This document shows, piece after piece, positions 1 through 64,000 of a stretch of DNA of 64,000 bases (positions within the stretch are counted from its first letter, which is position 1; every line of letters starts with the position of its first letter). The notes below the pieces were generated by a model, which saw only the letters and a program-made list of their open reading frames with translations, was not told where the DNA came from and did no database searches. The stretch spans positions 1 through 64,000 of the forward strand of contig NZ_AQXX01000110.1 in the NCBI RefSeq assembly GCF_000376785.1, given 5' to 3'. Made by a program: the position numbers and the translations under genes. This DNA comes from Hahella ganghwensis DSM 17046. GTDB taxonomy: Bacteria > Pseudomonadota > Gammaproteobacteria > Pseudomonadales > Oleiphilaceae.

Positions 1-130
1 AATAGCGGGCGATCTTCTTTTCCATGCGTTTCCATGGGATCAGCTTATCCATTCGCTCCAGAAAGATTTCCCGGCGGGTCTTACGCTTCTTATTCTGGTA
101 TTCAGCTTCGGAGAAAGTCATCTGATCCAT
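1..130 (-). CDS. IS5-family transposase, N-terminal fragment
   Basis: Reading leftward from the ATG at 130, the frame is open to the window edge (43 codons). It begins MDQMTFSEAEYQNKKRK and continues through an RREIFLERMD segment and a IPWKRME segment, the characteristic N-terminus of IS5-group DDE transposases. The DDE catalytic residues lie outside the window, so whether the enzyme is intact cannot be judged. The gene points away from the methyltransferase at 220 and is not part of its operon. Confidence 0.85.
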   Translation of the reverse strand, partial: MDQMTFSEAEYQNKKRKTRREIFLERMDKLIPWKRMEKKIARY

Positions 131-197
131 GGATAGTATTCCTGATGAGTGAAGTTGGCCGTATTATGACTGATTTGGGGAGTTATTCAGAGCCTCC
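1..197 (-). mobile_element. End of an IS5-family insertion sequence (partial, cut by window edge)
   Basis: The block contains the 5' end of a transposase gene and, outside it, a terminal-repeat-like end: read on the minus strand, the sequence from 197 inward begins GGAGGCTCTGAATAACTCC. It is followed at 198-201 by CTAA, which fits the YTAR target preferred by IS5-group elements. The element continues beyond position 1, so its other end and the second target copy cannot be checked here. Confidence 0.75.
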
Positions 198-219
198 CTA
201 AGTTAACAAATAAAACCTA

Positions 220-1026
220 TCAACATTTGGTGGCTCTCAGGATCAATACCGGCATGGAAAACTCCACCATTCCCTGCGGCGTGACAAAGGGCTGAAAAGC
301 TTCCTCGGCCTCAACCGCCAGCCTTTCAAACTGGTCTTCATCCAGCAAACCACCCAAGGTCCAGGCACAGGCTCTTTCAGTTGAAATTAACGCATTGATG
401 GAGGGAAACCGCACCATTCCGTCATGTCGACTGACGGTTAGATCCGGACAGCGAGATTGTGTAATACCCGCTTTTTCGGCCATTCCCAGCAATAAATTCC
501 TGTCACCGGCGGAGAAAGGAGCTCTGAAAGCTTGAGCGATGTCAGGGCCAAACAGGCGATGCAATAGTTCCGTCAATACTGAATACCCTGGAGAATGGTC
601 CAACGCATCACATACCGCGACTGCCATTTTGCCCCCAGGTTTCAGTACCCTCATCATTTCTTTCAATGCGAGTGACTGGTTCTCAAAAAACATGAACCCA
701 AACTGACTAACCACGGCATCATAACTATCGTCATTGAAGGGCAGTTCTTCCGCCTGTCCCTGCCTCCAGTCAATATCAATGCCCTTCTCTGCAGCAACAG
801 CCAGCATCTCAGGATTTATATCAAGTCCTGTTACCAGGCGACCATCCCCCGTCTGTTCTGCCGCAGTGCAAGCAAATGCCCCTGTACCACAGGCAATATC
901 CAGTACTACCGAACCTTTTTCGATTCCCGCCAGCTCTGCCATGAAGCCAGCCCAGGGTTTAAACAATGCCGGAACAAAGTGACGGTCATAGATTTCAGCA
1001 GGCGAGCCTTGATAAGACGTGTCCAT
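220..1026 (-). CDS. Class I SAM-dependent methyltransferase (UbiE-like)
   Basis: A 268-residue cytosolic protein with a Rossmann methyltransferase core: motif I VLDIACGTGAF near residue 40, an acidic residue ending the next strand (GLDINPEML), and the later SYDAVVSQFGFMF and LKPGGKMAVAV segments. These place it in the UbiE/methyltransferase-11 group; the substrate is not predictable. The ATG at 1026 is chosen because GGAGGT lies just upstream, whereas an in-frame ATG 18 codons earlier has no such site. It diverges from the AraC-type regulator at 1150, so the 123-bp gap may hold promoters for both and the regulator may control it (inference). Confidence 0.85.
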   Translation of the reverse strand: MDTSYQGSPAEIYDRHFVPALFKPWAGFMAELAGIEKGSVVLDIACGTGAFACTAAEQTGDGRLVTGLDINPEMLAVAAEKGIDIDWRQGQAEELPFNDDSYDAVVSQFGFMFFENQSLALKEMMRVLKPGGKMAVAVCDALDHSPGYSVLTELLHRLFGPDIAQAFRAPFSAGDRNLLLGMAEKAGITQSRCPDLTVSRHDGMVRFPSINALISTERACAWTLGGLLDEDQFERLAVEAEEAFQPFVTPQGMVEFSMPVLILRATKC

Positions 1027-1149
1027 AATTACCTCCACATGCTTGTTTGCTATTTTGATATCTAAGGATAACCATGACATTTGAGCCGTCCTTAGATAAG
1101 AGGCAAAATGTGCAAAACCGAGGCTTTTTTGCCATTTCGGAGAGAAGCA

Positions 1150-2232
1150 ATGACGTCAGACGAACCGATTAAAGTCACACTGATTGCGACACCAGAGGTT
1201 GATGCATCAGCCTTGACCGGGATTCATGGTGTACTCTCTTCTTTTTCACATATGGTTCCAGGTTCCATTTCATTTAAACCTGTCATCGCCTCCCCCGACA
1301 ATGTCTGGACCGATAGTGTCGGCACCGACCGAGTGAGGTCCGATAAAGAACGGACAGCCAGCGAGTCTCCAGAGCAGATCATCCGGAATGTAGTGGGGAT
1401 GCCATTACCTCTGCAGTCCCGGCTTTCAGACATTCAGCACACTGATGTGTTGATCATTCCTTCACTTTATCTCCTCGACAATACCTGGCCCGAAAACCCC
1501 TACCCCGACCTGACCGACTGGCTTTTGCGCATGCACCGACAGGGTACCCTGATATGCTCCGCCTGCACTGGCGCGATGCTGTTGGCCGAAACCGGGTTGC
1601 TGGATGGACAGGAGGCGACTCAGCATTGGGCATTTGAACAGTTATTCAGAAATCACTTTCCTAAAGTCAGACTAAATATCGATAAAGTCCTCACTATCAC
1701 CGGTGATAACCAGCAAATTATCATGTCCGGAGCATCTGCCGCATGGCACGATCTATTGATATACCTGATATCCCGTTACGCCAGTCCTCATGCCGCCCAA
1801 ACCATCGCTAAGTTTTTCCTGTTAAACGCCCATACTGAGGGGCAGAAGCCTTACATCATTTTCAATGATTGCTCTCAGCATGAGGATGGTGCGATTCAGC
1901 GTGCCCAGCAATGGTTGGGTAAAAACAGTCGTGTTCCTCATCCGATAGAGCACATGCAGAAATTATCAGGACTCTCACCGAGGACCTTCAGCAGACGTTT
2001 TCAGCAAGCCACAGGCGTAACACCGATCCACTACATTCAGCACCTTAGAGTGGAAAATGCCAAACTCCTACTTGAAACCTGTCGCATGTCAGTCGATGAA
2101 ATAGGTTGGGAAGTGGGCTACGAGGACCCTGCCTTCTTCAGGCGATTGTTCAAACGCCTGACCGGAATGACGCCAAAGGCTTACAGACGCAAGTTCCAGC
2201 CGGCTGATACCAACACTGAAGCCGAAAATTAA
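1150..2232 (+). CDS. GlxA-type transcriptional regulator (DJ-1/PfpI domain plus AraC HTH)
   Basis: A 360-residue regulator. The N-terminal half is a DJ-1/PfpI class-I glutamine-amidotransferase-like domain with an LICSACTGAMLLAE nucleophile-elbow-like segment; the C-terminal 100 residues form an AraC double helix-turn-helix (LSPRTFSRRFQQATG, then DEIGWEVGYEDPAFFRRLFKRLTGMTP). This arrangement is typical of GlxA/FtrA-like regulators, where the first domain is usually a sensor rather than an enzyme. The start at 1150 has a GGAGAG site; the upstream in-frame ATG at 1108 lies closer to the divergent gene. Its effector is unknown; the divergent methyltransferase is a plausible target. Confidence 0.88.
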   Translation: MTSDEPIKVTLIATPEVDASALTGIHGVLSSFSHMVPGSISFKPVIASPDNVWTDSVGTDRVRSDKERTASESPEQIIRNVVGMPLPLQSRLSDIQHTDVLIIPSLYLLDNTWPENPYPDLTDWLLRMHRQGTLICSACTGAMLLAETGLLDGQEATQHWAFEQLFRNHFPKVRLNIDKVLTITGDNQQIIMSGASAAWHDLLIYLISRYASPHAAQTIAKFFLLNAHTEGQKPYIIFNDCSQHEDGAIQRAQQWLGKNSRVPHPIEHMQKLSGLSPRTFSRRFQQATGVTPIHYIQHLRVENAKLLLETCRMSVDEIGWEVGYEDPAFFRRLFKRLTGMTPKAYRRKFQPADTNTEAEN

Positions 2233-2353
2233 CCGCCCGTCAAAATGACACAGTATTGCAATTAAGTTTGACTACAAAAGATCAGAATCTGTACACTTTC
2301 GCTCCACGGCTGATCAATGCCGTTATCAATGAACTATTGCAAAGGAATGCACG

Positions 2354-2581
2354 ATGAAAATGATACTGACATCATCTCTTATTTTCTGCCTGGCTCTCTC
2401 CAGCGCCGTTTCCCACTCTACAGACAATTCACAGCGATGCGAGCGGGCCAAACACCATCTGCAAAAGCAAAAACTCATCAAAAGACAAAAAGAACGCAAT
2501 GGTTACACCATTTCGGAAATGCGCAAGATCAAAGACCGCATTGAACGTCTGCAACTGGATATAGACTACTATTGTGGGTAA
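2354..2581 (+). CDS. Small exported protein, function unknown
   Basis: A 75-residue protein preceded by an AAGGA site. Residues 1-21 form a clear signal peptide (MKMILTSSLIFCLALSSAVS). The mature part is basic and helical, with two cysteines, one near its start (RCERAK) and one at the end (DYYCG), which could pair as a disulfide in the periplasm. I do not recognise the family. An overlapping reading frame at 2317-2544 lacks a signal peptide and ribosome site and is taken as spurious. It is followed by almost 400 non-coding bases, so it is probably a single-gene unit. Confidence 0.7.
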   Translation: MKMILTSSLIFCLALSSAVSHSTDNSQRCERAKHHLQKQKLIKRQKERNGYTISEMRKIKDRIERLQLDIDYYCG

Positions 2582-2683
2582 TCATCCGCTGTAAATGTCG
2601 GTAGTCGGCCAGTGTAGTAATCTGCCGGCTAGTCTAATTCTTACCAGCCGGCTCTACAGAAAGCCGGTAACAATACGGTTAAC

Positions 2684-2728
2684 ATTATCGTTATTGAAGG
2701 TAACAATATAAACCTCTATAACGATAAT
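2684..2728. repeat. Inverted repeat upstream of the alkaline phosphatase gene
   Basis: ATTATCGTTAT at 2684-2694 is the exact reverse complement of ATAACGATAAT at 2718-2728, with a 23-base AT-rich spacer. It sits in the 387-base gene-free region 2582-2968, about 240 bases before the phosphatase start and far upstream of the Pho box. The first part of that region (about 2600-2670) has several copies of the short palindrome AGCCGGCT or parts of it, but no T-tract. A regulator-binding dyad or an RNA stem are both possible. Confidence 0.5.
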
Positions 2729-2885
2729 CCTGCCAAGGAAGAGAAGGACCGACATAATAACAACCTATCATATTCACTGGCAGATAGGCCGCACAGAAAA
2801 TGATGGAAATAACAACTCTGTAAACGTCAATTCTGAACTCACTGCGACAATTTTCTCCTATTTTTTGCTCAAAGCATGATTTTTA

Positions 2886-2903
2886 GTGTCATCTTTTTGT
2901 AAC
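2886..2903 (+). promoter_or_regulatory. Putative Pho box (PhoB-binding site)
   Basis: GTGTCAT (2886-2892), a 4-base CTTT spacer, then TTGTAAC (2897-2903) closely follows the Pho-box pattern of two 7-base CTGTCAT-like direct repeats four bases apart. It lies 66 bases before the start of an alkaline phosphatase gene, the classic PhoB target, so phosphate-starvation induction is likely. A PhoB/PhoR pair is not present in this window. Confidence 0.72.
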
Positions 2904-2968
2904 ATGTTAACGTTTTTATTGAACGCTCGTTTAATAAAACACCACCAATATAATTAAAAGGAGCATTT

Positions 2969-4546
2969 ATGACGGCAAAACTCAAAACACTCATCGCCTC
3001 AGCCTTGCTGGCAGGAGTGCCACTGACGGCAACCGCTGCTGAAATCAAGAATGTTATTCTGATGATCGGTGACGGTATGGGGCCACAGCAGGTTGGTATG
3101 CTTGAAACCTACGCCAAGCTCGCTCCAAACTCCGTATACGCTGGCAAACCAACTGCTATTCACCGCCTCGCAGAGGAAGGTGTTATCGGTTCATCACTCA
3201 CCTACCCGGAAGATGCTATTGTTGTGGATTCCGCATGCTCGGCAACCCACCTTGCCACAGGTACCCTGACCGCTTCTGAGGTTATCGGGATTGATGGCCA
3301 GGGCAACCACGTCGAAACGATTCTGGAGAAAGCAAAGAAACTGGGTAAAGCAACCGGTTTGGTATCCGATACCCGCCTGACCCACGCAACACCAGCCGCT
3401 TTCGCTGCCCACCAGCCACACCGGTCTCTTGAAAACTCCATTGCTTCTGAGATGCTGGAAGTAGGCCCTGACGTCATGTTGTCCGGCGGCATCCGTTACT
3501 TTATTCCGGCGTCGACCAATGAAAAAGGCGACACCTATAAAGCGCTTGAAAAGCTGACGGAGGGCAGTGTTTATTTGAAGTCCAAACGTAAGGACGAGCG
3601 TAACCTGCTGCAGGAAGCCAAAGACAAAGGCTACAAGCTGGCTTTTAATCGCAACCAACTGGATGACGCTGATGGTGACAAGCTCCTGGGCCTGTTTGCA
3701 TATTCCGGTATGATGGATGGCATCCGTTACCGTAACGCCAAGGACAGTGCTGACCGCACTGAGCCTTCACTGAAGGAAATGACTGAAAAAGCTCTGTCTA
3801 TTCTTTCCAAGGATAAAGACGGCTTCTTCCTCATGGTTGAAGGTGGCCAGATCGATTGGGCCGCACATACCAACGATGCCGGAACCATGCTGAACGAACT
3901 GCTGAAGTTTGATGAAGCCGTTAACACCGTTTATGAGTGGGCGAAGGGTCGTAAGGACACAGTGATCATTGTGACAGCCGACCATGAAACCGGGTCCTTT
4001 GGTTTCAGCTACTCTTCAAAGGATTTGCCAGAACCACAGAAACGTCCCGGAGAAGCGTTCAAAGAAAGGGATTACGCGCCTAACTTCAACTTCGGTAGCT
4101 TCGACATTCTGGATGGTCTCTACAATCAGAAGCTGAGTTACTACGATATGCTGAGCGCGTTCGGAGAACTGGACGAGGCTGAACAGACTCCCGCAGCTCT
4201 GATGAAAATCATCAACGACAACAGTGAGTTTGATATCACAGAAGAACAGGCAGCTCGCATCCTCAAGGACAAAGCCAATCCATACAAGGTGGCTGGTCAC
4301 AGCTATTTGGCCGTTGACGATGTTCCTGCAATCCAGGACTTCGATGCCTTCTTCCCTTACAACGACCGTGGCAATCTGATCGCTCGTGAGCAGGCAACCG
4401 CACAGAACACTGTCTGGGGTACCGGTACTCACACCCACACTCCGGTGAACGTGTTTGCCTGGGGACCAGCAAAAACCATATTGCCGGTCTCTAACATCAT
4501 GCACCATTCAGAACTTGGTCAGTACCTGAAAGAACTGATCAAGTAA
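2969..4546 (+). CDS. phoA: Alkaline phosphatase, PhoA superfamily, periplasmic
   Basis: A 525-residue phosphomonoesterase with a Sec signal peptide ending ATAA near residue 24 and an AAGGAG ribosome site. Metal and catalytic motifs are in order: LMIGDGMG (Asp35), VDSACSATH with the phosphoserine nucleophile at about Ser88, EGGQIDWAAH, TADHETGS, and the late GTGTHTHTP histidines. The extra sequence between the last two resembles the inserts of marine/Vibrio-type alkaline phosphatases, which are longer than the E. coli enzyme. It probably releases phosphate from organic esters in the periplasm. A Pho box lies upstream and a strong terminator follows, so it is a monocistronic, likely phosphate-regulated gene. 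Confidence 0.92.
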   Translation: MTAKLKTLIASALLAGVPLTATAAEIKNVILMIGDGMGPQQVGMLETYAKLAPNSVYAGKPTAIHRLAEEGVIGSSLTYPEDAIVVDSACSATHLATGTLTASEVIGIDGQGNHVETILEKAKKLGKATGLVSDTRLTHATPAAFAAHQPHRSLENSIASEMLEVGPDVMLSGGIRYFIPASTNEKGDTYKALEKLTEGSVYLKSKRKDERNLLQEAKDKGYKLAFNRNQLDDADGDKLLGLFAYSGMMDGIRYRNAKDSADRTEPSLKEMTEKALSILSKDKDGFFLMVEGGQIDWAAHTNDAGTMLNELLKFDEAVNTVYEWAKGRKDTVIIVTADHETGSFGFSYSSKDLPEPQKRPGEAFKERDYAPNFNFGSFDILDGLYNQKLSYYDMLSAFGELDEAEQTPAALMKIINDNSEFDITEEQAARILKDKANPYKVAGHSYLAVDDVPAIQDFDAFFPYNDRGNLIAREQATAQNTVWGTGTHTHTPVNVFAWGPAKTILPVSNIMHHSELGQYLKELIK

Positions 4547-4554
4547 TTCCTTCA

Positions 4555-4582
4555 GGGCGGAAGCTTAGCTTCCGCCCTTTTT
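4555..4582 (+). terminator. Rho-independent terminator of the alkaline phosphatase gene
   Basis: GGGCGGAAGC and GCTTCCGCCC form a perfect 10-bp stem around TTA, followed by TTTTTC. The T-tract exists only on the plus strand, so it serves the phosphatase rather than the converging gene at 4585. Confidence 0.92.
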
Positions 4583-4584
4583 CT

Positions 4585-5157
4585 TCAAAATGCGATCCCG
4601 GCGCCAAATTCATAGTAAGTGACATCCCAGTCTGCATAATCTCTGAGCCTGGCAATCAGATAGATGTTCTGAGTCAGGTGATATTCGGCTTCAGCCCTGA
4701 GAATCCAGTCTCTTATCAGAATATCCACACGCCCAACGTAGAGTTCCAACCCAAACGGTTGAAAAGGCTGATAGCGTAGGCCGACCTGCACACCATGACC
4801 TCTCTCCCTTTCTTCACCCTTTTTCAGTGATTGCCAACTCATGTTGCCCAGAACAGAAAAGTGCTCTGATACCGGATGCCTAAATCCAAGACCAAGCTCA
4901 TTCCAATATTCGACAATATCACCGGATACAGGGCCACTGGGGCGAAAGTTAACATCAGTGTGACGGGCAAAAGCGAATATACCTTCGCGCCCCTTGACCT
5001 CCGCATAGAGAGATAGACCGTCTCCATTTTCAAAGGGAGAATAGTCCGGGTTTGCTTCTGAGTAGCTGGCATCCAGCCGATAAATGAGCTCTCCGGCTCC
5101 AACATTGCAGCTAACCAGAATAAGTGTCAGGCACAAAAGGACATTGTTATTTTTCAC
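4585..5157 (-). CDS. Outer-membrane beta-barrel-like protein, unknown family
   Basis: A 190-residue protein starting at a GTG with an AGGA site about nine bases upstream. Residues 1-22 look like a signal peptide. The rest alternates polar and hydrophobic residues in short strands (LSLYAEVKG, FAFARHTD, LELYVGRVD, IYLIARLRD), and the protein ends YYEFGAGIAF with a terminal Phe, the hallmark of barrels folded by the BAM complex. About ten strands could be drawn. I cannot name the family; a small porin or structural barrel is possible. It converges on the alkaline phosphatase gene, separated only by the terminator. Confidence 0.7.
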   Translation of the reverse strand: MKNNNVLLCLTLILVSCNVGAGELIYRLDASYSEANPDYSPFENGDGLSLYAEVKGREGIFAFARHTDVNFRPSGPVSGDIVEYWNELGLGFRHPVSEHFSVLGNMSWQSLKKGEERERGHGVQVGLRYQPFQPFGLELYVGRVDILIRDWILRAEAEYHLTQNIYLIARLRDYADWDVTYYEFGAGIAF

Positions 5158-5415
5158 GGAGATAATCCTTTCCTTCTTACTGATTGTTTATCCAAAAACA
5201 AAGTATAGACGGATGAAGAACGTTTACCCGGAGTGCTAACGCGATAAATAAGCGCCATTTACGGCCCATTATCTATGCGATTCACAATTTCAAACCAAAT
5301 TAGTCTACCTCCGGCCTACATATTTTGTCAGAATTCCGCCTCCTGTTCGCCACACTTCAATGCCATACTGTTTTAATCCTGGCGGCAGAATTCAGTATCT
5401 GGTGGATAAAAAAAT

Positions 5416-8400
5416 ATGGATAGATATTCCCTGACGACCTCAACAATGATTCTCACACTGGCAATGCTTCTCGGAAATACTGCCTTAGCAGCCACCCCAA
5501 GCTTCGATTGCGACAAAGCTTCCCAATATATTGAAGAGCTCATTTGCCAATCCGATGAGCTGGCTCAGTTGGATTCAGAGTTGGCAACTCGCTATAAAAA
5601 AGTCAGGGAAAAATTACCTGCAGATGCCAGAGATTCATTCAAGTCCGAACAGTTGGACTGGCTCCGCAATAGGAATCAATCCTGTCACCAGGATGAAGAC
5701 AAGGCGATTGCCTGCCTGAAGCTTCATTACGAAGAACGCAATGCAGAGCTGGCTGAACTGCTGGCCTTCGATTCAGCCAACGCTGCCAATGACAGTACAT
5801 TGAGAGTTTTGCGTATTACCCCGAAAGGCAATGATGTTCCCGCAGGCCAACAAATTGTCTTTCAGTTCGATCGCCCGGTAGTTCCCATTGGGCGCATGGA
5901 CAGGGATGCCGCCGAAATACCGGTCACAATTGTGCCTCAGTTAAACTGTGAATGGCGTTGGCTGAATACCAGTGCGTTAGCGTGCCAACTTCGTGAAGAA
6001 GACCGCATGCAGCAAGCCACTTCCTATACCGTCACGATGAATCCGGGCATTAAAACCACCACTGGAATAACTCTTGGCAAACGCATACAACATCAGTTTA
6101 CTACTGCTCGCCCTAAAGCCACTTTTACCCGGTTTGTTAACTGGCTTTCACCCGGAACGCCTCTCATCCAGGTCACCTTCAATCAGCCTGTCAGCAAATC
6201 CTCGGTAGAAAAAGCGCTGACAATGACAGCGCGAAGAGCAGAAGACAGTCAGCCGGTCGGTATTGTGGCATTTCCCGATGACATTCCAAGATCACACCCC
6301 TGGAGTCTGTTCTCTTCCCAGGATGAAGAGCAAATCAAAGTCGATGATCGACTGACAAGCATTGACGGAGAAGAAGCCCGTCGTGTTTGGGTTATCGAGC
6401 CGAAGACAGAGCTTCCGCTGGATCAGACCGTCTGGTTTAACATTGCACCAGGCCTGAAATCCAGCGAAGGAAAAGAAACGGGGGTGGAAAGCCGCACACT
6501 GGTCAGCTTTGAGACCTACCCCGAGTTCCAATTTCTGGGATTACGCTGCAAGCCCAAAGGAGAGAACGCTCATATCACCATTCCTTTGGAGACACTGGGC
6601 AAGCTGGGAGATGAGCCTGACCTCATCAAGAAATGCGCACCATTAAGTCCGGTGGCCCTGGTGTTCTCCTCTCCGGTTGTCAACTCCATGGTGAAGAATC
6701 ATATTTCGTTCACACCCAGACTGGATGGCAATCGCGATGACTATGACCCCTGGGAAAATACCCAGGACTGGACTCATCTAACGTCACCTCATCGCAGTGG
6801 ACGCGATTATCAGGTCTGGTTGCCGGAGTTGCTGCAAGCCTACCAGGACTATTCCGTCGCGATTGATGGGGACAAACTGCAGGACGAATTCGGACGCCAT
6901 CTGGAGCAGTCGATTGATTTCCATTTTTATACAGACCACAGAGAGCCTAATCTCAGAATGGCACACTTCTATGCCGTTCTTGAAAAAGGGGTAGACAGTG
7001 ACGTACCGCTATACGTCACCAACCTGGAAAAGGTGACGGCTAACTATAAAAAAGTGGGCGACAAGAGTTCAGTCAATGGCCTTCAGAAAGACATCACCAC
7101 CCCTGAAGCTGAAGATATTTCCTACGCCGTTCCCCTAGGTGTACGGGAGTTGATTGGGGATGATAGTGGAATACTCTATGGCAGCCTTCATCCAACCCCG
7201 GTTCCACCGGATTGGTATCGGGACCCGAATATCCTGGCAGAAGTGACTCCCTTCCAGGTGCACTTCAAACTTGGCCACTTCAACTCTCTGGCCTGGGTGT
7301 CACGCTTTGACAATGGTTTGCCGGTAGAAGACGCCAAAGTCTCCTTATGGAAAGGATCTTACGAGAGTATTACCAGTCTGCAGCCCATGAATGCAACAGC
7401 CAGTACCGATCAGGAAGGCCTTGCAACATTTCCCGGCATGGAAACACTGGACCCGGAGCTCAAGATGATCTGGGGAGGCGAAAGAGATAAGCGTCCCGGA
7501 TTATTCGTCAAAGTTGAACATGACGACGACATCGCCATCGTTCCGTTGAACAGTGACTTTGTTGTCAGAGGTCGAGGCGCTTATCCCCAGATGGAAAAGA
7601 AAGGTGGCCACACTCATGCCTGGGGAGCCACTGCTCAAGGCGTCTACAAGCTGGGAGATAATATTCAGTTCAAGATATACGTCCGGGATCAGAGCAACAA
7701 AAATTGGGTATCTCCAGCCAAAGAAGGCTACGAACTCCAGGTGCTCGACCCACAGTCCAAGGTGGTTTACGAAGACAAAGATGTCACGCTTAACGAATTC
7801 GGAGCCTTTGATGGCGAGTTCAAAGTACCAGAGCAAGGGGCTGTCGGCTGGTATCAATTTCAGTTGATGCCGAGAAAAAAAGACGGCGAGAAATACTACC
7901 GTTTCAACTGGACCCCGATGTCAGTACTGGTCAGTGACTTCACTCCTTCGCCGTTCAAAGTAAAAACGGAAATGAACGGGGACGTGTTCAAAGCCGGTGA
8001 CATGGTCGAAGTTTCCTCGCTGGCTACGCTACATTCCGGTGGCCCATTCACAGAAGCTGAAGTCCGCCTGACAGCGAGATTGAGTGAGAAACCGTTCAGA
8101 ACCAGAAACCCTCTGACAACCGGCTTCATATTCGGCAGCAGCAGCGGTCAGTATCTGACCTCCAGCCAGAGCAATCTCCTGGATCTTCGAGGAAAACTGG
8201 ATGGTGCCGGTGAATATACCGATGCCTTTACCCTGCCGGAAACAGAGATTTATTTTGGCTCTGTGGTAGTTGAAGCTGCGGTGAAAGATGAACGAGGCAA
8301 GTTTGTCGCCGCCGCAGCATCCGCAGACTATGCCGGCCGAAACCGCTTTGTAGGGTTACGTAATACGAACTGGATCTACAAAAAAGGGGAAACCGCTAAA

Positions 8401-11400
8401 CTGGAAGCCCTGGTCGTCGATCAGGCGGGAAATCTGGTTCCGGATGTTGATATAAACATTTTGATTAACCGGCGTGAATACAAGGCCTCACGGGTAAAAG
8501 GTCCAGGCAATGCTTACCTGACCAAAAATATTGCTGAATGGGTGGAAGAAACCCGTTGCGATCTGACAAGCCGCGATTCCGCCACTACCTGTGAATTTGT
8601 ACCCAAACACCCCGGCTCCTACCAATTTGCGGCCACGATCAAAGACAGCGATGGTAAAGAACACTCAACCACCATTACTGGCTGGGTTACTGGAAGCGGC
8701 AGCGTCATATGGGACCAGACAAACGACGCAACCCTGCAGATCGTACCGGCACAAACTGATTATAAGATTGGCGAGACTGCTCGTTATCTGATTAAAAACC
8801 CTTACCCGGGAGCCAAAGCTCTGGTGACCGTTGAACGTTATGGTGTATTGGACAGCTGGGTACAGACGCTTGAGTCGAGTACTCCTGTCATAGAATTTCC
8901 AGTGAAAGCAGACTACCTGCCGGGCTTCTACATTTCGGTCGTGGTCGTCAGCCCCAGAGTGGAGAAGCCACTGGGTCCCGGCATGGTGGACCTTGGCAAG
9001 CCCAGCTATCGCATGGGATACATGCGGGCTCAAGTATCCGATCCCTACAAAGAGTTGGATATCAAGGTTTCCACCGACAAAGAGGTGTACAAACCCCGGG
9101 ACAAAGTGAAAGCCAAAATTAAAGTCACCCAGAAACAGACCGATGCTGAAGGCGCTTATGAAATTGCCGTTGCGGTCGTCGACGAGTCTGTCCTGGCACT
9201 GAATCGGAGTGGGGATGATTACTACGACCCCTACTCCGGGTTTAACCGACTTGATGCCCTGGACGTGTATAACTACAGCCTGATCAGCCGGTTGGTGGGC
9301 AGACAGAAGTTTGAGAAGAAAGGCGCCAATCCTGGTGGAGACGGAGGCTCTTATACTCAGTTGAGATCTCAGTTCAAATTCGTCAGTTACTGGAATCCTT
9401 CCATCCTTCCTGACGAGAACGGCGAGGCCGAGGTTGAGTTCAGCGTACCGGATAACCTGACCGGCTGGCGCATCTTTGCGTTCGCTGTTACCGCGGATGA
9501 CCGAATGGGACTGGGTGACGTGAACTTCAAAGTGAATCGCCCGACAGAATTACGGCCGGTGATGCCTAATCAGGTCATTGAAGGCGACCAGTTTAAAGCC
9601 GGGTTCAACATCATGAACCGGACCGACAAGCCACGAAATCTGAAGCTGAATGTGAAGGTTGAGGGTCCTTTATCTGAAGAAAGCCAGAATACCTTTGAGT
9701 TTATTGTCGAGGCCGCTCCTTACGAGAGGCAGAACATCTGGCTGCCAATTTCAACCAAAGGGCATGGAAAGCTTAGGTTCACAGCCCGGGGAGGCGATCA
9801 GTTTGACGCTGACGCGGTTGAACACAAAATGCCTGTTAACAAACGCCGTTCGCTGGAAACCGCTGCGACCTACGGCACCACCACTAAAGACCGAATCAGC
9901 GAAGAAGTACTTGTCCCTGAGGGCATCCACACTGATGTGGGATATATCGGTGCAACATTGTCGCCATCGGTTATTGGTAACGTGGATGGCGCTCTGGAGT
10001 ACATGCGGGACTATCCTCACATGTGCTGGGAACAACGCCTGACCCGCGCTGTCATTGCGCGTTCTTATGTTGAGCTGGAAGAGTATGTTGCAGAAAATAT
10101 CCAATGGCCACATCCGAAAGAAGATGTCATCAAGACACTAAACGCCGCTGCTAACTTTCAGGCACCAAACGGAGGAATGACCTATTGGATTCCTTCAAAC
10201 GATTACGTCAGTCCCTACCTTTCTGCCTATACGGCAATGGCATTCAACTGGTTGCGTGAGAGCGGCTATGCTGTACCGGAAGCAGTAGAGGAAAGACTGC
10301 ACAAGTACCTGCTGAACCTGTTGCGCAAAGATGATTTCCCCACGTTCTACAGCAAGGGAATGTCTTCATCTGTCAGAGCTGTGGCTCTGGCCGCGTTGGC
10401 AGAATCAAGCAAGATCGGTCAGGATGACATCCTTCGCTATGAATCCCACCTGCCGGAGATGGACCTGTTTGGCAAGTCCCACTTCCTGAAAGCCGCCATT
10501 AACACCAAGGGGGCAGCACAGAATGTTATCGGTAAAACTGTTGATGATATCCTTGGTCATGCCAACCAGTCCGGCGGTAAGTTCCAGTTCAGTGAACCTT
10601 GGGACGACAGCTACAAGTATGTGCTGGCGACACCTTTGCGCTCCAATTGCGCGGTGCTTTCCAGCCTGTTGCTTGCCCAGGAGGCTTCAGATCTGAGTGA
10701 TACCATCGCCGACATTCCGTTTAAACTGGTGAGAAGTATCACCCAGGGTCGTGGTAACCGGGACCACTGGGAAAATACTCAGGAAAACGTCTTCTGCCTA
10801 AATGCATTGGTCGAATACTCTGCCTTGTATGAGTCTAAAGAACCTTCCATGAAAGTATCCGTCAGTTTTGATGGCAGCGTTCTGGGAGATGCCTCTTTTA
10901 CTTCTAAAGCCGATCCCATGGAAACTGTCAGCCGCCCGTTGAATGAGACTGATCCCGGTAAATCGGCTTCTCTCGAAATCTCGAAGGAAGGTGACGGACG
11001 AGTATACTACTCGGCACGAATCACTTACGACCTCAAAGAAGCGAATGCCAGCCGGACCAACTCGGGCATAGAGATCCGCCGGGAATACTCCATTGAAAAA
11101 GAGGGCAAATTTGTCCTGCTGGAAAGCCCCATGGAGATCCAAAGAGGCGATCTGGTCAAAGTGGATCTGTTTGTTTCGGTTCCCACGGCCAGACACTTCG
11201 TTGTGGTCAATGATCCCATCCCCGGAGGGCTGGAGCCGGTGAATACCGACCTCGCCACAGCTTCACAGGTAGACGCGAAGAAAGGGGATTTCAAAGCTGC
11301 CGATGGCTCATGGTTCTACCAGATCTCAGACTGGTCCTACTATGGCCGTTACTTCTGGAGCTTCTATCATAAGGAGCTCAGACATGACTCAGCACGCTTC

Positions 11401-11559
11401 TACGCCGACTATCTGCCGGCCGGCAACTACCTGCTCTCCTATACTGCGCAGGCAATCGCCGAAGGAGATTTCCGTGTGATGCCGGTGAAGGCTGAGGAAA
11501 TGTACGATCCGGATGTCTACGGAAAAGGCTTGCCAGCTCAGCTGCGAGTTGCTGAATGA
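5416..11559 (+). CDS. Bacterial alpha-2-macroglobulin with N-terminal LprI-like domain
   Basis: A 2047-residue periplasmic protein. A Sec signal peptide (cleavage near ALA-AT, residues 26-28) has no lipobox. Residues 30-117 form an LprI/DUF1311-like four-cysteine domain (FDCDKA, ELICQS, SCHQDE, ACLKLHYEER). The remainder is the macroglobulin array, including a VSYWNPSILPDENG segment before the A2M core and the thioester motif CWEQ at residues 1537-1540 (YPHMCWEQRLT). Bacterial A2Ms trap attacking proteases; the partner is usually PBP1C, as here, with a 4-base ATGA overlap to the next gene. E. coli YfhM is a lipoprotein and lacks the LprI domain, so both the fusion and the soluble form differ from that model. 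Confidence 0.9.
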   Translation: MDRYSLTTSTMILTLAMLLGNTALAATPSFDCDKASQYIEELICQSDELAQLDSELATRYKKVREKLPADARDSFKSEQLDWLRNRNQSCHQDEDKAIACLKLHYEERNAELAELLAFDSANAANDSTLRVLRITPKGNDVPAGQQIVFQFDRPVVPIGRMDRDAAEIPVTIVPQLNCEWRWLNTSALACQLREEDRMQQATSYTVTMNPGIKTTTGITLGKRIQHQFTTARPKATFTRFVNWLSPGTPLIQVTFNQPVSKSSVEKALTMTARRAEDSQPVGIVAFPDDIPRSHPWSLFSSQDEEQIKVDDRLTSIDGEEARRVWVIEPKTELPLDQTVWFNIAPGLKSSEGKETGVESRTLVSFETYPEFQFLGLRCKPKGENAHITIPLETLGKLGDEPDLIKKCAPLSPVALVFSSPVVNSMVKNHISFTPRLDGNRDDYDPWENTQDWTHLTSPHRSGRDYQVWLPELLQAYQDYSVAIDGDKLQDEFGRHLEQSIDFHFYTDHREPNLRMAHFYAVLEKGVDSDVPLYVTNLEKVTANYKKVGDKSSVNGLQKDITTPEAEDISYAVPLGVRELIGDDSGILYGSLHPTPVPPDWYRDPNILAEVTPFQVHFKLGHFNSLAWVSRFDNGLPVEDAKVSLWKGSYESITSLQPMNATASTDQEGLATFPGMETLDPELKMIWGGERDKRPGLFVKVEHDDDIAIVPLNSDFVVRGRGAYPQMEKKGGHTHAWGATAQGVYKLGDNIQFKIYVRDQSNKNWVSPAKEGYELQVLDPQSKVVYEDKDVTLNEFGAFDGEFKVPEQGAVGWYQFQLMPRKKDGEKYYRFNWTPMSVLVSDFTPSPFKVKTEMNGDVFKAGDMVEVSSLATLHSGGPFTEAEVRLTARLSEKPFRTRNPLTTGFIFGSSSGQYLTSSQSNLLDLRGKLDGAGEYTDAFTLPETEIYFGSVVVEAAVKDERGKFVAAAASADYAGRNRFVGLRNTNWIYKKGETAKLEALVVDQAGNLVPDVDINILINRREYKASRVKGPGNAYLTKNIAEWVEETRCDLTSRDSATTCEFVPKHPGSYQFAATIKDSDGKEHSTTITGWVTGSGSVIWDQTNDATLQIVPAQTDYKIGETARYLIKNPYPGAKALVTVERYGVLDSWVQTLESSTPVIEFPVKADYLPGFYISVVVVSPRVEKPLGPGMVDLGKPSYRMGYMRAQVSDPYKELDIKVSTDKEVYKPRDKVKAKIKVTQKQTDAEGAYEIAVAVVDESVLALNRSGDDYYDPYSGFNRLDALDVYNYSLISRLVGRQKFEKKGANPGGDGGSYTQLRSQFKFVSYWNPSILPDENGEAEVEFSVPDNLTGWRIFAFAVTADDRMGLGDVNFKVNRPTELRPVMPNQVIEGDQFKAGFNIMNRTDKPRNLKLNVKVEGPLSEESQNTFEFIVEAAPYERQNIWLPISTKGHGKLRFTARGGDQFDADAVEHKMPVNKRRSLETAATYGTTTKDRISEEVLVPEGIHTDVGYIGATLSPSVIGNVDGALEYMRDYPHMCWEQRLTRAVIARSYVELEEYVAENIQWPHPKEDVIKTLNAAANFQAPNGGMTYWIPSNDYVSPYLSAYTAMAFNWLRESGYAVPEAVEERLHKYLLNLLRKDDFPTFYSKGMSSSVRAVALAALAESSKIGQDDILRYESHLPEMDLFGKSHFLKAAINTKGAAQNVIGKTVDDILGHANQSGGKFQFSEPWDDSYKYVLATPLRSNCAVLSSLLLAQEASDLSDTIADIPFKLVRSITQGRGNRDHWENTQENVFCLNALVEYSALYESKEPSMKVSVSFDGSVLGDASFTSKADPMETVSRPLNETDPGKSASLEISKEGDGRVYYSARITYDLKEANASRTNSGIEIRREYSIEKEGKFVLLESPMEIQRGDLVKVDLFVSVPTARHFVVVNDPIPGGLEPVNTDLATASQVDAKKGDFKAADGSWFYQISDWSYYGRYFWSFYHKELRHDSARFYADYLPAGNYLLSYTAQAIAEGDFRVMPVKAEEMYDPDVYGKGLPAQLRVAE

Positions 11560-13769
11560 AGCTAATCAGTGCCGTTAAAAATCGACTGTCCGCCCAACGG
11601 CGGACAGTCAGATTGGCAGGAATGTTTTTTGCCGGAACTCTCAGCCTGTCCGCTATTGCTCTGATTGTGGGTACTTACCTCTCGACACAGCCGATTCCGG
11701 AAAACCTGTATTCCCCAGCCACCGAAACAACCAAAAACACTTATATGGACCGATATGGTCAGCGGCTGAATATTACCTATGAAAATGACTGGAATGAGCA
11801 TGACCTCATCAGACTTCACGATATCCCTGAGTTCCTGCAGAACGCTTTTATCCAGTCAGAGGACAAACGATTTTACAGCCATGGGGGCGTTGACTGGCTG
11901 GCCCGGCTGAACGCGGCCTGGCAGAACCTGATGGCCGGCAGAATTGTCCGGGGCGCCAGCACCATCTCGGAACAGGTGGTCAGAATGCTGCATCCCAGGC
12001 CTCGATCTTTCTGGTCGCGGTGGGTGGAAGGTTTTGAAGCCAGTGATTTGGAAGAACGCTTTTCCAAAGTCGAGATATTTGAGTTCTACCTCAATCAAGT
12101 CCCTTACAAAGCTCGTCGCCGCGGTGTTGTTCAGGCCGCCAATTATTACTTTGGCCGAGACATCTCGACACTGAACGACAAAGAAATGCTGGCCCTGGCT
12201 GTACTCGTAAGATCTCCCAGATGGCTTGACCCGGAAAAACAACTCGCAAACCTAGATCGCTCGATTGATGATCTTCTGACACGACTTGACCTGGAATCAA
12301 ACCATCTGGAAAGCATCCAGGCTCTGCGATTGGAACTCCATCAAAACGATATCCCCTACGACCTGTCTCATTTTATCCGTTATGCCAGCACCACTGCGTC
12401 GGTTCAGGCTATGGAAAAAGGCAGCATTCACACCACCATCGATATTGAGCTGCAGGAGAAAGTGCAACAGATTCTGGACAACAGACTGGACCGACTGGCC
12501 CGATATCGGGTACAGAACGCCGCAGCACTGGTAGTCGATCATGAGACCAACGAAATTCTGGCCTGGACAGTAGGATATGCCGGCAAGGACAAAAAAGCAT
12601 TCAACCAAATTGACACGGTCACCACCCCCAGACAACCGGGATCGGCACTGAAACCTCTGGTGTACGCCAGCGCCATTCGCAAAGGCTGGACTGCAGCCAC
12701 CATGCTGGATGACTCGCCTCAGGAAGAGAGCGTCGGCCTGGGCATGCATACCTACCACAATTACAGTCGGGATCACTATGGGCCAATTTCACTTCGCGAG
12801 GCACTGGGTAACTCCCTGAATATTCCGGCTGTCAGAGCCATCCAGTTTGTTGGTCCGGGCGAGTTCCTGACGTTCCTTTATGATCTTGGAATCGAGAGCC
12901 TGTCAGGACACCCCAATGTCTATGGAGACGGCCTAGCCCTTGGCAACGGAGAAGTCACTCTCTTCGAACTCGTGCAGGCATACACTGTCATGGCCCGGAT
13001 GGGAGATTTCAAACCGTTGTCGTTTATTCAAGGAGAACATTCCCAGACAACCAGTTATCGGGTGTTATCTGAAGATATTGCCAGCCTCATCGCCGATATC
13101 ATGTCTGACCCTGCCGCCAGAGAAAAAGAGTTCGGCTGGGATTCAGTCCTGAACTTCCCTCACCAGACGGCCGTCAAAACCGGCACCTCCAGCGACTATC
13201 GGGACGCCTGGTCGGTTGGATTCAATGATCGCTATACCGTGGGTGTCTGGATGGGCAACCTGGATTACACAGAGATGAACGAAGTCACCGGCTCGTCCGG
13301 ACCTTCTTTCGTTCTGCGATCGGTCTTTAATGAGCTGAATAAACATCGGGAAGTACGGCCGCTGTACCTGAGCAATAACCTGGAAAAACAACGGGTATGT
13401 ATTGAAACAGGCATGCCCGCTACCGACAGTTGCGAATCACGAGACGAGTGGTTCATCCGGGGCACTTCACCTGTCGCCACCGAAACCGCATCAGAAACAG
13501 TGAGAATCAGAAAGCCCAGCAAAGGCCTGCTTATGGCAATGGACCCCCGCATTCCGGATGATTCCGAGTACTTCGAATTTGCGTTGAACAACATTGCCAA
13601 CGTCGAATCCGTAAAGTGGTATATCAATGATGAACTGGTCGCCACCACCAGCAAACCCAATTACAACTGGCAGTTATCCAAGGGCGAGTTCAGAACCAAA
13701 GCGGAAGTGACCATCACCGGTGAGGCTGAGCCCGTGGTGACAGAGGAAGTGGAGTATAGGGTGAATTAA
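11556..13769 (+). CDS. pbpC: Penicillin-binding protein 1C (bifunctional peptidoglycan synthase)
   Basis: A 737-residue inner-membrane protein with one N-terminal membrane anchor (about residues 20-42). The glycosyltransferase-51 domain has FIQSEDKRFYSHGGVD (catalytic Glu102) and GASTISEQVVRM. The transpeptidase domain has PGSALKP with active Ser363, NSLNIPA and VKTGTSSDYRDAW. The last 90 residues match the PBP1C C-terminal domain. It polymerises and cross-links peptidoglycan. Start and stop overlap the macroglobulin gene (ATGA), implying coupled synthesis; the pair is conserved in many proteobacteria and is viewed as a repair/defence unit against envelope attack (established association, inferred role). 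Confidence 0.95.
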   Translation: MKLISAVKNRLSAQRRTVRLAGMFFAGTLSLSAIALIVGTYLSTQPIPENLYSPATETTKNTYMDRYGQRLNITYENDWNEHDLIRLHDIPEFLQNAFIQSEDKRFYSHGGVDWLARLNAAWQNLMAGRIVRGASTISEQVVRMLHPRPRSFWSRWVEGFEASDLEERFSKVEIFEFYLNQVPYKARRRGVVQAANYYFGRDISTLNDKEMLALAVLVRSPRWLDPEKQLANLDRSIDDLLTRLDLESNHLESIQALRLELHQNDIPYDLSHFIRYASTTASVQAMEKGSIHTTIDIELQEKVQQILDNRLDRLARYRVQNAAALVVDHETNEILAWTVGYAGKDKKAFNQIDTVTTPRQPGSALKPLVYASAIRKGWTAATMLDDSPQEESVGLGMHTYHNYSRDHYGPISLREALGNSLNIPAVRAIQFVGPGEFLTFLYDLGIESLSGHPNVYGDGLALGNGEVTLFELVQAYTVMARMGDFKPLSFIQGEHSQTTSYRVLSEDIASLIADIMSDPAAREKEFGWDSVLNFPHQTAVKTGTSSDYRDAWSVGFNDRYTVGVWMGNLDYTEMNEVTGSSGPSFVLRSVFNELNKHREVRPLYLSNNLEKQRVCIETGMPATDSCESRDEWFIRGTSPVATETASETVRIRKPSKGLLMAMDPRIPDDSEYFEFALNNIANVESVKWYINDELVATTSKPNYNWQLSKGEFRTKAEVTITGEAEPVVTEEVEYRVN

Positions 13770-13835
13770 TCACTTATCTCTCTTCCTTGCCGAGAGACAC
13801 TTTGTGCAACAGATACTTGCCTTATCGGAAAGACT

Positions 13836-13858
13836 GGAGCTCCACCTGGTGGAGCTCC
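13836..13858. terminator. Hairpin between two convergent genes
   Basis: GGAGCTCCACC (13836-13846) and GGTGGAGCTCC (13848-13858) are a near-perfect palindrome in the 97-base gap between pbpC and the convergent hydrolase gene. There is no long T-tract on either side, so its efficiency as a terminator is uncertain; it may stop transcription from both directions. Confidence 0.5.
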
Positions 13859-13866
13859 TTATGACT

Positions 13867-15219
13867 CTAGTCTTCAATCACACCAATCAGATCAGCCACA
13901 TTCTGCATCAGCTTGCGATTGGCCCGATTAATATCCTTGTTGACTTCAGAGCCATAGGCGCCGAAGCGAGCCACAACGATATTTTTGGAGGGAATGACGA
14001 CCAGATATTGTCCGCGGTGTCCACGCAGAGACACCGTATCTTTCGGCAGATCCAATACCCAGATCCCCATATCATTGAGCCACAACTGCCCGCCGTAATA
14101 TTCAGAAGCTCCCGGCGACATCATTTCCTCAATCCATTGCTCAGAAATCAACTGCTGACCGTTCCAGACACCTTTGTTAATCAACAACTGACCAATCTTG
14201 ATCCAGTCGTGAGGGGTCAGGAATACACGGGCGCCACCGCGAAAAGTACCAACTTCATCGTGCTCGACAACCGCGTTATTGATTCCCAGAAGGGCAAAAA
14301 ACCGGGTTTGATAAAAGTCATAGATGGACTGCAGATCCCCACCCATTTTTTGGCCCAGGTACTCAGAAAGTATCTGCGTTGTTCCAGTGGAATAATGAAA
14401 CTCAGTGCCTGGCACATAATCCACAGGCTTATCTTTGGCATAACCGGCAGAATCACTGTTGAGATACCACATGGTGCCCAGATCACTGACGCCGTTTTTA
14501 CTGGCCTCAGCCCACTGTAACCCGGAACTCATCTGCATGAGGTTTTCCACCGTCATCATATGGTCGCCAGCATAGACGGTATCATATTTGGTCACCAAAC
14601 CCTGAAGGTCCATTGTCCCAGACAACAATCCCGTCACAGTCTTCGCCATGGACCAGCTAAGCATGGGGCTATCTTTACTATGGAACTCATCATATTGTTC
14701 GGCAATGATTTCCCCGTTGTGGGCGACCACCACACCAAAAGTGTTATACCGCCCGGAGTAATCGGCATCCGACTCTTCAAAAAATGCATCCAGTGATATG
14801 GAGGAATCAATATTTACTGGCAACGGAGTTGCCGAAGGCAGATCCTGCAATGTGACACTATTCTCACGGATTTGATCCGGAGTGAAGTCATAGGCCAACG
14901 TGCATCCTAATCCATCACGATAAACAGATGTTCGCACTATTGAATCATCATCGTTCTGGTAGGTCAGCGTGACTTGTTTAAGCGCCGTATCAAGGTCGAT
15001 CTGAGGGTCACTTTCCAGCTTGGCAAGTGATTCTGGAATCACTGTGCCGGTAATAAAATCAACCGATTCATTGGAAATGAAGTGACGGGAACAGATCTGG
15101 TTCGCACTATACCCGAGTATTTCCTCCGGGTTAGTTTTGCAGCCTGCGAGTGTTCCGGTAACGATCAGCGCACCACCAAATCTGGTGACAGTTTTAGAGT
15201 TGAGACTTGCTAATATCAG
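13867..15219 (-). CDS. Serine hydrolase lipoprotein, class C beta-lactamase family (probable CTG start)
   Basis: A class C beta-lactamase/esterase-type hydrolase with SWSMAKTV (Ser-x-x-Lys), FHYSTGTT at the Tyr position and a late RGHRGQ. The first standard start codon in frame is a GTG at 15042, but it has no ribosome site and the frame stays open upstream to a stop at 15220-15222. That extension encodes TRFGGALIVTGTLAGC, a lipoprotein signal with an LAGC lipobox. It has no ATG, GTG or TTG, but a CTG at 15217-15219 lies eight bases after AAGGA. I therefore annotate 450 residues from CTG. A sequencing error hiding an ATG start is the alternative. Substrate unknown; likely periplasm-facing. 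Confidence 0.78.
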   Translation of the reverse strand: MILASLNSKTVTRFGGALIVTGTLAGCKTNPEEILGYSANQICSRHFISNESVDFITGTVIPESLAKLESDPQIDLDTALKQVTLTYQNDDDSIVRTSVYRDGLGCTLAYDFTPDQIRENSVTLQDLPSATPLPVNIDSSISLDAFFEESDADYSGRYNTFGVVVAHNGEIIAEQYDEFHSKDSPMLSWSMAKTVTGLLSGTMDLQGLVTKYDTVYAGDHMMTVENLMQMSSGLQWAEASKNGVSDLGTMWYLNSDSAGYAKDKPVDYVPGTEFHYSTGTTQILSEYLGQKMGGDLQSIYDFYQTRFFALLGINNAVVEHDEVGTFRGGARVFLTPHDWIKIGQLLINKGVWNGQQLISEQWIEEMMSPGASEYYGGQLWLNDMGIWVLDLPKDTVSLRGHRGQYLVVIPSKNIVVARFGAYGSEVNKDINRANRKLMQNVADLIGVIED

Positions 15220-15349
15220 TTAACGATTCCTTATTAGTGGTATATTAGATTGGATGTCAGTCCTTATCGGGAGAGCATTATAGTGAAGAGCCGTCTCGTT
15301 TGTGAATGGATAAATTGTAGCGATTTATGTCAGTGGCGGGCTCGGCAGC

Positions 15350-16741
15350 TTATTTAAGCAACCGAACCTTCACCTTCCGTCCCTTGAGCTTTCCGTTCAT
15401 CAGTCGCTTCAAAGCGGCCTTTCCGATATCGTTATTTACAGCCACATATGAATGGAACGGAAAAATATCGATCTTACCAATCTGCTCGGCTTTAAACCCT
15501 GCATCGCCAGTAAGTGCCCCCAGAATATCCCCGGGGCGAATTTTGTTTTTCTTCCCCCCATCAATACAGAGGGTTGCCATGGGAGGCTTCGTAAAGGCCG
15601 TTTGTTGATCATTGAGTTTCGCTGCATCACACCATTGAACAGTATTGCCCAACAAAGCTTCAATCCGGTTCACCCGATGACCTTCCGCCGGCGTTACAAG
15701 ACTTAACGCCACACCTTCGTGGCCCGCACGACCTGTACGACCAATTCGATGAACATAAACTTCTGGATCTCGGGGCAGTTCAAAGTTAATCACAACATCC
15801 AGGGCTTTGATGTCCAGGCCACGGGCCGCCACATCTGTCGCCACCAGAATCGAACAGCTTCGATTGGAGAAACGAACCAGTACCTGATCTCTGTCACGTT
15901 GCTCAAGATCTCCGTGCAGGGCAAGAGCACTGTATCCATCTTCGGTAAGTTGATCTGCCAGGTCCTGACAGTCCTTTTTGGTATGACAGAAAATCACCGT
16001 GGATTCAGGTTGATGATGAGCCAGCAACCTCTCAATCAGCAGGTACTTCTCGTTGGTGTGCTCAAGTTCATAAAAGTGCTGCGCTATTCTTGTTTGGTCA
16101 TGCAGGCTTTCAACAGTGACTTCCGCCGGGGAGTTCAGATACTCAGAAGCCATTTTGGCTATTTGATCTGGGTAGGTGGCCGAGAATAATAATGTCTGAC
16201 GGTTACTGGGGCATTGGCTGATAATGCTCTGAATCGAATCAGCAAAGCCCATATCAAGCATTCGATCCGCCTCATCCAGAACCAGCATGGACAAGTCTTG
16301 CAATACCAGCGTGCCTTTACGAAGGTGCTCCTGAATTCTGCCCGGCGTCCCCACAATAATATGCGCCCCATGCTCAAGAGAACCGATCTGGGGCCCGAAC
16401 GGCATCCCCCCGCACAATGTCAGTATTTTCACGTTATGGGTTGCACGCGCCAGTCGACGCAATTCCTTCGCCACCTGATCTGCCAGCTCTCTCGTGGGAC
16501 AAAGCACCAGCGACTGAATCCGGAATTGCTCAACCTTCAGATGATGCAGCAACCCGATCCCAAAGGCAGCGGTCTTCCCGCTTCCGGTCTTGGCCTTGGC
16601 GATCAGGTCCTGACCTTTCAGTATCAGCGGCAGCGACTCTGCCTGTATCGGGGTCATCTCGTGATAGCTCAACGACTCAAGATTACTTAATGTGGCTTTG
16701 GACAGGGGAAGTGTGGAAAAAGATAGGGGCACGGGATTCAC
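15350..16741 (-). CDS. dbpA: DEAD-box ATP-dependent RNA helicase DbpA
   Basis: A 463-residue helicase with all DEAD motifs: AKTGSGKT (Walker A), PTRELADQV, GTPGRIQEH, VLDEADRMLD, FSATYPDQ, and in the second lobe ATDVAARGLDI and HRIGRTGRAG. The last 75 residues (RPGDILGALTGDAG to KVKVRLLK) are the DbpA RNA-binding domain that recognises 23S rRNA hairpin 92, so the role is large-subunit assembly. The likely start is GTG (16739-16741). It stands between unrelated minus-strand genes, with a 130-base gap to the next one downstream. Confidence 0.95.
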   Translation of the reverse strand: MNPVPLSFSTLPLSKATLSNLESLSYHEMTPIQAESLPLILKGQDLIAKAKTGSGKTAAFGIGLLHHLKVEQFRIQSLVLCPTRELADQVAKELRRLARATHNVKILTLCGGMPFGPQIGSLEHGAHIIVGTPGRIQEHLRKGTLVLQDLSMLVLDEADRMLDMGFADSIQSIISQCPSNRQTLLFSATYPDQIAKMASEYLNSPAEVTVESLHDQTRIAQHFYELEHTNEKYLLIERLLAHHQPESTVIFCHTKKDCQDLADQLTEDGYSALALHGDLEQRDRDQVLVRFSNRSCSILVATDVAARGLDIKALDVVINFELPRDPEVYVHRIGRTGRAGHEGVALSLVTPAEGHRVNRIEALLGNTVQWCDAAKLNDQQTAFTKPPMATLCIDGGKKNKIRPGDILGALTGDAGFKAEQIGKIDIFPFHSYVAVNNDIGKAALKRLMNGKLKGRKVKVRLLK

Positions 16742-16758
16742 TCATTCATTTAAATTGA

Positions 16759-17217
16759 TTAAAACAGCTTATGTTTAACAAAAGGTATAAACCGCGGCGT
16801 TTCAGCCGCATAGTCACGATATTCAGGAAACAGCTCTGTCATAAACCGTTCTTCCATCAACGCTTTTCCTGTCACGGCGAGCAGCACGCAAACAACGCCC
16901 AGGACATTGACCCAATGCCAGTTATAGCCGGCGATGCTCACCATCATCACCATGAGGCTGGTGTACATGGGGTGACGAACCAGATGATAAGGACCGTTGG
17001 TGATCAGTTTTACCTGGGTTTTGGGTTCAGGGTAAATACTGAAGTTGCCGATTTTATTGTATGCCAGGGTCGTTAATCCGAAAGCGATCCCACACCCAGC
17101 GATGATCAACCACCAAGCACTGCCCCGGTTGATCCAACCAACCGGCCAGCAGCTCAGAGCAACACCCGCAAGTTGAAGCATCACCAGACAATGGCTTTTG
17201 ATACTGGGCTTGCGCAT
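16759..17217 (-). CDS. Isoprenylcysteine carboxyl methyltransferase-like membrane protein
   Basis: A 152-residue membrane protein. The ATG at 17217 is chosen because GGAG lies eight bases upstream; an in-frame start ten codons earlier would overlap the terminator of the preceding gene. It has about four hydrophobic helices and the hallmark segment GPYHLVRHPMYTS followed by GKALMEERFM...FPEYRDYAAET, typical of the ICMT/phospholipid-methyltransferase-like family. Bacterial members methylate small molecules or lipids; the substrate here is unknown. It lies 17 bases before dbpA in the same direction and may be cotranscribed with it. Confidence 0.85.
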   Translation of the reverse strand: MRKPSIKSHCLVMLQLAGVALSCWPVGWINRGSAWWLIIAGCGIAFGLTTLAYNKIGNFSIYPEPKTQVKLITNGPYHLVRHPMYTSLMVMMVSIAGYNWHWVNVLGVVCVLLAVTGKALMEERFMTELFPEYRDYAAETPRFIPFVKHKLF

Positions 17218-17231
17218 TGAGTCGCTCCTAT

Positions 17232-17257
17232 AAAAAACGGAGCTCAAGGCTCCGTTT
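17232..17257 (-). terminator. Rho-independent terminator of trhO
   Basis: On the minus strand AAACGGAGC and GCTCCGTTT pair around CTTGA (at the base the stem merges into the A/T tracts) and run into a stretch of T residues. It sits directly after the trhO stop codon and before the methyltransferase start. Confidence 0.85.
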
Positions 17258-17265
17258 ATTCTGTG

Positions 17266-18279
17266 TCAGGCTTCGGACTCAGCCTGTTGTTGTCCGTTCT
17301 CGCTTTTCTGGTGATAGCTTTTACGCATCCGCTTTTTTATCTCCTGGCGCTTCAGGATCGCTTCCTTGGCACCGGAGCCGATATGGTCTTCGCCACGCTC
17401 TTTAGCCAGTTGTACCTGTCGCTCACGAGCGATGAAGCGCTGACGCTGCTCTTCCGTCACCTTATCGAAACAGTGAGGACAACTGACACCCGGCTGATAT
17501 TGGTCACTGGCCATATCCTCTTCACTGATCGGCATACGGCAGGCGTGGCACTGGTCATACTGACCTTTTTCGAGCTGATGGTTCACCGCAACACGGTTAT
17601 CAAAAACGAAACACTCGCCTTCCCAGGTGGACTCCTCTTCCGGCACTTCTTCCAGATATTTCAGAATACCGCCTTCCAGATGATAAACATCTTCAAATCC
17701 CAGCTCTTTCAGATAAGCGGTGGATTTTTCACAACGAATACCGCCGGTACAGTACATGGCGACTTTCTTGTGCTTGGATGGGTCCAGGTTTTCCTTCACA
17801 TAATCCGGGAATTCTCGAAACGTTTCGGTCACCGGATTGATGGCGTTTTTAAATTTACCGATCTGTACTTCGTAGTCGTTACGGGTGTCGATCAGCAAAA
17901 CTTCCGGATCATTGATCAGCTTGTTCCATTCTTTGGGCTTCACATAGGTGCCCACCACTTTACGTGGATCAATGCCCTCTACCCCCATGGTCACTATCTC
18001 TTTCTTGAGCTTGACCTTGGTGCGGTAAAACGGAATTTTATCGTCAAAGGATTCTTTATAGCTGAGGTCCGACAGGCGTGGATCAGACTTGAGATAATCC
18101 AGCAGTGCATCAATCCCTTCGCGGGTACCGGCAACGGTGCCGTTGATGCCTTCTTTGGCAAGAAGCAGTGTGCCTCTTACACCGTTCTTTTCCATGACAG
18201 CCAGCAAAGGCTGGCGAAGCGCTTCAAAGTCCTCTAAGGAGACGAACTTGTAGAGCGCACAGACAACATACTGTGACAT
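17266..18279 (-). CDS. trhO: tRNA uridine(34) hydroxylase TrhO (rhodanese family)
   Basis: A 337-residue protein formerly called YceA. An N-terminal acylphosphatase-like domain ([13 protein letters not shown]) is followed by a rhodanese domain with the active-site loop [11 protein letters not shown] around residue 178, then a cysteine-rich C-terminal part ([18 protein letters not shown]) and a basic tail. TrhO hydroxylates U34 of tRNAs towards 5-hydroxyuridine derivatives using oxygen. An AAGG site precedes the ATG. A long plus-strand frame antisense to this gene (17263-18237) is a shadow. Confidence 0.94.
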
Positions 18280-18388
18280 ATAACTACCTTCTCATTGCGC
18301 GCTGGAACGTAAAACCAGAGCAAAAATTCGGGCGCCATTATAACCAAATATCGGCAGGATGCACGCAAATCTGATCAATTATTGCACA

Positions 18389-20230
18389 CTACTTTATAGA
18401 TTCGTCCAGTTCCTGACGGTTTGATGCCATATCCTGAGATTTCTGACTTTGCTGAACTCGCCAGAGCTGGGCATAGGTACCCTCTCGTGCCAGCAGCTCC
18501 TGGTGATTTCCGACCTCGACAATGCTGCCGTCCTGCATCACCACGATCTGATCGGCATCTACGATAGTTGATAACCGATGGGCAATCACCAGGCTGGTGT
18601 GCCCTTCGGCCACTTCCTTCAACGCTTTGAGTATTACCTGCTCTGATTTGCTGTCCAAAGAGGAGGTAGCCTCGTCAAATACCATAATCGGCGGTTTCTT
18701 AAGGATTGCCCTGGCGATCGCAACCCGCTGCTTCTCTCCACCGCTTAGCTTCAAGCCTCTTTCTCCCACGACGGTTTCCACGCCCTTGGGAAGTTGATCA
18801 ATAAAGTTATCCAGGTGAGCCATTCGGATGGCCTGAAATACTTCCTCTGACGTTGCCTCAATCCGTCCGTAGCGAATATTCTCAAAGATTGTGGTGTTAA
18901 ACAGAACAGTGTCCTGAGGAACAATGCCAATCGCTTTACGTAACGATTGCTGGGTAACCTCACGGATATCCTGACCATCAATGGTAATGCTGCCGTTGCT
19001 CACGTCGTAGAAGCGATATAACAGCTTCACCAGAGTCGATTTACCGGCCCCGCTACTTCCGACAACCGCCAGTTTTTGTCCTGGCGCGATACTGAAAGTG
19101 ACATCGCGAAGAATGGAGCGCTCGCTTTGGTAGCTGAAATCCACATGCGCAAACCGGACCTCCCCCCGACTCACTTGCAATGATGGAGCATCCTCTTTAT
19201 CCATCACCGCGGGAACCTGATTCAGCAGTCGAAACATGCGTTCGATATTGGCCAGAGAGCCTTTCATTTCCCGGTATACAAAACCAAGGAAATTCAGCGG
19301 CATGAATAACTGCATCATGAACGCATTCACCAGCACAAAATCACCAATCGTCATGGTGCCGCGGGTGACGTTGTAGGCCGCCAGAACCATCATGGATGTC
19401 ATGGCCATGGCAACGATCAGTGACTGGCCACCGTTCAGGGCAAACAGGGACAATCGGTTTTTCCTCCTGGCCTGCTCCCACTGCTCCAGGTCATGATCAT
19501 ACTGGCTGGCTTCATATTGCTCATTGCCGAAGTACTTCACTGTTTCATAGTTCAGAAGGCTATCCACAGCACGAGAATTACTCTCAGAATCCGCTTTATT
19601 GGCTTCCCGGACAAAGCCTGTACGCCATTCTGTTGCCACCACCGAAAAGGCCACATATATCCCGACTGCAACAGAGGTAATGATGGCAAACCAGACCTCA
19701 TAGTTAATCAATAACAATCCCACAACGAGACCAATTTCCAGCAATGTGGGTCCGATATTGAATACCATGAAACGCATGAGAAAACTGACACCCGAGACGC
19801 CACGTTCGATATCCCGGGACAACCCGCCGGTGCTGCGGTTCAGATGAAACTCAAGATCCAGGGAATGCAGGTGTTCGAAGACCTTAAGACCGATGCGCCG
19901 CATAGCACGCTCTGTTACCCGGCCAAAAATGGTATCGCGAATTTCACCAAACAGGACGTTGGCAAAGCGGACAGCACCATAGGCCAATAATAGCCCCAGC
20001 GGCATGGCCAAGAGAGTCATGACCTCAGACTCTCTTATACCATCCAGATCATCCACAATGTACTTGAGCAGGAAAGGTAATCCCACACTGGCCAGTTTGG
20101 CGGCGATAAGGCAACTGAGTGCGAGTACGATCCGGGGCTTGTATTCAAGCAGATAGGGAATCAGTGATTTGAGCGTCGCCCAACTGATGGCGACAGGTTC
20201 GCGCTCATCATAATCGTTTCTTCTGCGCAT
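18389..20230 (-). CDS. ABC exporter, Atm1/heavy-metal-tolerance type (fused permease-ATPase)
   Basis: A 613-residue half-transporter. The N-terminal 320 residues form a type-1 ABC exporter membrane domain of about six helices, including the LNRSTGGLSRDIERG and NYETVKYFGNE segments typical of the Atm1/HMT1 group. The ATPase domain carries GSSGAGKST, VPQDTVLFN, LSGGEKQR, MVFDEATSSLD and IAHRLST. Atm1-like bacterial proteins export glutathione or glutathione-metal conjugates and aid metal tolerance; they act as homodimers in the inner membrane. A GGAG site precedes the ATG. It stands alone, 109 bases upstream of trhO. Confidence 0.9.
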   Translation of the reverse strand: MRRRNDYDEREPVAISWATLKSLIPYLLEYKPRIVLALSCLIAAKLASVGLPFLLKYIVDDLDGIRESEVMTLLAMPLGLLLAYGAVRFANVLFGEIRDTIFGRVTERAMRRIGLKVFEHLHSLDLEFHLNRSTGGLSRDIERGVSGVSFLMRFMVFNIGPTLLEIGLVVGLLLINYEVWFAIITSVAVGIYVAFSVVATEWRTGFVREANKADSESNSRAVDSLLNYETVKYFGNEQYEASQYDHDLEQWEQARRKNRLSLFALNGGQSLIVAMAMTSMMVLAAYNVTRGTMTIGDFVLVNAFMMQLFMPLNFLGFVYREMKGSLANIERMFRLLNQVPAVMDKEDAPSLQVSRGEVRFAHVDFSYQSERSILRDVTFSIAPGQKLAVVGSSGAGKSTLVKLLYRFYDVSNGSITIDGQDIREVTQQSLRKAIGIVPQDTVLFNTTIFENIRYGRIEATSEEVFQAIRMAHLDNFIDQLPKGVETVVGERGLKLSGGEKQRVAIARAILKKPPIMVFDEATSSLDSKSEQVILKALKEVAEGHTSLVIAHRLSTIVDADQIVVMQDGSIVEVGNHQELLAREGTYAQLWRVQQSQKSQDMASNRQELDESIK

Positions 20231-20408
20231 GAGACTCCAGAGCTATATCGGGGGTAGGGATATTTCCACAAAAAGGCCCTGATCTGGACCAACCGGCAGA
20301 TTATGATTATATGATATCCCGTCAGGCTCATATCCAGGGATTCTCTGAAATACTACGGGTTGCCAATACGGCGATGCCAACCTTTTCAGAGGTTCCCGAG
20401 CAAGACGA

Positions 20409-21752
20409 CTAAGCCGCGAATGCCAGACCGGTTTCCCGTCCTCTCACCCACATAACCCGAGCCTGCCGCTCTCCCCAATAATCATGCTTGATCTGCAGCG
20501 GGTTACCACTATGCTGCGGCAACGGAACCGCGACCCTGGCCCCACCGGCGGAATAATCCAGGATCTGACAGTACTCACCATTTGTGTCATGCCCCTTGAT
20601 AAAGGCCATTTCTGCAGACTGATCAACTGCCATCCGGTGGTGTTGCCGGTTATGGTATACGGGAACCTTATCATTTAATGCGGCGTATAGATTCCCCTTG
20701 TTAAGGCTTGTCACATTCTGTTCGCGACGAATACCGATGGACCAATGCAGCTTCTCATTAATTCCCAGTTGCAATCCAACCGCCTCTGCCTGCTTTGTGC
20801 CGATTGGCCTGGGATAATCTCCTAACAGCTCGTAGAAGCCTTTCTGGAGATTATGCACCTCCCCCAATGCCTGCTGGTCCGCGCTTGAACTGATCACTGA
20901 ATCCCGGTCAATCATCAAACCGTGAGAGGTTGCCTGATCAAACATGAAATTCAACGCCAGATCCGAAAGTTCGGCCTCAGGAAATCCACCGCCAACATCA
21001 CTGTGAGCCCCGGGCATCCACACCTGTAATATACGCCGGTTATCATATTCGCAACGTTTCTCCGAACTTCCCGGATGCTGAGTCCAGAGGTCAGGTGCAA
21101 AAGGTTTGCGCAACTCATCTATCGCTAACGCCTGGACAGCAAACTCCACGGTGTCAGACAACTGAGTGTCATGAAATCCAACCCATTTTTTTGATAGCTC
21201 TCTAAGCCCGGAAACAGGAATCCCCAGAGCACCAACGGTATCCCAGACGCCCATGAAGCTGATGGCAACCTTTCTCCCTCCCTCTATGACACTATCCTGA
21301 AGATTACGCGCCAGATACTCGTAATCCATATTGATGCGACGAGCCGGATCAGTACGGTAGTAACGATAGATACAGGGAAAGAATTTGAGATCACGCTTGT
21401 GCAAGAGTCCAAACAGATTCACGAGACCCGCCAGCGACCTGACAGTATAGGCTCCGCGACTGAATCCAAACAGATAGATCCGGTCACCTTCGGACCAGTT
21501 ATTTACCAGGAACCGATAGGCCTCCATGATGTTATCTGAGACGCCAGCTCCCAGGGCTCCCCCTATCCACTTATCCCAGAAGCCGCCGGTGCCGACTCCC
21601 GAATCGTAATACACCACCTGCTCAACGCCATTGGCCCGCGGAACAATACTTCGAACAAGTTTCAGGACATTTGAAGGCAGTGCAGATGGATCCTGGTCAG
21701 ACTCTGGACGGTTCCAGGTACCATCACAACAGATAATGATGGATTTAGACAT
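20409..21752 (-). CDS. DUF2235 alpha/beta-hydrolase (Tle1-like phospholipase domain)
   Basis: A 447-residue protein with the DUF2235 signature: the N-terminal IICCDGTWN, a YYDSGVGTG segment, and the nucleophile elbow FGFSRGAYTVRS (GxSxG, Ser near residue 108), followed by GVWDTVGALG and the WMPGAHSDVGGG acid/histidine region. The family includes type VI secretion phospholipase effectors (Tle1) but also many cytosolic esterases. There is no VgrG, PAAR, Hcp or immunity-like gene beside it and no signal peptide, so an effector role is not supported. A GGGGGA site precedes the ATG. Hydrolase activity is likely, the substrate unknown. Confidence 0.85.
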   Translation of the reverse strand: MSKSIIICCDGTWNRPESDQDPSALPSNVLKLVRSIVPRANGVEQVVYYDSGVGTGGFWDKWIGGALGAGVSDNIMEAYRFLVNNWSEGDRIYLFGFSRGAYTVRSLAGLVNLFGLLHKRDLKFFPCIYRYYRTDPARRINMDYEYLARNLQDSVIEGGRKVAISFMGVWDTVGALGIPVSGLRELSKKWVGFHDTQLSDTVEFAVQALAIDELRKPFAPDLWTQHPGSSEKRCEYDNRRILQVWMPGAHSDVGGGFPEAELSDLALNFMFDQATSHGLMIDRDSVISSSADQQALGEVHNLQKGFYELLGDYPRPIGTKQAEAVGLQLGINEKLHWSIGIRREQNVTSLNKGNLYAALNDKVPVYHNRQHHRMAVDQSAEMAFIKGHDTNGEYCQILDYSAGGARVAVPLPQHSGNPLQIKHDYWGERQARVMWVRGRETGLAFAA

Positions 21753-22004
21753 GGCTTGTTCCCCCTACGCCAACCTCTCCTGTTAGTCTTCCCTGAAAAT
21801 GCCGGGATGGGCGGGCAGCAGTTCCAGGCCCAGCGAGGTCGCTACTCCTAAAGTTATCGCCCATTGATCAAAATGTAGTCATCATTTACCGATTCAGCAA
21901 CACCACGCAGGGGGTTTTTCTAAGGTATCGATTCAGGAGCTCAAAGTTACTGTTATCCTCCCAGGTCGGTATAAACTTACAGTGGCATAAACATGTTCCG
22001 TGGC

Positions 22005-22060
22005 AGTGTGTGACTGTAAACGCATTAGCTTTCTTTACTTGAGGATTTTGGTCACACACT
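22005..22060. repeat. Inverted repeat in the region before a diguanylate cyclase gene
   Basis: AGTGTGTGAC (22005-22014) is the exact reverse complement of GTCACACACT (22051-22060), with a 36-base spacer. It lies in the 409-base gap 21753-22161, about 100 bases before the cyclase start. Each arm contains a TGTGA/TCACA half-site as found in CRP operators, but the spacing is far too wide for one CRP dimer site. The remainder of the gap shows no gene I can support. Confidence 0.5.
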
Positions 22061-22161
22061 ATCTATGTAATAGTGATTCCCAGAGCTCTGCCTTGCTTCA
22101 AACCAAAAAGGCCGAGCTATAGTGATTGGACAACCATTTATATTGATTCGTGGTTCTCGTT

Positions 22162-23373
22162 ATGAACAAAGGGTCGACCGGTTGGTCTCATGGCAACCGG
22201 ACAGAGCAGGAGAACGAATTCCATTCTGCTCTCGAACACCAACGGGATCGGGATCTGGCTATCCGTCAGAAACCCGGAATCATTTTTTATCCTGTTGTCT
22301 GGCTGATGGTCACACTGGCCATACTCAGCTATCAACCCAGTAACGCGAAAGCAGCCTGGCTGATAGGGATCGGCACGTTCATCATCCTCTCCTCACTTTA
22401 CCGCCTATACAGTACACGTAGATTCGCCGCCAAACTTCAGTCAGGTCAACCCGTTTCCTTGTGGTTACTGACTCACGCGATCATTATCAATGCAGCCAGT
22501 TGGGGGCTGTTCCTGGTCCTGGCGTTATTACCGACACCGCTGTCAGAACATTACTCACTCATATTTACCGGCACCCTCGCTCTGGCAGCAGGCGGAGCTA
22601 ATTCCCTATCCATCAAAACACGGCTGGTCTACTGGCTGATGTTTTCTCTACTGGGGCCGGCCATCATCGTTTCATTGAGTGGCTATTCCCTGATGCCCGC
22701 CCCTCTTGGACTGCTCCTGCTGGTTTTTGCCGGAGGAATGACATGGGTAAGCAGCCTGCCCCGAAAGGAATACGAAAAGGCTGTCATCAGCAACCTCAAG
22801 TTGAGTCACCAGGCCAACTACCTGACCGAGCTCACCACACTGGATGGATTAACCGGAGTTAAAAACCGACGTTTCTTCGATCAACTTCTCAGTTCAGAAA
22901 TCCGAAGAGCAAATCGCCTGGAGTATCCACTGGCGTTACTGATGATCGATATAGATCATTTCAAACGGATCAACGATGAATTTGGTCATATTGTGGGCGA
23001 TAGCTGTCTGATTAATACAGCTAAAACACTCCAAAATCACATCCAGCGTTCCAGCGATGTGGTGGCGAGATATGGCGGGGAGGAATTTGCCGTCATCCTA
23101 CCTGGCGTAGAAACCGAGGACGCCATCGCACTGGCTGAGACTCTTCGGGTCGAAGTGGAATCCACCATTACCTGGAACCTGACCCAGCCGATCCGGGTTA
23201 CTATAAGTATAGGCGGCGTGTCTTTGTTACCCGTAAAATCCACGCAGCCCCAGGATTATCTGGCAATGGCAGATAAAGCCTTATACGAAGCCAAAAAACA
23301 GGGAAGAAACTGCATTTACTGGTCGCACGGAGACGGCAGCATCAAAAGAGTGTCGGAGAAAGGTGACGACTAG
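22162..23373 (+). CDS. Membrane diguanylate cyclase (GGDEF domain)
   Basis: A 403-residue protein with about six transmembrane helices in residues 35-210 and a C-terminal GGDEF domain. The active site reads RYGGEEF, and an RxxD inhibitory site (RSSD) lies five residues before it, so product inhibition by cyclic di-GMP is expected. The conserved DIDHFKRIND and DKALYEAKKQGRN segments are intact, so it should make cyclic di-GMP. The membrane part is not a recognised named sensor. The ATG at 22162 is preferred over a GTG four codons earlier, though neither has a good ribosome site. It converges on the AraC gene at 23435. Confidence 0.88.
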   Translation: MNKGSTGWSHGNRTEQENEFHSALEHQRDRDLAIRQKPGIIFYPVVWLMVTLAILSYQPSNAKAAWLIGIGTFIILSSLYRLYSTRRFAAKLQSGQPVSLWLLTHAIIINAASWGLFLVLALLPTPLSEHYSLIFTGTLALAAGGANSLSIKTRLVYWLMFSLLGPAIIVSLSGYSLMPAPLGLLLLVFAGGMTWVSSLPRKEYEKAVISNLKLSHQANYLTELTTLDGLTGVKNRRFFDQLLSSEIRRANRLEYPLALLMIDIDHFKRINDEFGHIVGDSCLINTAKTLQNHIQRSSDVVARYGGEEFAVILPGVETEDAIALAETLRVEVESTITWNLTQPIRVTISIGGVSLLPVKSTQPQDYLAMADKALYEAKKQGRNCIYWSHGDGSIKRVSEKGDD

Positions 23374-23437
23374 CAGGCTGTTGCAAAGCGTTGGCAAGGC
23401 CGCCGATACAACGCAGGTTGTTTTCGACAGCCTGCTA
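23371..23437. repeat. 67-bp inverted repeat joining two convergent genes at their stop codons
   Basis: TAGCAGGCTGT (23371-23381) and ACAGCCTGCTA (23427-23437) are exact reverse complements. The left arm begins with the TAG stop of the diguanylate cyclase and the right arm ends with the TAG stop of the converging AraC regulator, so the repeat supplies the stop codon of each. Both strands would form the same hairpin. There is no T-tract. It may act as a bidirectional transcription or mRNA-end structure, or be a dispersed repeat inserted between the genes; no second copy was noticed in this window. Confidence 0.65.
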
Positions 23438-24496
23438 AGTCCTGCCCAAAACCTTTTGCCGGTAAGCACCTGGCGTTAAACCCAACCAATCACGAAATGC
23501 ATGGGTAAATGAGCTCTGTTCCTGATACCCCAGCAGGAAAGCAATTTCACTGATCGACAATCGACTATGCTCAAGATAGCTCTCTGCCAGCTCTTTGCGT
23601 ATTCGGTCCAGCTCAATCTGATAAGAAGTACCCTCCTCTTTCAGTTTTCGCTGCAATGTTCGTGCACTCATGTTCAGACGTCTGGCAACCGGTTCAATGC
23701 CCACCTGCTGACTGCGCAGCATATCAAGCAAGGCACGATGTAACCGCTCCAGCACAGACTGCGCCTGAGAACTATTCTGCTGTTCCAGCAAGAGCTCTGC
23801 ATGATGGCTCAATGCTGTAAACGCAACATGATCGGCATTACTCACGGGCCATTCGAGCACCTGACGATCTACCCATAAAATGTTATGGGGCTGATCAAAC
23901 AAAATTTCACAATCCAGTAAACCCTGGTAGGGCGAGACATCTTCCGGGGCGGGAAAGGTAAACTCCATACGAATCAGAGGAACCGGACTATTCGTCAGAT
24001 ATCGGGAAAAATTATAGAGACCACTGAACACACTGCCGACCAATTGGGCCAGTACAGGATGCCTGCCATCCGGCATAAATAAAGGGTTGGCCTGCCAGCA
24101 ATAATAAATCAGGTGACCATCCTCTCCGATCACAGAGCGTCCCAGATCATGATTAATCATTTCAAACCGAATCACCTGATCCAAGACTTGGCCGATAGTG
24201 GAGCAACTCATCGCAGCATACCCCAATACCGGGAAAGTATTGGGCCTGACCATAGCGCCGATATCCAGACCAAAACTGGAACTGACCTCAGCTCCCACGG
24301 CCATCAAGTTTAAGTAATCTGTCACACTGATCTGATACGGCAATGGGTCCAGCCAATCTGAGGGTTTTCCCAGCTTAAGACTCATCTGTTCTACAGACAG
24401 TCCATGCCTGGCCGCCGCCTCCAGTAAAGGAACGATATAAGGACCGATGACATGCCCGGGTGAGACAGCTCCGGATGACAAACTTGAATAAACCAC
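23435..24496 (-). CDS. AraC-family transcriptional regulator
   Basis: A 353-residue regulator with an N-terminal ligand-binding domain of the arabinose-binding/OruR type (LDIGAMVRPNTFPVLGYAAMSC) and a C-terminal AraC helix-turn-helix pair (VARRLNMSARTLQRKLKEEG, then ISEIAFLLGYQEQSSFTHAFRDWLG). Regulators of this shape often control lipid, amino-acid or quorum-related catabolism. The start is GTG at 24496 with a weak ACAGGT site. No metabolic gene adjoins it, so its target is unknown. Confidence 0.88.
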   Translation of the reverse strand: MVYSSLSSGAVSPGHVIGPYIVPLLEAAARHGLSVEQMSLKLGKPSDWLDPLPYQISVTDYLNLMAVGAEVSSSFGLDIGAMVRPNTFPVLGYAAMSCSTIGQVLDQVIRFEMINHDLGRSVIGEDGHLIYYCWQANPLFMPDGRHPVLAQLVGSVFSGLYNFSRYLTNSPVPLIRMEFTFPAPEDVSPYQGLLDCEILFDQPHNILWVDRQVLEWPVSNADHVAFTALSHHAELLLEQQNSSQAQSVLERLHRALLDMLRSQQVGIEPVARRLNMSARTLQRKLKEEGTSYQIELDRIRKELAESYLEHSRLSISEIAFLLGYQEQSSFTHAFRDWLGLTPGAYRQKVLGRT

Positions 24497-25057
24497 ACAA
24501 TGACCTGTTGTATGAACGAATCAAAGAAGAATACCAATGCCCGCTCAATGCGTCAGCCGGTATGTTTTACCGGCCGACGGCGGCAAAAAAATGGCGGACC
24601 GGTTACCGAACGGAGTCGTTCAGTTCTCATGGTTAGATTTAATGGTTATTTTAGCGTTATCGGTTAGCGCCAACGGAAGCAAAAAAGACCGTTTACAGGC
24701 TTCTTCCGGCAGTATCCGTCTATACGTCATAAGAAAAGCTAAAGTTATACATTTTTCTTCTACCACTTTCTCAGAAAACTAACCTAAGCTACTAATTAAC
24801 CGTTAAAAACAAATCATCGCATTATGCAGAGTTTTTCATAGAAAATGACTATTTTGTTGATTAAAAAACAAACTGGTTCATGAGGGGAATTTTACTCTTT
24901 GGGCGCGTTCTAAAAGTAAGAGGGATCACTTTTCGCAGAGTTCGAAGAAATGCGGGCAGGTTTTTTGCTTGATTAAAGATAAGACAGAAATGCTACGGAA
25001 AATTGATCTACAGCCGATAAATAGTATTAGCAGGATGACGAAACCAAGGTAGTAATA
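24497..25057. other. Gene-poor interval of about 560 bases
   Basis: I find no gene here that I can support. A short hairpin, GCCGGTA (24556-24562) with TACCGGC (24568-24574), lies near the left end. The frame 24537-24782 is GC-rich at its start and has neither ribosome site nor protein-like composition, so it is not called. The right half is AT-rich and may hold the promoter for the small gene at 25058. Confidence 0.5.
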
Positions 25058-25249
25058 ATGATGACGGAGATAGCAGCGATGAGTAGCCAAATTCTTCAGT
25101 ACAACAAACGCTTAGAAAGACTTTACAGCAACAAAATGTCTCAACTGAGTCGCGCAATGAACAGTGGAAACAAATTGCGCTGTCTGGTGCTTCAAGCTGA
25201 GGCTGACGCAATTTGTCAGGAACTTAAACAAATCGCCACGGCAAAATGA
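25058..25249 (+). CDS. Small hypothetical protein
   Basis: A 63-residue, mostly helical, charged protein (QILQYNKRLERLYSNK, AEADAICQELKQIA) with an AAGG site upstream. It has no signal peptide or membrane segment. The heptad-like Leu/Ile spacing suggests a short coiled coil. I do not recognise it. Its TGA stop lies inside the left arm of a 12-bp hairpin. Being short and isolated, it could still be a chance frame. Confidence 0.45.
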   Translation: MMTEIAAMSSQILQYNKRLERLYSNKMSQLSRAMNSGNKLRCLVLQAEADAICQELKQIATAK

Positions 25250-25280
25250 AAAGGCTTTTCAGGCTGTCTTCATTTTGCCG
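25239..25280 (+). terminator. Strong hairpin overlapping the end of the small gene
   Basis: CGGCAAAATGAA (25239-25250) and TTCATTTTGCCG (25269-25280) form a perfect 12-bp stem with an 18-base loop. No T-tract follows, so it may work as a factor-dependent terminator or a 3'-end-protecting structure rather than a classic terminator. The stem includes the last coding bases and stop codon of the 63-residue gene. Confidence 0.5.
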
Positions 25281-25781
25281 GAGATCCCGGATCTAGAGTA
25301 CAAAGCCTGATTCACCGCGGTTTTAACGCCCTTCGCCCGCTTTTTCCATAAGCAGGCCATCAACCAACGACACTCAATTTTGCCTTCTTGATTCTAATCA
25401 TTCTCCTATTTCATCACGACTGCCAACTTTCCTTTACAGCATTGTGTGACAAAGTACACAAACCTCGCCTCCTGGCGTCAGTATTTTTTACAGAGTACTA
25501 AACAACTCTTTGAGTTCAGGGGATTTTTCAGCTTGGTAATAACCTCGAGAGATAAGGAATTATACCTATCCTCTGATAAAGATATTTTGCCACCCGAAGA
25601 GGTATTCACCGGATACAGTTGACACTCTTTTACATTTTCATATACCTGCCAGATAGCCGGATTTTGAAAATAACCAATTGTTCACTCTCTTTGCTTGCCA
25701 AAGATACTCAAGGGTCAACATAATGACGCCCAACCTATTATCCGACAGATTCTGAAAATGACCTCCAGACCATTTTGATTT
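25281..25781. other. Interval of 500 bases without a recognisable gene
   Basis: AT-rich, with stops in all frames. It presumably holds the promoter of the CoA-binding protein gene at 25782. No hairpin followed by T residues and no clear operator was seen. Confidence 0.4.
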
Positions 25782-26192
25782 ATGACGATTGACCAGGAAA
25801 TCGACAACATTCTTGCGCTAACTCACACAATTGCCGTCGTTGGAGCCAGTGAAAAGCCACATCGTGACAGTCACCGGGTAATGTCTTTTCTACAGTTCAA
25901 GGGGTATCGGGTCATTCCGGTAAATCCAAGACTGACCGGCCAAACACTTTTGGGTGAGACCGTCTATGCCTCCTTGAAGGATATTCCTGACCGTATTGAT
26001 ATGGTGGATATATTTCGTCGTAGCGAAATGGTGCCGGAAGTAGTGAATGATGCATTACACACCGATGCCGGAACTATCTGGATGCAACTTGGCGTTATTA
26101 ATGAAGAGGCTGCAAAAACCGCCAGGAATGCAGGCTTAACAGTCATAATGGACCACTGCCCTAAACTAGAACTGGAGCGTCGTGGTCGATGA
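25782..26192 (+). CDS. CoA-binding domain protein, YccU family
   Basis: A 136-residue single-domain Rossmann protein. The nucleotide-binding loop IAVVGASEKPHRDSHRV near residue 18 and the downstream VIPVNPRL, DMVDIFRR, IWMQLGVIN and VIMDHCPKLE segments match the CoA_binding_2/YccU family, related to the CoA-binding domain of succinyl-CoA synthetase. Its role in the cell is not settled. It overlaps the following DUF502 gene by 11 bases, indicating one operon. No clear ribosome site precedes the ATG. Confidence 0.88.
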   Translation: MTIDQEIDNILALTHTIAVVGASEKPHRDSHRVMSFLQFKGYRVIPVNPRLTGQTLLGETVYASLKDIPDRIDMVDIFRRSEMVPEVVNDALHTDAGTIWMQLGVINEEAAKTARNAGLTVIMDHCPKLELERRGR

Positions 26193-26889
26193 CCTGGGAC
26201 AACTGATGGACAAACTAAAACTGATTATTCGCAATGCCTTTATCGGCGGTGTTGTCATTCTGCTACCGCTGGTCATTCTCGGACTATTTTTCCGCTGGCT
26301 GTTCCGGACCGTCACTGATCTCATACAGCCGTTCACAGATCTTTTCATCAAATGGACACAAGCTCCCGAAATGCTTGGGGATCTGGTTGTTATTCTACTC
26401 ATTATCCTGGCGTGCATTCTGGTGGGGAGTATTACAGCGACAGGTATCGGACGTTATCTGCATGCCAAGTTTGACCACCATCTGCAGCGACTCGCGCCTG
26501 GATACCAGATGGTTAAAGACATTGTGAACCAGTTATTTGGCGACCGTAGCAATTCGCCTTTCAAATCCGGAGCGGTGGCTGAGGTACAGGTTTTTGGTAT
26601 TGATACTCCCACCTCTGTCACAGCCATTGTCACCAGTAAACACGAGGATGGGCGGTACACGGTGTTTGTTCCCACCGGCCCAAACCCTACCACGGGCTTT
26701 GTGTTTCATGTTGCGGCTGAGTGCGTCAAGCTGCGACCGGATATCAAAGTAGAGTCTGCCATTCGCACCATCATTTCCTGCGGCGCAGGTTCCTCCCAGC
26801 TCTTCAAATTTGGTAGTGTTCCCAAAGAAAACAAAGAGAACGTCAATGGAGTCACGACAGCTGACGTAACTTCGTTAACCCGGGAATGA
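26182..26889 (+). CDS. DUF502 membrane protein
   Basis: A 235-residue inner-membrane protein with two helices in the first 90 residues (AFIGGVVILLPLVILGLFF and LVVILLIILACILVGSI) and a soluble C-terminal part with LAPGYQMVKDIVNQLFG and FVPTGPNPTTGFV, the DUF502 signature. The GTG at 26182 has a GGAG site and overlaps the preceding gene; the ATG at 26206 is a possible alternative. Function of the family is unknown in bacteria; it resembles plant COV proteins (established similarity, no role inferred). Confidence 0.88.
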   Translation: MVDDLGQLMDKLKLIIRNAFIGGVVILLPLVILGLFFRWLFRTVTDLIQPFTDLFIKWTQAPEMLGDLVVILLIILACILVGSITATGIGRYLHAKFDHHLQRLAPGYQMVKDIVNQLFGDRSNSPFKSGAVAEVQVFGIDTPTSVTAIVTSKHEDGRYTVFVPTGPNPTTGFVFHVAAECVKLRPDIKVESAIRTIISCGAGSSQLFKFGSVPKENKENVNGVTTADVTSLTRE

Positions 26890-26921
26890 TTTAGTATCAC
26901 GGGCGGTTTATCAGAGGCACT

Positions 26922-27608
26922 CTAGTTTTCAATGACAGCAATCAATGGATCTGAACTGTCAGTTCGCAGCCAGCCTGCGATACTCCATCGGTCCCGATTG
27001 GTCGGTAGCACTTCATGGGGAAACACTTGACTCATAAACAACACCAGACGACCAGCCTCAGGGAGAATATCCTGACAATCAAGCTGTTCGGATACAACGG
27101 GTACAACCTCCGCATCTTCCCGCTGCGACCCGGTATACATGCGAAGCGCTCCTCCCTGATTTGCCCTCCACCCTGTATTCAGGTAATAGGTAAACGTCAC
27201 CATTCGCGGACTTGAGCCATCAAAATTATCGATGTGCCGCTTGTAGAAGGCCCCAGGCTGATACAGGGCGTAATGGGCTTCAAAACGCTGCAACCCCAGA
27301 AACAAGGTTCGATTAAGCCCCTGTCGCAGTTCTTCAATAACTCCCATAAACTGAGCTTGAGCATGGTTATGCCCCGTCAGCCAGTGAGTCACATCTGCAC
27401 GAATAGACGTTTCCAGCGTCTTCTGACTCCCTCGTCCGATCTTTGCCTGCTGAAAATCCCCTTCATTAAAACGATGGCGAGCATCTTCCAATAAGGCAGC
27501 CGAAAGCTCTGAGGGCAGCCAATCATCTGCCACCCACCATCCAACACGGCTCAAGTGGTCGGCAGCCTCTTCAATAAAGGACCTGAGGGTCATCTGTAGT
27601 GTACTCAA
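26922..27608 (-). CDS. 2-oxoglutarate/Fe(II)-dependent oxygenase
   Basis: A 228-residue prolyl-4-hydroxylase-type (SM-20-like) oxygenase. The metal triad is visible as HIDNFDG (His and Asp) and the later FPHEVLP (His), followed by the 2-oxoglutarate-binding Arg in TNRDRWSIAGWLRT. TFTYYLNTGW and GGALRMYTG fit the jelly-roll core. It probably hydroxylates a protein or small substrate in the cytosol. The start is either TTG at 27608 or ATG at 27593; neither has a strong ribosome site. It converges on the DUF502 gene. Confidence 0.86.
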   Translation of the reverse strand: MSTLQMTLRSFIEEAADHLSRVGWWVADDWLPSELSAALLEDARHRFNEGDFQQAKIGRGSQKTLETSIRADVTHWLTGHNHAQAQFMGVIEELRQGLNRTLFLGLQRFEAHYALYQPGAFYKRHIDNFDGSSPRMVTFTYYLNTGWRANQGGALRMYTGSQREDAEVVPVVSEQLDCQDILPEAGRLVLFMSQVFPHEVLPTNRDRWSIAGWLRTDSSDPLIAVIEN

Positions 27609-27720
27609 ATAACGAAAGGACGTTCTTTTACTTGCCCGGACGAGCGCTGGCCAACAAGGTGTGGCCAGTGGAAAGCCAGTACATTATAAGGACTATTTCA
27701 GAATAAGTGTGAGCGTTATT

Positions 27721-28632
27721 TCAGGCTGCGTTACGCTGCTGAACAGGGGCATGCTGCCTGACAAACTGCCCAATGTCCCTGATCGCTGAACGGGATTGAG
27801 GCAGCAACCGAGCGGCGAAATGCCAGACATGGAACATATGTGGCCAGACATGCAAATGAACAGACACCCCCGCACGTCTGGCACGCCGCGCAAAATACTT
27901 ACATTCATTGAGTAGAATCTCATCCCCCCCAACCTGTATCAGAATCGGCGGCAAGTCATGCAAATCACCAAAATAGGGTGAAACTCCAGGTTCAATCAGA
28001 GAACTACCAGATGCATAATGGCGGGCGAAGAAACGAATTCGTTCCGGGGTGATCAATGGGTCTCGATGGATGCGGTGGGAAAGAGATGAAAAACTGCAGC
28101 TCAAATCCAGCCAGGGAGAAATACAAACAGCCCCAGAAGGGACCGGAAGCCCGATATCTCTGATCGCCATAACAGTCGCCAGAGTCAAGCCGCCACCTGC
28201 GGAGTCTCCGGCGATGACAATATTCTTGGCTTTGACGCCATTTTCCAACAAATACCGGTAGGCCTGAACAGCATCTTCCAAGGCTGCGGGATAGGGGTTT
28301 TCAGGTGCCAGACGATATTCCAACATCATGACCTGGGCCTGACTGGCACGCCCTATCCGGCAGGCCAGTTCCAGATGAGTTCGATTGGAACCGACCACAT
28401 AACCACCGCCATGGAGGTATAGTATCACCCTGGCATCACACTCTCTTTCATGGCTCAGCCATAGAGCGGGAATACCAAAGGCCAGTCCGGCCTCACATCT
28501 AAATCCTGTAGGAGGGTGAACAAACCAAATGCTCTGTGAGGAACAGAGCCGATAGGCTAACAGATGATTGGGAATAAAGCGCATCCCCAACCGAATCATG
28601 TCTTTGACCATTTTGGTCCGGTTCAAGAGCAC
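27721..28632 (-). CDS. Alpha/beta-hydrolase, hormone-sensitive-lipase family
   Basis: A 303-residue esterase. The oxyanion motif YLHGGGYVVGS lies near residue 75, the nucleophile elbow IAGDSAGGGL near residue 145, and the acid and His appear as IQVGGDEILLNE and HMFHVWHF. These define HSL-family (group IV) carboxylesterases. No signal peptide. The first start is GTG (28630-28632); a TTG two codons later is better spaced from AAAGG. It stands alone, so the physiological ester is unknown. Confidence 0.88.
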   Translation of the reverse strand: MLLNRTKMVKDMIRLGMRFIPNHLLAYRLCSSQSIWFVHPPTGFRCEAGLAFGIPALWLSHERECDARVILYLHGGGYVVGSNRTHLELACRIGRASQAQVMMLEYRLAPENPYPAALEDAVQAYRYLLENGVKAKNIVIAGDSAGGGLTLATVMAIRDIGLPVPSGAVCISPWLDLSCSFSSLSHRIHRDPLITPERIRFFARHYASGSSLIEPGVSPYFGDLHDLPPILIQVGGDEILLNECKYFARRARRAGVSVHLHVWPHMFHVWHFAARLLPQSRSAIRDIGQFVRQHAPVQQRNAA

Positions 28633-28920
28633 ACCTTTAGTACATCACATTTCTGCCAAACAGCTTTATCTAATATATAGACCAAGCTTCTATGCTGTAC
28701 AAATTGCATCTATAAAGGCGCTCCTCAGGAAAGGCTGATTCCAACCTCATTTCACAATTTCAGCCACTAAATCAGTTTTTTGGATACTCATGCGGGTATC
28801 TACCTATGGAAATACAGACCATCGACACCTACATAAGAGTAATATTCTTTTCATTTCACAGCGTAGCCATGAGCTACACTGAATATTTACAACCCCTCAC
28901 TTTTCCACAGGAGCATGTGT

Positions 28921-29298
28921 ATGTACTCTAACCTGAAACATGTCGGCATCAGCGATCCTGAACGGATTGACAGATACTCTCTGCGCACCGAAGCAGAGAA
29001 CGACATCCTGAAAATCTACTACAAAAAGGATAAGGGCGACCTTTTCCAGAAAAGCCTGAAACTGAAGTTCCCACGCCAACAAAAGCGTGTACTGGTAGAT
29101 TCCGGCACCAATAAATACGAGAACACTTCAGAAATTGCAGCCAATCTGGTGCACGTTCTGGAAGAGCTCGACCGTATTGCGGATAAATCCGGTGAGCATG
29201 TGGATGTGAAATCCAAAATCCTGAAAGATCTGCGTCACCTCGAACGAGTCGTAGCCAACAAGATAGAAGAAATCGAGAGAGATCTGGCCAAGCTCTGA
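28921..29298 (+). CDS. yaeH: DUF3461 / UPF0325 family protein (YaeH-like)
   Basis: A 125-residue acidic cytosolic protein closely similar in plan to E. coli Yae[44 protein letters not shown], and [24 protein letters not shown]. The ATG at 28921 is chosen because AGGAG lies at good spacing; an in-frame ATG at 28915 abuts that site. Function of the family is not established. A weak hairpin with a following T-rich run ends the transcript. Confidence 0.9.
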
Positions 29299-29310
29299 TC
29301 CTTTCATAAT

Positions 29311-29350
29311 GGGAATGGCTGATCTGACCTGATCGCCACTTCCCTTTATT
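29311..29350 (+). terminator. Probable terminator after yaeH
   Basis: GGGAATGGC and GCCACTTCCC pair with one bulged base and are followed by TTTATT. The stem is imperfect and the T-tract short, so the call is moderate. The remaining 280 bases up to the AEC transporter gene hold no gene I can support. Confidence 0.5.
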
Positions 29351-29629
29351 TCCTGTACTACATTCAGGGCTTCTACTGGTACCTTCCCATTGTCAGTTTG
29401 GATAATTTGAGCGACCACTTAGACATTCTGACAAGATCGCCTCCATCGCCTAAAAAGGCGGTATGATGAACATCCCTCGCTGAAAAGTGATGCCTTTAGG
29501 CGCAATCAATCAGTGAATAGAATCATCCAGCCAGTCAATCTGGCCGTTTAGACTGAACCTCAAGGGCCTATCAGTGTTCTATTGGACACTCCTATGGAGC
29601 CTGATACCGACCCTTTCCCGAGAAATGCT

Positions 29630-30589
29630 ATGATCGACTTGCTGTTGGAAAGTGCCTGGTTTTCGGCAGATATTGTCCTGCCAATATTCTTCTTGGTCGC
29701 ACTCGGTTATTTGATGCGACGCCTGAAACTGATCGATGACCATTTCATTGAAAAAGGGTCAAATATCGTTTTCAAGGTGGCTCTCCCGATACTGATCTTT
29801 TTAAACGTATCCTCCCTCCACCTCGGCGAAGTGGTTCAGGGAAAGCAGTTGATCTACGCCATTGTCTGCACTATTGTCGGCTTCCTGATCGTTTGGAAAG
29901 TTGCCAAAGCACAGCAAATCTCACCAGAAAAGCTCGGCGTATTTGTCCAAGGGGCGTTTCGGGGCAACCTCGGTATTATTGGATTGGCTTTATGCGCGAG
30001 GGCTTATGACAGTGCCGGCGTAGCTGTCGGCTCTGTACTTCTGGGATTCATCACCCTGCTCTATAATCTGCTCTCGGTCTGGGCGCTGACAGTCGCACAA
30101 CATCAGTCTGCCAAGCTCCCATGGAAGAAACTGTTCACAGACATTATTAAAAACCCGCTGATACTGGCCATTGTGGCCGCTCTGATTTTTGCTGGCTTAC
30201 AGATTCAATTGCCCGGCATCGTGAAAACCACAGGACATTATTTTGCGGATCTAACCCTCCCCTTGGCCCTGTTGTGCGTTGGAGGCTCAGTAAACGCCAG
30301 AAAACTGCGTCAATCTTCCAGACTTGCAATACAGGCCAGCCTCTACAAACTGATCTGGTTGCCGGTCACACAGATTATCATTGCCTATCTGATAGGCATT
30401 GAAGGACTTTATCTCGGAACACTGTTTCTGATGCTGGCCAGTCCAACGGCGACGGTCAGTTTCGTCATGGCAAAAGTCATGGGGGGTAACAGTGAGCTGG
30501 CCGCCACCATCGTAGCATTGTCGACACTACTATCCTTTTTCACCATCAGTATCGCGATTGTGTCGCTCAAGCTGCTTGGCTGGATGTAG
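29630..30589 (+). CDS. AEC (auxin efflux carrier) family transporter
   Basis: About 319 residues with ten hydrophobic helices in two five-helix blocks. The family pattern is present: the N-terminal ADIVLPIFFLVALGYLMRR, KVALPILIFLNVS, QGAFRGNLGIIGLAL in the first crossover region, and LPLALLCVGGSVN and ASPTATVSFVMAKVMGG in the second. Bacterial AEC proteins carry small carboxylates such as malate or malonate; the substrate here is not predictable. In-frame starts also occur at 29582 (TTG) and 29594; 29630 gives the usual family length. Confidence 0.88.
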   Translation: MIDLLLESAWFSADIVLPIFFLVALGYLMRRLKLIDDHFIEKGSNIVFKVALPILIFLNVSSLHLGEVVQGKQLIYAIVCTIVGFLIVWKVAKAQQISPEKLGVFVQGAFRGNLGIIGLALCARAYDSAGVAVGSVLLGFITLLYNLLSVWALTVAQHQSAKLPWKKLFTDIIKNPLILAIVAALIFAGLQIQLPGIVKTTGHYFADLTLPLALLCVGGSVNARKLRQSSRLAIQASLYKLIWLPVTQIIIAYLIGIEGLYLGTLFLMLASPTATVSFVMAKVMGGNSELAATIVALSTLLSFFTISIAIVSLKLLGWM

Positions 30590-30608
30590 CCGGATGGCTC
30601 GCAGAAAA

Positions 30609-31100
30609 CTAACCGAGTGATTTCACCATGCGGATTTCGCAGGCGGAATGACCAGTGCAGCCCAAGGGGTCATCTATTTGCCTGAAACCCATTTTTTTGT
30701 ACAGAGCGATTGCTCCGGACAAAGCTTTTGTGGTTTCCAGATAACACTGCCGGAACCCGTGTTTGGTGGCATACTCAAGGGTCAGGCTGGCCAACTGAAA
30801 CCCCAGCTGATGGCCTCGACACTCAGGAAGAAAGTACATTTTCTGTAGCTCTGCCGTATTCGGATCGCCCTTCAAAGGGGCTATCCCACCACCTCCATAA
30901 ACCAACCCAGCTCTCTCAACAACCCAATAGGCAGCGCCAGCAGACTGATAGGATTCGAACATACGGTCTACACCGGGATCACAGACACCATAACCGGACT
31001 CCCCAACCAGACCAAATTCAGCAGATACGTCTCGTATAATTTGTCCTATTCTGAGGTTGTCAGAGGGCGCGATCAGGCGAAGTTTGAAGACTGATTCCAA
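30609..31100 (-). CDS. GNAT-family N-acetyltransferase
   Basis: A 163-residue acetyltransferase. The GNAT fold shows in VYGGGGIAPL, the acetyl-CoA-binding loop LQKMYFLPECRGHQLGFQL, and the C-terminal CYLETTKALSGAIALYKKMGF. The start is TTG at 31100 with an AGGAG site eight bases upstream. The substrate is unknown. It converges closely (20 bases) on the AEC transporter. Confidence 0.87.
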   Translation of the reverse strand: MESVFKLRLIAPSDNLRIGQIIRDVSAEFGLVGESGYGVCDPGVDRMFESYQSAGAAYWVVERAGLVYGGGGIAPLKGDPNTAELQKMYFLPECRGHQLGFQLASLTLEYATKHGFRQCYLETTKALSGAIALYKKMGFRQIDDPLGCTGHSACEIRMVKSLG

Positions 31101-31273
31101 GCAGATACTCCTTTTAACACCAGTTTATGGCGCTTATTTACCGAAGACAGGAGGAAAGCTTACGATAAAAAATCAGAGACGGGTATACAGAGAATGACAG
31201 AGGCAACGGCGAAAGGAAGGGATTCCGAAATATAGCTAATATTACGAAACAGGGAAAAATAAATTTTGGGATA

Positions 31274-31303
31274 AAAAAAACCGGAAGACATGGTCTCCCG
31301 GTC
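31274..31303 (-). terminator. Orphan rho-independent terminator on the minus strand
   Basis: On the minus strand ACCGGGAGAC and GTCTTCCGGT pair (one mismatch) around a CAT loop and run into eight T residues. On the plus strand only A residues precede it, so it works leftward only. No protein gene on the minus strand lies to its right before malT, so it implies an unannotated minus-strand transcript. Confidence 0.82.
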
Positions 31304-31333
31304 ACAAAGTCACGGTCTCACTCTTACCCCACA
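31274..31333 (-). ncRNA. Candidate small RNA ending at the orphan terminator
   Basis: The orphan terminator at 31274-31303 needs a transcript entering from the right. On the minus strand a promoter-like pair, TTGATA (31362-31367) and TATATC (31340-31345) with a 16-base spacer, would start an RNA near 31333 of about 60 nt, carrying GGGTGTGGGG and a GTGAC direct repeat before the terminator hairpin. The start is a guess; a longer transcript antisense to the malT leader is equally possible. The gap 31101-31715 contains no other gene I can support. Confidence 0.4.
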
Positions 31334-31656
31334 CCCGTTGATATACATATAAGGAGAAGCATATCAAACAACCATCAAAGGCAAGAATTGAAAACACGCT
31401 GTCGTATACACAGCGCACATTATGTTGATCTGACACCTTTTGCGCAATACGCACAATCCGCAAAATCTAGTAAAAATACCAAACTTCGTCACAAACGCGT
31501 AGAATCCTCGGGTTTATTGCAAAAGTGCCATATAGAAAAGAATGGTACATACACTGGACTGCTCTCTTGACTGGGAGACTACATATAGTCAGCTCAGTCC
31601 TGTGAAGTACGAACAGTTCGCTGTAGGTCGACCAGGTTATTTGCTAAAGTTCTGGT

Positions 31657-31681
31657 GGGTGTTGCCATTGGATCAACACCC
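31657..31681 (+). promoter_or_regulatory. Hairpin in the malT leader
   Basis: GGGTGTTG (31657-31664) and CAACACCC (31674-31681) form a perfect 8-bp stem with a nine-base loop, 35 bases before the malT start and just upstream of the GAAGGGT ribosome-site region. It may influence translation or mRNA stability. It is not followed by a T-tract. Confidence 0.45.
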
Positions 31682-31715
31682 TCTGGTTGTATAGAAAAAT
31701 AGCGAAGGGTCGGTA

Positions 31716-34472
31716 ATGACAACTAAAATAAAACCCGAGTCACGAACCTTGATTAGAGCGAAGATTTTACCTCCGGCAGCTCCCTCCCACCTGCTGCAGA
31801 GAGACAAGTTTGATGAACTGTTGCAGGAATCGGAACCGGCCAGTCTGATTCTGGTCCAGGCTCCGGCAGGTTACGGCAAAACCACCACCGTGGCAGACCG
31901 TCTTGCAACACTGGATGCCCGATGTGCCTGGTTTCGCCTCGACGAACAAGACAATCTCAGTGAGCAGTTTGCTTTTTACCTTGCCCATACACTGGATGAG
32001 GCAACAAATGGTGCCTGTAGTGAGACAATCAAATCTCTGACGGGGCAAAACTATCCCAATCTTCAGACTTTTCTGACTGATCTGCTTTCGGAGCTACCTC
32101 TGGAGGGAGAACCTCTATATCTGGTTCTGGATGATTATCACTTGATGACCAATCCCGAGATTCACGAAGGAATTGCCTTTCTTCTGCGTCATCATCCCTC
32201 ATACCTGACCTTGGTTTTGCTGACCCGAACCACACCACCTATCGGCATTGCCCAGTTGAGAATGCAGGGAAGAATGCTGGAGTTTTCCAGCAGGGATCTG
32301 TCATTTACTGCGGATGAAGCCCAGCAATACCTGGATAACAGGTTACGGTTTGAAGTGTCCCGGGAAAATATTGAGCGGGCCAACCGCCGGGTTGAAGGTT
32401 GGGTCTCTGCGCTACAGTTGCTGGCCTCCACCGCCAGTACCAGTGCCGAATTCGGCAGTTACGTGGATCAGTTACATCAGGGTAATCAATACATCTTCGA
32501 TTACTTCGATGAGCTGCTTCGCCACACTGTCACCGAAGAACAGCGTCATTTTCTGCTGAGAACCAGCGTCCTCGACCGCTTTAACGCCTTTATGGTGATG
32601 CGTATCGCAGATCAGACTGAAGGGCAGGCGTTACTGGTAAATCTGTTGAACATCGGGCTGTTTATTGTCCCTCTCGACCAGAGCGGCCTGTGGTTCCGGT
32701 TTCATCCGCTGTTTTCGGCTTATCTTCGCCATATGCAAAGCTGCATACTGCCACAGGAGACTCGCAGCCTGCATCAGCGAGCATGCGATGCCTGGCAGGA
32801 GCTCAACATGTATGAAGAGGCCGCCCACCATGCGGTTCTCTCCAAGGACCAGGAACGCATCACGAATATTCTGCTGAAGCAGGGTCGGGAGTTCTTTAAA
32901 GAAGGCCAGTTCAGTCTTCTGCAGCGTTGTTTTGATGGTCTGGACCGGTCGATTATCGCGGACCAACCTGTGCTGACGCTTTTAAGAGCCTGGGTGGCCC
33001 AGGGGCAATATCAATTCAAGGAAGTAGAGAGCTGGCTGAAAGCGGCAGAGGTGCGACTTCAAGGGCATTGCAGTGAAGACGAGTGGAATGCCATTGTCGG
33101 TGAGTTCAATGCTGTCCGCGCACAAGTTGCCATGAACCTGGATAATCCTGGACAGGCAATGGAGTACGCCAAAGTTTCGATGACCCACGAACCGGTTTAT
33201 CTGCCTACATCGAAGATTGCAGCCTCTTCAGTTTATGCAGAATCACTTTTTGTGCAGGGACAGCTAAAAGAAGCGCTGTCACGCATGCAGGAAACAGAGC
33301 AATTGGCATTGGCCGAACACGCTCATCCCAATGTCATCTGGGCACTTTGCCAGCAATCAGAAATCAGTGTTGCCCAGGGCTACCTGCAAAAAGCCTACAA
33401 CATCCAGGAAAAAGCGCTCCAATATGCCGATGAGCACAATTTGCATCATTTGCCGATACTGGAGTTTCTCTACCGGATTCGCGGCCAGATCATGTGGGAA
33501 TGGCACCACCTGGAAAGTGCTGAAAAGTGTGCATTGAAAGGAATTGAGGTACTTGAGGCGCAGGGCGAGCGCTGGTTTATCCAGAACTACATCCTGCTCG
33601 CCAAGGTGGCACAGACCCGGGGTCGCCAATCCCTTTGTGCAGACTACGTTCAGAAAGTGCATAAGATGCTGGCATCCGGTGATTATCACATTGACTGGAC
33701 TGCCAATGCCCACGCAACCATGCTGACGTACTGGGACGCAGTCAGAGACCAGGACGCCATTCAGCGCTGGCTGACAGTGGCACCTGAATGCAATGCTCAA
33801 TCAACGACGAATCATTTTACCCAGTGTAACGCCCGTAACTGGGCCCGGGCTTACATCAGCCTTGGCAACTACGATATGGCGCTCCCCATCCTGACTGGCA
33901 TCCAGCAGGTGGCTGAGCAATATGGTCTGCAAACCGACTGCAATCGAAACCTGATACACCTGGCCCAGCTACACTGGCAGAATGACAACAGGGAGCTGGC
34001 CATGCAGCACATGGCTGAAGCCTTAAAACTGGCCAGCACCACTGGTGCCGTTGGAAGTTTCCTCCGAATAGGTAAAGTCCTGATCAATATTCTTAAAGCG
34101 CTGATCAATGACAATCACCTGGACGAAATGGAGCAGCAGAGAGCAGAACGCCTGATCCAACTCTCTCAACAACAGCGTGATTTCAGCCGTGCCATACGGA
34201 TTACACTGGATGAGGCCATCATCCAGGACATTATCGACCGGCCGGATGTACCGGAACTTATCAGGACCTCGCCTCTTACCCGTCGTGAATGGCAGGTTCT
34301 CAGTCTGATTCACGCCGGATTGTCCAATGATCAGATCGCCGAGCACATGAAAGTGGCGCCCACTACGGTGAAAACCCATATTCGAAGTCTTTATCAAAAA
34401 CAGAATATTACCCATCGCTCGGAAGCCATTGAGCTGGCTAGAAATCTGCTCAGTAAGATCCAGGGGGAGTAG
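31716..34472 (+). CDS. malT: Maltose regulon transcriptional activator MalT
   Basis: A 918-residue STAND-class activator (E. coli MalT has 901). A Walker A motif APAGYGKTTT lies near residues 49-58 and a Walker B-like LYLVLDDYHLM near residue 135; winged-helix and TPR-like helical repeats fill residues 250-800; the LuxR-type DNA-binding domain (LTRREWQVLSLIHAGLSNDQ to VAPTTVKTHIRSLYQK) is at about 850-910. MalT is activated by maltotriose plus ATP and binds GGGGAKGAGG-like boxes, which occur before both the alpha-glucosidase-malK and malEFG operons here. It lies directly upstream of the alpha-glucosidase gene but 400 bases away. A wobble-containing hairpin at 34501-34523 lies just downstream. 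Confidence 0.92.
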   Translation: MTTKIKPESRTLIRAKILPPAAPSHLLQRDKFDELLQESEPASLILVQAPAGYGKTTTVADRLATLDARCAWFRLDEQDNLSEQFAFYLAHTLDEATNGACSETIKSLTGQNYPNLQTFLTDLLSELPLEGEPLYLVLDDYHLMTNPEIHEGIAFLLRHHPSYLTLVLLTRTTPPIGIAQLRMQGRMLEFSSRDLSFTADEAQQYLDNRLRFEVSRENIERANRRVEGWVSALQLLASTASTSAEFGSYVDQLHQGNQYIFDYFDELLRHTVTEEQRHFLLRTSVLDRFNAFMVMRIADQTEGQALLVNLLNIGLFIVPLDQSGLWFRFHPLFSAYLRHMQSCILPQETRSLHQRACDAWQELNMYEEAAHHAVLSKDQERITNILLKQGREFFKEGQFSLLQRCFDGLDRSIIADQPVLTLLRAWVAQGQYQFKEVESWLKAAEVRLQGHCSEDEWNAIVGEFNAVRAQVAMNLDNPGQAMEYAKVSMTHEPVYLPTSKIAASSVYAESLFVQGQLKEALSRMQETEQLALAEHAHPNVIWALCQQSEISVAQGYLQKAYNIQEKALQYADEHNLHHLPILEFLYRIRGQIMWEWHHLESAEKCALKGIEVLEAQGERWFIQNYILLAKVAQTRGRQSLCADYVQKVHKMLASGDYHIDWTANAHATMLTYWDAVRDQDAIQRWLTVAPECNAQSTTNHFTQCNARNWARAYISLGNYDMALPILTGIQQVAEQYGLQTDCNRNLIHLAQLHWQNDNRELAMQHMAEALKLASTTGAVGSFLRIGKVLINILKALINDNHLDEMEQQRAERLIQLSQQQRDFSRAIRITLDEAIIQDIIDRPDVPELIRTSPLTRREWQVLSLIHAGLSNDQIAEHMKVAPTTVKTHIRSLYQKQNITHRSEAIELARNLLSKIQGE

Positions 34473-34574
34473 GACCAGGTATTCACTCACCCCCCACACA
34501 GGGGAGGCTGCACAGGCCTCTCCTGATGTTGATCCCGCCTATCTCCTATCCATAGACGATTGCTCCGCCCCACC

Positions 34575-34630
34575 CCTCCTCCCTTCCTCATCCCTACTAC
34601 TACGCCAGGAAAAATAATGCAGGGAGGATG
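34575..34630 (+). promoter_or_regulatory. Cluster of MalT-box-like sites before the alpha-glucosidase operon
   Basis: Two sites on the minus strand, GGGAGGAGG (34575-34583) and GGGATGAGG (34586-34594), match the MalT box GGGGAKGAGG in all nine positions compared and start 11 bases apart, about one helical turn. A third, GGGAGGATG (34622-34630), on the plus strand has one mismatch. They lie in the 400-base gap 34473-34872 between malT and the alpha-glucosidase gene, about 240-300 bases before the latter. The rest of the gap is AT-rich and holds no gene. Confidence 0.65.
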
Positions 34631-34872
34631 CTGTCACAGGCACTCGCAGGCACCATCTGTTATCAAGAAATAATAATTGTAGTGATTGGGTTCTAGACTA
34701 GGGAATGAAACACTTATAAACCCTAACAAGGCCCAATCAGGTTACTTTGTCTGACATATAGATCTGGCTGGCATGTAGGCATCGCGACGATGGTCGAATA
34801 CGTGACACCTTGTTAAGGCCTGTATCTTGCTGAACCAGGGTAACCACATTCCTGAATTTAGAGTGAGGCGAC

Positions 34873-36498
34873 ATGCAAGTTGATCGTGATTGGTGGCGTG
34901 GTGCAGTCATTTACCAGGTTTACCCCCGGAGCTTTTTTGATTCCAATGGTGATGGCATTGGTGACCTGCCAGGCGTGACGGCTAAAATGGACTATATAGC
35001 CAGTTTGAATGTAGACGCTGTCTGGCTGTCGCCCTTCTTTACCTCCCCAATGAAAGATTTTGGGTATGATGTATCCGATTACCGTAATGTTGACCCCATT
35101 TTTGGGACCCTGTCCGACTTTGATGATTTGATCGCTGAAGCACACAAACGGGGCATTAAGATCATCATTGACCAGGTTTTGAGCCACACTTCCGATCAGC
35201 ATGCATGGTTTGTGGAAAGCCGTAGCAGCCGGGATAACCCGAAAGCTGATTGGTATGTCTGGGCGGAACCCAAAGCTGACGGCACTCCCCCCAATAACTG
35301 GCTGTCCGTCTTCGGCGGCTCAGCCTGGGCCTGGGACAGCCGCCGCAGGCAATACTATCTGCACAACTTCCTGACCAGTCAGCCGGATCTGAATTTCCAT
35401 AGCCCTGAAGTGGCTGAGCAGATTCTCAGTGACGTCGAATTCTGGTTGAAGCGTGGTGTTGACGGTTTCCGCCTGGATGCGATCAATTTCTGCTACCACG
35501 ATAAGAAGTTACGGGATAACCCGCCCAACGAAGAAATTGCAGAAGGCTCCATCGGTGTGCGCAAGGAAAACCCTTACGCCTACCAAAGCCACAGGTTTGA
35601 TAAAACCCAACCGGAAAATCTGGCATTCCTGAAGAAAGTCCGGGCGTTGCTCGAAAAATATCCCGGAACCACAACCGTCGGAGAAATCGGTGATGACAAT
35701 TCACTGGACACCATGGCGGCTTATACGTCTAACGGCGACAAACTGCATATGGCGTACTCCTTCGACTTTCTGACCGAGCAGTGCAACGCCGACTTCCTGC
35801 GCACCACTATCGAGACCATTGAAACGAAACTGAATGACGGTTGGCCCTGCTGGGCAATTGGCAACCATGATGTCAGCCGTGTGGCCACAAGATGGTCTGA
35901 CGGAAGCTATTCACGCGAGAGAAATCTGGTGTATATGGCCATGTTGCTGACTCTGCGTGGCAGTGTATGCATTTATCAGGGAGAAGAGCTGGGCCTGGAA
36001 GAAGCGGAGCTTGCGTATGAAGATCTGGTGGACCCATACGGTATTGCCTTCTGGCCCGAATATAAAGGGCGTGACGGCTGTCGAACTCCGATGCCCTGGA
36101 ATTCGGATACAGCCCACGCAGGCTTCACCGACGGCACACCCTGGCTACCGCTCTACAAGGGCCATATTGAAGCCAGCGTCGAGCAACAGGACAGCGATCC
36201 TGAGTCCATGCTAAATGCCTACCGCAACTTCCTGGCATGGCGCCGCACGCAGGAAGTGTTGCTCAAAGGGGAAATCGAATTCCACAAATCCGGTAAAAAT
36301 ACCCTGGTCTTTGAGCGTAACTATGACGGCAAACGCATGCTGGTAGCACTGAATATTTCCGATAAGCCGGTCGCGGTCAAAGTTCCCCCGGTATCGGATG
36401 CGGCTGGAGAAGATCTGGCAATCGTGAATGCGGACTGGAGCAGTGGAAAAGTCCATCTCCCTCCATACGGAATCGGTCTGGCCTGGCTCGCTGACTAA
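34873..36498 (+). CDS. Alpha-glucosidase, GH13 family
   Basis: A 541-residue cytosolic glycosidase without signal peptide. GH13 regions are in order: DAVWLSPFFTSPM, IIDQVLSHTSDQH, GFRLDAINF with nucleophile Asp202, VGEIGDD with acid/base Glu271, and IGNHDVSR with the transition-state Asp333. The IYQVYPRSF start and overall length fit the oligo-1,6-/alpha-glucosidase subfamilies acting on maltose or short malto-oligosaccharides. It probably releases glucose from imported maltodextrins, to be phosphorylated by glucokinase (encoded at 62513). It is followed by malK after 45 bases and preceded by MalT boxes, so it is expected to be MalT-induced. Exact linkage preference is not predictable. Confidence 0.92.
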   Translation: MQVDRDWWRGAVIYQVYPRSFFDSNGDGIGDLPGVTAKMDYIASLNVDAVWLSPFFTSPMKDFGYDVSDYRNVDPIFGTLSDFDDLIAEAHKRGIKIIIDQVLSHTSDQHAWFVESRSSRDNPKADWYVWAEPKADGTPPNNWLSVFGGSAWAWDSRRRQYYLHNFLTSQPDLNFHSPEVAEQILSDVEFWLKRGVDGFRLDAINFCYHDKKLRDNPPNEEIAEGSIGVRKENPYAYQSHRFDKTQPENLAFLKKVRALLEKYPGTTTVGEIGDDNSLDTMAAYTSNGDKLHMAYSFDFLTEQCNADFLRTTIETIETKLNDGWPCWAIGNHDVSRVATRWSDGSYSRERNLVYMAMLLTLRGSVCIYQGEELGLEEAELAYEDLVDPYGIAFWPEYKGRDGCRTPMPWNSDTAHAGFTDGTPWLPLYKGHIEASVEQQDSDPESMLNAYRNFLAWRRTQEVLLKGEIEFHKSGKNTLVFERNYDGKRMLVALNISDKPVAVKVPPVSDAAGEDLAIVNADWSSGKVHLPPYGIGLAWLAD

Positions 36499-36543
36499 GC
36501 CCAACAAACCGCCCCCGTTGAATCAATAAAGGTTTATGTCGAT

Positions 36544-37660
36544 ATGGCTAGTGTAACGTTACGCAATGTCTGTAAAAGTTATGACAGCATTGAAATTTCG
36601 AAGAATATCAATCTGGACATTGAAGACGGTGAGTTTGTGGTCTTTGTCGGTCCCTCAGGCTGTGGCAAATCCACCCTTCTGCGAATGATTGCAGGCCTCG
36701 AGGAAATCACCTCGGGAGACCTTTATATTGGGGAAGAGCGGGTAAACGACAAGCCCCCCATGGAGCGGGAAGTTGGCATGGTATTCCAGTCTTATGCACT
36801 TTATCCGCATATGGACGTGGCAGAAAACATGGCTTTCGGCCTTAAGTTAGCCAAAACCCCGAAACCAGAAGTTGAGACACGGGTCCAGCAGGCTGCCAGA
36901 ATTCTACAGCTTGAAAAACTGCTCGAACGCAAAACCCAAGGACCTCTCCGGTGGACAGCGTCAGCGGGTCGCTATTGGCCGGACCATGGTTCGTGAACCC
37001 AAGGTTTTTCTATTCGACGAACCACTTTCAAATCTTGATGCCGCTTTACGTGTACAGATGCGTATTGAGATTTCCAAACTGCACAAACGCCTGCAGAGCA
37101 CCATGATCTATGTGACCCATGATCAGGTTGAAGCAATGACCATGGCTGACAAAATTGTGGCCCTGGATCATGGTGTGGTCGCCCAGGTGGGAAGACCGCT
37201 GGAGCTGTACCACTACCCTGCCAACAAGTTCGTGGCAGGTTTTATCGGCTCTCCCAAAATGAACTTTATTGACGTTCAGGTGCGCTCAGCCAACAGCCAG
37301 AATGTGACTGTGTCACTTCCGGGCGCTGTTGAGTTAACGATTCCCGTGAATGGCGAAGGTCTGCAATCCGGCGACAAAGCCACTCTGGGTATCAGACCGG
37401 AGCATTTTGTTGAACGGGAACAAGCCGACATTGTCCTGAACGGCATGGTCAGCGTCGTTGAAAGGCTAGGATACCAGACTCTATTGCACACAGAGGTGGA
37501 AGGGTTTGATTCAACACTGACAGTCAGAACCCATGGCTCCAACCCCGTCCGGGAAAGTGAGGCCATTGCTTTGGGAGTCCAGGCTCAACACTGTCATCTG
37601 TTTAAAGAAGACACCAGCGCCTGTCCAAGGTTGTTTCGGGAACCTTCTGTCGATTTTTAA
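36544..37660 (+). pseudogene. malK: Maltose/maltodextrin ABC transporter ATPase MalK, split by a one-base insertion
   Basis: The first frame (36544 onward) gives [14 protein letters not shown], Walker [11 protein letters not shown], the Q-loop VFQSYALYP and runs correctly to LLERK. After the AAAA at 36931-36934 it goes out of frame and stops at 36996. The next frame (+1) continues exactly where family homology requires: [16 protein letters not shown], Walker B VFLFDEPLSNLD, THDQVEAMTMAD and the C-terminal regulatory domain to 37660. Deleting one A restores 371 codons, the length of E. coli MalK. As read, the product lacks the signature and Walker B motifs and would be inactive, disabling MalEFGK2 import unless frameshifting, slippage or a second ATPase rescues it. 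A sequencing error in the A-run is also possible. Confidence 0.9.
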
Positions 37661-37670
37661 TGATCAAAAC

Positions 37671-37693
37671 AGCCGGAGGGAAACCCTCCGGCT
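37671..37693 (+). terminator. First hairpin after malK
   Basis: AGCCGGAGGG and CCCTCCGGCT form a perfect 10-bp stem around AAA, 11 bases after the malK stop. No T-tract follows; it may protect the mRNA 3' end upstream of the main terminator. Confidence 0.6.
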
Positions 37694-37717
37694 ATCGTCT
37701 CGACCCTGAGTATCTAC

Positions 37718-37894
37718 TCAGCGCTTTACCCGGCTTTTCTGCCGGGTTTTTTTTGGTGTTTCCACCATCTCCGACAATAGTGCTTTGGCCCCGGAAAAGT
37801 CAAAGGAAGTCTCTTCTCCCAGTTGTTCCGGGTCAAATCGTATTCCACATCCCGCTTTCACAGTTTGGGCAGGTTCTGCCTGGCCTTTTTTCAT
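37718..37894 (-). CDS. Small basic hypothetical protein (58 residues)
   Basis: A minus-strand frame of 58 codons starting at ATG 37892-37894 with AAGGGG at good spacing upstream. The protein begins MKKGQAEPAQTVKAGCGIRF, continues through DPEQLGEETSFDFSG and ALLSEMVET, and ends in a lysine/arginine-rich tail. The composition is protein-like and the frame has a real ribosome site, so it may be a genuine small gene that converges on malK and overlaps its terminator. I do not recognise the family. The 294-base region 37755-38048 contains only this frame and the promoter of the next gene. Confidence 0.5.
   Translation of the reverse strand: MKKGQAEPAQTVKAGCGIRFDPEQLGEETSFDFSGAKALLSEMVETPKKTRQKSRVKR
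37728..37754 (+). terminator. Rho-independent terminator of the alpha-glucosidase-malK operon
   Basis: ACCCGGC and GCCGGGT pair around TTTTCT and are followed by seven further T residues. On the opposite strand this sequence encodes the C-terminal residues of a small minus-strand gene. Confidence 0.9.
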
Positions 37895-38048
37895 TTTCAG
37901 CCCCTTGTATTATGATTCGGAATTCCTGGCATATTGGTCTAAAGTTGTAGAATATACGCGCGGGAACATCACCAACAACGATTTGTAGCAATCTGACGTG
38001 AATTGCTACTGATGGCAATAAGAAATTAAAACGCTATCGGGACGTCTT

Positions 38049-39338
38049 ATGCACGCGCTAGTAGTCGAATCCAGTCGCCTCTATCACAAGGTGCTCTCCA
38101 ACATGCTGGTTGCCTATGACTTCGAAGTCAGTATTCAGGAGTCCAGCAAATCAGCCATCGAGGCAATTGAAAAACAACAGTACGACGTTATCTGCGTCTC
38201 TATGCACTTGCCGGACATGACCGGCATTGAATTTACGGAGACAGTGAGGAGTGGCCAATGTAACGCCGACACCCCCATTCTGATCGTGACCTCAGAAAGC
38301 AACTCGGACATGTTGTCCAGAGCCTTGAGTGCCGGTGCCACCGACATCATTCCCAAAGATGCCCTGACACGCCTGGAAGAGCGTCTGCACAGCCTGATTC
38401 CCTTGGGGCCTTTTCGATACAATGTCAGCGGCAGAGCCCTCTACCTGGAGGATAGTCTGACTATCGCGAAGGCGATGGATATCAAGCTGAAGCGGCTTGG
38501 CCTGGATATGGACCACGCTTTCTCAATCGCCGATGCGCTGAAACTGATGGAAAATCAATCCTACGATCTGATCATGACGGACATCGTGCTGGAACATAAT
38601 GAGACTGGAATCGACTTCATAAAAAAGATCCGCAGCTCCCCTCAATCTCCCTATGAACAGCTCCCCATTCTGGCTGTCACAGGTGTGGATAATGTCAACC
38701 GAAAGATACGGGCGCTTCGTGCAGGTGCCAACGACTACGTTACCAAGCCGGTGCTGGATGACGAACTCTACGCCCGGATCAGTAACCTGGTCGCCTCCAA
38801 GCGTCTGATAGAACAATTATCCCAGGAGCGCCAACGCCTTCTCGATCTGGCCACCACAGATCATCTGACCGGCCTGTATAATCGGCACTTCCTGGTGGAG
38901 GTTGCCAAGCGAAAATTCTCCGAGGCGTACAGACACAAATCAGATCTGTCTGTCATGGTCATGGACATTGACCATTTCAAACGAATCAATGACTCTTACG
39001 GACACAATATTGGTGATCTGGTCCTGAAGTATATAGGTGAAGCGCTGCAGGGCTTCTTCAGGGACGGGGATTTTGTTGCCCGCTTTGGGGGCGAGGAATT
39101 TGTCATGTTGCTCACCCATTGCAATCTCGAGCAGGCGAATTATCGTGCCGAAGAGCTTCGCGAACTGATTGAAGATCTGCATCCCAACAGCATCGATGTT
39201 ACTGTCAGTATTGGCACTTCTTCCATTAGTAATGAGCGTAAGGAATATTTCGATGAAGTATTTGCGCGCGCTGACCAGGCGTTATACAGCGCTAAAGAGA
39301 ACGGCCGCAACCAGATCATGTCACTGAAGCCCGGCTGA
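38049..39338 (+). CDS. Response regulator with two receivers and a GGDEF domain
   Basis: A 429-residue soluble protein: REC1 (about 1-118), REC2 (125-255) and a diguanylate cyclase domain (265-425). In REC1 the phosphoacceptor position reads VICVSMHLPDM, with Ser in place of Asp, and the acidic pair is reduced to one Glu, so it is probably not phosphorylated. REC2 keeps Asp in LIMTDIVLE and KP in YVTKPV. The cyclase site RFGGEEF is intact, with an RxxD inhibitory site (RDGD) five residues before it. It should make cyclic di-GMP under control of REC2. No kinase gene adjoins it; the cheA cluster is 9 kb away. It ends overlapping the convergent acetyltransferase by 23 bases. Confidence 0.92.
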   Translation: MHALVVESSRLYHKVLSNMLVAYDFEVSIQESSKSAIEAIEKQQYDVICVSMHLPDMTGIEFTETVRSGQCNADTPILIVTSESNSDMLSRALSAGATDIIPKDALTRLEERLHSLIPLGPFRYNVSGRALYLEDSLTIAKAMDIKLKRLGLDMDHAFSIADALKLMENQSYDLIMTDIVLEHNETGIDFIKKIRSSPQSPYEQLPILAVTGVDNVNRKIRALRAGANDYVTKPVLDDELYARISNLVASKRLIEQLSQERQRLLDLATTDHLTGLYNRHFLVEVAKRKFSEAYRHKSDLSVMVMDIDHFKRINDSYGHNIGDLVLKYIGEALQGFFRDGDFVARFGGEEFVMLLTHCNLEQANYRAEELRELIEDLHPNSIDVTVSIGTSSISNERKEYFDEVFARADQALYSAKENGRNQIMSLKPG

Positions 39339-39867
39339 CAAGGCCTGTACTGGCATATTCATACCTGAACACGTTGACTTTCTGCTGCATGACATACATC
39401 TGCCCATCCGACTTACCGCCCAGAGATTCAGCAACCCTGACAGAGCGCAAGTTTCGCGGATGGATCAAACTGATCAACCCCTGACCAGGCATCGTCTCAA
39501 ATGCCAGATTTCTGACCATTCGGGCAGCCTCGGAAGCATACCCCCTGCCCCAGAAGTCTCTGTGCAATAACCAGCCGATTTCCAACCCCGGCCAGCCTTC
39601 AGGGAAAAATAATCCCACCCGGCCGATTAATCCCGGGCGACCTTGACGTTCGACCGCCCACAAACCGTATCCTTTCATTTGCCAGTGTCCGAGCATCAAG
39701 GCAATATTCTGCCAGGCAGAGGCAGGAGTCATCGGTTTTCCACTGCCTACAAACCTCATAACCTCAGGATCCGCCACAATTCGCTTATAGGCGTCATAAT
39801 CTTCCGGCTGAAACTGCCGAAGAATCAGGCGATCAGTCTGGAGTCTTTCTGGAATTCCGGTGACCAT
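39316..39867 (-). CDS. GNAT acetyltransferase, RimJ/RimL type
   Basis: A 183-residue protein with TDRLILRQFQPEDYDAY at the start, LEIGWLLHRDFWGRGYASEAAR as the acetyl-CoA-binding loop and HPRNLRSVRVAESLGGK near the end, the pattern of RimJ/RimL-like acetyltransferases. A TTG start seven codons earlier (39888) is possible; neither has a well-spaced ribosome site. Substrate unknown. Its last codons overlap the end of the convergent cyclase gene. Confidence 0.86.
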   Translation of the reverse strand: MVTGIPERLQTDRLILRQFQPEDYDAYKRIVADPEVMRFVGSGKPMTPASAWQNIALMLGHWQMKGYGLWAVERQGRPGLIGRVGLFFPEGWPGLEIGWLLHRDFWGRGYASEAARMVRNLAFETMPGQGLISLIHPRNLRSVRVAESLGGKSDGQMYVMQQKVNVFRYEYASTGLVSRASVT

Positions 39868-40121
39868 TTTGTAAAATCCGACCTTCAAATTTATCGCTAC
39901 TGGTCATATAGACTAGACTAAATATTAACATGGCAATGATGTTGGCATGCTAATTTCCAGCCACTGGATGTGCCTGTGCGGCCTCATGCCTCGTGAGACA
40001 GGGCCGGACATAAGCAGAGTTTGGCATTACCAGGCAAATAGGAGGGAGCTTATTTGCCAGTAGAATTAATAGTATCAGAAGCGCCATATACCTATAACAT
40101 ACAACCTAAACAGGTGCCTGA

Positions 40122-41015
40122 ATGCCATCGACAAAGCAAGATTTCAGTTTTATGCAGGAGTTTGGTTTTAAGGAAATCGTAAACTCCGCCGCAGATGGAG
40201 TCATTGTCACCCGGGCAGATAATATCGACCCACCAGGCCCTGGTATCGTATATGCCAACAGCGCAATGACCAGAATTTCGGGGTATGCGCCACAGGAGCT
40301 GATTGGCAAGAATCCCCGAATTCTACAAGGGGAAAAGACCTCACCAACAACCATAATATTGATTCGTCAGCATCTTGAGAAGAAGCAGCCATTGCGTTGC
40401 CGCATTCTCAATTATCGCAAAGATGGCGCTTCCTACTGGGTAGAACTCAGCATTATGCCCCTGAAGGGGCCTGACGGAGCAATCACACATTTTGCTTCCA
40501 TCCAGCGGGATATCACCGCATACAAAAAAGTCGAAGACCTTTTACTTGAACTTCCCAATCTGGATTCGGAAACAAAACTGTTCACCTCCGCCGCTTTCTT
40601 TGACGCTGTCGATAAAGAATGGCGCCGGGCATTTCGCCATCATTCCGTCTTTACTTTGCTAATGTTCCAACTGACCAGCCGCAATAAGGTGATCGACAAG
40701 CTGGCTCCTTCTCATGCGGAGCTAACCGGCTCCCTATGCCGGGATTTATTCCGAAAAGAGGACACCGTCGGACGCACCGGCAGTAACGAATTCTGTGTCT
40801 TGATGCCGGAAACCGATGAATCCCATTCACAACTGGTCAAGAGTCGGCTGACACAGCTATTTCTATCCCGAAGAAATCAATCTGAAAACCTTCTCAAGGA
40901 TGACCTGAATCTTGTCAGCACTGTCACTGAGGTCAAACTACTGGACGAGAATTCTCAAACCATATTTATCCGTGCCCGTCAGCAACTTCAAGCTTCCATG
41001 CTAGACGCGGGTTAG
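40122..41015 (+). CDS. PAS-domain protein with degenerate GGDEF domain
   Basis: A 297-residue soluble protein. Residues 10-135 form a PAS domain close to the LOV subclass (IVYANSAMTRISGY, IGKNPRILQGEKTS, IQRDITAYK), but the flavin-adduct cysteine of the LOV motif NCRFLQ is Pro here, so light sensing by the usual chemistry is not expected. Residues 145-290 look like a GGDEF fold (FDAVDKEWRRAFRHHSVFTLLMFQL, EDTVGRTGSNEFCVLMPE) whose signature is GSNEF and whose metal-binding DxDxFKxxND loop is lost; it is probably not a cyclase. It may bind a ligand or partner. It lies at the promoter-distal end of the chemosensory cluster, transcribed towards it. Confidence 0.8.
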   Translation: MPSTKQDFSFMQEFGFKEIVNSAADGVIVTRADNIDPPGPGIVYANSAMTRISGYAPQELIGKNPRILQGEKTSPTTIILIRQHLEKKQPLRCRILNYRKDGASYWVELSIMPLKGPDGAITHFASIQRDITAYKKVEDLLLELPNLDSETKLFTSAAFFDAVDKEWRRAFRHHSVFTLLMFQLTSRNKVIDKLAPSHAELTGSLCRDLFRKEDTVGRTGSNEFCVLMPETDESHSQLVKSRLTQLFLSRRNQSENLLKDDLNLVSTVTEVKLLDENSQTIFIRARQQLQASMLDAG

Positions 41016-41116
41016 CAACTACAGCAAAATCATAATACCTATGAACACAAGGCATCCGAAAGTAGCGTTGCCTGCGCTATAAATTTAACGTGGCAGGACC
41101 AACCAGCGTGATCCAT

Positions 41117-42190
41117 TCACTTTGACCAACGAACAATTTCTTCAGCAATACCAGCCAGGGGTAAGACCTGACTGGCAGCACCCAGCTTGACTGCTGCCCC
41201 CGGCATACCCCAGACCACACTACTTTCCTCGTCCTGAGCAATCGTTGGCGCTCCGGCCTGACGCAGTCGTAACAAGGCCTCTGCCCCATCTTTCCCCATT
41301 CCGGTCAACATGACACCCAGCGCATTCTTGCCCGCAGCACTGGTGACCGAATCAAACAGAACTTCAACACTGGGCTTGTGACGATTTACCAAAGGGCCAT
41401 CATTTATCTGACAGACATATTTGGCACCGGACCTCACGACCTCAAGATGCCGGTCTCCGCGAGCGATATACACCCGACCTGTTGTTATCGGCGCCCCTTC
41501 ATAGGCCTCCTCCACACGCAAAGGAAGTATTCGATCAAGCCGCTCTGCAAAAGAGCGGGAAAACGCCCCGGGGATATGCTGTGCAATCACGACACCCGGC
41601 ACAGAAGTCGGCAGGCCGATCAATACATCACGAATAGCATCCAGTCCGCCGGTGGAAGACCCAATTGCCACCAGTTTATCCGTTGTTGCAAATAGCGGTT
41701 GTGGTGCTTCTTCTTTTGTATACTGGTCACGCCGTTGTTGCAGTCGCTGTAATTGTTGCTGTTTACGGAGAAGCTTATCCCTGGGGACTGAAGCAGCCAT
41801 GAGGATTTTTTCAATAATAACTGCCGCTTTCTCTTCTATTCCTTCCCTCAGATCAAGCTTGGGTTTTGCGATAAAATCAATCGCGCCGGTTTCCAGTGCA
41901 TCCAACGTAACCTGTGCTCCCTGGTCAGTCAGACTGGAGATCATGACAACCGGCATGGGGCGTAACCGCATCAGATTGCGCAGGAACGTAATCCCATCCA
42001 TCCGTGGCATTTCCACATCCAGTGTCAGCACATCGGGGTTCAGTTCTTTGATTTTCTCCCGAGCCTGAAACGGATCGACAGCGGTATCAATTACTTCCAG
42101 ATCGGGAGATTCACTGATAATTTCAGTCAATAATTTACGCATCAGCGCGGAATCATCCACCACCAATACTTTATATTTTTTACCAGGCAC
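41117..42190 (-). CDS. cheB: Chemoreceptor glutamate methylesterase/deamidase CheB
   Basis: A 357-residue protein with a receiver (Asp58 in VLTLDVEMPRMDG) and a methylesterase domain carrying the catalytic triad: Ser179 in IGSSTGG, His in VIAQHIPGAFS and Asp in TGMGKDGAEA. Phosphorylated by CheA, it removes methyl groups from MCPs. It is the last gene of the operon. The start appears to be GTG with GGGGGAGG some way upstream. It probably docks on the receptor through the pentapeptide described for the MCP at 44496. Confidence 0.95.
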   Translation of the reverse strand: MPGKKYKVLVVDDSALMRKLLTEIISESPDLEVIDTAVDPFQAREKIKELNPDVLTLDVEMPRMDGITFLRNLMRLRPMPVVMISSLTDQGAQVTLDALETGAIDFIAKPKLDLREGIEEKAAVIIEKILMAASVPRDKLLRKQQQLQRLQQRRDQYTKEEAPQPLFATTDKLVAIGSSTGGLDAIRDVLIGLPTSVPGVVIAQHIPGAFSRSFAERLDRILPLRVEEAYEGAPITTGRVYIARGDRHLEVVRSGAKYVCQINDGPLVNRHKPSVEVLFDSVTSAAGKNALGVMLTGMGKDGAEALLRLRQAGAPTIAQDEESSVVWGMPGAAVKLGAASQVLPLAGIAEEIVRWSK

Positions 42191-42226
42191 AGATGTATGA
42201 ACCTCCCCCTACTTTCAGGCATCCCA

Positions 42227-42853
42227 TCAGAATATATCCACGTCGCCAACTTCCACCGGAAGTTCCCTTAGGGTATCCATATAATGCGTCTCCCGTTTTA
42301 TCAAGGTGTCATTGTGCAGTGACTCGATTCTCTTGAGCAGCACCTTGCCGGTTTTGGGGTTGTAGAGAATTTTTCGCGGATGATCTCCCCCCAAATCTTC
42401 AGCCGTGATTTTGAATCCCTCTACTTCCAGATAGCGCCGGACAAATTGAATATTTTTTTGGCCAACACTGCCCATTGCCCGAATGACATTCCCCCCCCCA
42501 AATAATTTGAACTCTAGCTGGTCACGGGTGCCACAGAGCTTCATAACATCGTTGATCAGGTGCTCCATTGCATAGTTTCCATAGCGGTAGGCATCACTGA
42601 TCACACTGACACTTCCCTGAGTATTCTGGGGTAACATGAAATGATTCATCCCCCCAATACCGCTTTTGGGGTCTCTCACGCAGGCTGATATACATGACCC
42701 CAACACCGTACCGATATACTCTCCCTCAATCGTGACGTAATACTCGCCCGGCATGATCTTGGCAACATACTCTTTGCGGTGAGGATCCCAGAACCGGTTC
42801 ACATTATGGAACCAGGGCAGGCAGGGTGGCGGAAGATGTTTTTTGGAAACCAC
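42227..42853 (-). CDS. cheD: Chemoreceptor glutamine deamidase CheD
   Basis: About 208 residues. The catalytic segment reads IGTVLGSCISACVRD, with the family Cys, followed by GGMNHFMLP with the catalytic His. CheD deamidates receptor glutamines and can interact with CheC-type proteins. A longer frame reaches 42919, but GTG at 42851-42853 has an ideal GAGGAG site that overlaps the cheR stop codon, so translational coupling is likely and the longer form is rejected. Confidence 0.9.
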   Translation of the reverse strand: MVSKKHLPPPCLPWFHNVNRFWDPHRKEYVAKIMPGEYYVTIEGEYIGTVLGSCISACVRDPKSGIGGMNHFMLPQNTQGSVSVISDAYRYGNYAMEHLINDVMKLCGTRDQLEFKLFGGGNVIRAMGSVGQKNIQFVRRYLEVEGFKITAEDLGGDHPRKILYNPKTGKVLLKRIESLHNDTLIKRETHYMDTLRELPVEVGDVDIF

Positions 42854-42863
42854 AACAGGCTCC

Positions 42864-43697
42864 TCAGATTCTCTCGTATATAGTATTGCCAATGGATCTG
42901 AACTGATCTGAGATACCATGCAGAGACTCGGAATGACCCAGAATCAAATATCCGTCACTGGATAAGCTACTGGCAAATCTCCTGACGAGTTCGACTTTAG
43001 TATCCCGATCAAAATAGATAACAACATTACGGCAAAAAATCACATCGAACGGCTTATCGAAACGAAAGCCCTGAATAAGATTCAATTGTTCGAAACGAAT
43101 ATTCTTCCTCAGCTCTCTGGATATCTTGGCGTAACCTTCATTCTTGCCTTTGCCTTTTAAAAACCATCTTTTCTTCTGCGCAATTGGCAGATTCTTGACT
43201 CTTTCCAGCAGATATACGCCCTGCCGCGCCTGATCCAGTACTGCCGTATCAATATCCGTAGCCAATACTTCCCAACTGAAGCCATGTTGCTGCGCCGCCT
43301 CAGCCAGGGTAATGGCGATGGAATAGGTTTCCTCTCCTACGGAACATCCGGCGGACCAGATGGAAATCCGTCGCTGATTTCTCTGCAGTAATTGCGGGAT
43401 CACCTGATTCTGCAAAAACTGGAAATGGTGACTCTCACGAAAAAAGGAGGTGAGGTTAGTAGTCAATGCGTTGATAAATTCCGTGAATTCCTCTTCCCTA
43501 TGGGATTCCAGGTAAGATACATAATCGTCGAAACTATTGAGACTCAACTGACGCAATCGCTTCGTCAGCCGGGAATAGAACATCTCATATTTATTGTCGG
43601 CAACCACAATGCCAGAATAGTCCTGGCTGAGACGTCGAAAATAATCGAAGTGTTTCCGGGTAAAATGAAAATCCCGCTCCAGTCGTGCCATGGTCAT
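42864..43697 (-). CDS. cheR: Chemoreceptor methyltransferase CheR
   Basis: A 277-residue enzyme with the N-terminal helical CheR domain (TTNLTSFFRESHHF) and the SAM-binding domain (SIWSAGCSVGEETYSIAITL, LATDIDTAVL, FDVIFCRNVVIYFD). It methylates receptor glutamates using SAM. The MCP encoded in the same operon ends in a CheR-docking pentapeptide, as in P. aeruginosa Che2. Spacing to cheD is ten bases. Confidence 0.95.
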   Translation of the reverse strand: MTMARLERDFHFTRKHFDYFRRLSQDYSGIVVADNKYEMFYSRLTKRLRQLSLNSFDDYVSYLESHREEEFTEFINALTTNLTSFFRESHHFQFLQNQVIPQLLQRNQRRISIWSAGCSVGEETYSIAITLAEAAQQHGFSWEVLATDIDTAVLDQARQGVYLLERVKNLPIAQKKRWFLKGKGKNEGYAKISRELRKNIRFEQLNLIQGFRFDKPFDVIFCRNVVIYFDRDTKVELVRRFASSLSSDGYLILGHSESLHGISDQFRSIGNTIYERI

Positions 43698-43711
43698 ACA
43701 GCGCCCCTGTC

Positions 43712-43990
43712 TTAGGTCACAATGACATCCTGCAGGCCAGCTGCTTTAATTGCCTGTCCCAGTGCATCACTTCCCGCTTTCCAATCAATGATTCCACCAT
43801 TGGCTGACAATCTTCGCTGAACCGCCAGAAGCAGCTGTAATCCCGCCGTATCCACCACTTCAACGTTACTTGCGTCAAACTGCACCTTCTTCTCGTATTC
43901 CGGCGCCTGTAATTGTTCATGCAAAGCTTCTACGTTAGCAATCGTCAAACTGGCGGGCAGTGTAATGGCCACACTCTTCTTTCTCGTCAT
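43712..43990 (-). CDS. STAS-domain protein (anti-sigma-factor-antagonist type)
   Basis: A 92-residue single STAS domain: SLTIANVEALHEQLQ, VQFDASNVEVVDTAGLQLLLAVQR, and a C-terminal helix. The usual phosphorylatable Ser position reads DTAGL, with Thr, so it could still be a target of a HATPase-type protein kinase. It overlaps the cheW stop codon (ATGA) and precedes cheR by 14 bases, so it is a true member of the chemosensory operon. Such an insertion is not part of the standard Che2 gene set; a link to the PP2C/kinase protein at 50741 is inferred. Confidence 0.85.
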   Translation of the reverse strand: MTRKKSVAITLPASLTIANVEALHEQLQAPEYEKKVQFDASNVEVVDTAGLQLLLAVQRRLSANGGIIDWKAGSDALGQAIKAAGLQDVIVT

Positions 43991-44496
43991 TTGTCAGTCG
44001 CCTCAATTACCTGGAAAAAGGTTTCCGGATCCAGCAACGAGTCCACATCAATTAACAGCACCATACCCTCGGCTGTATTGACCAATCCTTTCAGATAGCG
44101 AGTATCCAGCTTTGACCCCAGCTCCGGTTTCGCTTTGATCTGAGCGGGTTTGATATCAAGAACGTCTGCCACTCGATCAACCACCATTCCCACAACATGA
44201 TCCTGTGCCTGATCATCGACGGAATGCTTGATAGAGACCAGTATGACAACTGTTTCCCGGTCGTATGGCCCACTCCCTAATGAGAACTTCATTCTCAGAT
44301 CTACGATCGGAACTATACCGCCACGAAACTCAATAACTCCTTTGATGTATTTGGGCACATTGAGAATTTCCCTGGGCTTACTCCAGCCACGAATCTCACG
44401 AACCCGAAGAATATCCAAACCATAAGCATCCTCCCCCATCCTGAATGTCAGAAACTGGGAAGAACGTTCTTCACTCGCACTTTGACCTTGCTTCAT
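43987..44496 (-). CDS. cheW: Chemotaxis adaptor CheW (second copy)
   Basis: A 169-residue CheW domain (FLTFRMGEDAYGLDILRVREI, YIKGVIEFRGGIVPIVDLRMKF, VGMVVDRVADVLDI). The ATG at 44494-44496 overlaps the MCP stop codon and has a GGAAG site; an earlier in-frame codon lies inside the MCP. It couples receptors to CheA. Two distinct cheW genes flank the MCP, which may let the array mix adaptors. Confidence 0.92.
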   Translation of the reverse strand: MKQGQSASEERSSQFLTFRMGEDAYGLDILRVREIRGWSKPREILNVPKYIKGVIEFRGGIVPIVDLRMKFSLGSGPYDRETVVILVSIKHSVDDQAQDHVVGMVVDRVADVLDIKPAQIKAKPELGSKLDTRYLKGLVNTAEGMVLLIDVDSLLDPETFFQVIEATDK

Positions 44497-47400
44497 CAGA
44501 ACACTTCCCAATCGTCTTCATCTGCCTCAGGTTTAGATGTCTTGGGTGGAGGGGCTGCAGACTTATCCTTGTTATTTCCTTTAGAGGAAGTGGCCGCTGG
44601 AGCCGCCATTTTCCTCGGCTGAGTTTTCTGAGGTAGCGTAATACTCAGCTCGTCTTTGGCCTGAAAGAAGGACATGACTTGCACCATCTGCGCAACACTG
44701 TCCAGGGATGACTCTGCCGATGACGCCGTTTCCTCTGCCAACGCAGCGTTCTGCTGGGTAATTTCATCCAACTCTGATATGGCTCGATTAATCTGATCGA
44801 TGCCGGAGCTTTGCTCTTCTGTCGCCGCAGCAATATCTGATATCAGATCTGAAACTTTTTTAACGTTGGCAATGATGTCATCCAGGGTTGAGCCAGATTC
44901 ATTGACTAATTCAGAACCTGCCTGAACTTTTTTCACACTGTCCTCGATCAGTTCCTTAATCTCCTTGGCGGAAGTCGCACTGCGCTGAGCCAGATTCCTG
45001 ACCTCAGTCGCTACTACAGCGAAACCGCGGCCCTGCTCTCCTGCCCGAGCAGCCTCCACAGAGGCATTCAGCGCAAGAAGATTGGTCTGGAAAGCGATAT
45101 CGTCAATCACACTGATAATTTCGGCGATCTTACGACTGGATTCGTTAATTTCCGCCATGGAAGACACCGTCCGTTTTATTACTTCACCGCCCTTGGATGC
45201 TGAGTCCCGCGAATGGTTTGACAGTTGGTCTGCCTGACGAGAGTTATCCGCGGTATTGCGAACATTACTGGCGAGCTCTTCCATACTGGAGGCTGTCTCT
45301 TCCAGACTTGAACTCTGCTTCTCTGTTCTTTCAGAGAGCTGATTGTTACCTGTGGATATCTCATGGTTGGCGGCCCGGACACTCTCTGTTGCCACCAGTA
45401 ATTGATTCACGATACCGTTTAATCGTTCAACGCTGCCATTTACCGAATCCGCGATATTGGCATACTGCCCATTGTAATCTGTGTTCATACGACCACTGAG
45501 ATCACCTTTGGCCATTTTGCTTACAACAGAATCAATGTCTTCAAGTACATTGTCCACCACCTGCACAAACTCGTTCAGGCCTTCTGCCAGTTTCAGGAAA
45601 AACCCTTCCTTGCCTTCTGCAGGAACACGCTCTTTCAAATCACCTTGCTTGGCGGCCAATACCAGTTTTTCCACTTCACTTTCGGCGTTTACCTGATTGG
45701 TGACATCGCGCCATTCAACAACAAACCCAAGAATTTTGCCTTTACTGTCCCGAATCGTACCGGCGGTAAGATCAAAGTGGCTTCCGCCCAATACCAGGCT
45801 GGCTTCATGAGGAGCCTTCAGTTGGGAAAGTAACTGACGTTGGTGGGCAGGATTCTTGTGAAAGAAATCGATGTTCTGTCCGAGCAATTCATCGGCGTTG
45901 AACTGAGGCAGGCGTTTACGAATCTCCGACTCTGCCGCTTTCAATACCCGGGTCACGGAGGGATTCATATAAACAATATTGTAGTGCTCATCAGCTACCA
46001 TCAGAGCCGTCGAGGTAGTTTCGATTGCTTGCTGTAGCCGGGTCATTTCGACCTCTGCCTGTCTTTCCTGAGTGACGTTACGCCACTCAACAACATACCC
46101 AAGGATCTCGCCATTGCCATCTCGAATAGCACCGGCAGTGAGGTCAAACAGCGTGTCGCCCAAAGCAAGATTGGCATCATAGGGGCCAGTCAGACTTTTC
46201 AGTAGCTGACGCTGGTGTGCAGGATTTTTATGGAAGAAATCGATGTTCTGTCCGATCAGTTTATCCGCATCAAATTGAGGTACCTGTTTGCGAATTTCAT
46301 CTTCCGCATCTGAAAGCGTCTTGGTCACCGCAGGGTTCATATAGACAATGTTGAATTGCTCATCTGCCACCATGATGCTGGAGGTGGTCGTTTCGATGGC
46401 TTGTTTGAGGCGAGTCATTTCCACCTCTGACAGTCTTTCCTGAGTCACATTGCGCCACTCCACCACATATCCGAGTATTTCGTCCTTATCATCCCGAATG
46501 GCACCGGCGGTCAAATCAAATAAGGTATCCCCCAACGCGAGATTGGCTTCATAAGGCCCTCTCAGGCTTTTTAACAGCTGGCGCTGATGCGCCGGATTTT
46601 TATGGAAGAAATCGATGTTCTGGCCAATCAGTTTATCAGCGTCAAACTGAGGGACACGTTTGCGAATTTCGTGTTCTGCATCCGAAAGCGTCTTGGTCAC
46701 CGCAGGGTTCATATAGACGATATTAAATTCTTCATCTGCCACCATGATGCTGGAAGTGGTTGTTTCGATGGCCTGCTTAAGACGGGTCATCTCAACCATT
46801 TGGGCACGATCACGTTCAACCTGGGCCTTCAATTGGTCACGCAACTCCCTCATTGAAGCGAATACTCCACCTCCCCCCTCTAAATCCTGATCATAGTTGC
46901 CTTTAGCCAGTTCATCGGTAATGAGTGAGAGAGCTGCAGGCTCAGCACCGAGCGTTTTCATCAGTTTGCGACCAAAACCATAAAGCGCTCCTACACCCAG
47001 AATAATACCGATCGATGTCACAGCCACGACGGTAAACATTTCAGTGTCCAGACTGGCTTCCACTCTGTTGGATATATCTTTGTAGGCGCTAAGAACACCG
47101 TCTTCCAACGCCTCCAGAGACACCTCCAAATTGTCAAAGCTCTGTTGAAAGGTCTGAAAATTAGACGCTGCCTCAGCATAATTTCGGCTATTGATGATCA
47201 TTTCAGCTGATCGCAAGAACGCTCTCATATCCGGTTCGACTTCCTGAACCATCGTCGTCAGCTTTTCAGAAAAGACAATGCCACTGATTCGGGTTAAGTC
47301 CTCCAGCATCCGACCCTTGTGCTCGGCAAACACCTCTCGTGCCTCACTTTGCATCTGGGAATCATTGATCTCCAGAGAGAGAAGATACTGATATATACTC

Positions 47401-47582
47401 CCGCGGACACCATCGTGCCGCATATCCAGATCTCCGACATACCTCAGTTGCTGGACCGAGTTCTCCATCTGCAGCTCATTCTCATGCACCAGCCGTGTCT
47501 GACTGAAAAGGCTGACCAGGATGACCAGCAAAATGACAACAAATAGAGATCCAACCAATACCAGCGAGCGTTTGACGGTCAT
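44496..47582 (-). CDS. Methyl-accepting chemotaxis protein with three tandem PAS domains
   Basis: A 1028-residue receptor. Transmembrane helices at about 8-27 and 183-203 enclose a 150-residue, mostly helical periplasmic domain of four-helix-bundle type. In the cytoplasm come three PAS repeats of 124 residues each (265-636), HAMP-like segments (about 640-745) and the MCP signalling hairpin with [20 protein letters not shown] and [19 protein letters not shown] flexible Pro/Lys-rich tail ends in DWEVF, an xWxxF pentapeptide that tethers CheR/CheB. In P. aeruginosa Che2 the equivalent gene encodes Aer2/McpB, a PAS receptor with a similar tail, but that one is soluble. An AGGAG site precedes the ATG. 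The ligand is unknown. Confidence 0.93.
45675..46790 (-). repeat. Three tandem 372-bp coding repeats (PAS domains)
   Basis: Each unit encodes 124 residues beginning MTRLxQAIETT and ending near EWRxVTQER. Units lie at 46419-46790, 46047-46418 and 45675-46046. Units one and two differ at only about a dozen residues; the third, nearest the HAMP region, is more diverged. Unit boundaries are exact to the base, consistent with tandem duplication. Confidence 0.9.
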
Positions 47583-47622
47583 GTCCAGTCTCCTGACATA
47601 TATCTGTCTTGTAGTTTGAGGT

Positions 47623-48123
47623 TTATTCCGCTTCTTCCCTGATCCCCAGGGCCTTTATCAGGTCCAGCATGATGATCATGCGTCCCGAGTATTCCACAAC
47701 ACCTTGAGCAAACTGCGTACTTCGACTTTTCTTGATTTGAGGCGCCTGCTGAATTGAGGACAAAGGAAAACGAACCACATCCGTCAATTCATCCACAACG
47801 ACACCCTGTACCTTTTCACGGCCGAGTTCCCGAACATTGAACATGACGACGACCGTATGCTTGTCATAATGAAAGTTCTTCAGCCCGATTCTTTTCCGTA
47901 AATCAATAATCGGCACAATGGCACCACGTACATTCACCAATCCGCATTCCCAGGGTTGGGCATGGGGGACCCTGGTCACAGGCTCCCATGCACGGATTTC
48001 CTTGACCTTCATGATTGAAACGGCATATTCCTCACGATTCAGACTGAAAGTCAGATACTCATCTTCGCCTTCTGCCGGAGAAGTGAATTCCTCTTCCTGG
48101 ATTGTCTTATCCTGCTTGGGCAT
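47623..48123 (-). CDS. cheW: Chemotaxis adaptor CheW (first copy)
   Basis: A 166-residue CheW domain ([53 protein letters not shown]). The start at 48121-48123 has GAGGAAA upstream and overlaps the end of cheA by 17 bases, indicating coupling; a longer frame into cheA is not used. It links CheA to the receptors. Confidence 0.93.
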
Positions 48124-50173
48124 AGGTTTCCTCAACCTCCTTCTGAAGCATTGCCAGTCCACCAACATCCAGAATTAACGCCACCCTGCCGTCTCCCAGG
48201 ATGGTGGCACCTGAGACTCCCTGAACCGAGTGATAGTTGTCTTCCAGAGATTTGATCACGATCTGTTGCTGGCTGGAGAGATCGTCGACAAACAATCCAA
48301 AACGTTTATTTTCATGCTCAACGATCACCACAATACCGTTTTCCAGAGCTTTCTCTTCATGACCCACTGGCGCATCCAATGCTTCGGACAACCTCAGGAC
48401 GGGAAGATACTGTCCTCTGAGCTTGATCGCTTCACCTGTCCCTGTCACGTTGTGGACCATCTCGGGGTGAGGTTGCAGTGACTCAATGATAGACACCAAT
48501 GGAATGACATAGACTTCTTCCGCGATATTGACCAACTGACCGTCCATGATGGCCAGCGTCAGCGGAAGACGAATGACAAATCGTGTGCCTTGTCCCAGGG
48601 AAGATTCCACATGAATACTCCCGCCCAGGCTTTGAACATTCCTTTTGACCACATCCATACCAACCCCCCTGCCGGAGAGGTCGCTGGCCTGTTCTTTGGT
48701 GGAAAACCCCGGTAGAAATATCAGTTCAAAAGCCTGTTGGTCGGGAATAAAAGCATCCTCAGAAACCAGGCCTTTGCGCTTGGCTTTGTTGATCAGTATT
48801 TCGGGATTGAGACCTTTGCCGTCATCTTCCACTTCAATCACAATATTGCCGACCTGATGGTAGGCCCTCAGCCAGACAGTCCCATGTTCAGGTTTTCCTT
48901 TTTCAATACGTTCCTCCATGGTCTCAATACCATGGTCAACGCTGTTTCGAACCAGATGAACAAGGGGATCGGTAATTTTCTCAATGACCGTTTTATCCAC
49001 TTCGGTGGATTCTCCGCTCATCACCAGTTCAATGTCCTTGGACAGCTGCTTGCTCAGATCACGCACCATTCGTGGAAAACGACTGAAGCAGAAGGAAATT
49101 GGTAACATGCGAATCTGCATGACTCCTTCCTGCAGCGCACGAGTCTGGCGATGCAGTTGAAGCAGGCCTTGCTGTAGCCGCTCCATGCCCTGAAGTGCTT
49201 CATCTTCACTCAGGAGATTCAGCATGGACTGAGTGATTACCAATTCGCCCACCATGTTGATTAAGGCATCAACTTTGCCAAGGTCAACACGAATAGACTG
49301 ACTCTCGGAAGATCCCGCAGATACGGCTTTTGCCGTCGACGCTTTTTTTGTGGTCGATTCTTTCGATAGTTCCGGGGTTGTATCTTTTGTCTTATCTTCA
49401 GGGATTTGAGGAGAAGAAGAGGTTTCAGCTACAGGCTGAGATATGGCCTCCACAATCGGCACAATTGCCAGATCGCATTCATCTTCAACCCAGGCGAAAA
49501 CATCATCCAGGACCGACTGATCGACAGGGGTGCGCAGAATCAAGGTCCAACCTAGGTAGCTGTTCAGTGGCTCATAGTTTTCCCACTCGGGTAGTTGGTC
49601 TGTGTCGCACGCCACCTCCAACGGGCCTTGCTCCCCCAGTTCCCTGATGATTCGCAAAGGGTCATTTCCGCGAAGCATCATCTCTTTATGAGGCGTGAAG
49701 ACAATTCGCCAGCCAACCAGCTTTTCGCTGCTATCGTCATCAGCAACCGGCTGCGCTGAAGTAGACCCGGAGTTGCCGGTTAACTCCCCGGACATGATTG
49801 CTTCCAGTGGAACAAGGTGCTCAGCCAAGACCTGCTCTTCCAATTGAACACCGGTCTTCGCTGATGTCAGCAAAAGTCGCAGGGCATCCACAGAACCAAG
49901 CAATACATCGACAATTTCCTGGCTAAGCTGACGTTTACCCGCCCTGATTTCGTCAAGCAGATTTTCCATGACATGTGTAAACGCAGCAACTTGCTGAAAT
50001 CCAAATGTGGCGCTTCCCCCCTTAATGGAATGAGCAGCACGGAAAATGGTATTGATTGTTTCTGAATCAACAGAGGCGACATCGAGATTTAACAGACCAG
50101 ACTCAATGTCGTTTACGGCCTCATCACTCTCTTCGAAGAAAACACTGTGGAAACGTGTAACATCAACACTCAT
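48107..50173 (-). CDS. cheA: Chemotaxis histidine kinase CheA
   Basis: A 688-residue kinase: HPt domain with phospho-His48 (AAHSIKGGSATFGF), a Thr/Ser-rich linker around residues 250-300, the dimerisation helices, a HATPase domain (HLVRNSVDHGIE, VEDDGKGL, GFSTKEQASDLSGRGVGMDVV) and the C-terminal CheW-like domain. It autophosphorylates in response to receptors and passes phosphate to the CheY-like protein and CheB encoded in the same operon, and possibly to the receiver of the HsbR-like protein. GGAG lies before the ATG. Confidence 0.95.
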   Translation of the reverse strand: MSVDVTRFHSVFFEESDEAVNDIESGLLNLDVASVDSETINTIFRAAHSIKGGSATFGFQQVAAFTHVMENLLDEIRAGKRQLSQEIVDVLLGSVDALRLLLTSAKTGVQLEEQVLAEHLVPLEAIMSGELTGNSGSTSAQPVADDDSSEKLVGWRIVFTPHKEMMLRGNDPLRIIRELGEQGPLEVACDTDQLPEWENYEPLNSYLGWTLILRTPVDQSVLDDVFAWVEDECDLAIVPIVEAISQPVAETSSSPQIPEDKTKDTTPELSKESTTKKASTAKAVSAGSSESQSIRVDLGKVDALINMVGELVITQSMLNLLSEDEALQGMERLQQGLLQLHRQTRALQEGVMQIRMLPISFCFSRFPRMVRDLSKQLSKDIELVMSGESTEVDKTVIEKITDPLVHLVRNSVDHGIETMEERIEKGKPEHGTVWLRAYHQVGNIVIEVEDDGKGLNPEILINKAKRKGLVSEDAFIPDQQAFELIFLPGFSTKEQASDLSGRGVGMDVVKRNVQSLGGSIHVESSLGQGTRFVIRLPLTLAIMDGQLVNIAEEVYVIPLVSIIESLQPHPEMVHNVTGTGEAIKLRGQYLPVLRLSEALDAPVGHEEKALENGIVVIVEHENKRFGLFVDDLSSQQQIVIKSLEDNYHSVQGVSGATILGDGRVALILDVGGLAMLQKEVEETYAQAG

Positions 50174-50222
50174 GAGCTACTCCATGCTTTTCTGACCATT
50201 GATTCTGGCAGACGATCCGGGG

Positions 50223-50585
50223 CTACCCCAGGACTTTTTTTACCGTGGTAACCAACTGATCAGGATTAAAAGGCTTGACGATCCAGCCGGTAGCACCAGC
50301 CGCCTTACCCTCTCCTTTCTTGTCGGCTCCGGATTCTGTAGTCAACATCAGCAGAGGCGTAAATTTATAATTGGACTCTGCCCGCAAATTTTTAATCAGC
50401 GTAATTCCGTCCATTACCGGCATGTTGACGTCTGTGATCACCAGATCATATTTATTGGATTTAGCCTTCCCCAGTGCTTCCTGACCGTTGGAAGCTTCGT
50501 CAACATGATGTCCAGCTCCTTTCAGCGTAAACGACACCATTTGCCGCATTGAAGCAGAGTCATCCACTGCAAGAATCTTAGCCAT
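50223..50585 (-). CDS. cheY: CheY-type single-domain response regulator
   Basis: A 120-residue receiver: ILAVDDSASMRQMV at the start, phosphoacceptor Asp52 in LVITDVNMPVMDG, TTESG and the KPF of WIVKPFNPDQL. The ATG at 50585 has an AAGGGG site; a longer in-frame start 13 codons upstream does not. As the gene just before cheA, it matches cheY2 in P. aeruginosa Che2. Whether it acts on the flagellar motor or on another output cannot be told. Confidence 0.93.
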   Translation of the reverse strand: MAKILAVDDSASMRQMVSFTLKGAGHHVDEASNGQEALGKAKSNKYDLVITDVNMPVMDGITLIKNLRAESNYKFTPLLMLTTESGADKKGEGKAAGATGWIVKPFNPDQLVTTVKKVLG

Positions 50586-50740
50586 AAAATCCCCTTTCGA
50601 ACCGCACAAATTTTGACCTTTCATACAAGGTTAGCAGCAGTCGTAAAAATCGCACGACGCCATCAGCAGCTTTTAAGCTTGTATGGTTAATTTTTTTTCA
50701 TCTTCCAGAGCCGTGATACAATATTAAGTACCCTGATCAT

Positions 50741-52411
50741 TTAATGGTTGAGATCAATAACGGCTCTGACCTGCCAGTTATCAATATTGAATTCCAACTG
50801 CTGACAAACAGCATTTACCATTGGCAGACCGCGCCCAAAGGTGTCGTCATTGTCTTCCAGATCCAGATTCCCAGGAGAGATGCCCTGGCCGCTGTCTGTT
50901 ACTTCAATTGTTAGATTAATCGGCAGACGACTGGAGATCCTCAGGCCCAGACGAACCCACCCGTCCTTAAGGCTTTGCAAGCTTTCCTGCCTGAGCTGAT
51001 AGTAGTTCTCGAATCCGTTGTCCTCGTTCTTCCTTTCTGAAGACAAACCCAATACACCGTGCTCAAGTGCATTATTGAACAGCTCAGATATCACCATGAA
51101 AACAACTTCCTTATTCTCACGAATCGCCATATGCCGATTCAGCCACTGCCTGACGATCATCAGCGGATCACCAGACTTCAACTGAGGCGGCTGCCATTCA
51201 AATTGCATTGATATGGCAGGTATACCGATAACACCATCGTCTTCATGCGATATTTCTTCTTCTGCATCATCCGGCGCAATTCCTTTTTCAGAACAGGTAA
51301 TCTCAATCAGTGACAAGTCGTCCTGCAAAGCTGAATTAAATTCATAGATGGCCTGTAATACCGTACTAATAAGACTGCCCTTGCTATGACGTAAAGCCTT
51401 GACCAGACTCTCCTCCCCAAACATGTCCCCTTCTGCATTGGCACACTCGGTAACCCCGTCAGTTGTAAAGATCAGCCGGTCAGCTTCGGTGAGAGGTACT
51501 ATTTCAGTGTCTGCTTCAAACTCTTTATCTTCCATGACTCCCAGGGGCATGTGGGTCGACTTGATCACACGATGTATCTGATTTCGCTCCCCCAGAAGAT
51601 AAGCATCCGGTAAACCACCACACCATAGTTCAATGCGGCTTCTGGCCTGGTTGATTTCCCCTGCCGTGGCACAAAAAAACATAGTGTCGGGGAGCAATCG
51701 TTTGAGGATTAGATTTAGTTCCCGAACAATTTCACCGACAGAAAGGTTTCGTTTACTCATGGTCCGAAAGGCTTGAGTTACGGGGATCGAGCCAACAGAA
51801 GCCGCTAATCCATGGCCAGTAAAATCGCCAATGAGAAAGTAAGCTCCACCATCCCACTTTTCATAAAGCAGGACCAGATCCCCGTTGAAAAAAGACACGG
51901 CCGTACAGCGTGTGTCAATTCCCGGAACATTCCTATCGCTGGACTTTTGAGAGGCCTCCATCAAATGACGGGTCATGTCATATTCTTGATGAACGCGACT
52001 GCGGAAATATTCCAATTCCTTGTTTTGCAATAACACCTGACGGTTCAGAATAAGAATACGTTCATGGGCCTTTATCTTCGCCCGCAGAATATTAAAGTTG
52101 ATGGGTTTGACCAGGAAGTCATCGCCCACTTCTAGACTTTGTGCCAGCTCTTCCTCATCCGAAAGAGCTGTCAGGAATATCAACGGAACATGCACTCCAG
52201 CCTGCTCTTTTTTGATGGCCTTGGAGGCAGCAAGGCCATCCATGACCGGCATCAAAAGATCCATGAGTATCATATCCGGCTTGTTTTCGCGCCAAAGCTC
52301 CAGAGCAACTGCACCGTTTTCTGCCACATGGCAGACATGGCCAACGTCTTCCAGTTCCATGACCAGCCGTTTACGGCAATAGGCCTCATCTTCCGCAACA
52401 AGTATTTCCAT
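50741..52411 (-). CDS. Receiver-PP2C phosphatase-serine kinase protein (HsbR-like)
   Basis: A 556-residue protein with three parts: receiver (1-120, Asp51 in MILMDLLMPVMDG), SpoIIE-type PP2C phosphatase (about 160-370; IGDFTGHGLAASVGS, FTTDGVTECANA, QDDLSLIEI) and an anti-sigma-factor-type HATPase kinase (about 420-556; ISELFNNALEHG, VTDSGQGI). This matches P. aeruginosa HsbR, where receiver phosphorylation switches between phosphorylating and dephosphorylating the STAS antagonist HsbA. A STAS gene precedes it by 18 bases. An insert between the two HATPase motifs lengthens the kinase part. A good ribosome site precedes the ATG. Confidence 0.9.
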   Translation of the reverse strand: MEILVAEDEAYCRKRLVMELEDVGHVCHVAENGAVALELWRENKPDMILMDLLMPVMDGLAASKAIKKEQAGVHVPLIFLTALSDEEELAQSLEVGDDFLVKPINFNILRAKIKAHERILILNRQVLLQNKELEYFRSRVHQEYDMTRHLMEASQKSSDRNVPGIDTRCTAVSFFNGDLVLLYEKWDGGAYFLIGDFTGHGLAASVGSIPVTQAFRTMSKRNLSVGEIVRELNLILKRLLPDTMFFCATAGEINQARSRIELWCGGLPDAYLLGERNQIHRVIKSTHMPLGVMEDKEFEADTEIVPLTEADRLIFTTDGVTECANAEGDMFGEESLVKALRHSKGSLISTVLQAIYEFNSALQDDLSLIEITCSEKGIAPDDAEEEISHEDDGVIGIPAISMQFEWQPPQLKSGDPLMIVRQWLNRHMAIRENKEVVFMVISELFNNALEHGVLGLSSERKNEDNGFENYYQLRQESLQSLKDGWVRLGLRISSRLPINLTIEVTDSGQGISPGNLDLEDNDDTFGRGLPMVNAVCQQLEFNIDNWQVRAVIDLNH

Positions 52412-52429
52412 GAGTTTTCTCCCTGAATG

Positions 52430-52732
52430 TCAGGAGATGGTAAATTTCTTGTCAAATCTCGATATTTCAAAAATTTTCATGATCCCAGGGGAGCAATTTA
52501 CGATTTTAATCTTTGCCTTATCTCCCCCCAGATAGCTGCGCATATTCAAGAGCATTCCAAGTGCAGAGCTGTCAATATGCTCCGTCTGCCTTAAATCTAC
52601 GGTATATTCTGCATCCTTGTTATGGGATTCGTAGGAGCTTCGAAATTGCGAAATCTGGCTGAAATCAAATCGCCCCCGGATATCAATGATGACTTTTTTT
52701 TCGTCCGATGAAGCTCTGGACTCAATTGTCAT
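52430..52732 (-). CDS. STAS anti-sigma-factor antagonist (HsbA-like)
   Basis: A 100-residue STAS domain with VIIDIRGRFDFSQISQF at the start and HIDSSALGMLLNMRSYLGG carrying the phosphorylatable serine at about position 55 or 56. AGAGG precedes the ATG. Next to the PP2C/kinase gene it forms the partner-switch pair; in Pseudomonas, HsbA exchanges between the anti-sigma factor FlgM and the cyclase HsbD depending on phosphorylation. Which partner is used here is unknown. Confidence 0.9.
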   Translation of the reverse strand: MTIESRASSDEKKVIIDIRGRFDFSQISQFRSSYESHNKDAEYTVDLRQTEHIDSSALGMLLNMRSYLGGDKAKIKIVNCSPGIMKIFEISRFDKKFTIS

Positions 52733-52871
52733 AAAGAACCTCTGTAACTTGCAGTTAAAAAAACTAAAGATGGTTAAGGTTAAAAAATATGGTCCGTGAA
52801 TATCGAAAACATCTGATAGCCCTACCTAAATAAAGCCAAACTCCAATATCGTTCATCCAACAGCTACCCGA

Positions 52872-54083
52872 TTAAAACAATTCGATATCGTCACCATTTA
52901 ACTGAGCTCGTTCAGATCCATGAATTCCCAGGTCCACATTCTTTACTCCGTTAATTTTCTGTTGCAGTCGCTGGTAGTCCTCAGAGTTCAGTATCCGGTT
53001 TTCAGAGAGCTCCAGCAGAATATCCTGAATTTCATGGACCAGCTCCATTCGCGTCGTTAACCGCCCACATGCCTGAGTGGCAATATCTCCAAATTGAAAC
53101 CCCTGGACACTGCTATCTACCAGGCGCTTTATTTGTGTGGATAACTCCGCCATACGCGCAACAGCTTCATTGATCTCAACATTGATCTTAGAGCGCTCCT
53201 CGATCAACTGCTCAACATACCCCCGACCATTTAGCGCTTCTTTCATATCCAACGATGCGACCTCACCAACAATTTCCCGGACTTTGCTGATCGCATTTTT
53301 GGTTTCACTGGCTTTACCTTTGATCTGGGTGTTCAGCTCACTGGAGCCGCGGGACAACCTTCTGACCTCATCGGCAACAACTGCGAATCCACGCCCCGCT
53401 TCTCCGGCACGTGCCGCTTCGATTGCGGCATTCAAAGCCAATAGATCTGTCTGGTCAGCAATTTCCTGAATATTTCCAAGCAGAGCAAACATCTGGTCCA
53501 GCTGGCCAACCATGTCTTCGATTCTGTGAACGGCATTGACACTTTTTTCCGAGACATTCACCAGCAATTCCACGTAAGTGCCGATAACACTGTCCAGAGA
53601 ACTGGCAAACTCCTCCATGGATAACCGTGGCGAGTATTCATCTTTATTTGAATTTGACTGCGTGCCCCTTACTCTGTCCAGAACTTCAAATGCCAATTCA
53701 CTTTGCCGGCTTGAACTGTCGCTGAGTTCCACGAATGAATGACTAAGGGTTTCTATATTGCTGATTATGATGTTATTCAGCTCTTCTGAGGCCTCACGAA
53801 TCTCCAGGAGAGCCCCCTCACAGTATTCGGAAGTTTCCCGGATAATCTGCTGTCTCTCATGCTCAGAGTTTTTTTGATTATCTGCAGCTCCCGCTCCCCG
53901 AGGAACATGTTTGATCGTCTTCAACAAGGGAATAATTACTAGACAGGTAGCAAAACTGAAGGTCCAGGGAGCGACGGAAGCGGGGACAAACCAAGATATG
54001 AGCATGATGAGCACCGGGGGTGCGACTAGGACTACCCTTCCCCCCAGTGCTTTAGGTGTTGCTTCATTCATATCTTCAACCAT
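52872..54083 (-). CDS. Short membrane methyl-accepting chemotaxis protein
   Basis: A 403-residue receptor with two closely spaced hydrophobic helices in residues 15-58 and almost no periplasmic domain, then a signalling domain containing [20 protein letters not shown] and [19 protein letters not shown], and a distal [13 protein letters not shown] segment seen in soluble or weakly anchored MCPs. Lacking an external domain, it may sense an internal or membrane signal. It has no xWxxF tail. It is the first gene of the block, 139 bases before the STAS gene, and diverges from the gene at 54263. Confidence 0.88.
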
Positions 54084-54262
54084 GGATATAGTGCTTCCTA
54101 CTAAAATAGGGTTGTGACCTGAAGAATCCTGCAGTTACTAACTATAGCTGAAAGTTCTGCACTGCAAAGTTTTGACCGGACCGATAAATCAGACCTTTCC
54201 TTGGTATTTCAGACGGCTTGGACTAGGATAAATTCAAGGCAAAAGGATCCAGGAGAAGCCTT

Positions 54263-55438
54263 ATGGGAACACCATACGAAATTGGATTGTGTGGAGAAAT
54301 CCCCGGTACGATACAAACTGCCTGTAGTGCTACTCTGCATATTACGGCATGTGACCGGGAACAGATCGCCGCCATGATTGCGGAGGGTCAACAGCTGGAC
54401 GTAATCCTCTTATGCCAGCCATTGTCCGATGCAGAGCAAATAGCTCTGCTCCAGGAAATCAATCAGCTTGAGTTGGAAGAAAAGCCACCCTGTCTTGTAA
54501 TACTGGAATCTCCCGACGCCAATATCATGATGAGTTTTATCGATGCCGGTGCTGACGACGTTCTGGACTCCGAAACCGGTAGTGAAGAACTGATCACAAG
54601 AATTCACAAAGCGGTCTTAAATCGGATAGCAAGCCGGCAACTAAAGTCCCAACTCAAGCTCGCTAACGAAGTTGCCATGAGCGCGATGACAGATACCAGC
54701 GACCTGGGAAACAATATTCAGTTTCTGGTTGAAGTCAGTAAGTGCGACAACTTCGACCAACTTGGGATACAACTGTTTCAGGCCCTGGATTATTATGACT
54801 TGAATTGCAGTCTGCAGATTCGTGGACGTTTCAACACCAAAAACATGGAACGCAGCGGTATCGCCCGGGAACTGGAAACCCAATTATTGACCCATTTCAG
54901 TAAAGCAGCAAGATTCCATCAGTCTGGAAAACGACTGTTCTGTAACTACGGGAGCATTTCTTTATTAATTAAGAATATGCCGATAGGCGACGAAATACGC
55001 TGTGGAAAAATCCGTGACAATATATTTGCCCTGCTACAGGGGGCAGACGCCAAGGTCACAGCATTGGACGATGCCACTGAGGTGGAACTTAGAATGCAGC
55101 TACTCAACGATCTGTCGCGGCGAATGCTGACGGCATTGACCAATCTGGAAACAAGCTATCTGAGTATTACCAACGAAATTGTGACCGCCACTGAACATAC
55201 CAATGAACAAATCACCAGCTCACTGCATTATCTGGGCTTGTCGGAAAGTCAGGAACAGGCTATCTGCGACATCATGAGCCAGCTGATCACCAGTACCAAC
55301 CAGACCTTCAATCGAGGAGTTCAGATCAACCAACAACATCGGAAATACTTTGAGCAGATAGAAGCGGCCATCACTCCATCCGAGGATGAACAGACTGATT
55401 CTGTCACTCAATTGCAAACCCTGCTTGCAGCCACCTGA
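54263..55438 (+). CDS. Receiver-like protein lacking the phosphoacceptor, unknown C-terminal part
   Basis: A 391-residue soluble protein with an AGGAG site. Residues 1-118 have a receiver-like fold, but the phosphoacceptor position reads DVILLCQPLSD, with Cys in place of Asp, while MSFIDAGADDVLDSE resembles the receiver alpha-4/beta-5 face. Residues 118-391 are largely helical with no family I recognise; the region around residues 275-345 (LNDLSRRMLTALTNLETSY, TNEQITSSLHYLGLSESQ) could form a coiled bundle. It diverges from the chemosensory block and may belong to it. Confidence 0.75.
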   Translation: MGTPYEIGLCGEIPGTIQTACSATLHITACDREQIAAMIAEGQQLDVILLCQPLSDAEQIALLQEINQLELEEKPPCLVILESPDANIMMSFIDAGADDVLDSETGSEELITRIHKAVLNRIASRQLKSQLKLANEVAMSAMTDTSDLGNNIQFLVEVSKCDNFDQLGIQLFQALDYYDLNCSLQIRGRFNTKNMERSGIARELETQLLTHFSKAARFHQSGKRLFCNYGSISLLIKNMPIGDEIRCGKIRDNIFALLQGADAKVTALDDATEVELRMQLLNDLSRRMLTALTNLETSYLSITNEIVTATEHTNEQITSSLHYLGLSESQEQAICDIMSQLITSTNQTFNRGVQINQQHRKYFEQIEAAITPSEDEQTDSVTQLQTLLAAT

Positions 55439-55515
55439 TACAGGTAACCGAAAGTGCTACTCGATGCCTACATCAGTTTGCAGGCATTGAGAACCTATCT
55501 GAAATTTTGGCTTAT

Positions 55516-55794
55516 CTAATATCGGGGCCGGAAATTCCGTCTGGGCTTTTCTTCCCTTGGGCGGGCTTCGTTCACTTTCATGTTACGTCCCTGTAGATTG
55601 CTGTCGTTAAGTTGCTGAATAGCGGCTTCTGCTTGCCCTCCATCTGGCATCTCAACAAATCCGAATCCTTTGGACTTACCGGTTTCCCGGTCACGAATCA
55701 CATTACAACGGCTAATTTCGCCATATGCCCCAAATACTTCACGCAGGTCATCTTCCGTTACCTGGTAGGGCAAGTTTCCTACATATATGTTCAT
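55516..55794 (-). CDS. Small RNA-recognition-motif protein
   Basis: A 92-residue protein that is one RRM domain: RNP2 IYVGNLPY at the N-terminus and RNP1 KSKGFGFVEM near residue 42, followed by a short Arg/Pro-rich tail (RPREEKPRRNFRPRY). Such bacterial RRM proteins bind single-stranded RNA and are often cold-induced. The ATG at 55794 is preferred to the overlapping GTG one codon earlier. Confidence 0.92.
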   Translation of the reverse strand: MNIYVGNLPYQVTEDDLREVFGAYGEISRCNVIRDRETGKSKGFGFVEMPDGGQAEAAIQQLNDSNLQGRNMKVNEARPREEKPRRNFRPRY

Positions 55795-56069
55795 CACACT
55801 TTCTCATTCAATCCCAGCGCTTGTATGGAGCACACTATCAGTAACCAAGCGACATTATCCGATAGCAATCAGCCAACCTCTGGCTAATGGGGTCCTCTAC
55901 ACTGGGTCCGTATCCTATGAAAGTCTGAATTCGTGACGGCCCTAGCATGTAGGCATTGAAATTAAATCTGGTTCATAAAGTTTTATACGTCAAATAGGAT
56001 TGAGTAAAAAAGTGCCACATACAGATGACAGTTTGGTGTAAGAGCACTTTTAAAGAGGAGCTAAGAGGG

Positions 56070-56513
56070 TTAGAGAGAGTCGAGAAGCTCTACTTTCAGC
56101 ACGCATTTTTTGACTTCATAAGTGTGCGTGACTGACGGGAAATAAGGTTCATCAATCGGAATTGATATTGGGCCGGCATCAGAGGAAAAGGTCGCTGTGC
56201 GCTGCGATGGGGCTATTTCGGCAGACTCTTCTATCAGATAATCGTTGAAACAGGCTTTTTCAAGTACATCAAACCCTGACGCCTCCTGACTTACGCTAAG
56301 CTCAGCTGCCCGTTTTAGTGCAAATTTTTCCGCGTCGGCAAACGACACGTTTTCATAAGTTTCGTAAGTCACCTGATAGTAGCGCTCAGATAACTGGATC
56401 TCGCTATATCCATGGGGTCTTTTACCCTCTTTGGCCATATACAGAGGCCGGGATTCAAATGCCGAACACCCGGCAAGCCATATCAGTACTCCGGCAACAA
56501 ACAATAATCGCAT
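56070..56513 (-). CDS. Small lipoprotein, unknown function
   Basis: A 147-residue protein starting at ATG 56511-56513 with AAGGA upstream. Residues 1-17 are a lipoprotein signal ending in the lipobox LAGC. The mature part is polar, with the segments RYYQVTYETYENVSFADAEK (tyrosine-rich) and FALKRAAELS. The residue after Cys is Ser, so Lol sorting to the outer membrane is likely. A longer frame reaching 56651 runs into the malG terminator and is rejected. No family recognised. Confidence 0.8.
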   Translation of the reverse strand: MRLLFVAGVLIWLAGCSAFESRPLYMAKEGKRPHGYSEIQLSERYYQVTYETYENVSFADAEKFALKRAAELSVSQEASGFDVLEKACFNDYLIEESAEIAPSQRTATFSSDAGPISIPIDEPYFPSVTHTYEVKKCVLKVELLDSL

Positions 56514-56601
56514 TGTGATTTTTCCTTGGGGCAGCCATCTCACCAGTATCAGAGAGGCCAATTTATCACAGTTTTTATTCGGAATACTGAATGGCTTTAA
56601 C

Positions 56602-56640
56602 AAAAAAGACCCGGTCCAGGAGATCATCTCCCGGCCGGGT
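56602..56640 (-). terminator. Rho-independent terminator of malEFG
   Basis: On the minus strand ACCCGGCCGGGAGAT pairs with ATCTCCTGG and ACCGGGT (one wobble, one bulge), and the stem is followed by CTTTTTTG. It lies 39 bases after the malG stop. Confidence 0.85.
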
Positions 56641-56678
56641 ACGCGCAACAAAAGGAAGACGAGGAAAGTTTTGCGCGA

Positions 56679-57569
56679 TTACCCCTTGACTCCCCCGGCC
56701 GTCAGCCCGCCGACAATCCATTTCTGGCAATAGAGGAATATCACGGTGATGGGTAAACCAGACAAAACAGCTGCGGCGGCGAAATCGCCCCACAAATAAT
56801 TCTGTTCATACAAATATTGCTGGGCCCCGACGGCAAGCGTCAGGTTGTCGACGTTCAGCAACAGAATAGAGGCAATAGGGTATTCCATAATGTTCATGAT
56901 AAACGCCAGGATAAACACCACCGCCAGAATAGGGACGGACAACGGCAGCAGGATATATCTGAATGCCTGCCAGGTGGTTGCACCGTCGACAATCGCCGCT
57001 TCTTCAAGCGAACGATCAATGGATTCGAAATATCCCTTTATGGTCCAGATATGCAACGCCATCCCACCAAGAGATGCCAGTATCACAGCACCGTGGGTAT
57101 CAATCCCCAACCAGCTGATGTGATTACCTATCTGGTCAAACAAGGCGTACAGAGCCACCAGGGAAAGTACCGGAGGGAACATTTGAAAAATCAGCATGGA
57201 TTTCAGAATGGTACTTTTCAGTTTGAAACGCATGCGTGCAAAAGCATAGGCACTGGTGGTGGAAAGCAACAATATCAGGCCACTGGAAATAACGGCAATC
57301 TTGATCGAATTCCACAACCAGAGCAGTACCGGAAACGGAGGTTGCAACACCGTACCATCAGGTTGGGTATAGGGTATGCCAAGCGCCAGCGACCAGTGCT
57401 CCAATGAAGGATTTTCCGGTAACAGACTCCCGGTGGCAAAGTTCCCGGTGCGAAAAGAAATGGAGATCACCATCAACAACGGAAACACAATAAGCAAAAT
57501 AAAACACAAGAGCCCGAAGTGGGTCGCCCAGACACGGTATTTAACAGACTTGGGTTGAACCATGGCCAT
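56679..57569 (-). CDS. malG: Maltose ABC transporter permease MalG
   Basis: A 296-residue inner-membrane protein, the same length as E. coli MalG, with six helices and the EAA loop [21 protein letters not shown] that contacts MalK. The periplasmic ends [15 protein letters not shown] and the C-terminal [12 protein letters not shown] match the family. It pairs with MalF to form the channel. It follows malF by 12 bases and ends at a strong terminator. Confidence 0.95.
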
Positions 57570-57581
57570 ATCGATAAACTC

Positions 57582-59129
57582 CTAAACCTTCACCTTGGAC
57601 AACTTGAGATTAAGCAGGGACAGCGAACCGACCAACAGGAAGATCACTGTAGCGATTGCTGCAGCCAGACCGAAGTTCTGCCCAGAATCCTGGAAGGCAA
57701 TCCGATAGGTGTAGCTGACTAACAGATCGGTTGTACCGGCTGGTGTGGTGGCCCCAATAATGTCTGGTGCTCCGCCGGTCAACAGTGCGATTAGTACAAA
57801 ATTATTGAAATTAAAAGCAAAGCTGGCGATCAGCAACGGAATCAACGGGCGAATAATCTGAGGCAGGGTAATGCGGAACAGATTATCCAGCGGAGTGGCT
57901 CCATCCATCGCCGAGGCTTCATAGAGATCCCTCGGAATGGCCTGCAGCAAGCCCATACACAGCAACATCATGTAGGGGTAGCCCAACCAGGTGTTGACGA
58001 TGAGGATCATGGCTCTGGCCAGTCCGGCGTCACTGAACCAATCCGGGCGTACTCCAAACAAACCTTCCAATACCAGATTGATCTCACCGAAGTTCTGATT
58101 AAACAGACCCTTAAAGACCAGGATGGAAATAAAAGCCGGTACCGCGTAAGGGAGAATTAGCATCATCCGGTAAAAGCCTTTGCCTTTGATTTGATCCCAC
58201 TGCAGCAGGTTAGCGAGCATGAGCCCCAGGGCAAGGGTAAATAACACGGTGAGTGATGCAAATGCGATAGTCCAGACAAATATCTGCATAAACGGCTCCC
58301 GGATACTCGGGTCCGTGATCACTCTCAGATAGTTCTCCCAGCCAATTGTCACCGTCCAGCCGGGCGACAATGTCTCGCCCTCTGCGTTCTGGTAAAAACC
58401 GATATCATCGTTGGGATAGTAGGCAACCTGATTGCGCTGATCGTAGAGAGTTCCATCCTCCTGAAGGGTATACGCCGGGCTCATGGCAGCAAAGTCTCGA
58501 AGCCCCGCCAACCTTAGGCTTTTGCCTTCCGTAGTTTTCAACTCCACCTGCCGCAGTTCATTCTTCAGCTTAACAATATCTTTAAGTCCCAGTGGCGCTG
58601 CTGATGGTGATGAACCTGCCGCTTCCAGCTCCAACGCAACTTCTTCCTCAGCACTCATGCCAAAGGCACTGGTCCCCACCATCTCACCCGAGGGCAGTTG
58701 CAGCTGCAGAATATACTGCTCCCCTTCGGGATAAAGCTTGAATTTATACCTCTCGTCGCCTGTCTGGTACTGCTGGGCAAGGAGTTGTTCCTGAACCCGG
58801 TCAAATGTCAGCAGATTACTGGCGCTGTAGTTGGTAAACCCGATACCGACGGTATAGATCAGGGGGAAAATGACAAATACCCCCATGCCGGCAATGGCAG
58901 GGTATATATATCGATGGGCATATGCCTTGTTGGAACTGAAGATGTAAAGTGCTGACCCGATCACTACCAGAAACAACATGGCAAAGGCGAATTGATCCTG
59001 AGCATATAGGGCCACTGTCAGATAGAGCGCCAAAAGAAACGTCGCGCCAAGAGCGGCCCACTTGAAAATACTGGTATTCATAATTCGCTTGCGTTCAGCA
59101 ACTGAAGTTGAAAGGGCGTGACTATGCAT
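57582..59129 (-). CDS. malF: Maltose ABC transporter permease MalF
   Basis: A 515-residue permease, E. coli MalF having 514. It keeps the long periplasmic P2 loop (about residues 100-270, including ERYKFKLYPEGEQYILQL), the eight-helix layout, and the EAA motif YEASAMDGATPLDNLFRITL. GFTNYSASNLLTFDR and GLFNQNFGEIN are almost the E. coli sequences. The ATG at 59081 is an alternative start that would shorten the cytosolic N-terminus by 16 residues. The 92 bases before it contain a strong hairpin. Confidence 0.95.
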   Translation of the reverse strand: MHSHALSTSVAERKRIMNTSIFKWAALGATFLLALYLTVALYAQDQFAFAMLFLVVIGSALYIFSSNKAYAHRYIYPAIAGMGVFVIFPLIYTVGIGFTNYSASNLLTFDRVQEQLLAQQYQTGDERYKFKLYPEGEQYILQLQLPSGEMVGTSAFGMSAEEEVALELEAAGSSPSAAPLGLKDIVKLKNELRQVELKTTEGKSLRLAGLRDFAAMSPAYTLQEDGTLYDQRNQVAYYPNDDIGFYQNAEGETLSPGWTVTIGWENYLRVITDPSIREPFMQIFVWTIAFASLTVLFTLALGLMLANLLQWDQIKGKGFYRMMLILPYAVPAFISILVFKGLFNQNFGEINLVLEGLFGVRPDWFSDAGLARAMILIVNTWLGYPYMMLLCMGLLQAIPRDLYEASAMDGATPLDNLFRITLPQIIRPLIPLLIASFAFNFNNFVLIALLTGGAPDIIGATTPAGTTDLLVSYTYRIAFQDSGQNFGLAAAIATVIFLLVGSLSLLNLKLSKVKV

Positions 59130-59174
59130 GGATATGCCCCACGATTTGCATTAATGATAGATGAAAGACAGCTC

Positions 59175-59210
59175 TTACAGAGAACGGAGACGTGCCTCCG
59201 TTCTCTGTAA
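59175..59210 (-). promoter_or_regulatory. malE-malF intergenic hairpin
   Basis: A perfect 15-bp stem (arms 59175-59189 and 59196-59210, AGAGAACGGAG in the stem) with a six-base loop, just after the malE stop. No T-tract follows, so it is more likely an mRNA-end stabiliser than a terminator, as for the REP sequences between malE and malF in E. coli, which let malE be produced in excess over malF and malG. Confidence 0.8.
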
Positions 59211-59221
59211 TTCTCGTCGGT

Positions 59222-60415
59222 TTAGCGGGTGATCCGCTGTGCTGCCATGTCCAGGGCCGCATCGACAGATTGCCGACCGGAAGTAATATTTTGCAATGCA
59301 GGTCCCATTGAAGACCAGAATGCTCCCATTTCCGGAATATTGGGCATAGGCTCGCCCAGTTCGGCATTTTTGAAGGTTGCCGCAATATTTGGATCAGTGG
59401 CAAGTTCAGCCATAAACTCTTTGTTGGCGACCGCCCCCAAAGGCACATCATCATTGACCATTTTCAGACCCTTGACAGTGGTCATATAGTTTTCGATGAA
59501 CTCAATTGCCAGTTCTTTGTTGGGGCTGGCCGAGTTAATGGTCGCCGCGGTAACACCGATAAACGGCTTCCCAGGCTCGCCTTTGATGGTAGGAATCGTG
59601 GTCACACCGAAATTGATGCCACTTTTCTTCAGGTTACCCCAGGCCCATGGTCCATTGATTACCATGGCCACTTCACCTTTATTGAACTTGGAATCCATAA
59701 CCCCATAGTCCGCGCCTTTGGGCATCACACCCTTATCGATCAGGTTCTTGATCATATTGGCAGCGGCCTTGGCGCCGTCATTGTTGACACCAGTATCTTT
59801 GATATCATAACCGGAGTCAGACTTTTTGAACGGGTATCCGCCATTCGAGGCAAACAGAGGCCAGGAGAAATAGGTGTTGTTGTAATCCCACAGGATCGCT
59901 TTTTTGCCGTCGGCACTCAGCTTCTTATCCAGGGCTTCAATTTCTTCGAAGGATTTAGGGGGCTCGGGCAACAGATCTTTATTGTAGATCAAACCAACCG
60001 CTTCAATGGCCAGAGGGTATCCATAGACCTGACCATTCCAGGAAACCGCGTCCCAGGTGAAGTCAACTATTGCATCTTTGGCTTCTTTCGAAGGATTCAG
60101 AGGGGTGATCAAACCGGACTTGGCCCATTCGCCGAAACGATCGTGCGCCCAGATGAAGATATCCGGCCCATTGCCAGTGGCAGCCGCTTGCTGAAATTTG
60201 TCCGTGACACTGTCAGGGTGTGCAACCGTCACAGAGATACCCGTTTCCTTTTCAAACCAATCGCCCACTTCCTGCAGACCGTTGTAGCCTTTGTCACCGT
60301 TGATCCATACAACCAGCTTTCCTTCTTCGATATCTGCGTATGCAGAAGAAACCATTCCTGCAGATACCAACATTGAGGCGGCAACGGCGCCGGCCAGCTT
60401 TTTCCAAGCGTTCAT
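59222..60415 (-). CDS. malE: Maltose/maltodextrin-binding protein MalE
   Basis: A 397-residue periplasmic solute-binding protein with a Sec signal peptide cut after about residue 27 ([10 protein letters not shown]). The mature sequence follows MalE closely: [33 protein letters not shown], the sugar-contact segment [15 protein letters not shown], and [16 protein letters not shown]. It delivers maltodextrins to MalFGK2. It is the first gene of malEFG; MalT-box-like sites lie upstream and a hairpin follows. Confidence 0.96.
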
Positions 60416-60466
60416 GCTTTATTACCTCGCTATGAGTTATTTTTGTTGTCCACAAGCTGGTGTTCC

Positions 60467-60629
60467 GGGATGACAATATGTAACCAGTTCAGCTAATTGC
60501 CTGCGATACAAATGAAATCGAACACCAGGGGGCTATACTGTGTATACCGATACTGCTAAATTCGCGCACCCCCCACATCATCCCTGTTTTTAATCCCCAA
60601 GGCGTATTAGGGGGGAGTAGTACTCCCCC
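60467..60629 (-). promoter_or_regulatory. Putative MalT-binding region of the malEFG promoter
   Basis: In the gap 60416-60761, MalT-box-like sequences occur as GGGATGATG on the minus strand (60576-60584, one mismatch), a weaker GGGGATTA (60591-60598) and a plus-strand GGGATGACA (60467-60475). Further upstream GGGGGAGTA (60611-60619) and TACTCCCCC (60621-60629) form a perfect inverted repeat around one base, with half-box-like G runs. The nearest minus-strand gene is malE. Confidence 0.55.
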
Positions 60630-60761
60630 AGTGAATTTCCATATAGGCTTACCCAATGCATAAAACCCAGCCAGAATATGACAAAGTATTCATCCTAACG
60701 ATGCAAAATTGAACTAGAATAGTTCTTGCCTTGAGAATTGAGCAGGTACAGGAGTTTACCC

Positions 60762-61151
60762 ATGCAACTCACAGATAAGACCCCTGCCCGCCTGGTGCAG
60801 GTATCACTGTTTTTCTCTTTAGCCAACTTCATATTCAGCGGAGTTAACGCCCAATCCCTGGTGTTATTTGCGGTTTTTACCGTATCCGTCTACACCACCA
60901 CCCGGATATTTATCCTCTTTAACCAGATTCAACAAACCGCCGCTGTCGATCTGAGCGAGCTGAAATCCTACATGCTGATTGCAGCTGTATTATTCATCGG
61001 CATCGCGACCTTCGCCTACTCCTATGTATTCGGGGTCTTCTACTTATTTATCACCGGTGTCTACTTTATATCACCCTATGATCGCGACTGGCTTGCTGGT
61101 CGATCCAAAATTGTCGTATTTGACAACAAAGTGGAATACCGGGAAGTCTGA
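60762..61151 (+). CDS. Small membrane protein, function unknown
   Basis: A 129-residue protein with four hydrophobic helices (LVQVSLFFSLANFIFSGV, SLVLFAVFTVSVYTT, YMLIAAVLFIGIATF, VFGVFYLFITGVYF) and a short polar C-terminus. The ATG at 60762 has an AGGAG site, so the eight upstream in-frame codons are excluded. I do not recognise the family. It is divergent from malE, so it shares the intergenic region, but nothing else links it to maltose use. Confidence 0.75.
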   Translation: MQLTDKTPARLVQVSLFFSLANFIFSGVNAQSLVLFAVFTVSVYTTTRIFILFNQIQQTAAVDLSELKSYMLIAAVLFIGIATFAYSYVFGVFYLFITGVYFISPYDRDWLAGRSKIVVFDNKVEYREV

Positions 61152-61170
61152 CAAATCACTTCTCTGATCA

Positions 61171-61195
61171 GGGCGGAACCATACCGCCCTTTTTT
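61171..61195 (+). terminator. Rho-independent terminator
   Basis: GGGCGG and CCGCCC pair around AACCATA, followed by six T residues, 20 bases after the stop of the small membrane-protein gene. Confidence 0.9.
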
Positions 61196-61308
61196 ATTGC
61201 TGCAATTTTTCGCCTCGACTCCCGCTACCGACTCAACTACCACAGGCGACTGCGCCTGAAAGCGGATGTGCTGGGTAAATACCATTTGATGATATGCGAG
61301 GATCATTC

Positions 61309-62007
61309 ATGAGAACACTGGGCATTCTTGGGGGGATGAGCTGGGAATCTACCGCATCCTACTATCAGAGAATTAATACCGGGGTCAGGGAAAGACTGGC
61401 AGGACTCCATTCCGCTTCTTTACTGATAGCCAGCTACGACTTTGCAGAGATTGAGCCACTTCAGGCGGCGCAGGACTGGACGACTCTTGGTCACACCCTG
61501 AGTACGACCGGCTCCAAACTGGAACAGTCAGGCGCAGAAGGATTGCTTATTGCGACCAACACTATGCATAGGGTCGCTGAGGAAGTGGAATCTACTACCA
61601 ACATCCCCCTTATTCATATCGCTGATGCCACTGCCAGCCTACTCCGACAAAATGGAGTTCAAAGGATTGCCCTGCTAGGAACAGTTTTCACGATGCAAAT
61701 GGGGTTTTACAAGAATCGGTTACAGGAAAAAGCCGGTGTGGAAGTCCTGGTTCCCAAAAAAGACCAGCAAGCTGAAATTAACCGGGTCATATATGAAGAA
61801 TTATGTCAGGGAGTAATTAGAGACGAATCCAGAGCGGCTTATCTTCAAATCGCGAGTGATTTGCAAAAACAGGGAGCTGAGGGTGTGATTCTCGGCTGTA
61901 CCGAAATAGGCCTGTTACTAAAACCGGAACACACGGAGCTTCCCTTATTCGATACCACGGAGATTCACTGTGAAGAAGCTGTGTCCTGGATGTTGGCCCA
62001 GGACTGA
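61309..62007 (+). CDS. ygeA: Aspartate/glutamate racemase family, YgeA-type amino-acid racemase
   Basis: A 232-residue enzyme starting ILGGMSWESTASYY. The two catalytic positions are Thr83 (IATNTMH) and Cys197 (ILGCTEIGLL). Most family members have two cysteines; a Thr/Cys pair at these very positions is that of E. coli YgeA (L-DER), a broad-specificity racemase that supplies D-amino acids. The ATG at 61309 is chosen by its GAGG site over one five codons upstream. It acts in the cytosol. No operon partner is clear. Confidence 0.9.
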   Translation: MRTLGILGGMSWESTASYYQRINTGVRERLAGLHSASLLIASYDFAEIEPLQAAQDWTTLGHTLSTTGSKLEQSGAEGLLIATNTMHRVAEEVESTTNIPLIHIADATASLLRQNGVQRIALLGTVFTMQMGFYKNRLQEKAGVEVLVPKKDQQAEINRVIYEELCQGVIRDESRAAYLQIASDLQKQGAEGVILGCTEIGLLLKPEHTELPLFDTTEIHCEEAVSWMLAQD

Positions 62008-62026
62008 CACAACCCCGTATTGAAAG

Positions 62027-62063
62027 GGGCTATTAAAGGGGACATAGAGATTATTAATAGCCC
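62027..62063. repeat. Inverted repeat after the racemase gene
   Basis: GGGCTATTAA (62027-62036) and TTAATAGCCC (62054-62063) are exact reverse complements with a 17-base spacer, 20 bases after the racemase stop. There is no T-tract. It may end the racemase transcript or be a small dispersed repeat. Confidence 0.5.
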
Positions 62064-62110
62064 ACTTACGCTATTTGATACCTTTAAGCCGAAGAAAAAG
62101 ATACCAAACC

Positions 62111-62485
62111 ATGCCTATACCGCTGCATCTAACCTTGCTGTTTCTATCAAACATCACAGCTTTGCTCGGTGGCTTTTTACTGGGCATGACGATCCACGAA
62201 ACCATCCGGTCCTCACTACCGGAGTTCCTGCAGGAGAAAATAGTCGCCTTTATTATATTTGGAATGTTACCGGCGGCGTTGGGCCTTTATTTGATGGGAT
62301 TCATATTTCGTTATCTGATTGCAGGGCGGTGCCCCAAGTGCGGTGGACGATCCATCTACCATGCCAGTAGAAGAGAAAATGCCATATTTGGCGGCACTAG
62401 CATGGTACCTATTACATACCATTGCAAGGAGTGTGAGCATGTCCATCGGACAAGGATTTTCCCGGCTAATCCGATGGACTCTTAA
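62111..62485 (+). CDS. Small membrane protein with a zinc-ribbon-like C-terminus
   Basis: About 124 residues. Two hydrophobic helices (LTLLFLSNITALLGGFLLGM and IVAFIIFGMLPAALGLYLMGFIF) are followed by a C-terminal four-cysteine ribbon (CPKCGG and CKECEH, 29 residues between the pairs). The fold would place the ribbon at the membrane surface. The start at 62111 is favoured over 62075, though neither has a good ribosome site. Not recognised; it converges on glk. Confidence 0.65.
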   Translation: MPIPLHLTLLFLSNITALLGGFLLGMTIHETIRSSLPEFLQEKIVAFIIFGMLPAALGLYLMGFIFRYLIAGRCPKCGGRSIYHASRRENAIFGGTSMVPITYHCKECEHVHRTRIFPANPMDS

Positions 62486-62512
62486 TCATCAAGCAAAAAG
62501 GGACGGAGAGCG

Positions 62513-63493
62513 TCATACCTCTGAGTTGGTAAGAGCTTCCGCAGCACCCAACAAACCGGTGTATGCCTCCATCACAACGAAAACGGGTATCGCCTCCTGA
62601 TATCCACGCATTCTTCCCTTGTGCTCAAATGCTTCCCGGAATCCACTGGTTTTGAAGAACTCCGTAAACCTTGGAATAATGCCGCCACAGACATACACGC
62701 CACCCAAGGCACCAATAGTGAGCGCCGCGTCTCCTGCCACTTGTCCAAAGATCCGACAGAACATGGAAAGTGTCTGTTCAGCCAAATCATCGGTATGCTG
62801 TAATGCCGCTTCAGTGATCTCAGCCGGTTCGCTGAATACCGCGTCCCTTTGACTGGCCTGAGCCAAGCCCCGATACAAGTTGACCAGACCTTCTCCACAA
62901 AGAATCCGCTCTACAGAAACTCGATCGTAGAGCTTCATTAAATATTGCAGCACCTCGATCTCAAGCGCTGAGGTAGGCGCATAACTGACATGACCACCCT
63001 CTGTAGAGAGGGGCACCCAGTTAGCTTTGGTTCTGATAAGCCCAGATACGCCAAGCCCGGTGCCAGGCCCAATCACCAGCCGGGCTCTTGCGGACGTGAC
63101 CCGATCGTCATCGGCATCCGGCCCTCCCACTTGCACCAGCTTATCTGCAGCAATATGGGGTACGCCCAGCGCCATGGCCGTAAAATCATTAATACATTTC
63201 AATGAGTCCAATCCAAGTTTGGCCTGGATTTCTCTTTTGGAAAAGACCCAATGGTTGTTCGTCATTTTGACGATATCATTATGCACCGGACAGGCGAATG
63301 CGATACTCGCTTCTGATACACGATCAAGCTGACAACGCTTGAGATAATCCCGTACCGCACCGTCCAGATTGTCATAATCAGCACAGGGCAAAACTTCAAT
63401 ATGCTGAAGGTCAGTAGAACCAGGTGAAACCAATGCAAAACGAGCATTGGTTCCCCCAATATCCCCTACCAGGGCAAACTCACTATTACTCAT
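62513..63493 (-). CDS. glk: Glucokinase
   Basis: A 326-residue kinase of the Glk family (E. coli Glk has 321). The phosphate-binding loop [14 protein letters not shown] is at the N-terminus, the sugar region [12 protein letters not shown] near residue 105, [12 protein letters not shown] near 140 and [11 protein letters not shown] near 160. It phosphorylates free glucose, here probably released by the alpha-glucosidase from maltodextrins. The ATG at 63493 overlaps the end of edd and has a GGAG site, so the two are translationally coupled; an upstream in-frame extension into edd is not used. Confidence 0.95.
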
Positions 63494-64000
63494 CGACACC
63501 GCTCCAAAATACAGCTGCTCCCTGCTCGGGATTGCCGGCATTTTGCCGCAAGGCACCGAATAACTCACGCCCAAAATTAACATGACGTGGAGATAGATCC
63601 ACCTCTGCCAAAGGTCTTTGGGCAAGTTCTTCCTCACCTACTTTTAATTCCAAGGTACCGGCAAGGGCATCAAGACGCACTAGATCGCCGTTTTGAATCT
63701 TGGCCAGAGTCCCGCCATTAGCGGCTTCCGGGTACACATGAATGGCTGCGGGCACCTTGCCTGAAGCGCCAGACATACGGCCATCTGTTACCAAGGCCAC
63801 CTTGAAACCACGGTCCTGCAGTACGCCCAGGTAAGGTGTTAGCTTATGTAATTCAGGCATACCATTGGATTTTGGTCCCTGAAATCTCACAACAGCGATA
63901 AAGTCCTTTTCCAGTTCACCTCGTTTGAAGGCATCTGCCAGATCATCCTGATCCTCAAAAACAACGGCGGGAGCTTCCACTACCCAATGTTCATGCGCTA
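63486..64000 (-). CDS. edd: Phosphogluconate dehydratase, C-terminal part (cut by window edge)
   Basis: The frame is open to the window edge and encodes the last 171 residues of Edd. It shows [15 protein letters not shown], the [20 protein letters not shown] segment shared by IlvD/Edd dehydratases, and a C-terminus like E. coli Edd. The enzyme dehydrates 6-phosphogluconate to KDPG in the Entner-Doudoroff pathway. Iron-sulfur-ligand cysteines lie outside the window. It is upstream of glk in one operon, giving glucose uptake into that pathway. Confidence 0.95.

Follow-up and report, generated by a model that had tools for sequence, protein, structure and literature searches.

A probable structured small RNA gene of Hahella that diverges from malT and carries its own terminator

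The window analysed here, that is, the whole stretch of 64,000 nucleotides under study, covers positions 1–64,000 of contig NZ_AQXX01000110.1 (assembly GCF_000376785.1) of Hahella ganghwensis DSM 17046, whose genome (G000) was compared within a sample of seven Hahella genomes (G000–G006). The locus lies between two genes that point away from each other. On the plus strand, malT (31716–34472; NF003420 MalT equivalog, 1121.3 bits against a cut-off of 537) reads away from the element described below, and on the minus strand a gene for a GNAT-type acetyltransferase occupies 30609–31100. Upstream of the latter lies a minus-strand intrinsic terminator, formed by a stem-loop at 31279–31303 (an 11-bp stem with six G-C pairs and a 3-nt loop) and a run of eight T residues at 31273–31280 that would correspond to the 3′ end of an RNA. 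Folded alone, it reaches −16.6 kcal/mol (z −4.5), a value that none of 200 shuffles equalled, and no other minus-strand hairpin that precedes a T7 tract in the 64-kb window is as strong. An inverted repeat between the terminator and 31568–31579 was considered and discarded, as it is absent in G004. The open reading frames of the window include no minus-strand gene between the terminator and malT that could lead into it, which bears out the earlier description of an orphan terminator with eight T residues.

The terminator closes a much longer conserved block. A structured small RNA gene of approximately 142 nt is placed at 31272–31413 of the minus strand by model R1, whose match in G000 (31413–31272, 112.9 bits) is the only one in that genome; the 3′ end is given by the terminator and the 5′ end is the probable one discussed below. 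In the alignment of malT upstream regions the block is present as a single copy, on the strand opposite to malT, in six of the seven Hahella genomes, which fall into a close pair (G000 and G004) and a distant group (G001, G002, G005 and G006). The seventh, G003, lacks the RNA and has a different gene upstream of malT. Between G000 and G004 identity is 95% over the RNA, as against 60% in the malT-side flank and 56% in the downstream flank, and between G000 and the distant relatives it is 57–60% over the RNA, as against 33–40% in the flanks. The covariance search in relatives that the earlier note had suggested did reveal a conserved structure, and this structure extends beyond the terminator hairpin to the whole of the approximately 142 nt. 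A held-out covariance model built from the four distant copies only (R2) gives the copy of the window 44.8 bits, which corresponds to an E value of 2.7e-10 for the window and of 2.8e-8 for the entire genome; the runner-up in the genome has an E value of 0.63. A sequence-only model devoid of base pairs scores the same copy at 22.2 bits, so that structure contributes about half of the signal.

The minus strand from 31420 to 31271 folds with an energy of −52.9 kcal/mol (z −4.8; 0 of 200 shuffles equal). According to pair counts and alifold, its main element is a rod-like hairpin (31311–31398) with helices of 18, 8 and 7 pairs separated by small internal loops, and in the consensus structure derived from A2, the six-copy alignment, where the rod takes up columns 16–105 and is followed by the terminator, an unpaired linker (31304–31310) joins the two. 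In this consensus 91% of the cells are paired, compared with 39–56% when the partners are slid, a level that 0 of 500 shuffles attained. Alifold reaches −33.3 on this alignment, compared with −18.9 ± 3.2 after column shuffling (0 of 300 as good) and just −17.1 on the complementary strand, which assigns the fold to the minus strand. Eight base pairs are altered on both sides among the six copies, which form two tight groups and thus amount in effect to one deep comparison, and the RNAalifold covariation term is small (−0.13). The rod is conserved with compensatory changes, and the two groups have different loop sequences.

These features strongly support the existence of a minus-strand small RNA gene, on the basis of conserved position, conserved structure and compensatory changes. 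The small RNA that had been anticipated from the terminator is thus upheld as a predicted gene, with a length of approximately 140 nt instead of the 60 nt first proposed. It is very hard to reconcile this picture with a bare terminator or chance hairpin that yields no RNA product, given that conservation spans all 142 nt and is both structural and strand-specific, and equally hard to see a small peptide gene in it. A short frame does begin at an ATG in the distant group; its counterpart in G000, however, has 15 codons and no recognisable ribosome-binding site, and the amino-acid changes are accounted for by base pairs. No reading frame is conserved within the RNA, and a two-base difference in the loop between G000 and G004 shifts the frame.

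The 5′ end is less sharply defined. The sequence and its alignment point to a candidate minus-strand promoter at 31419–31447, in which TTGCGC (31447–31442) and CATAAT (31424–31419) are separated by 17 nt and directly upstream of which TGCGTATTGC is conserved; transcription from it would start near 31412–31413. Over the promoter stretch (31414–31479) identity is 85% with G004 and 46–49% with the distant relatives, and CATAAT is a good −10 box in G000 and G004 only. Its lower strength in the distant group makes this a putative promoter, which may need an activator. The RNA would begin close to a dodecamer, TGTATACGACAG (31399–31410, minus strand), invariant in all six copies of A2, which could be either a single-stranded 5′ tail or the final portion of the promoter. 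Alternatively, TATACG within the dodecamer could be the −10 box, in which case the RNA would start at the base of the rod. Another pair of hexamers, TTGATA (31367–31362) and TATATC (31345–31340), with a gap of 16 nt, had been put forward as the promoter. These lie inside the RNA (31340–31367, minus strand), where they form the apical stem by pairing with each other; they are not kept in the four distant genomes, which have other paired bases there, they are not listed by the promoter scanner, and their role as a promoter was not confirmed. Separately, 17 bases identical to the promoter region of the RNA gene, TGTCAGATCAACATAAT, occur in G003, which lacks the RNA, at positions 23277–23293 of its contig C59 (L039), upstream of an apparent transporter ATPase gene; with an E value of 0.33, this match may be due to chance.

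A stable structure followed by a terminator, ahead of a same-strand gene that starts approximately 100–170 nt beyond, is also the layout of an attenuator, and the RNA could accordingly form the 5′ leader of the downstream minus-strand gene and contain an attenuator or a riboswitch. A leader would be expected to keep its gene, yet G000 has the acetyltransferase gene at this place and the distant group one for an EamA-type transporter (translation inspected by eye; seen in L047). While the downstream gene swaps between genome groups, malT remains the neighbour of the RNA gene. Since the distant relatives have the transporter gene in place of the acetyltransferase gene, the RNA does not serve as the leader of the latter, and as Rfam gives no riboswitch match either, the leader explanation is considered improbable. 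Structure and position are conserved irrespective of the downstream gene, as they should be in a small RNA gene, and the element has an intrinsic terminator of its own, as is expected of intergenic trans-acting small RNAs.

The position of the gene, on the strand opposite to malT and 300 nt upstream of its start codon, invites the idea, also raised in the earlier note, that the RNA is antisense to the malT leader, and it might then lower MalT. The alignment of malT upstream regions argues against it, since a likely extended −10 element of malT, TTTGCTAAAGT (31640–31650, plus strand), lies approximately 230 nt from the RNA on the malT side, between RNA and gene, so that the two transcripts would not overlap. 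All seven Hahella genomes share this element, G003 included. One duplex between the linker of the RNA and malT was found in G000 (P 0.005 among 24 tests), but it contains a large bulge and is absent in the other group. With these observations, antisense action on malT is highly improbable.

A wider influence on the maltose regulon had been suggested as well. The consensus of the MalT box in E. coli is GGGGAKGAGG. No sequence within two mismatches of it is found at the promoter of the RNA gene in the six genomes, and the sole near-box in the interval, which occurs in the distant group, lies a long way downstream of the terminator. Boxes that match the same consensus exactly or with one mismatch stand in front of the alpha-glucosidase gene in each of four genomes inspected; in the window, an array of MalT-box-like decamers (AGGGATGAGG, AGGGAGGAGG) lies upstream of that gene at 34571–34630, and the decamers are conserved as GGGGATGAGG and GGGGAGGAGG in G001 and G006. 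No conserved pairing was found between the RNA and the start regions of malT, the alpha-glucosidase gene or malK, and the complement of the invariant 11-mer at the 5′ end (CTGTCGTATAC), taken as a seed, has exact matches at no gene starts shared among the genomes. Lacking both a MalT box and conserved pairing, and with the malT promoter set apart from it, the RNA gene would therefore have, so far, a link to maltose that is positional only. Two further observations were made in this part of the window. The malK gene (36544–37660) has a frameshift near 36930 that splits it in G000 only; it is intact in G004, G001 and G006, and the split may be an assembly error or a genuine break. Just past malK, at 37747, lies the strongest plus-strand hairpin before a T7 tract (−18.4 kcal/mol).

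The RNA was also compared with known families. Neither the window nor the copies of the relatives match an Rfam family, riboswitches included. Spot 42 (RF00021) resembles the present gene in being a terminated intergenic small RNA of similar size. The best score for it is 26.9 bits, in the G006 copy (L046), as against a gathering score of 80; this sub-threshold match rests mostly on the terminator, the copy of the window gives no match, and none is found at an E value of 0.001 in 61 genomes of the family. Identity with Spot 42 was thus rejected. The long rod-like fold is shared with 6S RNA (RF00013), which binds RNA polymerase. Another proposal is that the same stand-alone RNA binds or titrates a protein through its conserved rod, in the manner of 6S RNA or as a decoy, instead of pairing with mRNAs. 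It has in its favour that the conserved part is precisely the rod with its compensatory changes, while the loops vary between groups, and that no conserved mRNA pairing target was found at the starts examined. As 6S RNA proper it is contradicted by the true 6S gene, located elsewhere in all seven Hahella genomes (89–107 bits), and by the lack of an Rfam 6S match here, and identity with 6S RNA was rejected; in its general form, it comes without a candidate protein partner. Overall, this proposal is rather unlikely. Aside from this locus, G001 holds a second 6S-like match below threshold (L078, contig C1, 5192830–5193005; 33.8 bits against a cut-off of 46.4).

Outside Hahella, a model search of 151 genomes of the family and 295 of the order returned no convincing copy. 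The weak hits in other genera of the family measure 68–94 nt and were rejected, since their alignments extend over no more than the terminator plus a few outer bases; the two hits at the level of the order are just as short. The best reading of the comparisons is a new, previously uncatalogued small RNA gene restricted to Hahella. A literature search on Hahella and small RNA brought up no study of small RNAs in this marine genus, and no transcriptome papers on Hahella were found either.

Taken together, the comparative data point to a stand-alone small RNA gene whose product is most likely a trans-acting, Hfq-bound pairing regulator (probability of about 0.7). RNA polymerase would start on the minus strand near 31413, probably from TTGCGC-17-CATAAT, and would transcribe approximately 142 nt until it stops at the terminator (31303–31273). 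Covariation indicates that the folded transcript would consist of a long rod preceded by a short 5′ tail and followed by a linker and a U-rich 3′ end; bound by Hfq, this RNA could pair in trans with mRNAs through the 5′ tail, the apical loop or the linker. Hfq is present in the seven Hahella genomes. Against a pairing role stands that the rod keeps most of the RNA double-stranded, with little sequence free to contact an mRNA, and that the gene starts examined showed no conserved target. Selection would then act on the RNA itself, and not on it as a leader of the next gene or as an antisense of malT.

Two small RNAs of Vibrio offer a useful comparison. Vsr217 comes from the 5′ region of malK, is driven by MalT and represses fbp (PMC8265627). 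Like the RNA described here, it is a small, genus-restricted RNA at a maltose locus that adjoins a mal gene (PMC8265627); it lies, however, on the strand of malK, with a MalT box and without an intrinsic terminator (PMC8265627), whereas the Hahella RNA diverges from malT, has its own terminator and shows no MalT box. The second case, MicX of Vibrio cholerae, is found at the 3′ end of malG and its known targets are not maltose genes (PMC1976385). MicX is independently transcribed next to maltose genes (PMC1976385), as, presumably, is the RNA of Hahella. MicX extends over the end of a coding gene and undergoes cleavage by RNase E (PMC1976385), while the Hahella RNA is intergenic.

The RNA gene is well delimited, and its fold and ends are precise enough for a northern blot. 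Its case cautions against naming a function from the neighbouring gene, here malT, and illustrates that an orphan terminator, one that no gene leads into, can point to a real RNA gene. Should the protein-binding rod turn out to be true, which we regard as a minor prospect next to mRNA pairing, the RNA would represent a new, rod-shaped family of regulatory RNA that is restricted to Hahella and that binds and titrates a protein.
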